From NCBI RefSeq assembly GCF_029223525.1, contig NZ_JARHTQ010000044.1, positions 1 to 49,445 on the forward strand: a DNA stretch of 49,445 nucleotides, read 5' to 3'. Below, piece after piece: positions 1 through 49,445 of the stretch; positions within the stretch are counted from its first letter, which is position 1, and each line of letters begins with the position of its first letter. The stretch comes from Streptantibioticus ferralitis (GTDB lineage Bacteria; Actinomycetota; Actinomycetes; Streptomycetales; Streptomycetaceae). Under the pieces are notes generated by a model, which was not told where the DNA came from, did not search any database, and saw only the letters and a list, made by a program, of their open reading frames with translations. A program made the position numbers and the translations under genes.

Positions 1-62
1 TGCTTCGCAGGGTCGCTGCGGGGACACCCCGGCACACCCCCTTGCGTGGCGCCCTGCGAAAA

Positions 63-82
63 GGGTGGGTGGGTGGGTGGGG
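63..82 (+). other. G-quadruplex-type G tract
   Basis: Five G-runs of 3 to 4 bases are separated by single T residues, the classic pattern for a very stable parallel G-quadruplex. It lies 13 bases beyond the stop codon of the downstream DUF397 gene, on the strand that is template for that gene. A 9-bp inverted repeat (TTCGCAGGG near 4-12, CCCTGCGAA at 52-60) lies just beyond it and could add a terminator-like fold. Confidence 0.6.
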
Positions 83-95
83 AAAATGCTGAACC

Positions 96-311
96 TCAGC
101 GGGCGGGCGGGAAGTCGCCTGCCTTGACCCCGGCCACAAACGCCGACCACGCATCGACGCCGAATATCAGGGCCGGGCCGCCCGGGTCCTTACTGTCCCG
201 AACGGGGACGACGCCGGGGAAACCAGGGGCCACCTCGATGCAGTCGCCGCCGTTGTTGTCGCTGTAGCTGCTCTTGCGCCAAGTCGCCGCGCGGAGATCA
301 TAGTTGGTCAT
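96..311 (-). CDS. DUF397 domain protein (second tandem copy)
   Basis: A 71-residue protein starting MTNYDLRAATWRKSSYS, with the family hallmarks W-R-K-S-S-x-S near the N-terminus, a GGDCIEVAPGF segment, an RDSKDP motif and a C-terminal W-x-x-F helix. DUF397 proteins in Streptomyces typically sit beside XRE/DUF5753 regulators (as in BldB/WhiJ-type pairs) and modulate them. Its ATG overlaps the TGA of the preceding DUF397 gene (ATGA), so the two are probably translationally coupled. It differs from the upstream copy at only about a dozen residues, so this is a recent tandem duplication. The longer reading from 356 is rejected because it runs back into the neighbour. Confidence 0.9.
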   Translation of the reverse strand: MTNYDLRAATWRKSSYSDNNGGDCIEVAPGFPGVVPVRDSKDPGGPALIFGVDAWSAFVAGVKAGDFPPAR

Positions 312-517
312 CGCCGGAAGTCCCCCGCCTTGACCCCCGCCACGAACGCCGACCACGCGTCAGCACCGAATATCAAGGCGGGGCCGTGCGGGTCCTTACT
401 GTCTCGGACGGGGACGACGCCGGGGAAACCGGGGGCTATTTCGATGCAGTCCCCGCCGTTGTTGCCGCTGTGGCTGGACTTGCGCCAAGTCGCCGCGCGG
501 AGATCGTGGTTCGTCAT
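308..517 (-). CDS. DUF397 domain protein (first tandem copy)
   Basis: A 69-residue DUF397 protein (MTNHDLRAATWRKSSHS start) directly after an XRE/DUF5753 regulator, the usual partner arrangement in Streptomyces. The start is placed at 517 because a GGAAGGG-like ribosome site precedes it and because it aligns with the second copy; an in-frame ATG at 541 would add eight residues (MRWKGTPI). It is read in a different frame from the C-terminal end of the XRE reading frame, with which it overlaps by about 120 bases. Predicted role: modulator of the adjacent DNA-binding protein; not proven from sequence. Confidence 0.88.
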   Translation of the reverse strand: MTNHDLRAATWRKSSHSGNNGGDCIEIAPGFPGVVPVRDSKDPHGPALIFGADAWSAFVAGVKAGDFRR

Positions 518-1349
518 TATCGGCGTACCCTTCCATCGCATCGCTGATCAAGGTGGCAGAGTCACGGGCCGAGAGCGCGTCCGCCCTCAGGAGATCATAA
601 GTGCGCGCATGCCGCGCGATCGCTGCCGGATCATCGCTGAAGTGCCCACGGTCCAAGGACTCCGAGTAGACCCACTCGTGGCCGTCGGGCAACGTGATCA
701 GCGACATCGACGTGTTCGGTGGGACCAGGTGGGCGAGACTGAACGGCGCCACCTGGATCCGGATGTTGGGCCGCTCGCCGATCGCCAGCAGGTGAGCGCA
801 CTGCTTTCGCATCACGTCGGGTCCGCCCACCTCCCGCCGGATAGAGCTCTCGTCCAGCACCGCGACCAGGAGCGGTCCTTGGTCGCTGAGGAAGCGCTGT
901 TGTCGGCTCATGCGAGCAGCAACGCGTTCCTCCAGCAGTTCTTCCTCGGACTCGACCTGAGCGAACAATGCGCGCGCGTAGACCTCTGTCTGTAACAGCC
1001 CCGGAATGAAGTGTTCTTGAAACACCCGCAACGCCACCGCCACCGCGTCCATCGACGCCCGCCGCCTGAACCAGTCGGGATGCTCCACGGCCGGATACCA
1101 GTCGATCCGGCGCCACAGCCGGAGAAGCAGCCCATCGGTGCCCAGCAGCTCGTCACACGCCTTCGCGAAGTCCTCCTGCGGCACCCGCGCACCCGTCTCA
1201 ACCCGGGTGATCAACGACCGGTCGCACGGGATCTTCCCGGCCAGATCACCCTGGCTCCAGCCTGCCCGTTCGCGGGCATCCCGCAGCACTTCCCCGAAGA
1301 CGGCTCCCGACGTGGCAGCTGGTCCACCCGCGCCGTTGCGACGGCCCAT
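396..1349 (-). CDS. XRE-family regulator with DUF5753 ligand domain
   Basis: A 317-residue protein. Residues about 15-75 form an HTH of the XRE type (FGEVLRDARERAGWSQGDLA and DRSLITRVETGARVP). The remainder is a DUF5753 region (WFRRRASMDAVAV, PGLLQTEVYARA, RQQRFL, DESSIRREVGGPDVM, SMSLITLPDGHEWVYSES). The start at 1349 has an AAGGGGAG site just upstream; the open frame extends to 1484 without a ribosome site. These proteins form regulatory pairs with DUF397 proteins, here two copies downstream. Oddity: after the expected end near LISDAMEGYADND the frame stays open for about 37 low-complexity, Arg/Pro/Gln-rich residues that are DUF397 codons read out of frame. The family normally stops near this point, so a lost stop or small indel is possible. 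Confidence 0.9.
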   Translation of the reverse strand: MGRRNGAGGPAATSGAVFGEVLRDARERAGWSQGDLAGKIPCDRSLITRVETGARVPQEDFAKACDELLGTDGLLLRLWRRIDWYPAVEHPDWFRRRASMDAVAVALRVFQEHFIPGLLQTEVYARALFAQVESEEELLEERVAARMSRQQRFLSDQGPLLVAVLDESSIRREVGGPDVMRKQCAHLLAIGERPNIRIQVAPFSLAHLVPPNTSMSLITLPDGHEWVYSESLDRGHFSDDPAAIARHARTYDLLRADALSARDSATLISDAMEGYADNDEPRSPRGDLAQVQPQRQQRRGLHRNSPRFPRRRPRPRQ

Positions 1350-1609
1350 GGCAACTCCCCTTGGTGACAGATCTCCTGTGGCACCAGCTAAACCCTTTTC
1401 AGAGTACGCGCGCAGGGGAACGCTGTGGAAGCACACGATCACCGAGTGCATATCACGCGCAAAGACCCCGGCGGCCGCTGACACGGCCCCGGGGCATGGT
1501 CAACGCCGCACAGGAGCGTCAACATGCTTGAGTTTACCGTCCGTTGGTGTGTATGGGTCAGGGCGTGGTGTACGCCCCGGTCCACGGGGCAGCCCTCGGG
1601 GGTGGCGCG

Positions 1610-1783
1610 GTGAGCACTCCGCCCCTGCCGTACCAGGAAGCGTGCCAGGAGTGCGCACGGCTGCGCGCCGCCGAGAGGGCGGCGCGGTTGGACCGGAACC
1701 CGAGCAAGGAGGTGGACTACCGGGTGATGGCCCGGCGCCACCTGCGGGTGATCCACCGGGTGGTTTCGGTGGTGCGTGCATGA
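1610..1783 (+). CDS. small conserved-type protein, function unknown
   Basis: A 57-residue, charged, probably cytoplasmic protein beginning (V)STPPLPYQEACQECARLR and continuing with an Arg/Glu-rich helix. I place the start at GTG 1610 after a GGGGGTGG stretch; an in-frame ATG at 1544 is possible. The C-x-x-C pair near the N-terminus is suggestive but too short to call a zinc site. Its stop overlaps the start of the next gene (ATGA), so the pair is coupled. I do not recognise a function. Small genes of this kind are common beside XRE/DUF397 modules in Streptomyces. It is divergent from the XRE gene at 1349. Confidence 0.65.
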   Translation: MSTPPLPYQEACQECARLRAAERAARLDRNPSKEVDYRVMARRHLRVIHRVVSVVRA

Positions 1784-1929
1784 CCGCCGAGCCCGAAGCG
1801 CCGAAGCGGGAGGACGGGCCGCCGTCGGCGGTGGTCGACCGTTCGCACGTCCCGTACCTGCCCCCGGGAGCCAAGGTCCCGCCGTGCCCGTTCCCGTGCT
1901 CCATCTGTCGGGCCAAGGGACGGCAGTGA
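1780..1929 (+). CDS. 49-residue Pro/Cys-rich protein, function unknown
   Basis: Starts at ATG 1780, overlapping the previous stop by four bases. The protein has an acidic N-terminus followed by SHVPYLPPGAKVPPCPFPCS and a basic C-x-x-C-type end (CSICRAKGRQ), giving three cysteines that could bind metal. Its 3' two-thirds, including the stop codon and about 75 bases of downstream DNA, recur almost unchanged at 6117-6301. No function is assigned. Confidence 0.65.
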   Translation: MTAEPEAPKREDGPPSAVVDRSHVPYLPPGAKVPPCPFPCSICRAKGRQ

Positions 1930-2005
1930 GCCATCCGCGCCGCCCGTGAGGCCATGAGCACCCGCCCTGGTCGCCGCGGAGCAACATCCGGTGACCGGGG
2001 CGGGC
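1821..2005. repeat. left copy of 185-bp direct repeat
   Basis: Matches 6117-6301 at a constant offset of 4296 bases with no gaps and only a handful of substitutions, concentrated in the last 35 bases. It covers the 3' part of the 49-residue gene, its stop and a downstream hairpin. The two copies bracket about 4.1 kb carrying the peptide/methyltransferase cluster and the DUF6879 cassette, so the arrangement could come from duplication or from recombination-mediated insertion. Confidence 0.85.
1965..2000. repeat. dispersed hairpin repeat, copy 1
   Basis: An 11-bp stem (CCCTGGTCGCC against GGTGACCGGGG, with two G-T wobbles) around a 14-base loop, followed by CGGGC. The same 36-base hairpin recurs at 6261-6296 and 9550-9585. 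It lies just after the 49-residue gene and could act as a terminator. Confidence 0.75.
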
Positions 2006-2164
2006 CGATGCGGAGCGCTGCCGCGCCTGCGGCCATCCGGAATCGAACGCGCTTGATTCCAGACGACGTTGCGGCCCGGCATCCCACGGGGAGTGAGCAC
2101 GGCCCTCCGGAGTCATCGGGCATGGATCTTGATACCGGTTGGCAGAAAGAGGACTTGTGCAAGG

Positions 2165-2194
2165 GGGCTGGCCCGCGAGTGCGGGGGCCAGCCC
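2165..2194. terminator. GC-rich hairpin, likely terminator
   Basis: GGGCTGGCCC pairs perfectly with GGGCCAGCCC around a 10-base loop. There is no strong T-run, as is usual in Streptomyces. It lies downstream of the minus-strand methyltransferase cluster and of the short ORF ending at 2210. Confidence 0.7.
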
Positions 2195-2209
2195 GATAGG
2201 ACCGGTGCG

Positions 2210-2314
2210 CTACCTGGCGCTGTCGGCGCGATAGATCGACACGTCGCATGCGTCGGTGACGAATGCGCTGATCGGTGAGAGCAGCGCCCGGTTGGTGCGC
2301 AGGCTGCGGGTCAC
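2210..2314 (-). other. short ORF or gene remnant after the methyltransferase
   Basis: An open stretch of 34 codons from GTG 2314 to TAG, with coding-like content (reading RSLRTNRALLSPISAF then VTDACDVSIYRADSAR). It begins inside the 8-bp tandem repeat that also carries the methyltransferase stop codon, and the frame stays open into that repeat. It may be the 3' end of a lost gene or a third small peptide of the cluster. I cannot decide, and do not recognise it. Confidence 0.4.
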
Positions 2315-2340
2315 CGGCTCACCGGCTCACCGGCTCACCG
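2311..2340. repeat. 8-bp tandem repeat spanning a stop codon
   Basis: TCACCGGC is repeated 3.75 times. The TGA stop of the methyltransferase at 2327 is one of the repeated units, and identical TGA-containing units continue downstream of it. The same pattern is seen at 21771 and 38880. Confidence 0.85.
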
Positions 2341-3421
2341 TGGGTACGGGATGGTCTGGGGAGTCCAGCCATACCTGTTGGCCGTGCTGGTCGACGGTGA
2401 GGCCGAACCGGCCGCGCTCGGGCTGACCTTGTGATTCCCACCAGCGCCATGTCGCCTCTACCTCTTCCCAGAGGCGTCGCGGCCCGTACTGCTCGACCTC
2501 GAACTCCGACCGGCCCGGGACGTACTCGGCGGTCGCCCACGACTTCCCGTCGTCGGCAGTGATCCACAGGGTCGCCTCGTCGCTTCCGTCCTGTGCGAGG
2601 CCCAGGGTCGGCCAGGCGTCCCTCACCTGGGTGCCGATTGCGAACATCCCATCAGGGGAGTCGTCGATGTCGCGCGGGTCGATCCGGGTTGTGGACTTCT
2701 CGCCTTCCTCTCCGTGGTAAGCGTCATGGATGTTGCCGCTGCGTCCTCTTTGGGAGCGGCACCACATGAACGCCGGGCTTCCGGTGAACCGGCCGGTCGC
2801 GCTGCCGTCGCCCACGTCCAGGGTGGCGAAAGAATAGAAGTGGAAGGAGCCTCCCCAGGGGGTGACGATCCGGCCGCCGGGCGCCTGTTCCACCCACGCG
2901 TAGGGGATGTCCCGCACGGTGCAGGTGCATATGATCCGGTCGAACGGAGCAGCCTCGGGGATCCCCTTAGTGCCGTCACCGGTAAGAACCTTCACCTGGA
3001 GTCCGGCCGCTTTGAGGTTCGCTCGCGCCTGTTCGGCAATGGCGGGGTCTACGTCGATCGTGATGACGTTGCGAGTGCCGAGGCGTTTGCCGATCCATGC
3101 TGCGTTCAGACCGGTTCCGGCACCGATCTCGGCGACGGTGTAGTCCTCGCGTACGTCCAGGAGACCGAGCATCTGAAGCATCATCGACGGCATGGAGCTG
3201 GACGAGGTAGGCGTCCCCGAGCCGTCGCCGCCGTCATCGGTCTGGGTGACGACCGGAAGATCTCCGTACACCTTCTGTGCCCACCGTTGGTAGTCGCGGT
3301 CCTTGTCCCGGTCCTCGAAGACCGCGGGGCAGAACAGACCTCGGTCGACGCTGGCAACGGCATCAGCCCATTCGGGCAGGAGGGCACCCTTGTTGGTCAG
3401 GATCTCAACCAACCGTTTCAT
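2327..3421 (-). CDS. PIMT-like (PCMT family) O-methyltransferase, RiPP-associated type
   Basis: A 364-residue protein. Residues about 75-215 are an SAM-dependent methyltransferase fold of the protein-L-isoaspartate O-methyltransferase type: TSSSSMPSMMLQML substrate-loop region, SAM motif VAEIGAGTGLNAAWIG, TIDVDP, VLTGDGTKG, FDRIICTCTV and PGGRIVTPWG. It is much longer than a housekeeping PIMT (about 210 residues). The extra C-terminal domain ends WESQGQPERGRFGLTV, which fits the W-x3-G-x-P-x3-RFGLTV signature that I recall for RiPP-associated PIMT homologues (fuscimiditide, lihuanodin and imiditide systems). It follows a 35-residue Lys/Asp/Gly peptide gene by 15 bases. No graspetide, lasso or lanthipeptide enzyme is nearby, as in imiditide clusters. 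Predicted reaction: methyl-esterification of a peptide Asp, then spontaneous aspartimide. The start at ATG 3421 is preferred; TTG 3430 is possible. Confidence 0.85.
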   Translation of the reverse strand: MKRLVEILTNKGALLPEWADAVASVDRGLFCPAVFEDRDKDRDYQRWAQKVYGDLPVVTQTDDGGDGSGTPTSSSSMPSMMLQMLGLLDVREDYTVAEIGAGTGLNAAWIGKRLGTRNVITIDVDPAIAEQARANLKAAGLQVKVLTGDGTKGIPEAAPFDRIICTCTVRDIPYAWVEQAPGGRIVTPWGGSFHFYSFATLDVGDGSATGRFTGSPAFMWCRSQRGRSGNIHDAYHGEEGEKSTTRIDPRDIDDSPDGMFAIGTQVRDAWPTLGLAQDGSDEATLWITADDGKSWATAEYVPGRSEFEVEQYGPRRLWEEVEATWRWWESQGQPERGRFGLTVDQHGQQVWLDSPDHPVPTVSR

Positions 3422-3436
3422 CGTGGTCAAGGCACA

Positions 3437-3544
3437 TCACTTCTTCGGGTTGCTGATGGGCTTGTCCCACTTGCCGTCCGATTCCTTCGGCGACTGCTTC
3501 TTGTCGCCCTCGCTGCCACCCTTGCCATCTCCGTGTTTGGCCAT
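3437..3544 (-). CDS. 35-residue Lys/Gly/Asp-rich peptide, candidate imiditide-type precursor
   Basis: ATG at 3544 is preceded by GGAGGA at ideal spacing. The product begins MAKHGDGKGGSEGDKK and ends with the segment KWDKPISNPKK; it has about ten lysines and no cysteine or hydrophobic core. Two Asp-Gly pairs (residues 6-7 and 23-24) are the chemically favoured sites for aspartimide formation. It lies 15 bases upstream of the PIMT-like methyltransferase on the same strand, so the two should be co-translated. Strongly charged, unstructured precursors paired only with a PIMT homologue are what is known for imiditides (NmaA/NmaM). Peptide identity and modification site are inference. Confidence 0.75.
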   Translation of the reverse strand: MAKHGDGKGGSEGDKKQSPKESDGKWDKPISNPKK

Positions 3545-3573
3545 CAGCTGTTCCTCCGTTGTGGAAGTGGCTG

Positions 3574-3741
3574 TCAGTTCGAGGTCTCATCGAGCGGGAT
3601 CGGCGCCGGATCAGGACCGGGGCGTGGACCGGAGGGGCGCGGAGGACTTGGATTGCTCGGCGGTGTCGGCTTCCCGGGACTGAGGCCCAGTGCAGCCCGT
3701 ATGAGGAGGTGGCCGAGCTTCGGGCTCTTGAGATCGGTCAT
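3574..3741 (-). CDS. 55-residue proline-rich peptide, function unknown
   Basis: ATG at 3741 has AAGGGCAG upstream. The product has a basic, helix-prone N-terminus (MTDLKSPKLGHLLIRAALGL) and a Pro/Ser/Gly-rich second half ending PIPLDETSN. It ends 29 bases before the lysine-rich peptide gene, on the same strand, so it is probably part of the same transcript. It could be a second precursor, an accessory peptide or a separate small gene. I do not recognise a family. Confidence 0.55.
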   Translation of the reverse strand: MTDLKSPKLGHLLIRAALGLSPGKPTPPSNPSPPRPSGPRPGPDPAPIPLDETSN

Positions 3742-3860
3742 GTGGCATCTGCCCTTCATTGGTGGGTGGCATCGCAAGGCCCCCCTTGCGGGTCGCCGCA
3801 AACCACACGCCGCGGCCCAGGGGCGCTCCGCTTCATCCCGGGCCGTGGGGCGGCCCGTGG

Positions 3861-4085
3861 TCACCGGAACTCTTCGATCGAATCTGGGTCAGTGGTCCAG
3901 TCCAGCCCGCCCTGCTCAGGCGCAAGCCATGCCAGTAGAGGGCCTTCGAAAGCACGATGACTGCGCCCACCCGTGCGCCGGTCGATGTCCAGAGCGATGG
4001 CCCCGCAGCACACCAACCCGGCCGCCGTGAGCGAGGTCCACGACGCGGCGCCCCAACCACGGATGCTCCAGGTGACGCAGCCCAA
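3861..4085 (-). CDS. possible small membrane protein upstream of the peptide genes
   Basis: An open frame of 74 codons with coding-like third positions. It contains one hydrophobic stretch (ASWTSLTAAGLVCCGAIALD) and an acidic C-terminus (DWTTDPDSIEEFR). The only start I find is TTG at 4085, since an in-frame TGA lies 15 bases upstream; an ATG-started frame from 4149 to 3916 overlaps it in another phase. A frameshift or a misjudged start is possible. It is co-directional with the peptide/methyltransferase genes. Confidence 0.4.
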   Translation of the reverse strand: MGCVTWSIRGWGAASWTSLTAAGLVCCGAIALDIDRRTGGRSHRAFEGPLLAWLAPEQGGLDWTTDPDSIEEFR

Positions 4086-4319
4086 GATCGCGCCTGCTCA
4101 TGCGGATCGGTGTCTGCTTCATCTGGGGCATGTGCATCGGTGGCTCCTCGTCACTCGTTGCTGTTTCACGTCGATGCGCAGACGACCGTAAGCGGCAGGT
4201 GCACCAAGTCCCAAGCAGATTGCGCGAGTTTGCAGCAAGTTGATTGACGGGCTCGGATGCCTCCCCGACGATCGACGTGTCGTGCAAACCCGCGCAAACG
4301 AGCAGACGGGAAAGCCGCC

Positions 4320-4727
4320 ATGAAGTTACGGTTCCTTGGCAAGAACAGCACGCCGGGCGACAGCCCTACCCTGTATGCCAGCGACAAGGACAGCTACGTC
4401 ATCCAAGGCTGGAAGATCTACGCCCAAGACATACTCAGCCAGCTCGGCGTGCCGACTGGTCAGACCGCCGTCGAGGTACCGACCGAACTGTTCGAGCACC
4501 TGACGAAGGACGGTCACACGTCCGGTGCAATCGCTAACTTCTCCGCCCCGATCATGCTCGTCACCGAGCACGGCACGTGCATCCTGCAAGGCCCCGAGAT
4601 GGATGACCCCGAGGCCCTGAGCCAGATGCGCATGCCCGACTACGAGACCTGCATCGAGGTCCCCAAGTCCTCGATCACGGCCCTGCTGGAGGGAAACAGT
4701 GGACCTGATCACCCCGGCCGAGCGTGA
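4320..4727 (+). CDS. hypothetical protein of a DUF6879/XRE cassette
   Basis: A 135-residue soluble protein starting MKLRFLGKNSTPGDSPTLYA at ATG 4320, with GGGAAAG upstream. It contains a W-K-I-Y and PTELFEHL segment and an acidic second half (GPEMDDPEALSQMRMPDY). It overlaps the next gene by 29 bases, and the three genes 4320-6085 read as one operon, an arrangement I recall as recurrent in Streptomyces. The function is unknown; a role as partner of the linked XRE regulator is inference. Confidence 0.8.
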   Translation: MKLRFLGKNSTPGDSPTLYASDKDSYVIQGWKIYAQDILSQLGVPTGQTAVEVPTELFEHLTKDGHTSGAIANFSAPIMLVTEHGTCILQGPEMDDPEALSQMRMPDYETCIEVPKSSITALLEGNSGPDHPGRA

Positions 4728-5223
4728 CGAGCTGTTCAACAGCTTCGAACGAGACGCCTTCCACATGGAGTTGAGGGACGACTACGGGTCACCCATCGAA
4801 GACACCCCCTATGCCCGGTGGCAGAGTGGCGAGCCCGACGACTACGCGTGGTTGGAGCCCTGGAAGACGCTGATGCGGCGTGTCACCAGCGAGGGAAAGA
4901 CCGTCCGACGAGTGCGCGTCGTCACGCAACCCCACTCCCAGTACGTCGGCTGGGAGCACTCGCTGACCCACATCAACCTGGAGGTCGGCGAGGACATTCG
5001 ATGGCTACCGCGGCACCGGCTGCCCGGGAACGTGGTCTTCCCCGTGAACGGCAACGACTGGTGGCTGTACGACGATCGCCTGCTAGCCGTCGGCCACTTC
5101 GATCCCGAGGGTAGCGTTCTGGGGTCAGAGATCATCGAGGACCCCGGCATCGTGTCCGAGTGCATCAAGGTGCGCGACCTGCTCTGGGGTGCCGCCATCC
5201 CACACTCCGAGTACAAGCCCTGA
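4699..5223 (+). CDS. DUF6879 family protein
   Basis: A 174-residue protein from GTG 4699, with GGAGGG eight bases upstream. It matches my recollection of the DUF6879 family: an N-terminal ERDELFNSFERDAFHMELRD segment, then RRVRVVTQPHSQYVGWE, then WLPRHRLPG, and a DWWLYDDRLLAVGHFDPEG block. It is cytoplasmic, with no catalytic motif visible. Genes of this family are regularly coupled to XRE/DUF5753 regulators in Streptomyces, as here, and may modulate them in the way DUF397 proteins do (inference). Confidence 0.85.
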   Translation: MDLITPAERDELFNSFERDAFHMELRDDYGSPIEDTPYARWQSGEPDDYAWLEPWKTLMRRVTSEGKTVRRVRVVTQPHSQYVGWEHSLTHINLEVGEDIRWLPRHRLPGNVVFPVNGNDWWLYDDRLLAVGHFDPEGSVLGSEIIEDPGIVSECIKVRDLLWGAAIPHSEYKP

Positions 5224-5230
5224 CCCATCA

Positions 5231-6085
5231 GTGAGCAATCAAGCACAAGAAGCACGAGAGGCGTTGGGTGCCCGGCTTCGCGCGTTCCGCAAGGATGCGG
5301 GATTCGCGAGCGGCCGGGCATTCGCCATGGCCACAGGGTGGGCCGAGTCAAAGGTCTCTCGGATCGAAAACGGCAAGCAGAACGCCAGCGAAGAAGACAT
5401 CCTCCTCTGGTGCATCAAGACCAACAACCAAGTACACACACAGGACCTGATCGCGACAGCCCGCCATATCGATGAGCTGTGGCTTGAGTGGCGCCGTCAG
5501 CTTCAGACGGGGGCCGAGAAGCGGCAGAGCAAGGCCCTACAGGTCTACGCCAAGACCAAGGTCTTCCGTATCTGGCACCCCACGGTCGTGTGGGGCACAC
5601 TCCAGACGGCCGAGTACGCAGCGGAGACGTTCAAACAGGTCGTCGACTACTACGAGATCCCCAACGACACTGAAGCCGCCGTCGCCAAGCGACTTGAACG
5701 ACAGCGATACCTGTACGAGGGCAACCGCATCTTCAACGTGCTCCTCGGCGAGCAGGCCCTCTACTCCAACTTCGGCGGCCCGGACGTGATGAAGGGACAA
5801 CTCGACCGACTCTTGGCGGTGATGCGACTCCCACGACTGAGCCTGGGAATCATCCCGAGATCAGCACCGGTCAAGATCTGGCCCGGCAACTCGTTTTCCA
5901 TGTTCGATGACAGGCTCGTCCTCGTTGAGACGTACTCGGCAGAATTTTCGGTCACCCAACCCCGAGAGGTCGATCTCTACGCCAAAGCATTCGTCCTTCT
6001 CAAACAGTCAGCCGTGTACGGGCGCGGAGCCAGAGAACTACTCCTGTCCGCAAGCCATCACTTTGACAGGCAGTCACGCAAGTAG
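5231..6085 (+). CDS. XRE-family regulator with DUF5753 domain
   Basis: A 284-residue protein from GTG 5231, eight bases after the previous stop; no strong ribosome site is visible, so it is probably translated by coupling. Residues about 8-65 form the HTH (LGARLRAFRKDAGFASGRAF, SKVSRIENGKQNASEEDI). The rest is a DUF5753-type region (YAKTKVFRIWHPTVVWGTLQ, RLERQRYLYE, EQALYSNFGGPDVM, NSFSMFDDRLVLVETYSAEF). It is the third gene of the cassette and the presumed DNA-binding component. Unlike the XRE gene at 396-1349, its partner is DUF6879 rather than DUF397. Confidence 0.9.
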   Translation: MSNQAQEAREALGARLRAFRKDAGFASGRAFAMATGWAESKVSRIENGKQNASEEDILLWCIKTNNQVHTQDLIATARHIDELWLEWRRQLQTGAEKRQSKALQVYAKTKVFRIWHPTVVWGTLQTAEYAAETFKQVVDYYEIPNDTEAAVAKRLERQRYLYEGNRIFNVLLGEQALYSNFGGPDVMKGQLDRLLAVMRLPRLSLGIIPRSAPVKIWPGNSFSMFDDRLVLVETYSAEFSVTQPREVDLYAKAFVLLKQSAVYGRGARELLLSASHHFDRQSRK

Positions 6086-6116
6086 AGGCGGCATCCTGCC
6101 CAGGCAGAACTGACGT

Positions 6117-6301
6117 GCCGTCGGCGGTGGTCGACCGTTCGCACGTCCCGTACCTGCCCCCGGGAGCCAAGGTCCCGCCGTGCCCGTTCCCGTGCTCCAT
6201 CTGTCGGGCCAAAGGGCGGCAGTGAGCCATCCGCGCCGCCCGTGAGGCCATGAGCACCCGCCCTGGTCACCGTGGAGGGACAGCCGGTGACCGGGGCGGG
6301 C
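6117..6301. repeat. right copy of 185-bp direct repeat with truncated gene copy
   Basis: A near-identical copy of 1821-2005. The first 109 bases encode the last 35 residues of the 49-residue protein (SHVPYLPPGAKVPPCPFPCS region) up to its TGA at 6225, but the start and N-terminus are missing, so this copy is a gene fragment. It begins 31 bases after the stop of the XRE gene. Confidence 0.85.
6261..6296. repeat. dispersed hairpin repeat, copy 2
   Basis: CCCTGGTCACC pairs with GGTGACCGGGG (one G-T wobble) around a 14-base loop. It is the same element as at 1965 and 9550. It lies between the truncated gene copy and DUF6247. Confidence 0.75.
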
Positions 6302-6370
6302 AGACGCCGTTTGACCTGTGGCCAGAGACAAGGCATCTCGGCTTCCATACGAGGACAGAGGGAGAACGAG

Positions 6371-6727
6371 ATGACGGCGCACCCTGCTGACCACGACGGG
6401 CCGACCATTCCCAGACCCGAAAAGACGTTCACCGCGCTGCACGCCGCCCTCGCACAGGTAGCGCCTTCCAGGCTGCCGGAGATGACAGCCGAGCGTGACA
6501 CCGTGTTCACGATGGCCACCCAGCACAACAGCTTCGGGTCGATCGCCATGTTCCAGCTCAAATGGGCCACTGTGATCGAGGTCGAGCGTCTTCCGGCCGT
6601 GGCCCGGCGCCTGCACGCCGCGGAGCAGGCCGCGCAGAATGCAGAAGACCGCGAGGCCCTTGATCACGCGATGCGTGAGATCCGGGAGATCATGGACCAC
6701 GCGCGGGCACAGGTGGCCGGCGAGTGA
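6371..6727 (+). CDS. DUF6247 family protein
   Basis: A 118-residue protein from ATG 6371 behind GGACAGAGGGAGAA. It fits DUF6247 as I remember it: a short N-terminal PIPRPEKTFTALHAALAQV-like segment (here TIPRPEKTFTALHAALAQVA), LPEMTAERDTVF, then KWATVIEVERLPAVARRLHA and an Ala/Glu-rich terminal helix. It is helical, acidic and cytoplasmic. Its stop overlaps a GTG (GTGA) that probably began a coupled partner gene, now broken. The family is often small and paired, which suits an antitoxin-like role, but that is speculation. Confidence 0.8.
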   Translation: MTAHPADHDGPTIPRPEKTFTALHAALAQVAPSRLPEMTAERDTVFTMATQHNSFGSIAMFQLKWATVIEVERLPAVARRLHAAEQAAQNAEDREALDHAMREIREIMDHARAQVAGE

Positions 6728-6979
6728 CTGGGCGTCTGGGAGTAACTCCCGGACGCGCACCATGTCATCGGCGATACCCCGAACCTCGCCCTCATTGCCC
6801 AGATCGAGGAGCGCGCGGACGAACTCGTTCGCGCGGCGGCGGTCGAATACCCGGACGGAACCGCCTACCAAGGCCACTCCCCCGGCCAGCGTGACGAAAT
6901 CGTGCCCAATGGCATGTTCGAGTACCTGACGATCGTCAGGCACGAACGGATCCACATCACCCAGATCACGGCGTACTAG
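6724..6979 (+). pseudogene. broken partner gene downstream of DUF6247
   Basis: GTG 6724 overlaps the DUF6247 stop but its frame soon turns non-coding. From about 6746 another frame, with no start codon of its own, reads as good coding sequence for 77 codons (NLALIAQIEERADELVRAA, then YPDGTAYQGHSP, then MFEYLTIVRHERIHITQI) to TAG 6977. A frameshift or deletion near the palindrome at 6733-6755 would join the two. The intact protein would be about 85 residues, of a size that suits a toxin-antitoxin partner. The end overlaps the convergent CGNR gene by four bases. Confidence 0.6.
6733..6755. repeat. perfect 23-base palindrome
   Basis: CGTCTGGGAGT and ACTCCCGGACG are complementary (one T-G pair) around a single central A. 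It sits exactly where the frame of the broken gene changes, six bases after the DUF6247 stop. It could be a terminator or a scar. Confidence 0.7.
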
Positions 6980-7587
6980 GCCCCGCGTGTGCGCTCGTAG
7001 TGGCGGGCGACCCTGACCCGGTTGCCGCACACGTTGGCCGCGCACCACGTCCGCCGCTTGGTCGCGGCGAGAAACAGCATCGAGCAGGACGGATTCGCGC
7101 ATCGCCGCAGGGTGGCCAATCGCGCGGGCGAGGCGAGCAGTTCGATGGTCTCGTGGGCGACGGCGGCGAGGGCGGCGTTGCCGCCGTGCTCCGTGTGCCA
7201 GCGGGTCTGCGTGGTGGTGCCGGTCCCGGTCCTGACGATGCGCGGGCTCGTGGGCACGGCCGCCGCAGCCGCGTTGATGTCCTCGATGGAGGTGTCCTGA
7301 GGGGGCCGGCCGGCCAGGTGGGCGTCGAGTACGTCACGGATCGCGGCCCGAAGCGCTCGGGTGGCCTCAGGGCTGGGGGTGGGCCCTTCGGGTAGCCCTG
7401 GCGCCTGCAACTTCCACCAGGTCACGCTGGTCGCCAGCGAGTCGATCAGGTCGACCGGCGGTTGGGCAGCGAGCATCAGGGTGTCCGCAAGGTCCAGGGC
7501 GGCCAAGGGTTCGCCCCCCATCGGAAAGCCGGCGCGCTGCATGTCCTCAAGCCGAGGCCGTTTCGTCATGCACTCCATGTTACCCAT
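6976..7587 (-). CDS. CGNR zinc-finger regulator (ABATE domain)
   Basis: A 203-residue protein. Residues 10-145 form the variable N-terminal ABATE-type ligand region, and the C-terminus holds the zinc finger, with CANPSCSMLF, then WCAANVCGNRVRVARHYER, containing the C-x4-C spacing and the CGNR signature. Proteins of this family act as stress-responsive transcription factors. ATG 7587 is preceded by GGAGGAGGGA. It is divergent from the alpha/beta hydrolase pair at 7819, so it may control it. A cluster of TTAGGC/CTAACG motifs lies in the shared promoter region. Confidence 0.9.
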   Translation of the reverse strand: MGNMECMTKRPRLEDMQRAGFPMGGEPLAALDLADTLMLAAQPPVDLIDSLATSVTWWKLQAPGLPEGPTPSPEATRALRAAIRDVLDAHLAGRPPQDTSIEDINAAAAAVPTSPRIVRTGTGTTTQTRWHTEHGGNAALAAVAHETIELLASPARLATLRRCANPSCSMLFLAATKRRTWCAANVCGNRVRVARHYERTRGA

Positions 7588-7670
7588 TAGTTCCCTCCTC
7601 CTCGCCTTGAACCAGGCACGCCAGGAACCGCAGACCTAACAGGTAGAGACGACTGGTTGCCATTAGGCAG

Positions 7671-7694
7671 CTAACGCGTATAGCCTTTCGTTAG
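7671..7694. promoter_or_regulatory. candidate operator between CGNR gene and hydrolases
   Basis: CTAACG at 7671 and CGTTAG at 7689 form an inverted repeat over a TATAGC box at 7680. Further related words flank it: CCTAAC at 7635, ATTAGGC at 7662, GCGTTAGCC at 7696. The 231-bp intergenic region holds nothing else coding. The CGNR regulator is the obvious candidate binder. Confidence 0.45.
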
Positions 7695-7818
7695 GCGTTA
7701 GCCAACGGCCAGAGCCATCAGTGGCGACCGGACCGCGTCCGGCGGGAGACCTCCGCCCGCCATCGATCAGGCCCGATGAAACGGCTCATCCGGGATGGCA
7801 AGAGCAAAGGAACGAAAC

Positions 7819-8535
7819 ATGTCCACCAACCGCGTCGACGTCGTACTCGTGCATGGCGCCTGGGCCGACGGATCGAGCTGGAGGAAGGTGATCGGACCGT
7901 TGAAGGCCGACGGCATCAACGTCGTCGCGGCGCCCTTGCCGCTTACCTCCCTGACCGACGACGTCGCGGCACTCGACCGCGTTCTAGAGCGGCTCGACGG
8001 CCCGGTCGTCCTGGTCGGCCACGCTTATGCCGGCGCAGTCATCGCGGCGACACGCGACCCGAAGGTCGCCTCGCTGGTCTACGTCGCAGCGCTTGCTCCC
8101 GACGAGGGAGAGTCCGCCGGCGACGTGTTCCACCGCGGTCAGCCGCACCCGAAGTCACCGAAGCTTGCGCCCGACCCCCACGGGATGGTCTGGCTGCCCG
8201 ACGAGGTCTTCGCCAACGCCTTCGCGCAGCACGCCTCTTCCGAGGAACTGGCGATCCTGGCCGCTGCGCAGCGCCCCATCGCCGTGGCCTGTATCGGCGC
8301 CCCGATCGAGCGGCCGTTGTGGAAGGACCGCCCGAGCTGGTTCCTGATCGCCGAGGACGACCGCATGATCGCCCCGGAAACCCAGCACTTCACGGCCGAG
8401 CGGATGGGCGCCCGCGCCTGCACCCGCCCGGTCGACCACACGCCGCAGGTCACCGCGCCCCAAGACGTCGTGAACATCGTCCTCGACGCCGTGCGTGACG
8501 TGGTGACGACCGCGCACCCAGCCCGCAGAAGCTGA
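7819..8535 (+). CDS. alpha/beta hydrolase-fold protein with altered nucleophile
   Basis: A 238-residue protein from ATG 7819 behind AAAGGAACG. The alpha/beta hydrolase fold is clear: VVLVHGAWADGSSW (oxyanion segment), the nucleophile elbow region VVLVGHAYAGAVI, an acid in AEDDRMIAP and a histidine in VDHTPQV. The elbow reads G-H-A-Y-A rather than G-H-S-Y-G, so the usual catalytic serine is alanine. I recall homologues sharing the GHAYAG sequence, so this is likely a subfamily trait and not a local mutation. A non-hydrolytic or different catalytic role is possible. It is the first gene of a pair with the hydrolase at 8616. Confidence 0.85.
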   Translation: MSTNRVDVVLVHGAWADGSSWRKVIGPLKADGINVVAAPLPLTSLTDDVAALDRVLERLDGPVVLVGHAYAGAVIAATRDPKVASLVYVAALAPDEGESAGDVFHRGQPHPKSPKLAPDPHGMVWLPDEVFANAFAQHASSEELAILAAAQRPIAVACIGAPIERPLWKDRPSWFLIAEDDRMIAPETQHFTAERMGARACTRPVDHTPQVTAPQDVVNIVLDAVRDVVTTAHPARRS

Positions 8536-8615
8536 CCAACAACCCGTGGGCGGGTACGAGGTGGCGACAACCAATCAGCTGCCCGCCTTGAACCGACACA
8601 CAGGAGAGGCACACC

Positions 8616-9470
8616 ATGACCCCGATTGCCTACCGCACCACCGAGGTGAACGGACTGAAGGTCTTCTACCGTGAAGCAGGGCCCTCGGACGCCCCGAAGC
8701 TACTGCTGCTGCACGGTTTCCCCAGCGCCGGCCACATGTTCCGGGACCTCATCCCGCAACTGGCCGACCGCTTCCACGTCGTCGCACCCGACCTGCCCGG
8801 CTTCGGGCAGTCCGACATGCCGGACCGTGACAGTTTCACCTACACCTTCGAAGCCATCACCGACGTCATCGAGGGCTTCACCGACGCAGTGGGCTTCGAC
8901 CGGTACGCACTCTACGTGTTCGACTACGGCGCCCCCACCGGATTCCGGCTGGCCGTGCGGCGACCGGAACGGATCACCGCCATCGTCACCCAGAACGGAA
9001 ACGCCTACGAGGAAGGGCTCAGCGACGGCTGGAACCCCATCCGCGCCTACTGGGAGCAACCCACCCAGGCCAACCGCGACGCGATCCGCACCCTGCTCCA
9101 GCCCGAGACGACGGTGTGGCAGTACACCCATGGAGTCGCCGACCCGTCGTCGGTCTCACCCGACGGCTACACACTCGACAACCACTACCTCGCCCGTCCG
9201 GGCGCGGACGAGATCCAACTGGACCTCTTCCTCGACTACGCGAGCAACGTGCAGCTCTATCCCGCCTTCCAGGAGTACTTCCGAACCCACCGGCCGCCGC
9301 TGCTCGCCACCTGGGGCCGCAACGACCCGTTCTTCCTTCCCGCCGGAGCCGAGGCGTTCAAGCGCGACATCCCCGACGCCGACGTCCGACTCCTGGACAC
9401 AGGCCACTTCGCGCTCGAAACGCACGCGGGTGAAATCGCCGCCGCCATCCGCGGATTCCTCAAGGACTGA
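8616..9470 (+). CDS. alpha/beta hydrolase, haloalkane dehalogenase/epoxide hydrolase type
   Basis: A 284-residue protein from ATG 8616 behind AGGAGAGG. The fold begins at residue 30 with LLLLHGFPSAGHMFRDLIPQ. The nucleophile elbow VFDYGAPTGF carries Asp (around residue 103) as in haloalkane and fluoroacetate dehalogenases and epoxide hydrolases; the acid is near TWGRNDPFF and the histidine is in LLDTGHFALE. A helical cap covers residues 135-215. It is 80 bases downstream of the GHAYAG protein and probably co-transcribed. The substrate cannot be read from sequence. Confidence 0.88.
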   Translation: MTPIAYRTTEVNGLKVFYREAGPSDAPKLLLLHGFPSAGHMFRDLIPQLADRFHVVAPDLPGFGQSDMPDRDSFTYTFEAITDVIEGFTDAVGFDRYALYVFDYGAPTGFRLAVRRPERITAIVTQNGNAYEEGLSDGWNPIRAYWEQPTQANRDAIRTLLQPETTVWQYTHGVADPSSVSPDGYTLDNHYLARPGADEIQLDLFLDYASNVQLYPAFQEYFRTHRPPLLATWGRNDPFFLPAGAEAFKRDIPDADVRLLDTGHFALETHAGEIAAAIRGFLKD

Positions 9471-9549
9471 AGCGCGGTCCGGGCCGGGCCGGTGGCTACG
9501 GGCGGACCCAGGGACCACCGACGCGGGGCGCCGCCACTCCAAGGTCGCG

Positions 9550-9585
9550 CCCCGGTCACCGTGAAGGGACAGCCGGTGACCGGGG
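9550..9585. repeat. dispersed hairpin repeat, copy 3
   Basis: CCCCGGTCACC pairs perfectly with GGTGACCGGGG around a 14-base loop. This is the best-paired of the three copies and, like copies 1 and 2, lies just after a plus-strand gene. Confidence 0.8.
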
Positions 9586-9606
9586 CGGGCAGATGCCATG
9601 GGGGGA

Positions 9607-9626
9607 TTTGGGGGCAAGCCCCCAAA
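9607..9626. terminator. bidirectional hairpin terminator
   Basis: TTTGGGGG and CCCCCAAA form a perfect stem around CAAG, between the convergent hydrolase (9470) and thiolase (9630). It can serve both directions. Confidence 0.75.
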
Positions 9627-9629
9627 CAC

Positions 9630-11021
<1,392 letters not shown>

Positions 11022-11035
11022 CTACGGAGTCGCCG

Positions 11036-12271
11036 ATGTCCTGCCCAGCGCTGCCCGATGGCTTCGACTTCACCGATCCCGACCTGTACCACCAGCGGGT
11101 CCCGCTGCCGGAACTCGCCGCACTGCGGGGCACCGCCCCGGTGTGGTGGAACGCCCAGCCGCACAACATCGCGGGCTTCGACGACGACGGCTACTGGGTC
11201 GTCACCCGCCACCAGGACGTCAGGGAGGTCTCCACCAAACCCGAGGTCTTCTCCTCCAACCTCAACACCGCGATCATCCGCTTCAACGAGTCGATCACCC
11301 GCGAACAGATCGACGTCCAGAGGCTGATCATGCTGAACATGGATCCGCCGGAGCACACCCGGGTCCGCCAGATCGTCCAGCGGGGCTTCACCCCCCGCTC
11401 GATACGCGCCCTGGAGGACGCGCTGCGCGAGCGCGCACACCGGATCGTCGCCAGAGCCGGCGAGGCGGGCAGCGGCGACTTCGTCACCGACATCGCCGTG
11501 GAACTGCCGCTCCAGGCCATCGCCGAACTCATCGGCGTACCGCAGGACGAACGGGCCAGGATCTTCGACTGGTCGAACAAGATGATCGGCTACGACGACC
11601 CCGAACTGGCCATCACCGAGCAGATCGGCGCCGATTCGGCGATGGAGCTGATCTCGTACTCGATGAACCTCGCCGCCGCTCGCAAGGAGTGCCCGGCCAA
11701 GGACATCGTCAGCGCACTGGTGGCCGCCGAGGACGAGGGCAATCTGGCCACCGACGAGTTCGGCTTCTTCGTGCTGCTGCTGGCAGTGGCCGGAAACGAG
11801 ACCACCCGCAACGCCATCACCCACGGCATGCACGCCCTGCTCACCCACCCCGAGCAGTGGGAGCTCTACAAGAGCGATCGGCCGAAAACCGCCGCCGACG
11901 AGATCGTCCGCTGGGCCACGCCGGTCGTCTCCTTCCAGCGCACCGCCGCCCACGACACCGTGCTCGGCGGCCAGCGGATCAGACAGGGCCAGCGCGTCGG
12001 CATCTTCTACTCGTCCGCCAACAACGACCCCGAGGTGTTCGACGCGCCCGAGACGTTCGACATCACCCGCGACCCGAATCCGCACCTGGGCTTCGGCGGC
12101 GGAGGCCCGCACTTCTGCCTGGGCGCCAACCTCGCCCGCCTGGAGATCGACCTGATCTTCAACGCCATCGCGGACGTCCTTCCGGACATCCGACTGACCG
12201 GTGCGCCACGCCGGTTGCGCTCCCCCTGGCTGAACGGGGTCAAGGAGCTTCGGGTTACCTACACTCCGTAA
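11036..12271 (+). CDS. cytochrome P450, CYP125-like steroid C26/27 hydroxylase
   Basis: A 411-residue soluble P450. The I-helix AVAGNETTRNAITHGM carries the A-G-x-E-T motif, the ExxR is in DEIVRWATP, and the heme-binding loop is LGFGGGGPHFCLGANLARLE. The opening (LPDGFDFTDPDLYHQRVPLP, WWNAQP) resembles CYP125, which oxidises the cholesterol/cholestenone terminal methyl. Needs ferredoxin and reductase partners, which are not in the window. ATG 11036 has CGGAG upstream. The pairing with a thiolase supports a sterol or long-chain side-chain oxidation role. Confidence 0.88.
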   Translation: MSCPALPDGFDFTDPDLYHQRVPLPELAALRGTAPVWWNAQPHNIAGFDDDGYWVVTRHQDVREVSTKPEVFSSNLNTAIIRFNESITREQIDVQRLIMLNMDPPEHTRVRQIVQRGFTPRSIRALEDALRERAHRIVARAGEAGSGDFVTDIAVELPLQAIAELIGVPQDERARIFDWSNKMIGYDDPELAITEQIGADSAMELISYSMNLAAARKECPAKDIVSALVAAEDEGNLATDEFGFFVLLLAVAGNETTRNAITHGMHALLTHPEQWELYKSDRPKTAADEIVRWATPVVSFQRTAAHDTVLGGQRIRQGQRVGIFYSSANNDPEVFDAPETFDITRDPNPHLGFGGGGPHFCLGANLARLEIDLIFNAIADVLPDIRLTGAPRRLRSPWLNGVKELRVTYTP

Positions 12272-12478
12272 CTTGTCTGCGCACCCCACCGCAACTCCCG
12301 CGCAGCGAAGCCGCTCCCGCGCAGGGACCCGCAACCCCGGGGTGGGGGCCCGCCGCAGGCGCGGGGGACAGTGGCGCGGAAACCCTGATGTGACCCCAAA
12401 GCATCACTGCTGGTAGCGTCCCGCAGGCCGTACGAGGTCCCCCACAGCCAGTACACAGCCACCCCGGAGCACGATGCC

Positions 12479-13618
12479 ATGGGCACCGCCATGCCTGCCG
12501 CCGCCCCTACGGGCCGCCCGCTGCCCTTCACCGGCGCGGCACCGAAAGCGTCGCCGGTGCGGCGCCCGCGCCTCCACGTACTCGACGGACTGCGGCTGAT
12601 CGCCGCACTGTACGTGGTCGCTTACCACTACACGGCGTTCGCCGAGCATGACCCGCGCCCATGGGGCAAACCCGTCCATGAGGTCTTTCCCGCCTTCGGA
12701 CGGTTCAGCGCCTATGGCTACCTCGGGGTTCAACTCTTCTTTCTGATCAGCGGGTTCGTCATCTGCATGACGGCCTGGGGGCGCACCCCGAAGGAGTTCC
12801 TGATCTCCCGGGTGACCCGGCTGTTCCCCGCCTACTGGTTCGCCATCGCGGCAACCAGCATCGCCGTACTGCTGCTCGGCGGCCACTGGCTGCGCTTCGG
12901 CCGCAGCATCGACCAGGCGCTCACCAACCTGACGATGCTTCAGGATCCGCTCGGCGTCTCGGACGTCGACGGCGTGTACTGGACGCTGTGGTGCGAACTC
13001 GTCTTCTACCTGCTCTTCCTCGCGGTGGTGGCCAAGGGGCTGACCTACAAGCGGGTGGTCTCGTTCTGCGGCCTGTGGCTGATCGCCGGAGTGGTCACCG
13101 CCAACAGCGGTGACGGCGTGCTGAACACCATCACCATGCCCACCCAGGCCCCGTACTTCGCGGGCGGTGTGGCGATCTACCTGATCTACCGGTACGGGCC
13201 CGACCTGACGCTGGTCGGGCTGACCGGCCTCAGCTGGCTGCTCGCGCTGCACCAGACCGCCGGGCAGATGTCCGCGGTGAGCGGGCACGTCGGACACCGC
13301 CTGCACTGGGAGTACGCGGCAGGATTCGTCACCGCCTGCTACGCCGTGCTGATCGCGGCCGCCCTGGGCCGACTCGACTGGGTCCGCTGGGGAGGTCTGA
13401 CGACGCTCGGCGCACTGACGTATCCGCTGTATCTGCTGCACGAGGACATCGGCTGGGCGGTGATCCTGCATCTGCACGGCGCGGTGCCGCCGTGGCCGCT
13501 GATCGGCGGGCTCACCGCGCTGTTCCTGTGCGCGGCCTGGCTGGTGCACCGGTTCGTCGAACGGCCGATGTCGCGGTACCTCAAGCGCGAACTGGGCAGG
13601 GCACGGGTCCTCGCCTAG
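12479..13618 (+). CDS. membrane acyltransferase, acyltransferase-3 family
   Basis: A 379-residue integral membrane protein with about ten hydrophobic segments. The family opening is present: HVLDGLRLIAALYVVAYHYT with the active-site His in the first membrane segment, then YGYLGVQLFFLISGFVI and ISRVTRLFPAYW. The C-terminus has TYPLYLLHEDIGW and VERPMSRYL. Such proteins O-acylate surface polysaccharides, lipids or antibiotics. The substrate is not evident from the neighbours. The start at 12479 follows the 207-bp region after the P450, which holds a short direct repeat (CTCCCGCGCAG twice) and a GC-rich hairpin. Confidence 0.85.
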   Translation: MGTAMPAAAPTGRPLPFTGAAPKASPVRRPRLHVLDGLRLIAALYVVAYHYTAFAEHDPRPWGKPVHEVFPAFGRFSAYGYLGVQLFFLISGFVICMTAWGRTPKEFLISRVTRLFPAYWFAIAATSIAVLLLGGHWLRFGRSIDQALTNLTMLQDPLGVSDVDGVYWTLWCELVFYLLFLAVVAKGLTYKRVVSFCGLWLIAGVVTANSGDGVLNTITMPTQAPYFAGGVAIYLIYRYGPDLTLVGLTGLSWLLALHQTAGQMSAVSGHVGHRLHWEYAAGFVTACYAVLIAAALGRLDWVRWGGLTTLGALTYPLYLLHEDIGWAVILHLHGAVPPWPLIGGLTALFLCAAWLVHRFVERPMSRYLKRELGRARVLA

Positions 13619-13733
13619 GGCCTGCGCCCGACAGAACGTCCCGCCGCGACGGCAGGCATTCCCCCGCGGCGCGGACCGGCCGTGTCGAACCGCCACAACC
13701 GACCACGATCCGACGACCGGCCCCGAGGGGAGT

Positions 13734-15803
13734 TCAGGGCGCCCGTTCCGCTTCCGGTGGACGGCCCGCTGGTCGGTCGTGGTCGTCGCCGCACAGTTGG
13801 CCGCTCAACTTCCTGAGCAGGGCGTGCAGATCGTCCGTGGTGTGGCGGGGATCCCACCAGTCGCCGAGGAGTTCGGCCAGCACCTGGGTACGGGCCTCCA
13901 CCAGCCCTTCCACGACCCGGCGCCCCTCCTCGGTCAGGAGCAGGAGCAGCCCTTCGCGGTGGGTCAGACCGCGCAACTCGGTCTCGGCGGCGGCCTGGTA
14001 GACGATGTGCCCCGGAACGGTGGTGCGTTCGGCCAGCAGTCGCGGCGCGGCGGACCCGTAGCGGTTGATCCGCAACAGCAGCCAGCTGGAGGCCGGGTGC
14101 AGATCCAGTCCGGCGAGGTCGGTGATCTTCTGGTAGAGGTTCCGGCGGCCTTCGCGGGTGCCCAGGGTGGACAGGGCGCGCGCCACCTCCTCGCGTGAGG
14201 AGCGCTCGACCGGGTTGGAGGCGTAGGTCTCGCTGCCGTCCGGAGCCCTGACCGAGCCGCGCAGCGGCTGTTCCCTGAGGAACCAGGACAGTACGAAGGC
14301 CACCGCGGCCACCGGCACCGCGTACAGGAACACATCGGTGATGGCCCCGGAGTACGCGTGCAGCACGGCGGCTCTGGTGGCCGGTGGCAGCGCGGCGATG
14401 CTGTGCGGACTGGACTGCAGCAGCCTGGGGTTGAATCCGGGCGGCAACGGCTTGCCGACCAGCGCCGATGTCATCTTGCCTGCCAGTTCGTTGGCGAAGA
14501 TGGTGCCGAAGACCGCCACTCCGAACGAGGCGCCGATGGAGCGGAAGAAGGTCGCACCGGAGGTCGCCACGCCCAGGTCCTCGTAGCCGACCGCGTTCTG
14601 CACCACCAGCACCAGTACCTGCATCACCAGGCCGAGCCCGAAGCCGAAGACGAAGAAGTCCACGCTCATCGTCAGGGTGCCGGTGAACTCGTCGAGCCGG
14701 TGCAGCAGGAGCAGACCGACGATGATGACGGCGGTGCCGGTTATCGGAAACACCTTGTAGCGGCCGGTACGGCTGACGATCTGGCCGGAGGCGGTCGAGG
14801 ACAGCAGCAGGCCGAAGACCATCGGCAGCATGTGGACACCGGACAGCGTCGGCGTGACGCCGTGCACCACCTGGAGGAACGTCGGCAGATAGGTCATGGC
14901 ACCGAACATCGCGAAGCCGATGACGAAGCTGATGACCGAGCAGAGCGTGAAGGTCTGGATGTGGAACAGTCGCAGCGGGAGCACGGGTTCCGCGGCCCTG
15001 CGCTCGATCTCGACGAACACGGCCAGCAGTACGGCGCCGAGCACCGCGAGCCCGATGATCTGCGGCGAGCCCCATGCCCAGGTGGTGCCGCCGAGCGAGG
15101 CGACCAGCACCAGGCAGGTCGCCACTCCCGCGATGACGGCGGTGCCCGCGTAGTCGATGATGTGCTTGGTGCGGTGCCGCGGGATGTGCAGCGCGGCGGC
15201 GATGACGGCGAGCGCGACGACGCCGACCGGCAGGTTGATGTAGAAGACCCAGCGCCAGGACAGATGGTCCACGAACAGCCCGCCGAGCAGCGGCCCGAGC
15301 ACGCTGCTGGCCCCGAACACCGCACCGAACAGCCCCTGGTAGCGACCGCGGTCCCGGGGCGGCACGATGTCGCCGACGATCGCCATCGACAGCACTATCA
15401 ATCCGCCGCCGCCCAGCCCCTGGAGAGCCCGGAACCCGATCAACTCGCCCATGTTCCGGGACAGTCCGCACAGTGCGGAACCCACCAGGAAGATGACGAT
15501 CGCCGTCTGGAACAGCTTCTTGCGCCCGTACTGGTCGCCGAGTTTGCCCCACAGCGGGGTCGCGGCGGTCGAGGCGAGCAGGTATGCGGTGACCACCCAC
15601 GACAGATGCCGCATACCGCCCAGATCGCTGACGATGGTCGGCAGCGCGGTGGAGACGATGGTCTGGTCGAGCGCGGCGAGCAGCAGGCCCATGAGCAGGG
15701 CGCTCATCGCCACGAGGATGGTCCGCCGGGACTGGCCCTCGCCCGGTCCTTCGGCCGGGTGGGCGGCGGCGTCGTTGGAGGTTGTCGCGTCGTCCTGCGC
15801 CAT
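13734..15803 (-). CDS. DHA2-family MFS drug exporter with C-terminal MarR-like domain
   Basis: A 689-residue protein from ATG 15803 with GGGGAGG upstream. Residues about 25-540 are a 14-helix EmrB/QacA-type [72 protein letters not shown], and a long periplasmic-type loop near residue 440-480. After [12 protein letters not shown] the last ~150 residues are soluble and resemble a MarR winged helix ([51 protein letters not shown]). Proton-driven export of drugs is the expected role; the fused domain could sense substrate. It is divergent from the gene at 15927 across 123 bp. Confidence 0.9.
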
Positions 15804-15926
15804 CGACGCCTCCCCGGATCTCATCGGCTGCGTACGGCACGCTCTGGGCGCTTTGCCCATACTCACCCCACCGGCCGCCCGGCGCCTGTTGAAACCGCTA
15901 CCAGGCGGCCGTGGCAAGCTGGCCGG

Positions 15927-16496
15927 GTGGCGATCGCGGACTTCGGCCCCGAGCAGTTCCAGCTCGTACTGCTGCGGCGGATGGCGGACCACCGGCCGGA
16001 ACTGGTGGAGGAGGCGCTGCGCACGCTCGCCGCGACGCGCGCCGACCTGCGCGAAGCGCACCGCCGCTGGCAGGCCATGATCCGCTCGCGCACCTTTCCG
16101 CACGGTGAGCGCCGCTATCTGATGGTCCTCGGTCAGCCCGAGTCGGTCACCGAACGGCGGATCGGCGATCTGACCTGCCGGGCCCTGGGGTGGCGGCTGC
16201 CGCTCTGGCCGGATCTGCGGTTCGAGGTGATGGTGGCGCCGAACGGCAGGGTGTGGAACGAGTGGCTGGTACGGGCGCCCGGCGCCCAATGCCCCGCGCC
16301 GCGCACCCTGGAGGACCTCACGCCGTGGTGCTGCACGGTCGACGAGGTGGCGCGCGCCTTCCCGTCCGTTCAGCCGCTGGAGGGCGACGCCCCCACCCGT
16401 TGGCGGCTCGCCTTCACGGATCCGGCAACCGGCGGTCGCCATGTCGCGCACTTTACGTACGGGCTGTTGCAGTACGTGGACGAGTCAGCCTCGTAA
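15927..16496 (+). CDS. conserved-type hypothetical protein
   Basis: A 189-residue soluble protein from GTG 15927. It opens [20 protein letters not shown], continues with an Arg/Ala-rich helix ([17 protein letters not shown]), and then a mixed region with a PWCCTVDEV motif and [15 protein letters not shown] near the end. The third-position composition is strongly coding. I do not recognise the family. It is divergent from the MFS exporter, and could be regulated with it. Confidence 0.75.
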
Positions 16497-16535
16497 CTCT
16501 TCCGCCGGTGCCGGTCGAGGGCACACCGTGGGCCT

Positions 16536-16760
16536 ATGGACCGAACCAGAAGACCGTGGTTACTGCTCGTTGTGCCGGTGCTCCCGCTGCTCGTACTGGT
16601 CCGGCTGCTGGCCCGCCGACGGGCTCGGCCCAGGCTGGGCGGCGGTCCGGGTGGCCCGCCCCCGGCGGGCGTACGGGAGCCGCGCCGTCCCAAGCCGTCA
16701 CCGCCCGCCATCGTGCTCGCGCTGTCCGAGCCCGGCCGCAACGGCAACGGACCGCACTGA
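16536..16760 (+). CDS. small single-pass membrane protein, hypothetical
   Basis: A 74-residue ORF with an N-terminal transmembrane helix (WLLLVVPVLPLLVLVRLL) followed by an Arg/Pro/Gly-rich cytoplasmic tail. It starts 39 bases after the previous gene and could be co-transcribed. There is no clear ribosome site, so the call is moderate. Confidence 0.5.
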   Translation: MDRTRRPWLLLVVPVLPLLVLVRLLARRRARPRLGGGPGGPPPAGVREPRRPKPSPPAIVLALSEPGRNGNGPH

Positions 16761-16769
16761 CCTGCGCTG

Positions 16770-16860
16770 TTGGCAGGAGCCCGGAAGGTTTTGTATCGTT
16801 GAGAAACAAAGTGGCTCCACCCGCTTCCCCTGACCGGCGGGTGGGGCCACTGCCTTTTGC
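16770..16860 (+). ncRNA. candidate hairpin small RNA, unit 1
   Basis: A sigma-70-like promoter (TTGGCA at 16770, 18-base spacer, TATCGT at 16794) is followed by GAAACAAA and a 14-bp stem from 16811 to 16850 (GTGGCTCCACCCGC with GCGGGTGGGGCCAC, one T-G wobble), a C-rich loop with CCCCTGACC, then TGCCTTTTGCC. The predicted transcript is about 55 nt. The unit recurs 139 bases downstream with a covarying stem. No ORF explains the conservation. On the other strand the same hairpin followed by TTTGTTT could also terminate transcription. Confidence 0.6.
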
Positions 16861-16909
16861 CGCCGACACCTCGGGCGGCGCTACGGCCAGACCGCCGCGA
16901 CCTGGGCGT

Positions 16910-17000
16910 TTGGCGAGGCGGGGTCTGCTTTGTATCGTAGGGAAACAAAGTGGCTCCGTCCGCAACCCCCTGACCTTCGGACGGAGCCGCTTGCCTCGCC
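16910..17000 (+). ncRNA. candidate hairpin small RNA, unit 2
   Basis: TTGGCG at 16910, a 17-base spacer and TATCGT at 16933 are followed by GAAACAAA and a 13-bp stem from 16950 to 16990 (GTGGCTCCGTCCG with CGGACGGAGCCGC), with a loop containing CCCCCTGACC. Compared with unit 1, the promoter elements, the GAAACAAAGTGGCTCC segment and the loop are conserved, while stem bases change in pairs (for example A-T to G-C, C-G to T-A). It could also serve as the leader of the HAD gene that starts 34 bases downstream. Confidence 0.6.
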
Positions 17001-17023
17001 CGCCCGACTCCAGGAGTGCAGCT

Positions 17024-17686
17024 ATGCGCAGGTCCACGACCGTAGGTGTGTTCAAGGCCGCGCTCCTCGACATGGACGGCACCCTGGTGAACTCCGATGC
17101 GGTGGTGGAGCGTTGCTGGCGGCGCTGGGCCGACGGACACGGGCTTGACCCGGCCGAGGTGCTGAAGGTCGTGCACGGCCGCCAGGGGTACGCGACCATG
17201 GCCGTGCTCCTCCCCGACCGGCCGATGGCCGAGAACCACGCGGAGAACGCCCGCATGCTGGCGGAGGAGACCGCCGACACCGACGGCGTGGTCCCGATCG
17301 CAGGGGCGCCCGCGTTCCTGGCCTCGCTCGCCGAACTGCCGCACGCCCTGGTCACCTCCGCCGACGAGGCCCTGGCCCAGGCCCGGATGACCGCCGCCGG
17401 GCTGCCGATGCCCGAGGTGCGGGTCACCGCGGAACGGGTGAGCGCCAGCAAGCCCGACCCCGAGGGCTTCTTGAAGGGCGCCGCCGAACTGGGATTCGCC
17501 CCCGAGGACTGCGTGGTCTTCGAGGACTCCGAGGCGGGCATCACGGCCGGCCTCGCCGCGGGTATGCGGGTGGTCGGCGTGGGGCCGCGGGCCGCCGCGC
17601 TGAACCCGACCGCGCACATCGACACCCTGGACCAGATACGGGTGGAGGCCGCCTCGGACGGCGGCTTCACCCTCCAGATCGGCTGA
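17024..17686 (+). CDS. HAD-family sugar-phosphatase-like hydrolase
   Basis: A 220-residue HAD subfamily IA protein from ATG 17024 with CAGGAG upstream. Motif I is ALLDMDGTLVNSD (residues 13-25), motif II is LVTSADEAL, motif III is the Lys in SASKPDPEG, motif IV is CVVFEDSEAG. A small helical cap lies at residues 28-85. The closest known functions are 2-deoxyglucose-6-phosphate or other hexose-phosphate phosphatases and phosphoglycolate phosphatase-like enzymes; the substrate is not readable. It may be transcribed from the promoter of hairpin unit 2. Confidence 0.88.
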   Translation: MRRSTTVGVFKAALLDMDGTLVNSDAVVERCWRRWADGHGLDPAEVLKVVHGRQGYATMAVLLPDRPMAENHAENARMLAEETADTDGVVPIAGAPAFLASLAELPHALVTSADEALAQARMTAAGLPMPEVRVTAERVSASKPDPEGFLKGAAELGFAPEDCVVFEDSEAGITAGLAAGMRVVGVGPRAAALNPTAHIDTLDQIRVEAASDGGFTLQIG

Positions 17687-17758
17687 GTCGGCGCATCTCG
17701 GCCGAATGGCGGCGGCACACCCGTCCGTGTGCCGCCGCCGCAGCACAGCAGCCGGACG

Positions 17759-18343
17759 TCAGCCGGCGATCGCCTCGTACAGGCTGAATCCGGCCATCAC
17801 CACCATCACCGCCGCCGCGATCTTCGTGATCAGCGGCAGCGGCACCCGCCGCATCAGCGCCCGTCCGCCGACGATGCCGATCGCGGCGACCGCCCACAGC
17901 GCCAGCACCGCGCCGACGCCGACGGAGAGCGGACTGCCGTAGCGGGCAGCGAGGTTGGCGGTCATGATCTGGGTCAGATCGCCGAACTCGGCGACCAGGA
18001 TGAGCATGAAGCCGCTGCCCGCAACCCGCCAGAAGCTCTGGTCCTTCGGTGCGCTGACCGTCTCGTCATCGTCCCCGTCGTGGTGCCAGAGGATCATGGC
18101 CGCGCCCGCGAGGAAGAGCAGGCCCACCACGCCCTGCACCCACCGGTGCGGCAGCAGCGTCAGCAGGCTGCCCGCCGCGATGGCGATCACGACATGGACC
18201 GCGAAGGCGGCGGCGATGCCGCAGAAGACGTAGCTCGCCCGGAAGCGGGTGCCGAGCATCAGGCTGGCGAGTGCGGTCTTGTCGGGCAGCTCGGCGATGA
18301 AGATGACACCGAAGACGATCGCGGCGACGGTGAGGCTGAACAC
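17759..18343 (-). CDS. GDT1/TMEM165 (UPF0016) family manganese exporter
   Basis: A 194-residue membrane protein with six hydrophobic segments in two similar halves. Each half carries the family E-x-x-D motif: FIAELPDKTALASLMLG and LVAEFGDLTQIMTANLA. Family members transport Mn2+ or Ca2+. A yybP-ykoY manganese riboswitch precedes it at 18433-18552 on the same strand, which strongly supports Mn2+ export as the role. The start is GTG 18343, with AAGGAG about 11 bases upstream. The middle loop (HHDGDDDETVSAPKD) is acidic and His-rich and may bind metal. Confidence 0.92.
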   Translation of the reverse strand: MFSLTVAAIVFGVIFIAELPDKTALASLMLGTRFRASYVFCGIAAAFAVHVVIAIAAGSLLTLLPHRWVQGVVGLLFLAGAAMILWHHDGDDDETVSAPKDQSFWRVAGSGFMLILVAEFGDLTQIMTANLAARYGSPLSVGVGAVLALWAVAAIGIVGGRALMRRVPLPLITKIAAAVMVVMAGFSLYEAIAG

Positions 18344-18432
18344 GGGGTGGGGCTCCTTGGGCGCTCAGGCGCCGCGCCGCAGTTCCTCCGGGAGAGAGGG
18401 GTCGCTTCGGCACGGCAGCGTCGGACACTGCG

Positions 18433-18552
18433 GCCGAAGGTCTCGCTGGCGAGATACGGGACGATCCGTACCAGCCTCCGGGCGCCGGCCGGTTCCGCGA
18501 GGTTCCGGCAGTATGTCGACGATCCGGCGTTGAGCTACTCCCCTTCTGCTGG
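18433..18552 (-). promoter_or_regulatory. yybP-ykoY manganese riboswitch
   Basis: On the minus strand the order of conserved words fits the yybP-ykoY aptamer: AGAAGGGGAGTAGC, then GTCGACATACTGCC, then after a variable GC-rich arm, CCAGCGAGACCTTCGGCC. The B. subtilis example reads GGGGAGUAGC, GUUGACAUAC and GCAAGACCUUUCC, and alx/mntP leaders share the GGGGAGTAG start. The aptamer ends about 90 bases before the GTG of the GDT1-type exporter. Mn2+ binding should raise expression of the exporter. Confidence 0.88.
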
Positions 18553-18567
18553 GGACAGCCTAACGGC

Positions 18568-19389
18568 TCACCCGGTCGGGCTGTCCCGGGTGATCCGGCC
18601 GCGCGCCACCAGTTCCAGCACCACCGTGACCGCCACGGCCTGCACCGCGAGCAGCGCGATCAGCACGAAGAGCTGGACCACCCCCGCCTTCAACGGCGAC
18701 GCGCCGCCGATGAGCATGCCGACGAAGGCGCCGGGCAACGTGACCAAGCCCACGGTCCTGGTCTGGTCGAGTCCCGGGACGAGCGCGGTCGCGGCGGCGG
18801 GCCTGGCGATCTCCAGCCGTGCGTCCCGGTCCAGCAGCCCGATCGCCAGCCCCGCCTCCACCTCGCCGTGCCGGGTGCGCAGTTCGTCCAGCGCGCGCTG
18901 CCCGGCCAGTACGGTCGCGGTGAGCGCGCCGCCGATCAGGATCCCGGCGATCGGGATCAGGGCCACGCCCTTCAGCGGCACCAGCCCCACGACGACGAGC
19001 AGCGCGACGACCGGCAGCGCGCCAGCAGCCACCGGCACGGCCGCCCACCACCAGGTGCGGTTCTTGGTGATACGGCGCCCGGCGGTATGTGAGGCGACGG
19101 CGTACATCACGAAGACGAAGCCGAGCAGCGCGGGCAGATAGTGCACCACCCAGCCGATGACCAGGGAGACCGCGGCCAGTTGGACGACCGCGCGCAGCCC
19201 GGCGAACACGATGGCGCGCGGATAGTTCTCCCGGTCGTCCATGAAGCGGGCGTGGAACGCAACGACGGTGGCCGCGATGAGCAGCGCGGCCAGTACGACG
19301 CCCAGCGTGTAGTTCACCGGGAGCAGCGTGGTGGACGAGGCGGCGGCGGACACCGGCCCACCGTATGGCAGTTGGCGCTTTGGCGACAT
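18568..19389 (-). CDS. FetB-type (UPF0014) metal-export ABC permease
   Basis: A 273-residue membrane protein. Family features: YTLGVVLAALLIAATVVAFH, GLRAVVQLAAVSLVIGWVVH, a conserved ITKNRTWWWAAVPVA segment, ALDELRTRHGEVEAGLAIGL and TVGLVTLPGAFVGMLIGGASP, then a final pair of helices. In E. coli FetB works with the ATPase FetA in iron export. No FetA is adjacent here. It lies immediately before the manganese riboswitch and Mn exporter on the same strand, so the two form a metal-efflux pair. GTG 19356 is an alternative start, 11 residues in. Confidence 0.85.
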   Translation of the reverse strand: MSPKRQLPYGGPVSAAASSTTLLPVNYTLGVVLAALLIAATVVAFHARFMDDRENYPRAIVFAGLRAVVQLAAVSLVIGWVVHYLPALLGFVFVMYAVASHTAGRRITKNRTWWWAAVPVAAGALPVVALLVVVGLVPLKGVALIPIAGILIGGALTATVLAGQRALDELRTRHGEVEAGLAIGLLDRDARLEIARPAAATALVPGLDQTRTVGLVTLPGAFVGMLIGGASPLKAGVVQLFVLIALLAVQAVAVTVVLELVARGRITRDSPTG

Positions 19390-19406
19390 ACTTGAAACTT
19401 GCAGAA

Positions 19407-19425
19407 TTTAGTTAGCGGGACCTAA
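19407..19425. promoter_or_regulatory. candidate DtxR/IdeR-type iron box
   Basis: TTTAGTTAGCGGGACCTAA matches the actinobacterial iron box consensus TTAGGTTAGGCTAACCTAA at 13 of 19 positions, with the mismatches mainly central. It lies 18 bases upstream of the FetB-type gene and 48 bases upstream of the DoxX gene, so it could govern either. It is weaker than a typical strong box. Confidence 0.4.
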
Positions 19426-19472
19426 TCTCGGTATCCGTTCGGGTCCGTCCCCCACCGACCGAGGAGAACCCC

Positions 19473-19907
19473 GTGCCTTCCACCGAGACCGCCAAACCCC
19501 ATGTGCTCGCGCTGTTCCGAATAGTGACCGGCGTCCTGTTCGCCTGCCACGGTGCCGCCGCCCTGTTCGGCATCCTCGGCGGCGCCGTCGGCACGCACGG
19601 CGGCACGGTGCCCACCGGCGTCTGGCCGTACTGGTACGCGGCGGTCATCCAGCTCGTCGGCGGCGCGCTGGTGGCCCTTGGGCTCGGCACCCGGATCGCG
19701 GCGCTGATCAGTTCCGGCTCCATGGCGTACGCGTACTTCACGGTGCACGCCAAGATGGCGCTCTGGCCGCTGCAGAACGGCGGCGAAGCCGCCGCCCTGT
19801 ACTCCTGGGTGTTCCTGCTGATCGTCTTCACCGGCCCGGGCGCCTGGGCGCTGGACGCGCTCTTCTCCGGTCGGCGGAGGAACACCGCCGAGGTCGCCAC
19901 CGCCTGA
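19473..19907 (+). CDS. DoxX family membrane protein
   Basis: A 144-residue protein from GTG 19473 behind GAGGAG. It has four hydrophobic segments in the DoxX pattern: VLALFRIVTGVLFACHGAAA, then WPYWYAAVIQLVGGALVALG, SSGSMAYAYFTVHAKMALWP, and YSWVFLLIVFTGPGAWALDA. DoxX proteins take part in membrane redox or thiol stress responses in actinobacteria (MRC complex) and in quinone-related roles elsewhere. It is divergent from the FetB-type gene. Confidence 0.88.
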   Translation: MPSTETAKPHVLALFRIVTGVLFACHGAAALFGILGGAVGTHGGTVPTGVWPYWYAAVIQLVGGALVALGLGTRIAALISSGSMAYAYFTVHAKMALWPLQNGGEAAALYSWVFLLIVFTGPGAWALDALFSGRRRNTAEVATA

Positions 19908-20071
19908 TCCGGCGGACGGTGCGGGGCCGTGCCCGCGCTTGTGCGGACGCTGTGAGTCCGTTATGAGAACAACGTCACGCGGCCCCACACGACGACCGCC
20001 GCAGCCCCACGCGTACGCTGTACGGCTGTGGCGCGCAGACCGCCCGCCCCTACAGTGCGTGCGGACCAGGA

Positions 20072-20704
20072 GTGACGACGGTGCTCGAACGAGTGAGTTC
20101 ACTGGTCGACTCGCCATGGGTCCTCGCACTTGTCGGACTCTCCGTCCTGCTCGACGTCTTCCTGCCGGTGCTGCCCAGCGGGGTGCTGCTGATATCCGCC
20201 GCCACCGCGGGCACGGCGAACTCCAACGGCGCCAAGGACTTCCGGGACGTCCTCGAACTGCTGGTGTGTGCGTCCGCAGCGTCCTGCCTGGGCGATCTGG
20301 CGGCCTACCGCCTCGCCTACCGCGGCGGCGACTGGCTCGACCGGCGCCTTGAGCGGTCACGCCGGCTGTCCTCCGCCCAGGAACGGCTCGGCCAGGTGCT
20401 GCTGCGCGGCGGCGGTGCACTGGTGGTGCTGGCGCGCTTCGCCCCCGCGGGGCGTTCCGTGGTGAGCCTGGGCGCGGGGGCGGCGCATCGCCGCCCCGTC
20501 GAGTTCCTGCCCTGGTCAGCTCTGGCCGGTCTGGTGTGGGCCGCCTACGGCGTCGGCCTTGGCTACGTCGGCGGCAGATGGCTGGGCGCCACCTGGCTGG
20601 CCACCGCGGTCTCCCTGCTCGCACTGTTCGGCGCGGGCGCGATCGCCGCCTACATCTTCCGCCGCGAACGCCGCGAGGAATCGGTCCCCGCCGAAGCGGG
20701 CTGA
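20072..20704 (+). CDS. DedA/VTT-domain membrane protein
   Basis: A 210-residue membrane protein from GTG 20072 with CCAGGAG directly upstream. The DedA/VTT pattern is visible: LLDVFLPVLPSGVLLISAAT near residue 28, CLGDLAAYRLAYRGGDW, then VLARFAPAGRSVVSLGAG and a C-terminal helix pair. The family includes lipid scramblases and undecaprenyl-phosphate translocases. It is a shorter and more divergent member than typical DedA proteins, so the function stays general. Confidence 0.75.
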   Translation: MTTVLERVSSLVDSPWVLALVGLSVLLDVFLPVLPSGVLLISAATAGTANSNGAKDFRDVLELLVCASAASCLGDLAAYRLAYRGGDWLDRRLERSRRLSSAQERLGQVLLRGGGALVVLARFAPAGRSVVSLGAGAAHRRPVEFLPWSALAGLVWAAYGVGLGYVGGRWLGATWLATAVSLLALFGAGAIAAYIFRRERREESVPAEAG

Positions 20705-20732
20705 TCCTTCGCGCGCCAGCGCGACGGGGCCC

Positions 20733-20806
20733 GGGGGCTCGCCCCCAGAAACGAGACCTCCTCGACGCCCGCCCGCCGAAATGGGGGTCCGGGGGCTCGC
20801 CCCCGG
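20733..20806. terminator. paired GC-rich hairpins between convergent genes
   Basis: GGGGGCTCGCCCCC at 20733 and CCGGGGGCTCGCCCCCGG at 20789 are two hairpins of the same type. They separate the plus-strand DedA-like gene from the minus-strand DUF6227 gene. The same hairpin word, GGGGGTCCGGGGG, occurs in the tandem repeat at 21771. Confidence 0.7.
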
Positions 20807-20873
20807 AGAAAAAGGAACCCCGTCGACGGCTGCCCCACCGTGGGGGCGAACCATGCGCGCTGAGCCGCCCGAC

Positions 20874-21734
20874 TCAGCGCGCCTCGCGGCGATCCGCCGA
20901 GACGCGGGCCGCCATCTCGTCGAGGTAGACCTCGCAGATGGGGTGGCCGCCGGGCGTGATGGTGTGCTCCAGCTCCCACAGGCTGAGCTTGCCGCCGTCG
21001 GCGAGCAGGAACGCGTGCTCGTACAGCGCCCATTCGGCGATGACGCCCTCAACCCTGGTGTGCCGCATGGTCACCAGGGTCGTCTCATGTGCCACCGCCG
21101 ACCGCAGCCGCTGCCGTACCGGCTCACCCGGGCGGTCGCCGTTCTCCGCGCGGCGCAGTACCCGCCAGGCGTGATCGGCGGAGTTGTCCTGCGCGTACTC
21201 GTGGCGCGCATCGGCGAGGCCCGCCTCGCCGCGTGGGCCGTCCCGGCCGACGTCGAAGTGGACCTCCGCGATCAACCGCTCCTTGCCGAAGTCGAATTCG
21301 GGGAAGACCGAGTCGCCGAACCGCTCACGCAGCCGCGCCTCCACCGACTCCTGGGCGGTGTGCAGCTCCCGCACCACCTCGCCGTCGGTGCCGGTGTCGT
21401 CCTCGATCTCCCACAGCGTCTCGCTGCTGCCGTCGGCGAGCAGGAAGACATGCTTGACCGTGCGATGGCCGCGGGTCCGGGTCGGCCCCTTGCAGAAGCG
21501 CATCGAGTGCAGATCGACACAGTGCATCAACGCGGTGCGCAACCGCCTCAGCAGCGTCTGGTCCAAATCGGCGGCGTTCCGTGCGCGGGCGAGCAGCCGG
21601 TCGAGGTGACTGGCCGGATCGTCGTCGTACGGCTCCAAGGCGTCGCCACCCGATCGCGTGTTGTCCATATGACCCTCCCGCGCCTCGCTCCGCCATTCCC
21701 CGCCGAGCGCTTCGTACACTTTTCGCACACTCAC
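20874..21734 (-). CDS. DUF6227 family protein
   Basis: A 286-residue acidic soluble protein starting MSVRKVYEALGGEWRSEARE (GTG 21734). It contains two similar halves: LRTALMHCVDLHSMRF with KHVFLLADGSSETLWEIEDD, and LRSAVAHETTLVTMRH with EHAFLLADGGKLSLWELEHT, so it arose by internal duplication. I recall this as DUF6227, a Streptomyces family of unknown function. It is a single gene, separated from the response regulator by the 58-bp tandem repeat. Confidence 0.8.
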   Translation of the reverse strand: MSVRKVYEALGGEWRSEAREGHMDNTRSGGDALEPYDDDPASHLDRLLARARNAADLDQTLLRRLRTALMHCVDLHSMRFCKGPTRTRGHRTVKHVFLLADGSSETLWEIEDDTGTDGEVVRELHTAQESVEARLRERFGDSVFPEFDFGKERLIAEVHFDVGRDGPRGEAGLADARHEYAQDNSADHAWRVLRRAENGDRPGEPVRQRLRSAVAHETTLVTMRHTRVEGVIAEWALYEHAFLLADGGKLSLWELEHTITPGGHPICEVYLDEMAARVSADRREAR

Positions 21735-21770
21735 CGTAGCGGGTCAACTGCCGTACGTGTCCGATGTTTA

Positions 21771-21948
21771 ACTCAAGACGCTTGTATTCGGCTGGGGGTC
21801 CGGGGGTCGCCCCCCGAGACTACGCAGCACTCAAGACGCTTGTATTCGGCTGGGGGTCCGGGGGTCGCCCCCCGAGACTACGCAGCACTCAAGACGCTTG
21901 TATTCGGCTGGGGGTGCGGGGGTCGCCCCCCCCCCGAGACTACGCAGT
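21771..21948. repeat. 58-62 bp tandem repeat, three units, seeded at a gene's 3' end
   Basis: Units start at 21771, 21829 and 21887, each beginning ACTCAAGACGCTTGTATTCG and containing a GGGGGTCCGGGGGTCGCCCC hairpin. The third is 62 bases because its C-run is longer. The partial next unit (CTCAAGACGG at 21950) is the stop codon end of the response regulator. So each repeat reproduces the gene's last bases plus its terminator. Confidence 0.92.
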
Positions 21949-21950
21949 GC

Positions 21951-22610
21951 TCAAGACGGCTTGATGAGCCGGGTCTCGTACGCGAAGACCACGGCCTGCA
22001 CCCGGTCCCGCAGTTCCAGCTTGACCAGGACGCGGCTGAGATGGGTCTTCACCGTGGCCTCCGCCAGATGCAGTTCCGCGGCGATCTCCGCGTTGGACTT
22101 GCCCTTGGCCACTTCGGTGAGGATCTCCAGCTCGCGGGCGGTCAGCCGGTCGAGACGGGAGTCCATCGGGCCGTCGGGGGTGGGCAGTTGATGCGCGCAG
22201 GTCTCCAGCAGCCGCCGGGTCACCCGGGGCGAGACCACCGCGTCGCCGGCGGCGACCGTGCGGATCGCGCTGAGCAGTTCCTCCGGCAGGGCGTTCTTGA
22301 TCAGGAAGCCGGAGGCGCCCGCCCGCAACCCGGCGAAGGCGTACTCGTCGAGGTCGAAGGTGGTCAGGATCAGCACCCGGGTGTCCGGGCAGGCGGCGAT
22401 GATCGCCTCGGTCGCGTCGATGCCGTCCATACCGGGCATCCGTACGTCCATCAGCACCACGTCCGGCTGGAGTTGCCGCGCGAGGCGCACCGCCTCCGCA
22501 CCGTCCCCGGCCTCGCCGACCACGGCGAGATCGGACTGCGACTCCAGTACGAGGTTGAACGCGACCCGCATCAACGGCTGATCGTCGACGAGCAGGACCC
22601 CGATCGTCAC
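21951..22610 (-). CDS. NarL/LuxR-type response regulator
   Basis: A 219-residue two-domain regulator. The receiver (residues 1-120) has the acidic pocket at VDDQ and phospho-accepting Asp55 in VVLMDVRMPGMDG, Thr in ILTTFD and Lys in FLIKNALP. The C-terminal LuxR HTH (residues 150-215) has LTARELEILTEVAKGKSNAE and ATVKTHLSRVLVKL. GTG 22610 overlaps the stop of the kinase gene by four bases. It is the last gene of a four-gene operon with an ABC transporter, as in systems that sense and export cell-envelope-active peptides. Confidence 0.95.
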   Translation of the reverse strand: MTIGVLLVDDQPLMRVAFNLVLESQSDLAVVGEAGDGAEAVRLARQLQPDVVLMDVRMPGMDGIDATEAIIAACPDTRVLILTTFDLDEYAFAGLRAGASGFLIKNALPEELLSAIRTVAAGDAVVSPRVTRRLLETCAHQLPTPDGPMDSRLDRLTARELEILTEVAKGKSNAEIAAELHLAEATVKTHLSRVLVKLELRDRVQAVVFAYETRLIKPS

Positions 22611-23830
22611 GACTCCCCTTCCACATCCACCGGTTCCAGGTCCCCCAGTTTCAGACAGGTGGCCACCCGCCAGCCACCGCCGGGCAGCGGCCCGGCCTCA
22701 AGGTGCCCGCCGTAGGCGGCGACCCGGTCCCGCATCCCGTCGATCCCGTGCCCGCCCTCCCCGGACGACGGCACGGGGTGGCCGTCGTCGCGGATCTCGA
22801 CCTCCACGCGATCGCCGGGGCAGCTTACGCGGACCGAGGCGCGCGCTCCGGCGGCGGCGTGTTTGAGGGTGTTGGTCAGTGCCTCCTGCACCAGCCGGTA
22901 CACGGTGAGCTGCGCCGCCGCCGGAACGGACGCGGCATCGCCCTCGACCCGCAGCCGCACCGGCAGTCCCACCGCGCGGACCTGGGTGGCGAGAGCGTCC
23001 AGCTGGGCGATGCCGGGCTGCGGATGGCGCAGCGCGTCCGGTTCGTCGGCTCGCAGCACGCCGAGGAAGCGCCGCATGTCGGTCAGCGCCTGCCGTCCGG
23101 TGCCGGAGACCTGCTCCATGGCCGCGGCCGCCTTCTCCGGGGCGCGCGGCGCGGCGAAGGCCGCACCGTCGGCGAGCGCGACCATGACCGACAGGCTGTG
23201 GGTGACGATGTCGTGCATCTCGCGGGCGATCCGCGCCCGTTCACCCGCGACGGCGAGCTGTGCCCGCTGGTCGCGCTCCCGCTCCAGCCGGGCGGCACGG
23301 TCCTCCAGTGCCGCCAGGTACGCCCGGCGGTTGTGCATGTTGGCGCCGATCATCCCGGCGGCCAGCGCCAGCCCGCACAGCGCGACGAACACCTTCGTAC
23401 CGCGCTCCGGGCTGGCCCAGCGGTACGCCGCCATCAGGTTGCCCACCGCGATCACCGCGAACGCGACGGCGGTACGGCGGCGTGAGCCGTGCGCGGCCAC
23501 CGTGTACAGCGCCACCAGCAGCGCGACATCGCCCGGCAGCACCCGTCCCGCGTACAGCCACTGGGCCAGGGCGACCGCGGCGACCACCGCGAAGACCAGG
23601 TACGGTGCGCGGCGCCGCCAGGCCAGCGGCAGCAGCAGCGCGAACTGGTAGCACAACAGCTGCGGGTCGTGGCCGAACACCGGGTGCGCGGGCGCCGTGG
23701 TCACCATCGCCAGCAGCGCCACCAGCAGGGTGTCGCCCACCACCGGGTGGCGCCCGGCGAACTCGCGCAGCCCGGAGCCCCGGGGCGGCAGCACCGCCCC
23801 GGGGCTCTGGTCGTGTTCGATCCGCGTCAC
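22607..23830 (-). CDS. sensor histidine kinase (NarL-type partner)
   Basis: A 407-residue protein from GTG 23830, overlapping the upstream permease stop (GTGA). About five to six hydrophobic segments occupy residues 25-170, followed by a coiled region (ALEDRAARLERERDQRAQLA). The HisKA_3 dimerisation box is RARIAREMHDIVTHSLSVMV with the phospho-His. The ATPase domain has EALTNTLKHAAAG (N box) and GGHGIDGMRDRVAAYGGHLE (G box). It should phosphorylate the regulator at 21951. The extracytoplasmic loops are short, so it probably senses at the membrane or through the linked transporter. Confidence 0.93.
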   Translation of the reverse strand: MTRIEHDQSPGAVLPPRGSGLREFAGRHPVVGDTLLVALLAMVTTAPAHPVFGHDPQLLCYQFALLLPLAWRRRAPYLVFAVVAAVALAQWLYAGRVLPGDVALLVALYTVAAHGSRRRTAVAFAVIAVGNLMAAYRWASPERGTKVFVALCGLALAAGMIGANMHNRRAYLAALEDRAARLERERDQRAQLAVAGERARIAREMHDIVTHSLSVMVALADGAAFAAPRAPEKAAAAMEQVSGTGRQALTDMRRFLGVLRADEPDALRHPQPGIAQLDALATQVRAVGLPVRLRVEGDAASVPAAAQLTVYRLVQEALTNTLKHAAAGARASVRVSCPGDRVEVEIRDDGHPVPSSGEGGHGIDGMRDRVAAYGGHLEAGPLPGGGWRVATCLKLGDLEPVDVEGES

Positions 23831-24699
23831 GCATCCCGCCGCTTGAGCAGCACCGCCGCGATCACCACGGTCACGGCCACGTACCCGGCGAACAGGCCGG
23901 CACCGGTCCACGGGGCGAGTTGGTGGGGTTCGGTGTGCAGGACGGTCAGTGCCTGCCCGGCGTTGCTCGGCAGGTACGGGCCGATGTTGTCCACCCAGGA
24001 GGACGGCAGCGCGTGCAGGATCAGCGGCAGCACGAACAGCATGCCGAAGACGCTCGCTATGCCGCCGGGCGTGGACCGGGTCACCGCGCCCATGGCGACG
24101 CCGAACAGGCCGACCAGGGTGAGGTAGATCGCCGTGCCGAAGACCACCCGGGGCACACCCGAAGCCGACAGCGTGGTCTGGATGTGCTGGGAGGAGAGCA
24201 TCGACTGTCCCGCGAAGAAGGACAGCAGCGAGGCGACGGAGGCGAGGACCAGGGTCACACCGCCGAACACCGCCATCTTGGCCCACAGCACCGGCAGCCG
24301 CCGGGGCACCGCGGACAGCGTGGCCCGGATCATGCCCGTGGAGTACTCACCTGTGATCACCAGCACGCCGAGCACCCCGATGGCGAGCTGCGCGAAGACG
24401 TACCCGTCGATGCTGCGGCCCGCGGCGTCGAAGTTCGCCCGCTCCGCCATGGGCAGATGGTTCCAGCGGTTGGCGGCGGCCCAGCAGGCGAGCAGGGCGA
24501 TGCCGATCATGGCGGCGACCGCGATCAGCAGGGTCAGGTAGGTGGAACGCAGCGAACGGAACTTGATCCACTCCGAGTTCAGGACTCGGCTCTGCGTCAC
24601 CTTGCCACTGCGCGCGGTGGGGGCGGACACGGTCGAATCGGCACTGCGGCCCGCAGGGCCACCGTCGAGGGTGGTGGCGGGCGACGGGCGGGAGCTCAT
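23827..24699 (-). CDS. ABC transporter permease
   Basis: A 290-residue protein. The first ~40 residues are a Ser/Thr/Ala-rich cytoplasmic leader, followed by SEWIKFRSLRSTYLTLLIAV and five further hydrophobic segments (ITGEYSTGMIRATLSAVPRR is the conserved ABC-2 segment). It overlaps both neighbours by four bases, so the operon is tightly coupled. It acts with the ATPase at 24696 to export a substrate, likely a peptide antibiotic or lipid-linked compound, judged from the linked kinase and regulator. Confidence 0.9.
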   Translation of the reverse strand: MSSRPSPATTLDGGPAGRSADSTVSAPTARSGKVTQSRVLNSEWIKFRSLRSTYLTLLIAVAAMIGIALLACWAAANRWNHLPMAERANFDAAGRSIDGYVFAQLAIGVLGVLVITGEYSTGMIRATLSAVPRRLPVLWAKMAVFGGVTLVLASVASLLSFFAGQSMLSSQHIQTTLSASGVPRVVFGTAIYLTLVGLFGVAMGAVTRSTPGGIASVFGMLFVLPLILHALPSSWVDNIGPYLPSNAGQALTVLHTEPHQLAPWTGAGLFAGYVAVTVVIAAVLLKRRDA

Positions 24700-25640
24700 G
24701 CTGCGGTTCCTTCGGTCACGTTCGAGCGGGTGGCGGCGGGGATCGCCTGGTACTCCACCGCGTCACGGGTCAGTTCCATGAACGCCTCTTCCAGCGAGGC
24801 CTGCTGGGTGGCCAGCTCAAAGAGCACCACCTGGTGCTCGGCGGCGGTCCTGCCGATCTGCTCGCTGCTCAGCCCGGAGACCGTCAGCACACCGGCCTCC
24901 TCACTGGTGATCGTCACGTCGGGCCCGACCAACTGCTCGCGCAGCCGCTCGGCGTCGGGGGTACGGACCCGTACGGTGTTGGTGGACGCCTGCCGGGTGA
25001 ACTCCTCGACCGAGGTGTCCGCGATCAGCCGTCCGCGGCCGACGATGATCAGGTGCTCGGCGGTGAGCGCCATCTCACTCATCAGGTGCGAGGAGACGAA
25101 GACCGTCCGGCCTTCGGCGGCGAGGCTCTTCAGCAGGTTGCGGATCCAGAGGATACCTTCCGGGTCGAGCCCGTTGACCGGCTCGTCGAGGATCACCGTC
25201 GCCGGGTCTCCCAGCAGGGCACTGGCGATGCCGAGCCGCTGGCCCATGCCGAGCGAGAAGCCGCCCGCCCGCTTCTTCGCCACATCGGCGAGCCCGACCA
25301 GCTCGATGACCTCGTCGACCCGCGACCGCGGGATACCGGTGGTGGCGGCGAGCGCCAGCAGGTGGTTGAAGGCGGTGCGCCCGGTGTGGATCGCGCGGGC
25401 CTCCAGCATGGCGCCGACCTCGTGCAGCGGCGCCGCGTGGTCGGCGTAGCTCTTGCCGTTGACCACGGCCCGGCCGGACGTCGGCGTGTCCAGGCCGAGC
25501 AGCATCCGCATGGTGGTGGACTTCCCGGCACCGTTCGGTCCGAGGAAGCCGGTGACCACGCCGGGCTTGACGGCGAAGCTGAGGTCCTCGACGGCGGTCT
25601 TGGGCCCGTAGCGTTTGGTAAGTGCGGTGGCTTCGATCAT
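24696..25640 (-). CDS. ABC transporter ATP-binding protein
   Basis: A 314-residue ATPase from ATG 25640 with GAGGAAG upstream. Walker A is GFLGPNGAGKSTTM, the signature is GFSLGMGQRLGIA, Walker B is ATVILDEPVNGLDP, the H-loop is FVSSHLMSEM. A C-terminal regulatory region (residues 215-305) follows. The sequence is the DRA/BcrA-like type used in drug and bacteriocin export. It is the first gene of the operon ATPase-permease-kinase-regulator (25640 to 21951), a complete sense-and-export module. Confidence 0.93.
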   Translation of the reverse strand: MIEATALTKRYGPKTAVEDLSFAVKPGVVTGFLGPNGAGKSTTMRMLLGLDTPTSGRAVVNGKSYADHAAPLHEVGAMLEARAIHTGRTAFNHLLALAATTGIPRSRVDEVIELVGLADVAKKRAGGFSLGMGQRLGIASALLGDPATVILDEPVNGLDPEGILWIRNLLKSLAAEGRTVFVSSHLMSEMALTAEHLIIVGRGRLIADTSVEEFTRQASTNTVRVRTPDAERLREQLVGPDVTITSEEAGVLTVSGLSSEQIGRTAAEHQVVLFELATQQASLEEAFMELTRDAVEYQAIPAATRSNVTEGTAA

Positions 25641-25959
25641 GCTGCTTCCTCGTCGGCGAGCGCCGCCCTCGGACAGGTCCGGCTGCGCCCCAACGCTAAG
25701 CGGCGTCAACCGGTCGGGACGATCCCCGCTGGACGGAATCTGCCGCCCGGGAGCATGCGCCCGGGGGCGGACACGCGTACTCCCGACGGTGTACGGGCAG
25801 CGGCGTCCGGGGGCGCCATGATCCACGTCGTGCCCGGGCTCGCGGTGCGCGGCCGTGCACGTCGACCACGTACTCGTGGGCGCCGGGGCACACGATCCGC
25901 ACGAGGAGCTCGCACACCACACCGCGTGAAGCCGCGGGACGGCCGGTTAACCTCTTTGC
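25641..25959. other. intergenic region, no gene found
   Basis: This region lies between the divergent ABC ATPase and ArsR genes and should hold both promoters. It is GC-rich, with an inverted CCGCCCGGGAGCATGCGCCCGGGGGCGG block near 25742-25769. I see no convincing small gene; overlapping open frames on the minus strand show no coding bias that I trust. Confidence 0.5.
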
Positions 25960-26415
25960 ATGGACGCGCAAGCTTCGTCACGGGGATCGGATGGCCTGGG
26001 TTCGGACGGCCCGCATAGCGACGGCGTCGAGGAAGCGGTCGCGGTACTGAAGGCGGTGGCGGATCCGACGCGCTTCCGTCTGCTGTGGGCGCTGAGCCAA
26101 CAGGAGCTGCCGGTCGGCAAGTTGGCGGAACTGGTCGGCGCGCATGTCGCCGCGGTGTCGCAGCATCTGGCGAAGCTGCGGACCGCGGGCCTGGTGGCCT
26201 CGCGCCGTGACGGAACCCGGATCTTCTACCGCATCTCCGGCGAGCATGTCCGGGGGCTGCTGGAGGAGGTCGTGGTGGTGGCCGGTTCCGGCGGCGACGA
26301 GAGCACGGGGCCGGGCGGTTCCGCGCCCGCCTCGGCCACGGAGCCGGCACCGGCGGCGCGTACGCTGCGCTGGCCCAGGGCTGTCGGCCTGCGGCCGGTG
26401 CGCAGGTCCACGTGA
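25960..26415 (+). CDS. ArsR/SmtB-family regulator
   Basis: A 151-residue protein from ATG 25960. The winged helix lies at residues 25-105: VAVLKAVADPTRFRLLWALS, LPVGKLAELVGAHVAAVSQH, LAKLRTAGLVASRRDGTRIF and YRISGEHVRGLLEE. The alpha-3 metal motif E-L-C-V-C-D-L is replaced by E-L-P-V-G-K-L, so it is not an arsenic or CadC-type sensor. It lacks cysteines entirely. The C-terminal 40 residues are a Ser/Pro/Ala-rich tail. It could sense a metal through His/Asp at alpha-5, or a non-metal signal. No obvious target apart from the divergent ABC operon or itself. Confidence 0.88.
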   Translation: MDAQASSRGSDGLGSDGPHSDGVEEAVAVLKAVADPTRFRLLWALSQQELPVGKLAELVGAHVAAVSQHLAKLRTAGLVASRRDGTRIFYRISGEHVRGLLEEVVVVAGSGGDESTGPGGSAPASATEPAPAARTLRWPRAVGLRPVRRST

Positions 26416-26454
26416 CCGCCGGGTCACCGGCCCGTACGCGGCAGCGGTAACGCC

Positions 26455-27804
26455 TCAAACGCCGGCGCGTGCGAACACCCGGGGCCCCGCGTCGTACTCG
26501 TACAGCTCCGCGTAGCGCCCCCAGTCCGTCGCCGTCTCCAGTTGCTGAGCGACCTGCTCGCTCGTGTAGTGATGGGCGAGCAGATCGCGGAAGAAGCCGT
26601 CTCGCAGCACTCCGTCGGCGGACCTGCGCAGGCTGGTGGCGATCAGCCGTACCAACGGCACCTCCCAGGCCGCCTCCGCGAAGATCTTCTTGGACTGCTG
26701 CACATCGGCGTTGGCGAAGCCCAGCCCCCGCGGGGTGAGCAGCAGGTCGTTGTCCTCGACCAACGCCATGCCCAGCGCCTCCAGCGCGTCGACGAGCGGC
26801 AGCAGGTCGTCGATCTCCAGGCCGAGGTCATCGGCGAGGTCCGCCAGATCGCTGCGGCCGTCGTGCTGGACGAGGATCTCGGCCAGACCGGACAGCCCGT
26901 CGACGCTGGCGCGCGGCAGCGGCACTGTGGCGATGGTGCGCCGGGTGTCGCCCGCCTCCGGGTACGCGGGACCACGGCCCGGCGGCCGCAGCGTGTCCTT
27001 CGGCCGCCCGGTCATCGTCTGGTACAGCGTGTCGATCAGTTCCTGGAAGGCCGCCGCGTTCCGATCACGGGGCCGCTCCAGTGGGACCGGGAACGCGGCA
27101 CGCAGGGTGCCGGGGTGGGTGCCGAGGACGACCACCCGGTCCGCCATCAGCACCGCTTCCTCGATGTTGTGGGTGACCAGCACGATGGCCCGGGTCGGGA
27201 ACTGACCCGACTCCCACAGCTCCATCAGCTCACCGCGCAGGTTCTCCGCCGTGAGCACGTCGAGGGCGGAGAACGGCTCGTCCATCATGAGCACGTCCGG
27301 CTCGACCACCAGCGCACGTGCGAAGCCCACTCGCTGCCGCATGCCGCCGGAGAGCTCCTTGGGGAACGCCGACTCGAAGCCGTCGAGGCCGATCAGATCA
27401 ATGGCCTTGAGCGCGGCCTCGGCGCGTTCCCTGGGCGGAACTCCGCGTGCCGCCAGGCCGAGTTCCACGTTCTGCCGCACGGTCAGCCAGGGCAGCAGCG
27501 CGAACGTCTGGAAGACCATCGCGGTACCGGGGTTGGTGCCGGTCAGCGGCTTGTCACGGTAGGAGACGGTGCCGGAGCTGACCGGGATCAGCCCGGCCAG
27601 ACAGCGCAGCAGCGTCGACTTGCCGCAGCCCGACTTGCCCAGCAGCGCCACCACCTCGCCGTCCCGCACGTCCAGGTCGATACCGGCCAGCACCGGCAGC
27701 TCGCCGTCGGCGCCCGCATAGGACTTGGTCACCCCGCGGGCGGAGAGCAGGATCTCGCCCCCGGCGGTCGTCGTGGTCGGCGCGGCCATCGCGGCCTCCT
27801 TCAT
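26455..27804 (-). CDS. nitrate/sulfonate/taurine-type ABC ATPase with AAA-associated C-terminal domain
   Basis: A 449-residue protein. The ATPase half (residues 15-260) has Walker A ALLGKSGCGKSTLLR, Q-loop VFQTFALLPWLTV, signature ELSGGMRQRVGFARAL and Walker B DVLMMDEPFSALD, with the H-loop in LVTHNIEEAVLMAD. The C-terminal half (residues 300-445) is an AAA-associated domain, as found in SsuB/TauB/NrtD-like actinobacterial proteins. It pairs with the double permease at 27836, 31 bases upstream. No substrate-binding protein is encoded nearby, so the substrate is unknown. Confidence 0.9.
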   Translation of the reverse strand: MKEAAMAAPTTTTAGGEILLSARGVTKSYAGADGELPVLAGIDLDVRDGEVVALLGKSGCGKSTLLRCLAGLIPVSSGTVSYRDKPLTGTNPGTAMVFQTFALLPWLTVRQNVELGLAARGVPPRERAEAALKAIDLIGLDGFESAFPKELSGGMRQRVGFARALVVEPDVLMMDEPFSALDVLTAENLRGELMELWESGQFPTRAIVLVTHNIEEAVLMADRVVVLGTHPGTLRAAFPVPLERPRDRNAAAFQELIDTLYQTMTGRPKDTLRPPGRGPAYPEAGDTRRTIATVPLPRASVDGLSGLAEILVQHDGRSDLADLADDLGLEIDDLLPLVDALEALGMALVEDNDLLLTPRGLGFANADVQQSKKIFAEAAWEVPLVRLIATSLRRSADGVLRDGFFRDLLAHHYTSEQVAQQLETATDWGRYAELYEYDAGPRVFARAGV

Positions 27805-27835
27805 GCGGTGCGGTGCTTCCTTACATGGTCACCGA

Positions 27836-29590
27836 TCACCCCATGCTGTACCGCGTCTCCGCCAGCCGGTACAGGCGCCGCCACAGCAGCCGGTTGAGGG
27901 CGACGACGTACAGGCTCATCACCGCGACCCCGGCCAGCAGATGCGGATAGTCGCCGTCCGCGGTGGCGTGCGCGATGTACGCGCCGAGTCCGGTCGCGGT
28001 GAGGGCGGTGCCGCCGAAGGTGACCACCTCGGAGACGATGGAGGCGTTCCAGGCGCCGCCCGAGGCGGTGATGCCACCGGTGACGTACGCCGGGAAGATG
28101 CCCGGAATGATCAGCCGCCGCCAGCGCTGCCAGCCGCGCACCCCGAGGTCGTCCATGGCCTCGCGCAGGTCGGTGGGGATCGCCATGGCCCCGGCGATGG
28201 TGTTGAACAGGATGTACCACTGGGCGCCGAGCGCCATCAGCAGGATGCCGCCGATGTTCAGGCTCAGCCCGGTCCGCAGGAAGAACCAAGTGGCCAGCGG
28301 GAAGAGGAAGTTGGCCGGGAAGCTGGCCAGGATCTGCACCAGCGGCTGGGCGAGGCGGGAAAGCCTCGGCGAGAAGCCGATCCTCACACCGATCGGCACC
28401 CAGACCAGCGTCGCCACCGCGAGCACGATCAGCACCCGGGCCAGGGTGGCCAGCCCGAGCAGCAGGGGTTCACCGAACACCCCGAGCCCGGTGCGCTGTC
28501 GGAAGTAGCGGCCGAGGTCGACCAGGCCCCAGCAGACCAGTGAGGTGGCGACGGTGCCGAAGGCGAGGTCGCCCGCACGGCGCCGTACCGGACGCACCGC
28601 CAGCGGGCGGTCGTCCACGCCGAAGACCCGGCAGGCGCGGGCCAGCGCCCGCGCCGGGGGTGCCAGTACCCGGCCGAGCAGCCGCGGCCAGTACGAGCGG
28701 CGCAGCAGGTCAAGGACCACCGACCGCTGGACCTCGGTGGCCTCCGCCTGTTCGTTCTTGAAGCGCTCGACCCACGCGGTCAACGGCCGCCAGAAGAGGA
28801 AGTTGACCGCGACGACCATCACCGTCATGGTCAGCACGGCCCAGCCGACCTTCCCCAGGTCGCCTTCGGCGATGGCGGACCCGGCGTACGAACCCACGCC
28901 GGGGAGCGCGTACTTGTGGTGGGAGACGCTGATCTGCTCGGAGGCCACCAGGAAGAACCAGCCGCCGCCGAAGCTCATCATGCCGTTCCAGACCAGCCCG
29001 ATGGCGCCGGACGGCAGCTCGATCCTCCAGAACCGCATCCAGCGGGTGCACCGCAACGACCGGGAGACCTCGTCGAGTTCACGCGGCAGCGTGATCAGGG
29101 ACTGGTAGAACCCGAACGTCATGTTCCACGCCTGCGAGGTGAAGATCGCGAAGATCGCGGCACACTCCAGACCCAGCAGCGAACCGGGGAACAGGGCGAC
29201 GAAGCCGGTGACGGCGACGGTGAGGAAGCCGAGCACCGGCACCGACTGCAGGATGTCGAGCGCCGGAATCAGGATCCGCTGAAGGCGGCGGCTGTGGGCC
29301 GCGGTGTACGCGTAGAGCAGGGAGAAGACGGTGGACGCGGCGAGCGCGGCGAACATCCGCAGCAGGCTGCGCGCCGCGTAGTACGGCAGGTTGGCCGGGT
29401 CGGTGCTGACGGTGACCGTCCGGCTGGGGGTGAACGACACCGCCGTACCGCGGCCGACCCGCAGCACGACATAGAGACCGACCAGTACGGCCGCGGCCAC
29501 CACCAGGTCCACCCAGTTCAGCCGGGTCAGCCGATCGGCCGCCCGGACCGGCCTCGCGCCCCGCCCGGCGGCCGAGCGCGGCCACGACAT
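27836..29590 (-). CDS. duplicated ABC permease (two fused permease domains)
   Basis: A 584-residue membrane protein with two BPD-type permease units: residues about 70-285 and 345-575. Each contains an EAA loop facing the ATPase (LPRELDEVSRSLRCTRWMRF and AIPTDLREAMDDLGVRGWQR). This fused arrangement suits the nitrate/sulfonate/bicarbonate class that pairs with an AAA-associated ATPase. GTG 29593 is an alternative start one codon upstream. No clear ribosome site is seen. It is encoded between the deacetylase and the ATPase on one strand, so the four genes from poxB to the ATPase could form one transcript. Confidence 0.9.
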   Translation of the reverse strand: MSWPRSAAGRGARPVRAADRLTRLNWVDLVVAAAVLVGLYVVLRVGRGTAVSFTPSRTVTVSTDPANLPYYAARSLLRMFAALAASTVFSLLYAYTAAHSRRLQRILIPALDILQSVPVLGFLTVAVTGFVALFPGSLLGLECAAIFAIFTSQAWNMTFGFYQSLITLPRELDEVSRSLRCTRWMRFWRIELPSGAIGLVWNGMMSFGGGWFFLVASEQISVSHHKYALPGVGSYAGSAIAEGDLGKVGWAVLTMTVMVVAVNFLFWRPLTAWVERFKNEQAEATEVQRSVVLDLLRRSYWPRLLGRVLAPPARALARACRVFGVDDRPLAVRPVRRRAGDLAFGTVATSLVCWGLVDLGRYFRQRTGLGVFGEPLLLGLATLARVLIVLAVATLVWVPIGVRIGFSPRLSRLAQPLVQILASFPANFLFPLATWFFLRTGLSLNIGGILLMALGAQWYILFNTIAGAMAIPTDLREAMDDLGVRGWQRWRRLIIPGIFPAYVTGGITASGGAWNASIVSEVVTFGGTALTATGLGAYIAHATADGDYPHLLAGVAVMSLYVVALNRLLWRRLYRLAETRYSMG

Positions 29591-29639
29591 CACACGACCA
29601 CCACCACGACCGTCCGAGCGGCCTCGATCGGACGGGCCA

Positions 29640-30503
29640 CTAGGCGGACGGTGCCTGGATGTAGTCCTCCAGGCGCGCCACCGCGAAGCCCTGCTCCTGG
29701 ATCCGCCTGAGCAGGTCGCCGAACATCGCGGTCATCGTCGCGCCCTTGAGCTCCGTGGGTCCCCTGAAGTGGGCCAGGATGATGTCCCCGGGACGCAGCT
29801 TCTTGTCCCCTGCCTGGTACTGCATGTTGGCGATCTGCATCGACTCACGCCACCAGACGATCGCCCGGGGACCGCACTCGCCGACCGCGGTCCTGGTGTC
29901 GGCGTTGTACGCGCCGTAGGGCGGCCGGAACAGCAGCGGCGCGGTGCCGTACTGCTTGGTGAGGATCTTCTGGTCGCCGCACACCTCTTCCTTCTGGCGG
30001 GCGAGCGGGACGGTGTTCATCGGCGGGTGGTGCAGGGTGTGGTTCTGGATGTGGTTGCCCATCGCCTGCAACGGCTTGAAGTACCCGTAGTCGGACTTTA
30101 TGGCGTCGTTCATCAGGAACATCGTGATCGGTATCTTGAGGTCCCGCATCATCTCGATGAACTTGGGGTCCTTCTCCGCTCCGTCGTCGAGGGTGACGAA
30201 GACGACCTTCTGGGTGGTCGGGATGTGCGTGAACACCGGGACGGTGCCGGTGGCGCTGAGCTTGACGGGTTTGTCGGCGGGCGGTGCGGGGGCGGCGGGC
30301 AACGGCTGCAGGCCCCACTTCTGCCATGCCGCCGCGTCCGCGGTGGCGCCGGACGGTGCGCTGTCGGGCGTGCTGCTGTTGGCCGCGGGCGCCGAGGAGG
30401 CGGGCGCCGGCCCTGACCCGCCGCAGCCGCTGACGGCCGCGACCAGCGCTATCGCGCCCGCCAGCGCCCCGTAGAACCTGCCTCGCCCGCTGTACCACTT
30501 CAC
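29640..30503 (-). CDS. polysaccharide deacetylase lipoprotein (CE4)
   Basis: A 287-residue protein from GTG 30503 (KWYSGRGRFYGALAG after the start). It has a lipoprotein signal peptide with lipobox V-S-G-C near residue 27, then a Ser/Ala/Pro linker to residue 80. The NodB/CE4 domain has motif 1 FVTLDDGAEKDP, motif 2 NHTLHHPPM with the His pair, motif 3 FRPPYGAYNADT and motif 4 GDIILAHFRG. It is expected on the outer face of the membrane, deacetylating peptidoglycan, chitin-like or other N-acetylated sugars. It lies 64 bases downstream of the pyruvate oxidase gene. Confidence 0.9.
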   Translation of the reverse strand: MKWYSGRGRFYGALAGAIALVAAVSGCGGSGPAPASSAPAANSSTPDSAPSGATADAAAWQKWGLQPLPAAPAPPADKPVKLSATGTVPVFTHIPTTQKVVFVTLDDGAEKDPKFIEMMRDLKIPITMFLMNDAIKSDYGYFKPLQAMGNHIQNHTLHHPPMNTVPLARQKEEVCGDQKILTKQYGTAPLLFRPPYGAYNADTRTAVGECGPRAIVWWRESMQIANMQYQAGDKKLRPGDIILAHFRGPTELKGATMTAMFGDLLRRIQEQGFAVARLEDYIQAPSA

Positions 30504-30566
30504 CGTGCTGGTCTCCCGTACATGCTGTTCGTGTGCTGTGTAGGCGCTTGGGAACGTTACCCGCAC

Positions 30567-32306
30567 TCAGGGACGGGGAATGTTGCGGAGGTTGGCCCGT
30601 GCCATCTCCAGCATCGTGCCCACCCCGCCTTCCAGTACGGTGCGGCCCGCGGACAGCGCGAAGCCCTTGACCTGGTCCGCGGTGATGCGGGACGGAATGG
30701 ACAGCGCGTTGGGGTCGGTGATCAGCTCGACCAGCGCCGGGCCCGGCCGGTTCAGCGCCTCGGTGAGCGCGTCACGGATGGCGCCCGGCTTCTCCACGCG
30801 TACCGCGGGGATGCCGATGCCCCGGGCGATGCCGGTGAAGTCGACCGGCGGGTGATCGGTCTGGTAGCTCGGCAGTCCGTCCACCATCATCTCCAACTTC
30901 ACCATGCCGAGCGAGCCGTTGTTGAAGACGATGGTCTTGACGTTCAGCTCGTGCTCCCGCACGGTGATCAACTCGCCGAGCAGCATGCTCAGTCCGCCGT
31001 CGCCGGACAGCGAGACGATCTGGCGGCCGGGGTCGGCGAAGGCGGCGCCGATGGCGTGCGGCAGTGCGTTGGCCATCGTGCCGTGGGTGAACGAACCGAT
31101 CACCCGGCGGCGGCCGTTGGGGCTCAGATAGCGCGCGGCCCACACGTTGTTCATACCGGTGTCGACCGTGAACACCGCGTCGTCCGCGGCGAGTTGGTCC
31201 AGCAGGCTGGCCGCGTACTCGGGGTGGATGGGGATGTGGCTGTCGACGTTGCGGGTGTACGCGCCGACCACCTTGGTCAGCGCGCGTTCGTGCTTGCGCA
31301 GCATGTCGTCGAGGAAGCGCCGGTCACGCTTGGCGTCCAGCAGCGGCAGCACCGCCCGTAGCGTGGCGCCGACGTCCCCGTGGACGGCGAGGCGCAGTGG
31401 GGTGCGCTTGCCCAGGCGGCGGGCGTCGCGGTCGATCTGGATGGTGTGCGCCTGCGGCAGGAACGCGTCGTACGGGAAGTCGGTGCCCAGCATCAGCATC
31501 AGATCGGCGTCGTGCAGCGCCTCATGGCAGGCGCCGTAGCCCAGCAGACCGATCATGCCGACGTCGTACGGGTTGTCGAACTGGATCCACTCCTTGCCCC
31601 GCAGCGTGTGGCCGACCGGCGCCTTGACCGCCTCGGCGAGCCGCATCACCTCGGTGTGTGCGTCGCGTACCCCGGCGCCGCAGAACAGGGCCACCTTGTC
31701 CGCCTCGTTGAGCGCCTCGGCCAGCTCGCGGACGGCCGTCTCGTCGGGGTGCACGACACCGGGCGCGGCGGTCGGCGACGGCTGTCCGGTGGGGTTGGCG
31801 GCGGGGCGGTCGGCGATGTCGCCGGGCAGTACGAGAACGGAGACGCTCGGTGTCGCGATGGCGTGCTGGATGGCGATCCGCACGATGCGCGGCATCTGCT
31901 CCGGCTGGGAGATCAACTCGCAGTAGTCGGCGGCCTCGGCGAACAGCTTCTCCGGGTGGGTCTCCTGGAAGTATCCGGTGCCGATCTGCGCTGACGGGAT
32001 GTGGGAGGCGATGGCGAGCACCGCAGCGGCACTGCGGTTGGCGTCGTACAGCCCCTGGACCAGATGGGTGTTGCCGGGTCCGCAGGAGCCCGCGCACACC
32101 GCGAGGCGCCCGGTGATCTGCGCTTCGGCGGCCGCGGCGAAGGCGGCGGCCTCCTCGTTGCGTACGTGCACCCACTCGATGCCGTCGGTGCGGCGGATCG
32201 CGTCCACCAGTGGGTTGAGACTGTCTCCCACCACTCCGTAGATCCGCTCGACACCGGCTTGCAGCAGGACGGATATGAACTGGTCCGCGATCTTGGGCGT
32301 GCTCAA
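30567..32306 (-). CDS. poxB: thiamine-diphosphate-dependent pyruvate oxidase/dehydrogenase (PoxB type)
   Basis: A 579-residue ThDP enzyme of the PoxB family. Domain 1 (1-180) has IYGVVGDSLNPLVDAIRRTD and the catalytic Glu in VRNEEAAAFAA. The central FAD domain lies at 190-330 (LFCGAGVRDAHTEVMRLAE). Domain 3 (350-540) has the ThDP motif SLSGDGGLSMLLGEL with FNNGSLGMVKLE, and ends with a helix that could meet the membrane (KGFALSAGRTVLEGGVGTML). PoxB oxidises pyruvate to acetate and CO2, passing electrons to quinone. The enzyme is usually active in stationary phase. ATG 32306 is the first codon; the operon continues downstream with the deacetylase. Confidence 0.9.
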   Translation of the reverse strand: MSTPKIADQFISVLLQAGVERIYGVVGDSLNPLVDAIRRTDGIEWVHVRNEEAAAFAAAAEAQITGRLAVCAGSCGPGNTHLVQGLYDANRSAAAVLAIASHIPSAQIGTGYFQETHPEKLFAEAADYCELISQPEQMPRIVRIAIQHAIATPSVSVLVLPGDIADRPAANPTGQPSPTAAPGVVHPDETAVRELAEALNEADKVALFCGAGVRDAHTEVMRLAEAVKAPVGHTLRGKEWIQFDNPYDVGMIGLLGYGACHEALHDADLMLMLGTDFPYDAFLPQAHTIQIDRDARRLGKRTPLRLAVHGDVGATLRAVLPLLDAKRDRRFLDDMLRKHERALTKVVGAYTRNVDSHIPIHPEYAASLLDQLAADDAVFTVDTGMNNVWAARYLSPNGRRRVIGSFTHGTMANALPHAIGAAFADPGRQIVSLSGDGGLSMLLGELITVREHELNVKTIVFNNGSLGMVKLEMMVDGLPSYQTDHPPVDFTGIARGIGIPAVRVEKPGAIRDALTEALNRPGPALVELITDPNALSIPSRITADQVKGFALSAGRTVLEGGVGTMLEMARANLRNIPRP

Positions 32307-32404
32307 CGTGACGCCTCCTCACGAGGTGGCCGCGACAGGTCCGTGATCGAGACTACGCCGGGCGGCGGAACGCGGCCGTGCCTACAGGGCTATGCGAGTG
32401 GCGG

Positions 32405-34519
<2,115 letters not shown>

Positions 34520-34991
34520 CGTGCCGGGATCACCTCAAGGCACCATTTTCCCACGTCCAGAGGGTGCCGGGAGGGCGGGGGTGCCGGAGGGGTACTCGGC
34601 GAGCTACGGGGCCTCGCGCGGGTACAGCGCACCGCATGAGTGGCGGAAGGGATCCGCCTCGGGCCGCCCGCACCCGTCCGAGGACTGCGCGGCCGCTTCC
34701 GGTTCGAGGTCCCGCCGGCACCTCGCCGTCGTCTCGCCGACCCGGACCAGGTGCCAGATCTTGACCCGCCCGTCCTTCGGCGAGACGAGTTCTTTCCCGC
34801 CGCGACGGCGAGCACCCCCACGCCGCAGCCCGGCGCCGCCAAACCGCCCACAGCCCAACCGGGCACACCGAAACGTCGAGGAATCCCTTCCCGCCACTAC
34901 GGCGAAGGCCCGCACCTCACAGCCCGGCGCCGCCGAACGCACCGCACCCCAAACCGGCACAATCCACCGGAGAGGTCCTAGGCTGCCCGAT
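34520..34991. other. intergenic region between pabAB and HAD gene
   Basis: About 470 bases with no gene that I can support. It holds two copies of a ~40-base imperfect direct repeat beginning CAGCCCGGCGCCGCC (34828 and 34920). The promoters of both flanking divergent genes should be here. Confidence 0.5.
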
Positions 34992-35630
34992 GTGATTGAG
35001 GCCATCGTCTTCGACGTCGGCGAAACCCTGGTCAATGACGAGCGCTACTGGGCGGCCTGGGCGGACTGGCTGGGCGTCGCCCGTCACACCCTCTCCTCCC
35101 TGGTCGGTGCGGTGGTCGCACAGGGCCGCGACAACGCGGACGCCATCCGCCTGCTGCGCCCCGGCATCAACCTGCCCGCCGAGTACGCGGCCCGCGAGGC
35201 CGCCGGACGCGGCGAGCACCTCGACGAGTCCGACCTCTATCCAGATGTACGCCCCGCCCTCACCGCGCTGCGCGAACAGCGGATCGGCGTCTTCGTGGCA
35301 GGCAACCAGAGCGCCCGGGCAGCCGAGTTGCTGCGCGCCCTCGACCTCCCCGCGGACGGGGTCGCCACCTCGGGCGAGTGGGGCGTGGCCAAACCGCACC
35401 GGGAGTTCTTCGCCCGCGTAGTGGATCTCACCGGCCGCGAGCCGGAGCGGATCGTGTACGTCGGCGACTACCCCGCCATCGACATCGCCCCCGCCAAGGC
35501 CGCGGGCCTGCGCACCGCCCACATCCGCCGTGGCCCGTGGGGCCATCTGTGGGCCGACACCCCGGAGGCGGCGGCCGCGGACTGGCGCATCGACTCGCTG
35601 ACCGAACTGACCGCGATCACCGCGGCCTGA
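34992..35630 (+). CDS. HAD-family hydrolase
   Basis: A 212-residue HAD subfamily IA protein from GTG 34992. Motif I is IVFDVGETLVNDE (the T-V variation D-V-G-E-T is common in the family), motif II is FVAGNQSARAAEL, motif III is the Lys in WGVAKPHREFF, motif IV is IVYVGDYPAIDIAPA. The cap is small (residues 25-80). The fit is to haloacid dehalogenase-like phosphatases; the substrate is unknown. No strong ribosome site is visible upstream, apart from GGAGAGG at 34969. Confidence 0.85.
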   Translation: MIEAIVFDVGETLVNDERYWAAWADWLGVARHTLSSLVGAVVAQGRDNADAIRLLRPGINLPAEYAAREAAGRGEHLDESDLYPDVRPALTALREQRIGVFVAGNQSARAAELLRALDLPADGVATSGEWGVAKPHREFFARVVDLTGREPERIVYVGDYPAIDIAPAKAAGLRTAHIRRGPWGHLWADTPEAAAADWRIDSLTELTAITAA

Positions 35631-35752
35631 CCAGGACGGCCACACCCGTCTTTCCACCGGCGTCAGACCACGGCGCCGATCGCCAACCGCGAACACCGCG
35701 GTGTACGGTCTGGCGTTGGCCGGTAGCGAGGGAAGGCAAGGGTGGCGTCACG

Positions 35753-35917
35753 ATGGCTCCGCAGCGGAGTGCTGGGCAGCGGAGTGCCGACCCCGACACG
35801 CTGACCTTCACCGAGCGGGCCCGCCGCCAGCAGCTCATGGAGTGCACGTGTGCCAGCGTCGACTGGGTCATCCAGAGCACTACGGGAAGCGGTACTCACC
35901 TTGACCCAGCAGCGTGA
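35753..35917 (+). pseudogene. probable truncated TetR N-terminus
   Basis: ATG 35753 with GGAAGGCAAGGG upstream opens a 54-codon frame whose first 30 residues ([18 protein letters not shown]) resemble the start of a TetR-family HTH. After MECT the homology stops and the frame runs out of phase over the beginning of the next gene. It looks like the 5' end of a TetR gene cut off by a deletion, with the YkgJ-pentapeptide gene now directly behind it. Confidence 0.45.
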
Positions 35918-36734
35918 ACTCCGTTCCACCGACGCGGCCCAGCTCAACCTGCAGGCAGACTGCGCGCGTTGCTTCGGTCTGTGCTGTGTCGCGCTGCCCT
36001 TCGCCGCCTCAGCGGATTTCGCGGTCGACAAGGACGCCGGTCAGCCGTGTACGAACCTGCGGGCGGACTTCCGCTGCGGCATCCACACCCGCCTGCGTGA
36101 GCAGGGCTTTTCCGGCTGCACCGTCTTCGACTGCTTCGGCGCGGGGCAGAAGGTCTCGCAGACGACCTTCGGCGGACAGGACTGGCGGCAGGCCCCGCAC
36201 ACCGCGCGGCAGATGTTCGATGTGTTTCCGGTGATGCGGCAACTCCACGAACTGCTCCGGTACTTGGCCGAAGCGCTGTCGCTGCCGTCGGCTCGCCCGC
36301 TGCACGCCGACCTGCGCCGCGCACTCGACGACACCGACCGCCGCACCCGCGGCAGCGCCGAAGCACTCGCGGAACTGGACGTGGCGGCCCTCCGCCACGA
36401 CGTCAACGCACTACTGCTGCGTACCAGCGAACTGGTACGGGCAGGTGTCCCGGGCCGCAGGAAGAACCACCACGGAGCGGACCTGATGGGGGCCAAGCTC
36501 AAGGGCGCCAACCTTCGAGGCGCCAACCTCCGCGGGGCCTACCTCATCGCGGCCGACCTCAGCGGCGCCGATCTGAGAAACGCTGACCTGATCGGCGCGG
36601 ACTTCCGGGACGCCGACCTGAGCGGCGCCGACCTCACCGGAAGCATCTTCCTCACCCAGTCCCAGCTCAACGCGGCCAGGGGCGATGCCGCCACCAAGCT
36701 GCCCCCGGCGCTCACCCGCCCCGCGCACTGGTAG
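35901..36734 (+). CDS. YkgJ-type cysteine cluster protein with C-terminal pentapeptide repeats
   Basis: A 277-residue protein (TTG 35901; the in-frame GTG 35850 would add 17 residues). The N-terminal part holds a YkgJ-like metal cluster: [15 protein letters not shown] (C-x2-C-x3-C-C), [20 protein letters not shown] with further cysteines, and FGAGQKVSQ. The region 100-190 is helical. The last ~75 residues are pentapeptide repeats ([20 protein letters not shown] and [20 protein letters not shown]), forming a right-handed beta helix. It probably binds zinc or iron and a partner. Its function is unknown. Confidence 0.8.
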
Positions 36735-36804
36735 CCGCGCCCACCGGGCGCACGGCGTCCAGGTCATCGACGGCGAGAGCCGGACGCACCGCTCCCGCTC
36801 GCCG

Positions 36805-37701
36805 TCAGTGCGGCGCCGATGGACGGGGGCGGTGCGGGGCGGCCGGTTCGCTGGTCCAACTGGCGAGCAGGCTCAGGGCCTGCTCGGAGGGGCTGCCGGG
36901 TTCGGCGGTGTAGATGCCGAGGACTTGCTCGGGGTCGCCGGTGACGGCCAGGGCCTCGTAGTCGAGGATGAGGTCGCCGACCAGCGGGTGGTGGAAGTGC
37001 TTGGTGCCGTAGGTACGGCGCTTGACGTCGTGGTCGGCCCACCAGGTGCGGAAGTCGGGGTCCCGTAGGGAGAGTTCACCGACGAGTTCGGCGAGCTGGG
37101 GGTCGTGGGGGTGCTGGCCGGCGTACAGGTGCAGGGCGGCGACGGCGGTGCGGGCGATGCCTTCCCAGTCGTCGTAGAGGGTGCGGGCGGCCTCGTCGAG
37201 GAAGACGAAACGGGCCATGTTCCGCTCGCGCCGGGGCAGGGCGTCGAAGTCGGTGTAGAGGGCGCGGGCCAGCCGGTTGGTGGCGAGGACATCGGTGCGG
37301 CGGCCGACGACCAGCGCCGGGACGTCGTTCATGGTCTCCAGGATCCGGTACAGGGCGGGGCGTACCCGTTGGGGCGGCATAGGGCGGGGCCGGGTTCGGG
37401 CGGGCCTGGCCAGGGCGAACAGGTGACTGCGTTCGTCGCCGGTCAGCCGCAGCGCGCGAGCGATGGCGTCGAGCACGGCCTCGGAGACGTTGATGTCACG
37501 GCCGCGCTCCAGCCGTATGTAGTAGTCGACGCTGACCCCGGCGAGCTGGGCTACCTCCTCGCGGCGCAGCCCCGGTACCCGGCGGGTGGTCGGCAGGGGC
37601 GTCAGACCGGCCTGCTCAGGGGAGGTCTTGGCGCGGCGGGTACGGAGGAACGCTCCGATTTCGGTCGTCCGATCGCTTGCCGCGGACCGGTGGGCATCCA
37701 T
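36805..37701 (-). CDS. XRE-family regulator with MmyB-like domain
   Basis: A 298-residue protein from ATG 37701 with GGAGG upstream. The HTH covers residues 10-85 (IGAFLRTRRAKTSPEQ, VPGLRREEVAQLAGVSVDYY, IRLERGRDINVSEAVLDAIA). The C-terminal 170 residues are the MmyB-like ligand-binding PAS-type domain (VLATNRLARALYTDFDALPR, FVFLDEAARTLYDDWEG, GTKHFHHPLVGDLILDYEAL). Such regulators often control a divergent reductase gene, and here the divergent gene is an SDR. A palindrome at 37786-37801 is the candidate operator. Confidence 0.92.
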   Translation of the reverse strand: MDAHRSAASDRTTEIGAFLRTRRAKTSPEQAGLTPLPTTRRVPGLRREEVAQLAGVSVDYYIRLERGRDINVSEAVLDAIARALRLTGDERSHLFALARPARTRPRPMPPQRVRPALYRILETMNDVPALVVGRRTDVLATNRLARALYTDFDALPRRERNMARFVFLDEAARTLYDDWEGIARTAVAALHLYAGQHPHDPQLAELVGELSLRDPDFRTWWADHDVKRRTYGTKHFHHPLVGDLILDYEALAVTGDPEQVLGIYTAEPGSPSEQALSLLASWTSEPAAPHRPRPSAPH

Positions 37702-37785
37702 GCCCTCCACGCTACGACGCTCACCGCGTCGGTACGGGCGGTAAAGGGGTACTGCCGGACCCCCGGCTGGACCATGCCCCTTCCA

Positions 37786-37801
37786 CCGCTGTGACCAGCG
37801 G
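37786..37801. promoter_or_regulatory. candidate operator for the MmyB-like regulator
   Basis: CCGCTG-TGAC-CAGCGG is a perfect inverted repeat in the 176-bp divergent region between the XRE/MmyB gene and the SDR gene. Position suggests a shared operator. Confidence 0.45.
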
Positions 37802-37877
37802 TTTCGGCTGCTTGTCTGGAAGGCGGACACGATCCGTTCCGCCGTTGGGCGGCGGGGCACGCAGAAAGGTTGATCCC

Positions 37878-38843
37878 ATGACCGAGCACGGACGCATCAC
37901 CACCCCGTTCGACGCGCAGACCACCGCAGCGGAGGTCGTGGCAGGCGTCGACCTGACCGGCCGCCGAGCGATCGTCACCGGCGGCTCCTCGGGCATCGGT
38001 GTGCAGACCGCACGCGCCCTGGCCGCCGCCGGGGCCGAGGTGACGCTCGCCGTCCGCGACACCGACGCAGGTGCGAGAACGGCCGCCGACATCACCGCCA
38101 CCACGGGCAACGACCAGGTCCTGGTCGCCCCGCTCGACCTGTCCGACCAGGCGTCGGTCGCCGCTTTCGTGACCGGATGGCAGGGCCCGCTGCACATCCT
38201 GGTCGCCAACGCCGGTGTCATGGCCTCCCCCGAGACACGCACCGCGGAAGGGTGGGAGCTGCAGTTCGCCACCAACCACCTCGGCCACTTCGCGCTCACC
38301 ACCGGTCTGCACCAGGCCCTCAAGGCGGCCGGTGCCGCCCGGGTCGTCGTCGTCAGCTCGGTCGGCCACATCAACGGCGAGGTCCGCTTCGACGACATCC
38401 ACTTCGATCGCCACCCCTACGACGCCTGGGCCGCCTACAGCCAGTCCAAGACGGCCAACATCCTGTTCGCGGTCGAGGCCGCCAAGCGCTGGGCCGACGA
38501 CGGCATCTGCGTCAACGCCCTCAACCCCGGCCGGATCGCCAGCACCAACCTCGCCCGGCACATCGGCGTGCCCACCAACGCCCCGGCCTCCTTCGAGCCC
38601 GGCCAGAGCGCCGGCGTGTCAGAGAAGACCATTGAGCAGGGCGCCGCAACATCCGTGCTGCTCGCGGCCTCGCCGCTGGTCGACGGCGTCACCGGCCGAT
38701 ACTTCGAGGACTGCGACGAGGCCGCCCCGCACCAGCCGGGCATCCGCCGCGGCGTGGCCGACCACGCCCTGGACGAGCAGAAGGCGGCACGCCTGTGGCA
38801 GGTCTCCCTCGACACGCTCACCGCGGCCAAGACCACCGCCTGA
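37878..38843 (+). CDS. short-chain dehydrogenase/reductase
   Basis: A 321-residue protein from ATG 37878 with GAAAGG upstream. The Rossmann motif is RRAIVTGGSSGIGVQTARAL (residues 29-48), the NAG motif is LVANAGVMASPE, the catalytic Ser is in VVVSSVGHING and the Y-x3-K is AAYSQSKTANILFA. The length and the NHLGHFALT sequence suit the retinol-dehydrogenase/WW-oxidoreductase-like extended SDR group. It is the likely target of the divergent MmyB-like regulator. The substrate is unknown. Confidence 0.92.
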   Translation: MTEHGRITTPFDAQTTAAEVVAGVDLTGRRAIVTGGSSGIGVQTARALAAAGAEVTLAVRDTDAGARTAADITATTGNDQVLVAPLDLSDQASVAAFVTGWQGPLHILVANAGVMASPETRTAEGWELQFATNHLGHFALTTGLHQALKAAGAARVVVVSSVGHINGEVRFDDIHFDRHPYDAWAAYSQSKTANILFAVEAAKRWADDGICVNALNPGRIASTNLARHIGVPTNAPASFEPGQSAGVSEKTIEQGAATSVLLAASPLVDGVTGRYFEDCDEAAPHQPGIRRGVADHALDEQKAARLWQVSLDTLTAAKTTA

Positions 38844-38879
38844 CCGCACCATGCCGACGTCGACAAGGCCTTTCCCTCC

Positions 38880-38962
38880 TCACTCAGGCGGTGTCGGGAG
38901 TCACTCAGGGGGTGTCGGGAGTCACTCAGCGGTCTCGGGAGTCACTCAGGGGGTGTCGGGAG
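38880..38962. repeat. 21-bp tandem repeat, four units, seeded at a stop codon
   Basis: Units of 21, 21, 20 and 21 bases with the word TCACTCAGGGGGTGTCGGGAG. The last unit (38942) carries the final codons and the TGA of the NUDIX gene on the minus strand; the other three lie beyond it and repeat the TGA. It lies between the convergent SDR and NUDIX genes. Confidence 0.92.
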
Positions 38963-39418
38963 GAGCTTCACACCGTCATGCGCCCGCACCGCGGGCGGCG
39001 ACGCCGCGTCAAGCGCGTCCAGGACCCGGATCGCGTAGGCCTCATCGGCGAGTTGGGCCACCTCCTCGCGGGTGGCCCAGCGCAGTGCGCGAGTCTCCTC
39101 GCCGATGGTGGGGCTGCCGTCGATCGCCTCGCAACGGAAGACCAGCGAGACGACCAGGCCCGTCATGTTCTTGTAGACGCCGGTGAGGGCCGCGGGGAGC
39201 GCGATCTTGATACCGGTCTCCTCCCACACCTCGCGCCGGAGGCCGTCCGGGACCGTCTCCCCCGCCTCCAGAACACCGCCCGGCGGCTCCCAATGCCCGT
39301 TGTCCCGCCGCTGGACCAGCAGGGCCCGGCCCCGATCATCGACGATGACTCCGGCAACGCTCACGGAGTGCGGACGCTGGATGCTCACGGTGCCCGGGCT
39401 CCTACCCGCCATTGTCAT
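38942..39418 (-). CDS. NUDIX hydrolase
   Basis: A 158-residue protein from ATG 39418 (39412 also possible). The NUDIX box is complete: GGVLEAGETVPDGLRREVWE followed by ETGI (G-x5-E-x7-R-E-x2-E-E). The fold begins SVSVAGVIVDDRGRALLVQR, with NGHWEPPGG preceding the box. It hydrolyses a nucleoside-diphosphate-linked compound, with substrate unknown. The last residues (LPTPPE) are encoded by the 21-bp repeat unit. The region upstream to 39507 has no gene. Confidence 0.9.
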   Translation of the reverse strand: MTMAGRSPGTVSIQRPHSVSVAGVIVDDRGRALLVQRRDNGHWEPPGGVLEAGETVPDGLRREVWEETGIKIALPAALTGVYKNMTGLVVSLVFRCEAIDGSPTIGEETRALRWATREEVAQLADEAYAIRVLDALDAASPPAVRAHDGVKLLPTPPE

Positions 39419-39506
39419 ACCCCCCGCGTACCGTGCTTCCTGTCCCCGCTGCTGGCTGCTCGGGGTAGCCCCGCCGGTTCTCCGGCGGGGCAACATTCTC
39501 ACCGGC

Positions 39507-39893
39507 CTACGCCGCCCAGGCACCGCGCCGGGCCGCCACCGCGTCCGTATGGGCCTGGGTCGTCAGCTCGTCCTCACCGATCCCCAACTCGGCGGGCACA
39601 GCGCGCAGATCGCCCGGCGCCGCCTGCAACTCCCCGTCCGGAACCAGCGTCTCGACCTCGATGCGCGTCCCGTCGATCTCCGTAACCCACACCCCAGTAG
39701 CCAGCATCCGACGACCGGCCGCCTCGAACTCGTAGCTGCGGCAACGCTTCTCGAACTCGATGGCCGGAACGTAGCCGGGACCGCGGAGCATCGCGTGACC
39801 GCGCCCGGATCCTCCACCGCGGTCTCGTGCTCGGGCTTCGACCCCGACGCCTGGTCCACCCGGGCTTCCTTGTAGGTGAGGACCGCCCGCGTC
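39507..39893 (-). pseudogene. truncated, frameshifted CYTH-domain protein
   Basis: Reading the minus strand, one frame gives VLTYKEARVDQASGSKPEHE and then TAVEDPGAV, and the next frame continues HAMLRGPGYVPAIEFEKRC, then GRRMLATGVWVTEIDGTRIE and GELQAAPGDLRAVPAELGIG to a stop at 39507. These are consecutive parts of a CYTH (CyaB-type class IV adenylate cyclase/thiamine triphosphatase) domain. They join if one C is restored in GCGGTCACGCG near 39797. The N-terminal half of the domain is missing, and upstream lies unrelated DNA and the OsmC promoter. So it is a pseudogene with both a deletion and a frameshift. Confidence 0.8.
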
Positions 39894-40102
39894 GCATCCG
39901 GACCGCACCCCGTCCGCACCTTCGATCGGGCGGGGACAGGCGGCTGGCGCCGTCGCGCACCCGGACCGCGGCGCCACCCGGACGGCAGCCTGTCGGCTGG
40001 TCGTGCGGTACGGCGCGTCGCAAGCCCGGGCCGACCGTCGTGGGGCGGACGATCGGGGAGACGCCGTCCGTCCACAGGATCCGTACACAGGAGGCATTCA
40101 TC

Positions 40103-40537
40103 GTGGCCACCACGCGCATCGCGCACACCGAGTGGGAAGGCGAACTGCTCAAGGGCTTCGGGGAGGTCACGTTCGACTCCTCGGGCGTCGGCCACTTCCC
40201 AGTGACCTGGGCTTCTCGCGCCGAGGACCCCAACGGGAAGACCAGCCCCGAGGAACTGATCGCCGCCGCCCACTCCAGCTGCTTCTCGATGGCTCTGGCG
40301 AACATTCTCACCAGGGCCGGGACTCCGCCGACGCAGCTCACGACGAAGGCCGCGGTCACCTTCGAGCCGGGCCCCGGCATCACCGGAATCCATCTCACGG
40401 TAGAGGGCCAGGTGCTCGGTATCGACGAGGCCGCATTCAAGGCGGCGGCCGAGGACGCGAAGGCCAACTGCCCGGTGAGCAAGGCCCTCGCGGGCACGCC
40501 GATCTCGCTCACCTCCGCCCTCTCCGCCCTGTCCTGA
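40103..40537 (+). CDS. OsmC/Ohr-family peroxiredoxin
   Basis: A 144-residue protein from GTG 40103 with ACAGGAGG upstream. Both redox cysteines are present: AAHSSCFSMALANIL (about residue 58) and KANCPVSKALAG (about residue 124), with the conserved Arg or Glu at SPEELIAAA. OsmC-type proteins reduce organic hydroperoxides using thiol donors. The start matches the family (VATTRIAHTEWEGELLKGFG). It follows the truncated CYTH remnant on the opposite strand and is transcribed alone. Confidence 0.92.
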   Translation: MATTRIAHTEWEGELLKGFGEVTFDSSGVGHFPVTWASRAEDPNGKTSPEELIAAAHSSCFSMALANILTRAGTPPTQLTTKAAVTFEPGPGITGIHLTVEGQVLGIDEAAFKAAAEDAKANCPVSKALAGTPISLTSALSALS

Positions 40538-40659
40538 CACCGCGCACGCGGCACCGCGCCCCCTCCGCACTTCGGCCTGAGGGGGCGTTCGCGCGACCGG
40601 GGTGCTGGTCGTTCGCCGTCCCTGGACAGATGTACGGGTCTGGTCCATGCTCGTCGTCC

Positions 40660-41472
40660 ATGACCGCCCCCCATCATGAGCCTTCGGTGCGATCAAGGCT
40701 GTCCAAAGCCATCGGCGCCGTAGCGGAGGACATCGCCGAGTTGCTCCGGTCGTGTACAGACGCCGCGGTGCCCATTCCCGGCGCCGAGTGGACCGTCGCG
40801 GAGTCCGCGGCACATCTCGTCCTGGCGAACGAGCTGATGGCGGCTCTCGCCGCGGGACGCGAGCAGACCTACGGCGATGGCACCCCGCAGGGCCTCGCGG
40901 CGGCCAACGCCGCTTCGCTGGCCGACTTCACCGAACGCGACCCGGCCGTCCTGGCGGCCGGGATCGTCCAGCACGCGCAGGCGTTCACCGAGGCGGCAGA
41001 CCTGCGGTCAGCGGACGAACCGACGGTGACCCCGCTCGGGCCCATGGACCTGGGAACCCTGGGCTCCTACCTGCTGACCCACATGCTCGGCCACGGCTAC
41101 GACATCGCCACGGCCCTGGGGCGACCGCACATGATCGACCGCGACCGGGTCGATCTGGCGCTGCCGTTCCTGATCACGGCGATGCCCTGGGTCAGCGACG
41201 CGCGTGCCGCCGCCGGGCACAGCGCCTGTTACGAGCTGCGGGTGCGCGGCCTGTCCCGATTCGCGGTGACGTTCACCGACGGCGCCGCGGTCGTGAGCGT
41301 CGAGCCCCCGCGCCGCCCCGACTGCACGATCGCGTCCGAGCCGGTCACGTTCTTCCTGCTCGCCCTCGGCAGGCGCAGCGCCACGGGTGCCATCGCCCGC
41401 GGCAAGATCCTCGCCTGGGGGCGCAAGCCCTGGCTGGCCCCTCGCTTCCCCACGCTGTTCAGGGCGCCGTAG
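40660..41472 (+). CDS. maleylpyruvate isomerase N-terminal domain protein
   Basis: A 270-residue protein from ATG 40660. It has a DinB-like four-helix N-terminal domain (IPGAEWTVAESAAHLVLANE, THMLGHGYDIATALGRP) with the metal-binding His residues, and a C-terminal region resembling an SCP2-type domain (GRRSATGAIARGKILAWGRK). In the characterised family the N-terminal domain uses mycothiol. It is probably a mycothiol-dependent enzyme or transferase. No strong ribosome site is seen; an alternative start lies further upstream in the same frame. Confidence 0.8.
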   Translation: MTAPHHEPSVRSRLSKAIGAVAEDIAELLRSCTDAAVPIPGAEWTVAESAAHLVLANELMAALAAGREQTYGDGTPQGLAAANAASLADFTERDPAVLAAGIVQHAQAFTEAADLRSADEPTVTPLGPMDLGTLGSYLLTHMLGHGYDIATALGRPHMIDRDRVDLALPFLITAMPWVSDARAAAGHSACYELRVRGLSRFAVTFTDGAAVVSVEPPRRPDCTIASEPVTFFLLALGRRSATGAIARGKILAWGRKPWLAPRFPTLFRAP

Positions 41473-41842
41473 CGAAAGGCCCCGAGGCTTCCGCGCTTCG
41501 GGGCTTCGCCTCTGGTGGGCACGGACAGAACGGATCCGGCACACCAGCCGACAGCGCTGGCGCCAGCGCAGGGCTGTCGGCGCACGTCGAGAGTGCGACG
41601 GGCACATCCCGACTGCAGCCCGTACAGACGCGGCGACGCTGAACCCAGCCAGTGGCCTCGGCGTACGCCTCGCAGCGGGGGATACCGTGATGCTCGACGG
41701 CTGTGACGAGCTCGACCGGAATCGAACCCAGCCCGAAGCTGAGCATCCTGTCGTGCGGCACGCCGCGTTCCGTGCAATCCGAGTCGTCCGGCCTGCCAAA
41801 TTTGGGTGGACGAAAGGTGTTTGGCTTGGTCACGGCCGTCAT
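41459..41842 (-). CDS. possible cysteine-rich hypothetical protein, uncertain
   Basis: A 127-codon ORF from ATG 41842 with mostly coding-like third positions. It contains VCTGCSRDV and PFCPCPPE, two C-x-x-C-like pairs. Its 3' end runs through the terminator of the convergent gene at 41472 and overlaps that gene by 14 bases, which argues against it. I do not recognise a family. Confidence 0.35.
   Translation of the reverse strand: MTAVTKPNTFRPPKFGRPDDSDCTERGVPHDRMLSFGLGSIPVELVTAVEHHGIPRCEAYAEATGWVQRRRVCTGCSRDVPVALSTCADSPALAPALSAGVPDPFCPCPPEAKPRSAEASGPFATAP
41479..41504 (+). terminator. hairpin terminator of the isomerase-like gene
   Basis: GCCCCGAGG pairs with CTTCGGGGC around eight bases, seven bases after the stop, followed by TTCGCC. 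Confidence 0.7.
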
Positions 41843-41973
41843 CTTCGGGTCGCAGTCCTGCGCCGGGCCAATCCGAGGCCGCCGCTGGACTGGGATCATC
41901 CACGCCGCTGTGCTTGGAGCGGAGGGAGCCGGGCCAAACTCTCCCGGATCGCGCCACTGAGCTACAGGGCGGG

Positions 41974-42735
41974 TCAGCGCGTTTCTTCGACCAGCGCGCG
42001 GAATCCCGTGAGCAGCGCGTTGAGACCGACTTCGAACTCGTCGTCACTGCCGACGTCGGCGAGTTCGTCGGCATGCCGGACGAGCAGCGGAAGCGCTGAG
42101 CCGTCCCGTGAGCCGAACAGCAGGCGGCGGTGACGGCGCTCGTCGGCTTCCGACGCGTCCAACCTTTGGTTGAACTGCACCGAGCCGACGATGAACGTGG
42201 CGAGCGAGGACGCGGCGGCGTACGCGTGGCGGGGGCTCAACCCGGCGCGGATGAACAGTTCAAGGGCGTACTCCTGCCCGGCCAGCGAGTTGGGCCCGAG
42301 TCGTTCGGTCCCGCTCAGGAGCGAGGCCAGGCCGGGGTGCCGCCGCAGGTGCGCACGGAACAGGCGTGCGGACCACGCCGCCTTGCCCGTCCAGTCCAGG
42401 GTGTCGGGCGGGGGTGCGCTCGCCACGTCCAACGCCCGGTCGGCGAGCAGGGTGACGAGTTCCTCCCGGTCGCGTACGTGGTGGTAGAGCGACGATGGCT
42501 TGCAGCAGAGCACTTGGGCGACGCTGCGCATCGTCAGCGCAGCCGCTCCCTGGGCATCGAGAAGCGCCATGGCCGCGTCGAGGATGGCCTCGAGCGTCAA
42601 GGATCTGCGTCGCCGGTGCTGAGCAGGCTCCTTTTCGCGCGCCAGCCACCATGCCGCCGTTCCCGGCCTCGGCTCGGTCGGCGCTTCTTCCAGCGGGGCC
42701 GTTCCCGCTGCTGCGGTCGTCGTCGGTTCGTGCAC
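41974..42735 (-). CDS. TetR/AcrR-family repressor
   Basis: A 253-residue protein from GTG 42735. The HTH lies at residues 45-90 (LTLEAILDAAMALLDAQGAA, LTMRSVAQVLCCKPSSLYHH, VRDREELV). The C-terminal domain (GKAAWSARLFRAHLRRHPGL, YAAASSLATFIVGSVQFNQR) is the TetR_C type found in tetracycline-repressor-like actinobacterial proteins. A basic and Glu/Pro-rich N-terminal tail of about 40 residues precedes the HTH. It is divergent from the alcohol dehydrogenase, with a strong inverted repeat between, so it likely represses that gene and itself. Confidence 0.92.
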   Translation of the reverse strand: MHEPTTTAAAGTAPLEEAPTEPRPGTAAWWLAREKEPAQHRRRRSLTLEAILDAAMALLDAQGAAALTMRSVAQVLCCKPSSLYHHVRDREELVTLLADRALDVASAPPPDTLDWTGKAAWSARLFRAHLRRHPGLASLLSGTERLGPNSLAGQEYALELFIRAGLSPRHAYAAASSLATFIVGSVQFNQRLDASEADERRHRRLLFGSRDGSALPLLVRHADELADVGSDDEFEVGLNALLTGFRALVEETR

Positions 42736-42763
42736 CCGGCCAAGGCTAGTGTCCGGCGGTGCC

Positions 42764-42794
42764 GTTATCCTTAAACGAACGTTGTTCGGATAAC
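42764..42794. promoter_or_regulatory. TetR-type operator
   Basis: Two nested perfect inverted repeats: GTTATCC (42764) with GGATAAC (42788), and CGAAC (42776) with GTTCG (42784) around GTT. It sits 29 bases from the TetR start and 35 bases from the dehydrogenase ATG, as expected for a shared operator. Confidence 0.75.
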
Positions 42795-42828
42795 ATCCGG
42801 ACGCCTTAAGCCTTGAGGGGAGCAGGAC

Positions 42829-43761
42829 ATGCGCGCTGTAGTGAACACCGCCGAGGGAATCCGCGTCATCAACGCCGACGAGCCGGATGGAGTAGGGGCA
42901 CGGCTGTCGGTCGCGTCAGCGGGGATCTGCGGTACCGACGTCAACTTCGTCGCCGCGGGCATCACCGGATTCGTCTACGGCCACGAATTCGCAGGCGTCG
43001 ACGAAAGCGGCGCGGCCTACTTCGTCGAACCGAACATCTACGGAGGGCAGTGCGAGGAGTGCAAGGCCGGTGACACTCAACGTTGCACCGAAGCGGGTCA
43101 CGCCTACCTGGGGATGTTCGCCGACGGAGGCATGGTCGAGACGATCATCGTCCCGGAGTTCACCCTGCTGGAGCTGCCTGAACACCTGGACGTCAGGGAT
43201 GCCTGCCTGGTCGAGCCGGGCTCGATCGCCTGGCATGCGCTGCGCCGGGCGCAGGTACGCCCCGGGGAACGCCTCCTCGTGGTCGGCGGCGGCTCGATAG
43301 GACTGCTCGCGGCCGCGGCGGCCCGGCACCACGGACTCGACGTCGACCTGGACACTCGGCATGACCACCAGACAGCGGCCGCCGAGCGGCTGGGGGCGGG
43401 TCGGCCGAACGGCTTCTACGACGTGGTACTCGACGCCGCGGGCAGTGAATCCAGCTTGGTCGCCGCCGCGCAGGCGGCGCGGCCGGGGGGCCGGATCGTC
43501 TCCCTCGGCGTGTACATGGACGCCATGCCGATCCCCGGCATCCTGAGCCTCAACAAGGAGCTCACATACATCAACAGCATTTCCTACGGACGGTGGGACG
43601 GAGTACGCGAGGTCGAAGAAGTCGCATCCATGCTGGCCGAGAACCTGGAAATCGCACAGACCATCATCACGCACCGATACCCCATCGCCGACGCCCGCGA
43701 GGCGTTCCGTGTCGCGGCCGACCGAAGCGCTGGCGCGATCAAGGTGGTCATCGAGCCCTGA
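42829..43761 (+). CDS. zinc-type alcohol dehydrogenase (MDR family)
   Basis: A 310-residue medium-chain dehydrogenase/reductase. The catalytic zinc site is GICGTDVNFVAAG and YGHEFAGVDE; the structural zinc loop is shortened (GGQCEECKAGDTQRCTEAGH). The NAD(P) motif is LLVVGGGSIGLLAAAAARHH. It is shorter than most MDR enzymes (about 345 residues), mainly in the N-terminal domain. Substrates are likely alcohols, polyols or threonine-like compounds, judging by similarity to threonine/sorbitol dehydrogenase. ATG 42829 has GGGGAGCAG upstream. It is the probable target of the divergent TetR repressor. Confidence 0.9.
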   Translation: MRAVVNTAEGIRVINADEPDGVGARLSVASAGICGTDVNFVAAGITGFVYGHEFAGVDESGAAYFVEPNIYGGQCEECKAGDTQRCTEAGHAYLGMFADGGMVETIIVPEFTLLELPEHLDVRDACLVEPGSIAWHALRRAQVRPGERLLVVGGGSIGLLAAAAARHHGLDVDLDTRHDHQTAAAERLGAGRPNGFYDVVLDAAGSESSLVAAAQAARPGGRIVSLGVYMDAMPIPGILSLNKELTYINSISYGRWDGVREVEEVASMLAENLEIAQTIITHRYPIADAREAFRVAADRSAGAIKVVIEP

Positions 43762-43888
43762 CCTCTGATGAAAGCCCTCCCCATGGCCCCTCCCCGATCT
43801 CCGGCATGGTCAGGTTGGCAGACAGGCAGCGCAGTACCCGAATCTCACTGTCGCTCAGCGGCTCTGGTGTCCTGAGTCGAGAAAGCCA
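43748..43888 (-). pseudogene. LuxR-type HTH remnant
   Basis: In one frame the minus strand reads RTPEPLSDSEIRVLRCLSAN then LTMPEIG, which matches the start of the HTH in large LuxR/MalT-type regulators (usual form EPLSxSELxVLRxLPTNLSxPEIA). The recognition helix that should follow is absent. There is no intact gene here, so it is a degraded fragment. The rest of 43762-44057 holds nothing else. Confidence 0.6.
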
Positions 43889-44057
43889 CGGCGGAAGAAG
43901 CGCCACAGGCGGGTGGCGGTGGCTCGTTCGCCCCGCCGCGGTGCGCTTCCAGTGGCTGGCTGAGCGGTCGAGATTGAACTGCCGTGACTGCTGGGCTGCG
44001 TATGTCAACTATCGCTATCGTGACGGGTTGGTCGAGTAGTCGCTTCGGGGGGATGCC

Positions 44058-45146
44058 GTGTCAGCAGACATACCGGACTTGGGGACACCGGGCTCGAAGG
44101 TTCCGACGGGTAGGCCGTCACCATGGCGTCGCCTGCTCGCGTGGTTGCTCGACTTCGCCATCGTTCTCACCGTGGCGGTGCTGATCGGCAGCTTCACCTT
44201 CCACCGGATCGCCGGCCAGGTGACCGGCCTTGGCGTGGTCGGGGAGAGCGTCTGGCGGATCCTCAGCTCTCGTGGGAACCTGCCCGGGACAGCCGAGGGC
44301 GTCGGTTTGTCCATTTGGGACACCACCGTCCTCGATGTCGAGGAGGCTTTCGGCGCCCTGCTGCTCTTCGCCTTCCTCTACCAGTTCGTGGCCCTCATGT
44401 GGACCCGCCGCACAGTGGGCAAGGCGCTGGCAGGTCTGCGCGTCGCACCTGACGGACCGCGGATGTCGGGCCCACTGGGACGGCGGCGTGCGGCTGTACG
44501 CGCCCTCGTCACCGCCGTGACCGATGTCGGCTGCTATGCCGTGGCCTGCTGCGTACTGCTCGACGGCGACTTCGCACTCGCCGTGCTGTGCTGGGTGATC
44601 GCGGTTGTCATTTTCTGGCTCAATGCCCTGGCCACGCTGTTCGGTACCGGCCGCTCCCTCGCCGACCGCTTGGCCGGCACCTCAGTCACCGGCGTGCAAT
44701 TGTTGCCCTCCGTCGCGTACGCCGCCGCCGAGAGGGGCCAAACCGTGTGGCGAGGGGGCCGCCAGGTTGCCCAGCAGGTCGCCGACCATGAACGGCTGCG
44801 CCAGATCACGGAGTCGGACCAAGCCCGCCGCGTGGCCGACCTCGGCCGGGCGGCCGCTCGCGGCGGTAGGAGCGCATGGGAGGGGACTCGCCAAGGCGCG
44901 CAGGGAGGTGCGCAGCGGGCGACGGACCGTGCCCGCCAGATCGCTGAGTCCGAGCTCGGACGTGCAGCGGCCGACAAGGGTCGCTCCGCTCTCGTCCGAG
45001 CCAGATCCGCCGCCCGCCTCCGGCGAGCCAAGCCGGAACAGCATCCTCTGCCCCCGCCCCCGCCCGGCAGCTTCGGTCCCCCTCCGCCGCCTGGCTTCGG
45101 CCCGCTGCCAGCCTCGCCCCCGCCGGACCTGCCGCCGGAGCAGTAA
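44058..45146 (+). CDS. RDD-family membrane protein with long helical C-terminal tail
   Basis: A 362-residue protein from GTG 44058. Residues 20-215 are an RDD domain: PSPWRRLLAWLLDFAIVLTV (the R and D residues of the motif), then FLYQFVALMWTRRTVGKALA with GLRV, and two more hydrophobic helices. Residues 225-325 form a charged, Ala/Arg/Gln-rich helical region with a repeated R-x-x-A-D-x-G-R-A pattern (QARRVADLGRAAARGGRSAW, then a second repeat). The end is Pro-rich (PPPPPGSFGPPPPPGFGPLP). RDD proteins are small transporters or membrane components; the tail suggests interaction with a cytoplasmic partner. Confidence 0.85.
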   Translation: MSADIPDLGTPGSKVPTGRPSPWRRLLAWLLDFAIVLTVAVLIGSFTFHRIAGQVTGLGVVGESVWRILSSRGNLPGTAEGVGLSIWDTTVLDVEEAFGALLLFAFLYQFVALMWTRRTVGKALAGLRVAPDGPRMSGPLGRRRAAVRALVTAVTDVGCYAVACCVLLDGDFALAVLCWVIAVVIFWLNALATLFGTGRSLADRLAGTSVTGVQLLPSVAYAAAERGQTVWRGGRQVAQQVADHERLRQITESDQARRVADLGRAAARGGRSAWEGTRQGAQGGAQRATDRARQIAESELGRAAADKGRSALVRARSAARLRRAKPEQHPLPPPPPGSFGPPPPPGFGPLPASPPPDLPPEQ

Positions 45147-45388
45147 CCGCCTCGAACCTCCTACTCATCGCTTCAGTACGGGATCGGCCGAGCCAACTCG
45201 TCGCAAACGACATGGTGTTCACCACTCGCGCCAGCCGGGCCCGTCGAAGTCAGCAACGACTTGCGAGGCGCTGACGACCGCCTCCGGCCACCCCGTTGAT
45301 GTCGGACGCGGAGGTCGAAGGCCCCGAAGCCTGATCGCCGTGATGGCGGCCAAGTAGGCTGCCCCACCGGCCAGTTGCCCGGCCAGGA

Positions 45389-46018
45389 TCACGACCGCGC
45401 TTCCTTGAACGCGGTGACAAGTTGGTCCGTGTGGACGATGGCGTGCGCGAAGGTGGGGCCGTTCAACTCATGGGCGGCGTACAGCATTTCGGGGAGGAAG
45501 GCGGCGGTGGCGTCGCGGACCAGCGTCACGTGGTAGCCGAGTTCCATGGCGAAACGGCTGGTGGACTCGATACAGGTGTTCGCCAGCAGGCCGACGACCA
45601 CCACGTGGGTGATGCCGTGCTGCTTGAGCTGGAGGTCCAGGTCGGTGTTGGCGAACCCGCTCTGCGCCCAGTGCTCGTGGGCGACGATGTCGCCTTCCTG
45701 CGGCTGGAAGTCGGGGTGGAACTCACCACCCCAGGTACCGCGGGCGAAGCTGTGCCGCTTCATGATGGCCCGCTGGGTCGGGTTCGGGTGATCCCATGTC
45801 TCGTAGTCGCCCGGCTCCCAGCGGCGGTGCGGGACGAACACCACTTGTACGCCGGCCTCGCGGGCGGAAGCGATCACGGAACGCAGGTGGTCCAGCAGGC
45901 CGACCTCCTTCGCCACGGGCTCCAGCCTGGGCCAGATCTTGCCGCCCTCGGAGAGGAAGTCGTTGTAGGGATCGACCAGCAGAACCGCCGTGCGGCGGGG
46001 GTCATAGGTCTGGGCCAC
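45389..46018 (-). CDS. isochorismatase-family cysteine hydrolase
   Basis: A 209-residue protein from ATG 46018. The catalytic Asp is in AVLLVDPYNDFLSEGG and the catalytic Cys in VVVGLLANTCIESTSRFAME. The usual catalytic Lys region reads VAHEHWAQSGFANTDLDLQL, with His/Glu where Lys is normally found; I have seen this form in a related subgroup. Family members hydrolyse amides, including nicotinamide, ureidoacrylate and isochorismate. A Trp-rich loop (HRRWEPGDYETWDHPNPTQR) is distinctive of the subgroup. It is downstream of secY, 67 bases away on the same strand. Confidence 0.85.
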   Translation of the reverse strand: MAQTYDPRRTAVLLVDPYNDFLSEGGKIWPRLEPVAKEVGLLDHLRSVIASAREAGVQVVFVPHRRWEPGDYETWDHPNPTQRAIMKRHSFARGTWGGEFHPDFQPQEGDIVAHEHWAQSGFANTDLDLQLKQHGITHVVVVGLLANTCIESTSRFAMELGYHVTLVRDATAAFLPEMLYAAHELNGPTFAHAIVHTDQLVTAFKEARS

Positions 46019-46085
46019 GGTCTCTCCTCAGATCTGGTGCCGCCCTCGCCGCCGGTCGCCAGCAGGCCCAACCAGGACGTAAGCG

Positions 46086-47405
46086 TCAGCGGAGGAACCC
46101 TTCGTAGCTGCGCTGCTGGAGCTGGCTCTCGATCTGCTTCACGGTCTCCAGGCCGACACCCACGATGATGAGGATGCTGGTGCCTCCGAAGGGGAAGTTG
46201 TTGGCGCTTCCCTGGAAGAACGCGATCGCCACCGTGGGCACGAGGGCGATCAGGCCCAGGTAGAGCGAGCCCGGCCAGGTGATCCGGTTGAGCACATAGC
46301 TCAGGTACTCCGCCGTGGGGCGACCGGCCCGGATACCTGGGATGAAGCCGCCATACTTATTCATGTTGTCGGCAACTTCCGCGGGGTTGAAGGAAATGGA
46401 CACGTAGAAGAAGGCGAAGAAGACGATCAGCAGGAAGTACAGGGTCAGGTAGATCGGGTGGTCACCCTTGGTCAGGTTGGTACTGATCCACTGTGCCCAC
46501 CCGGACGTGGAGTTTCTGCTGAACTGAACGACCAGGGCCGGAACGTAGAGCAGCGACGACGCGAAGATGACCGGGATGACACCGGCCTGGTTGACCTTGA
46601 CCGGGATGTACGTCGCTGTACCGCCGTAGGACCGGCGGCCGATCATGCGTTTCGCGTACTGGACCGGGATCCGGCGCTGGGCCTGCTCGACGAAGACCAC
46701 CAGGCAGACCATGACCAGGCCGACCGCGATCACGATGGCGAACTCGCCCCAACCGCCGACGATCTTGCCGGACTTCTTGATCCCCCACAGCGCGCTGGGG
46801 AACCCGGCCGCGATCGAGGTGAACATCAGGATCGACATGCCGTTGCCGATACCGCGGTCGGTGATGAGCTCACCGAGCCACATGACCAGGACAGTGCCCG
46901 CGGTCATCGAGATGACCATGATCGCGGTCCGGAAGATCGAGGTGTCCGGGATGATCTGGCCGCTGACCGTACAGGTGCGGAAGAGCGTGCCGCTCTGCGC
47001 GGTCGCGATCAAGCCGGTGCCCTGCAGCACGGCGAGTGCCAGCGTCAGGTACCGGGTGTACTGGGTGATCTTCGTCTGGCCCGCCTGGCCCTCCTTCTTC
47101 AGGGCCTCCAGGCGCGGAATGACCACGGTGAGCAGCTGCAGGATGATGCTCGCCGTGATGTACGGCACGATGCCGAGTGCGAAGATCGTCAGCTGCAGCA
47201 GCGCACCGCCGCTGAACAGGTTGACTATGCCGAAGAGGCCGCCGTTGCCCCCGGCCTCCTTGATGCATGTGTTGACATTGTGGTAGTCGATGCCCGGCAC
47301 CGGAATGTGCGCGCCGAACCTGTACAGCGCCAGGATGCCGAGCGTGAACAGCAGCTTTTTGCGCAGGTCAGGCGTCTTGAACGCCTGGGCAAAACCGGTA
47401 AGCAC
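46086..47405 (-). CDS. secY: SecY preprotein translocase subunit, solitary extra copy
   Basis: A complete 439-residue SecY with all ten membrane segments, from GTG 47405 with an ideal GGAGGT site. Landmarks: LRKKLLFTLGILALYRFGAH, the plug/first helix region GGLFGIVNLFSGGALLQ, PYITASIILQLLTVVIPRLE, GEFAIVIAVGLVMVCLVVFV, RRIPVQYAKRMIGRRSYGG, NQAGVIPVIFASSLLYVPAL and the end VGVGLETVKQIESQLQQRSY. SecY normally lies in the spc ribosomal operon with rplO and adk; here it has no ribosomal neighbours. The protein is close to but clearly distinct from the housekeeping Streptomyces form, so it appears to be a paralogue. Confidence 0.92.
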   Translation of the reverse strand: MLTGFAQAFKTPDLRKKLLFTLGILALYRFGAHIPVPGIDYHNVNTCIKEAGGNGGLFGIVNLFSGGALLQLTIFALGIVPYITASIILQLLTVVIPRLEALKKEGQAGQTKITQYTRYLTLALAVLQGTGLIATAQSGTLFRTCTVSGQIIPDTSIFRTAIMVISMTAGTVLVMWLGELITDRGIGNGMSILMFTSIAAGFPSALWGIKKSGKIVGGWGEFAIVIAVGLVMVCLVVFVEQAQRRIPVQYAKRMIGRRSYGGTATYIPVKVNQAGVIPVIFASSLLYVPALVVQFSRNSTSGWAQWISTNLTKGDHPIYLTLYFLLIVFFAFFYVSISFNPAEVADNMNKYGGFIPGIRAGRPTAEYLSYVLNRITWPGSLYLGLIALVPTVAIAFFQGSANNFPFGGTSILIIVGVGLETVKQIESQLQQRSYEGFLR

Positions 47406-47866
47406 GTGGTACCTCCTGCGCCTACCAGATCGCGCCGGGAGGAGAGGCCCGTCGCGAGGTGGACAGGTTCCTATCAGCCAGTGTCCGCCATTGGCGCCGC
47501 GTACGCACAATCTCCGTCCCGCGCAATCTCCGTCCCGCACAATGTCCGTCCAGAGCTGCCGGTGCTCGCCGCATTTCCCGGTCGTGGACCCCGGAGAGAA
47601 GTGGCCGACGGAGAATCCGAGTCCAGCGCCTCTGCGCGAGGATTTCGGGGAACACCCGCCAGGGCCTTTCAGAACCCGGGCTACAGTTCCCGGCTCCGCC
47701 GCATGAGCCAGCTCCACAACTGCCGTGACCTGGTCCATGGAGCATCAGCTTGGGAACTGAGATCCTGGGCGATTCGCTGAGGTACGCAGCCGTTGATGTC
47801 AGACCTAGATGTCGGCTTGGTCCTCGTATGGAACAACGCTGTCAGTCCTCGGCGTTGGCAGACCGG
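47406..47866. other. secY upstream region with a 16-bp triple repeat
   Basis: No gene that I can support in about 460 bases. It contains three tandem copies of GCACAATCTCCGTCCC (47505-47551; the second has GCGCAATC, the third GCACAATG). It should hold the secY promoter. Confidence 0.55.
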
Positions 47867-48049
47867 TCAGTAGATCCATCGCCTGATTGTGGAACTGACG
47901 CTCGGCACGAAGACAGCCTCTACTCGGCTGCAGCCGTGGTCTTTCAGGTACTGCTGCAGCGCGTCTCTATCGCCGGTGGTCTCCCACACCGGCCGGGCCG
48001 CCTCAACCATCTCGGCAATGCGCGCTTCCCGTGCTGGGCCCAGAGCCAC
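47867..48049 (-). CDS. small hypothetical protein
   Basis: A 60-residue protein from GTG 48049, preceded by GAGGGGGTCAC, a very good ribosome site. The sequence is helical and charged (GPAREARIAEMVEAARPVWE, TTGDRDALQQYLKDHGCSRV). The C-terminal 12 residues (SVSSTIRRWIY) look unlike the rest, so the gene may be a truncated copy of a longer one. I do not recognise it. The next 385 bases to the following gene hold no other gene that I can support. Confidence 0.5.
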   Translation of the reverse strand: MALGPAREARIAEMVEAARPVWETTGDRDALQQYLKDHGCSRVEAVFVPSVSSTIRRWIY

Positions 48050-48434
48050 GTGACCCCCTCTGACAATGAAAGCCACGATACCGGGCGGCAGCCGACGGGT
48101 ACCCGCACGTGATGCCACACGTAGCTCCGCGCCGTCGTTGCAGCTGCCGCCGTCGGCGGTGCCAGGACCGCCGCCTGCCGTTCTCTCCGTCACGAGGGTG
48201 TCCTCCGACAACTGCCGCACTCTCTCGCGGTAGCGCTGGGATGGCCAACGCCCCCTCAGGTGCCCGGCAGACGCGAAGCCGAGGCCAGCGGGCCATGCGG
48301 GTGGCGTCTCGGCGATGTCGCGCGACATCGGGGGTGGGTGCCGACTTGAATGATTCGGTAATCACACAATTGCGGTCTGTGTTGGCGCTGCGGGTGTTGT
48401 GCGCGGGTCACTTTGTCATGGAGAGGAGTCGTCG

Positions 48435-49103
48435 GTGCCTAAACGCAACGGCCTGCAGCCCGCCTCGGGTGGGCTGCGGCACGAGACCGGGGAGTCGCAG
48501 TCGTGGTCGCGGCTATGGCTGGCGGCGTTGGTGCTGCTGGCGGGGCTGGCCCTGCCTGCGCTCACGCCGGTCCAGCCCGCCCACGCCGCTACCGGGCGTA
48601 CGTCCGCCTCGGCGCGGGTGTCCGTGCAACCGAGTCAGCCGTCGTTGGCCATCGCCAAAACGCACGAGGGGAGGTTCGTGCAAGGCAGGAAAGGCGTGTA
48701 CACGATCAACGTGGGCAACGACGGGTCCGGCCCGACCGACGGCACCCCGGTCATCGTCCACGACACGCTTCCCAGAGAACTCGTCCCCGTCAGCATGACC
48801 GGCGCGGGCTGGGACTGCACCTTGTCCACCTTGACCTGCACGAACAGCGCTGTCCTTGGCGCCGGGTTTGCCTACACGCCCATCACCTTGACAGTAAAGA
48901 TCACCTGTCACGCCCGTGGCACGGTCACCAACCGCGCCACGGTGACCGGTGGCGGTGACACCACCATCCACACCGCCACCAACACCACCACCATCAGGCG
49001 AAGCGAACGCTGCCACCACCACCATCATCATCACCACCGCCACCACCATCACCGCCACCACCATCACCGCCACCACCACCGGGACGGCTGGCATCGGCAC
49101 TAG
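48435..49103 (+). CDS. secreted DUF11-domain protein with histidine-rich tail
   Basis: A 222-residue protein from GTG 48435, with GAGAGGAG upstream. The signal peptide has a twin-basic start, the core LWLAALVLLAGLALPALTPV and an A-H-A-A cleavage site near residue 47. Residues 65-180 are a DUF11 immunoglobulin-like domain (YTINVGNDGSGPTDG, VIVHDTLPRELVPV, GAGWDCTLSTLTCTNSA). The C-terminus after RSERC is about 27 residues that are nearly all His, broken by Arg every four residues and ending DGWHRH. That gives a natural polyhistidine metal-binding tail. The DNA is a CAC/CAT trinucleotide tract, so slippage could vary its length. Confidence 0.75.
   Translation: MPKRNGLQPASGGLRHETGESQSWSRLWLAALVLLAGLALPALTPVQPAHAATGRTSASARVSVQPSQPSLAIAKTHEGRFVQGRKGVYTINVGNDGSGPTDGTPVIVHDTLPRELVPVSMTGAGWDCTLSTLTCTNSAVLGAGFAYTPITLTVKITCHARGTVTNRATVTGGGDTTIHTATNTTTIRRSERCHHHHHHHHRHHHHRHHHHRHHHRDGWHRH
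49010..49082 (+). repeat. imperfect CAC/CAT/CGC trinucleotide tract
   Basis: A tract of about 73 bases made almost only of CAC, CAT and CGC codons, encoding the His-rich tail in frame. Other frames read as Pro/Ser or Thr/Ile/Ala repeats, and one of those continues open to 49338 without a known domain. It is a candidate slippage site. Confidence 0.85.
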
Positions 49104-49352
49104 GGCAAGGTCCGCTGCAGACACTGGCGGCCGCAGCGCACAAGCAAGTCCCAGCGCGGGAACTGGTCCCCCAACAGGAACTGGCCCCACAACGGCGCGG
49201 CCCAACCCCAGGGGCGCAAATAGGGGCTCGAATGACGGTCCCCAACCCCCAGACGACCGCACGCTGAAGAGCTCAACACCAGCCGCCGCCCGCGCCCCCC
49301 TGCAAGGGGCGCGGACGGCGGGTCTGACACGAAAATAGAGCTGTTCCCGCGC

Positions 49353-49445
49353 TCAGGTAGCTGCGATCGGTTCGAAGCGGACGGTCAGCCCGAGGCTGTT
49401 GGCTTCCCTCATTATGCGGCGCATGGCGCGCTCGGGGTCACGCTT
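49353..49445 (-). CDS. 3' end of a gene truncated by the window edge
   Basis: Thirty codons and a TGA stop, reading KRDPERAMRRIMREANSLGL then TVRFEPIAAT. Third positions are coding-like. The basic, helical ending resembles the tails of some transposases, but I do not recognise it with confidence. The 5' part lies beyond the window. Confidence 0.6.
   Translation of the reverse strand, partial: KRDPERAMRRIMREANSLGLTVRFEPIAAT

Follow-up and report, generated by a model that had tools for sequence, protein, structure and literature searches.

The closest described systems are the two-gene type I pamtides (imiditides). SpaM methylates an Asp of the linear peptide SpaA (PMC10787088 section 2.5), and NmaM is reported to methylate an Asp of a linear peptide (PMC13001092 section 'Imiditides'). 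The latter review counts 1,414 type I pamtides. The role of the Asp conversion is largely unknown (Kim and co-workers, PMC10787088 section 3), and the 2026 review by Zhu and Link describes the aspartimide as an enigmatic group, for which discoveries are still awaited on if or how it gives biological function. The DNA analysed here, referred to as the window, is the whole stretch of 49,445 nucleotides from Streptantibioticus ferralitis (NZ_JARHTQ010000044.1). It contains a locus that we read, with a probability of about 0.7, as a type I pamtide operon controlled by a WhiJ-like regulatory triad. The features of the locus are collected in Table 1.

Table 1. Positions of the operon, the operators and the triad genes in the window
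Feature	Position	Strand	Details
PAMT, PIMT-type O-methyltransferase, 364 aa	2327..3421	(-)	EIGAGTG at 98, SSSSMP at 73-78, WxxxGxP at 328-334
35-aa predicted pamtide/imiditide precursor	3437..3544	(-)	MAKHGDGKGGSEGDKKQSPKESDGKWDKPISNPKK; candidate site D23 (SDGKW), alternative D6
55-aa Pro-rich ORF, possible second precursor	3574..3741	(-)	C-terminal motif PSGPRPGPDPAPIP
Predicted promoter facing the peptide-PAMT operon	4185..4234	(-)	TGCAAACTCGCGCAA (TGCAA-N5-CGCAA) 4234-4220, N29, TACGGT 4190-4185
Second operator copy	4283..4297	(+)	TGCAAACCCGCGCAA; 22 bases 5' of the first triad gene; predicted autoregulation
Triad gene 1, small protein family	4320..4727	(+)	no Pfam or NCBIfam match; 96 bits to the model built from these loci
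Triad gene 2, DUF6879 protein (PF21806)	4699..5223	(+)	5.5e-58
Triad gene 3, XRE HTH + DUF5753, WhiJ-like	5189..6085	(+)	GTG start 5189 or 5231

The pair described in an earlier note on this DNA is present as claimed. The Lys/Gly/Asp-rich peptide of 35 residues has a good ribosome site (GGAGG, 8 bases 5' of the ATG), and a gap of exactly 15 bases separates it from the open reading frame of the 364-residue PCMT-family methyltransferase, which carries the expected C-terminal motif (W328-ESQ-G-Q-P-ERG-RFGLTV) with WESQGQPERGRFGLTV near the enzyme end. The peptide contains 9 Lys, 6 Gly, 4 Asp and 3 Pro among its 35 residues and has a net charge of +3. As in type I pamtide precursors, it is short, directly upstream of the enzyme and rich in residues of the Gly/Pro/Asp/Lys set, of which Pro contributes only three, with charged ends and a conserved Asp beside Gly/Pro. 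The peptide is devoid of Cys, and the two CxxCxGxG motifs of type II pamtide/cysimiditide precursors are absent.

The enzyme is a PIMT homologue with an extra C-terminal domain of more than 100 residues and the WxxxGxP motif of the type I pamtide enzymes, in which W328 and P334 are invariant in nine aligned sequences. Its best NCBIfam match is the ATP-grasp-system methyltransferase model TIGR04188 (297.3 bits, 1.9e-88), at a score under the 380-bit cut-off of that model. The FxLD-system methyltransferase model gives 122 bits, the four repair-PIMT models listed give 76-91 bits, and Pfam PCMT (PF01135) matches at 8.6e-28. These scores and the extra C-terminal domain favour a place outside the housekeeping PIMTs, the grouping that the earlier note had named as a refutation. 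The structure model of PAMT (nine sequences, mean pLDDT 75, pTM 0.76) shows a PIMT core followed by a C-terminal strand-helix-four strands-helix arrangement (b-a-b-b-b-b-a), which matches the order described for the C-terminal domains of PAMTs (PMC10787088 section 2.2); residues 249-279, which contain the first C-terminal helix and the next strand, are modelled below pLDDT 50. The top Foldseek match of the model is the T. maritima PIMT (1dl5; E 3e-18, TM ~0.53, r.m.s.d. 7.9). An enzyme tree was built from 58 rows, leaving out enzymes with stops or shorter than 800 bases. The enzymes of the peptide loci form two supported clades (5 and 14 rows), and in each of them one row carries a different peptide. 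The two clades were not taken as proof of peptide swapping, because the tree is poorly resolved at its base and they may be sisters. E. coli Pcm, the sole repair enzyme in the tree, sits on a long outside branch, and its placement was flagged as unsure.

Seven enzyme matches in the source genome, counting that of the window, span most of the query, and the genome holds two copies of the 35-residue peptide. A near-copy of the pair lies on another contig (G000:C110:46363-47577), with 89% identity in the enzyme and 97% in the peptide; its triad is co-directional and upstream. Five further PAMT relatives are found on contigs C56, C33, C17, C64 and C40 of the same genome, with no DUF6879 triad in the fetched stretches around them. 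The enzyme on C56 has one in-frame stop, and the ORF upstream of it starts with MGWGTGKGGSGGDGKHAGG and contains SPDG.

Of 200 family genomes searched, 18 have the 35-residue peptide, at 21 places in all, window included. PAMT is immediately downstream at all 21 places, broken into pieces in two of them; the conservation check named in the earlier note thus came out in favour of its reading. Eight residues (D6, G7, G10, G13, D14, D23, G24 and W26) are invariant in the 20 of 21 rows used for the alignment and the codon test, from which L061 was left out. The codon comparison indicates that purifying selection acts on the peptide, which evolves as a protein (pN 0.154 and pS 0.456 over 190 pairs, pN<pS in 189/190). 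The resemblance exceeds chance: the peptide of L043, in another genome, is 91% identical, whereas the enzyme beside it is only 39% identical, and 23 of 23 core residues agree despite changes in 11 of 69 bases. Over the 18 of 21 loci taken for this comparison, median identity is 73% for the peptide and 46% for the enzyme, and peptide identity exceeds enzyme identity in 145 of 153 pairs, a difference inflated because the locus set was gathered by peptide similarity. A class-wide search of 394 genomes found at least two with the peptide, both from the same family; short matches may be missed in it because, among the matches listed, no genome had more than 19 candidates scored. The DNA composition of the window showed nothing decisive, and a literature text search with the peptide letters returned no related paper, judged by title. 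The reading as an imiditide-type pair is supported by the score of the RiPP model above those of the repair PIMTs and by the constant adjacency of peptide and enzyme.

The second, Pro-rich peptide of 55 residues claimed upstream was also confirmed as an ORF, with a weaker ribosome site (GAAGGG). As a conserved family it was rejected: 22 of 200 genomes matched at E<=0.01, mostly inside long open frames and none below 0.001 besides itself, so the matches are attributed to low complexity. The ORF was kept as a possible second precursor because its 14-residue motif is found again in one related locus, where PSGPRPGPDPAPIP recurs as PTGPRPGPDPQPIP upstream of PAMT (L069, G002:C85). Other short Pro-rich ORFs stand just 5' of the precursor, with PDDLPTRTPARPP in L042 and close forms in L053 and L062. 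The Pro-rich ORF could encode a second substrate.

Twenty triad-PAMT loci without the 35-residue peptide were fetched for comparison. A short ORF with DG precedes PAMT in 14 of the 20, plus two more. These other precursor types keep DG in the C-terminal part (SPDGSTP, TSDGSGP and HDGRRD; examples ..GHPGTPWTPPEEPPSPDGSTPPGDGDHRK and ..GHGGGGSDEGGNTSDGSGPADGK). D23 is favoured over D6 because the DG common to the other precursor types lies C-terminally, as D23 does. Thus, on this comparison D23 in D-G-[QK]-W is the likeliest modification site.

The earlier note had called the cluster minimal. This description needs amending, since the pair is accompanied by a DUF6879/XRE triad that recurs among the loci and has a promoter design in common. 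The XRE regulator (HTH_31 2.5e-10, DUF5753 5e-30, recognition-helix stretch ESKVSR) has the DUF5753 domain of the WhiJ/BldB pairs; no DUF397 gene adjoins it, its immediate partners being the DUF6879 protein and the unnamed small protein. Within 3 kb of the 21 peptide places, DUF6879 is found at 14, XRE at 12, the small gene at 13 (the seeds of its model and of the sister models included the window and some of the loci later scored) and all three at 11; six places have no triad part within this distance. The usual order on one strand is small gene, DUF6879, XRE, peptide, PAMT, and the triad of the window is divergent. The association was also counted in 21 family genomes that are near-complete and were selected on their contig number; three of them (G016, G019 and G065) have the peptide as well. 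In this set, 15 of 115 PAMT relatives have DUF6879 within 3 kb vs. 0.71 expected, counted over all rows with one broken enzyme (G099) taken as two, and 14 of 73 do so vs. 0.47 expected when at least 100 bits are demanded. Conversely, only 16 of the 103 DUF6879 genes have a PAMT relative within 3 kb and the other 87 have none, so the triad is regarded as a general regulator.

A second regulator set is located in the window at 96-1349(-), comprising an XRE/DUF5753 gene (396-1349) and DUF397 genes (96-311 and 308-541); the pamtide locus thus sits between two XRE systems. A direct repeat of 191 bases, 95% identical, flanks the peptide-PAMT-triad locus (1821-2011 and 6117-6307), and only two partial, weaker matches to it were found elsewhere in the genome. 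The repeats may mark a cassette insertion or possible excision.

Comparison of the triad loci revealed a rigid element, YGCAA-N5-YGCAA-N29-TANNNT. The operator YGCAA-N5-YGCAA stands 5-6 bases past the XRE stop codon in 19 of 52 triad loci vs. a Markov-model expectation of 0.24. TANNNT follows at exactly N29 in 19 of these 19 operators, in the strict form TASSKT in 14, at a background of 0.0008 per position. Operator density in the same loci reaches 6.1 per kb over the 60 bases that follow the XRE stop codon, against 1.25 per kb 5' of the small gene and 0.006 per kb in the remainder. The 33 loci without an operator after XRE include four divergent loci, and some others have visibly different repeats. 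Of 47 loci, 12 also have the operator 5' of the small gene. There, TTGAC precedes it by 26-28 bases in 7 of the 12, a placement expected for repression; in the window the distance is 34 bases, a departure that counts against the operon reading. In the four truly divergent loci (the window, L090, L099 and L102), the operator aims at PAMT with TANNNT at N29; six pairs had been listed, and L047 and L091 were set aside as having a co-directional triad between and no operator.

The operator, counted anywhere at the locus, goes with the recognition helix of the XRE protein: it is found with 25 of 38 K-x-S-R types, 0 of 10 K-types and 1 of 4 unclassed helices (Fisher test p 1.7e-4, which ignores kinship). 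As a genome-wide mark the operator was rejected, with 25 matches vs. 26 for a backward-pattern control. The bare operator, not being enriched genome-wide, is informative only in place. The source genome has four DUF6879 loci, and three of these account for five of the 25 matches. Among 20 triad loci fetched that have no PAMT, five show the same promoter after XRE.

The sequence itself shows the order of the genes, the conservation, the family of the enzyme, the linkage to the triad and the rigid element of operator and promoter. XRE binding, the direction in which control runs, the modified Asp and its chemistry are inferred as follows. The XRE protein would bind the direct repeats TGCAA-N5-CGCAA. 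At the operator copy before the small gene it probably acts as a repressor of its own triad, whereas the copy facing the operon is probably where it activates the promoter whose -10 box lies exactly 29 bases on. The activated promoter would drive the Pro-rich ORF, the 35-residue peptide and PAMT. PAMT would then methylate a single Asp in the linear peptide, with D23 of S-D-G-K-W as the likeliest target, and the methyl ester would close to an aspartimide that opens to isoAsp or Asp. Folding of the peptide and PAMT as one chain gave no docking information, with the peptide at pLDDT 31-36.

Several other explanations were weighed against this operon reading. PAMT has the PIMT fold and a PCMT domain, and the T. 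maritima PIMT likewise has a C-terminal extension (PMC13001092 section 11), as would suit a housekeeping or stress-type isoaspartyl repair enzyme with an incidental ORF upstream. However, the RiPP model scores far above the PIMT models, the adjacent peptide is under purifying selection, and the genome has seven matches rather than one, which makes a repair enzyme highly improbable. The strong conservation of the peptide would also be in keeping with a small regulator or inhibitor of PAMT, whose substrate would then be another protein, such as a triad member; PAMTs adjoining FHA-domain proteins, possible protein substrates, were described by Kim and co-workers (PMC10787088 section 2.3). This is quite unlikely, as DG is kept both in the other precursor types of the same slot and in the 20 aligned peptides, and as peptide modification has been demonstrated for SpaA/SpaM, a type I pair with the same two-gene layout.

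The triad, peptide and PAMT might instead constitute a conflict module (toxin-antitoxin or anti-phage) with the peptide as effector. The patchy spread over the family, the two copies in the source genome and the flanking 191-base repeats are consistent with such a module, as is a match of PADLOC mad2 to PAMT (E 1.1e-16), and XRE/DUF397 pairs were once proposed as toxin-antitoxin systems (PMC10364602, in the text available). However, the mad2 match is limited to 88 residues of the SAM domain, PADLOC has no match for any of the three triad proteins, and according to the available text of the same paper XRE/DUF397 pairs were not toxic when tested; a conflict module is accordingly improbable. Finally, the triad and its operator could regulate something else, with the pamtide genes merely travelling alongside. 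That most DUF6879 genes have no PAMT relative nearby and that the promoter also occurs after XRE in PAMT-free loci fit this explanation. It is nevertheless considered unlikely, as in the four truly divergent loci the element aims at the PAMT side and not at the gene after XRE. We therefore infer control of the pamtide operon by the XRE protein.

As to the function of the product of this operon, the strong conservation of the peptide leans towards a signal or regulatory role. An ABC-transporter gene lies directly behind PAMT in 2 of the 21 peptide loci, namely L042 (the near-copy in the source genome; 4628-6523(-)) and L056 (5021-6946(-)); the proteins have 631-641 residues and are 39% identical over 610 residues. 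An argument from the lack of a linked exporter was withdrawn on this ground, and a purely internal role is disfavoured because of these two loci. No ABC-transporter gene was seen behind the PAMT of the window, and no exporter or protease common to the peptide loci appeared in the neighbour clusters examined (crude gene calls). It is a tentative and fairly improbable idea, lowered slightly in probability by the two transporter loci, that such imiditides are not antibiotics but the switchable output, possibly a feedback ligand, of a widespread WhiJ-like regulator, with an Asp/aspartimide/isoAsp timer at Asp23 resetting the XRE/DUF6879 switch or a conserved hyphal target. The place of the pair beside a recurring switch is a hint that peptides of this kind may serve as controlled signals and not simply as antibiotics. 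With a named regulator, a base-exact promoter and a conserved peptide, the function of the aspartimide becomes experimentally approachable, and DUF6879 gains a working context. The locus raises the questions of which condition opens the promoter and what effect the loss of the peptide or of its Asp23 would have.

Comparisons with known systems place the locus as follows. Related PAMTs occur in the graspimiditides (graspetide group 13; fuscimiditide and amycolimiditide). However, no ATP-grasp gene was found among the window ORFs scanned, the TIGR04188 score is below the cut-off, and the precursor is uncyclised as far as the genes tell. The earlier statement that the window has no other RiPP enzyme holds for the sample of 17 distinct window ORFs scanned; no primary RiPP enzyme of another class was present in the neighbour clusters common to at least 4 of 31 loci (crude gene calls). 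According to the available text of PMC13097080, genes for DUF397 and DUF5753 may accompany graspetide groups 11 and 13. In L095, an MvdD-type pre-ATP-grasp protein (28.9 bits, cut-off 27) is encoded between triad and PAMT (4987-7085). The layout of L096 (about 4558-7033) looks similar by reading, with the full operator-promoter present and no ATP-grasp-type match in the piece scanned. A viral-collection contig (L127, about 2040-4122) has an apparent radical-SAM gene, recognised by eye, with a Cys/Pro-rich tail directly 5' of PAMT, an arrangement that resembles the rSAM-PAMT pairs described by Kim and co-workers (PMC10787088). The T. maritima PIMT, the best structural match, aligns over nearly the whole chain but with 22% identity, and has only some of the RiPP-enzyme features (PMC13001092).

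Similar to the WhiJ/BldB regulators and WhiJ9-iosA, the locus has a small gene as partner of an XRE/DUF5753 regulator. The control proposed here resembles that by WhiJ9, a protein that binds direct repeats and through which the neighbouring gene iosA is activated (PMC10294661, in the text available). Unlike in WhiJ9-iosA, the partners here are DUF6879 and the unnamed small protein, the repeats are TGCAA-N5-TGCAA rather than CGxxCTCAAC, and the output is a RiPP operon. XRE and DUF397 do not occur in the main text of Kim and co-workers or in the available main text of Zhu and Link, and the literature searched contained neither a link of XRE-type control to imiditides nor a mention of DUF6879. 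The closest systems are SpaA/SpaM and NmaA/NmaM, with which the window pair shares the two-gene layout without a cyclase and the short linear Gly/Lys/Asp-rich precursor 5' of a PIMT homologue with C-terminal domain and WxxxGxP, and it may belong among the 1,414 type I pamtides. It differs from them in the strongly conserved precursor subfamily MGKHGDGKGG..ESDGQW, beside which SpaA and NmaA were set by description only, and in going with the DUF6879/XRE triad and a rigid promoter. Thus, as pamtides are already catalogued and the XRE/DUF397/DUF6879 link was not found in the literature searched, the class is known, and the regulatory association of the DUF6879/XRE triad and its promoter with the pair is the new part.
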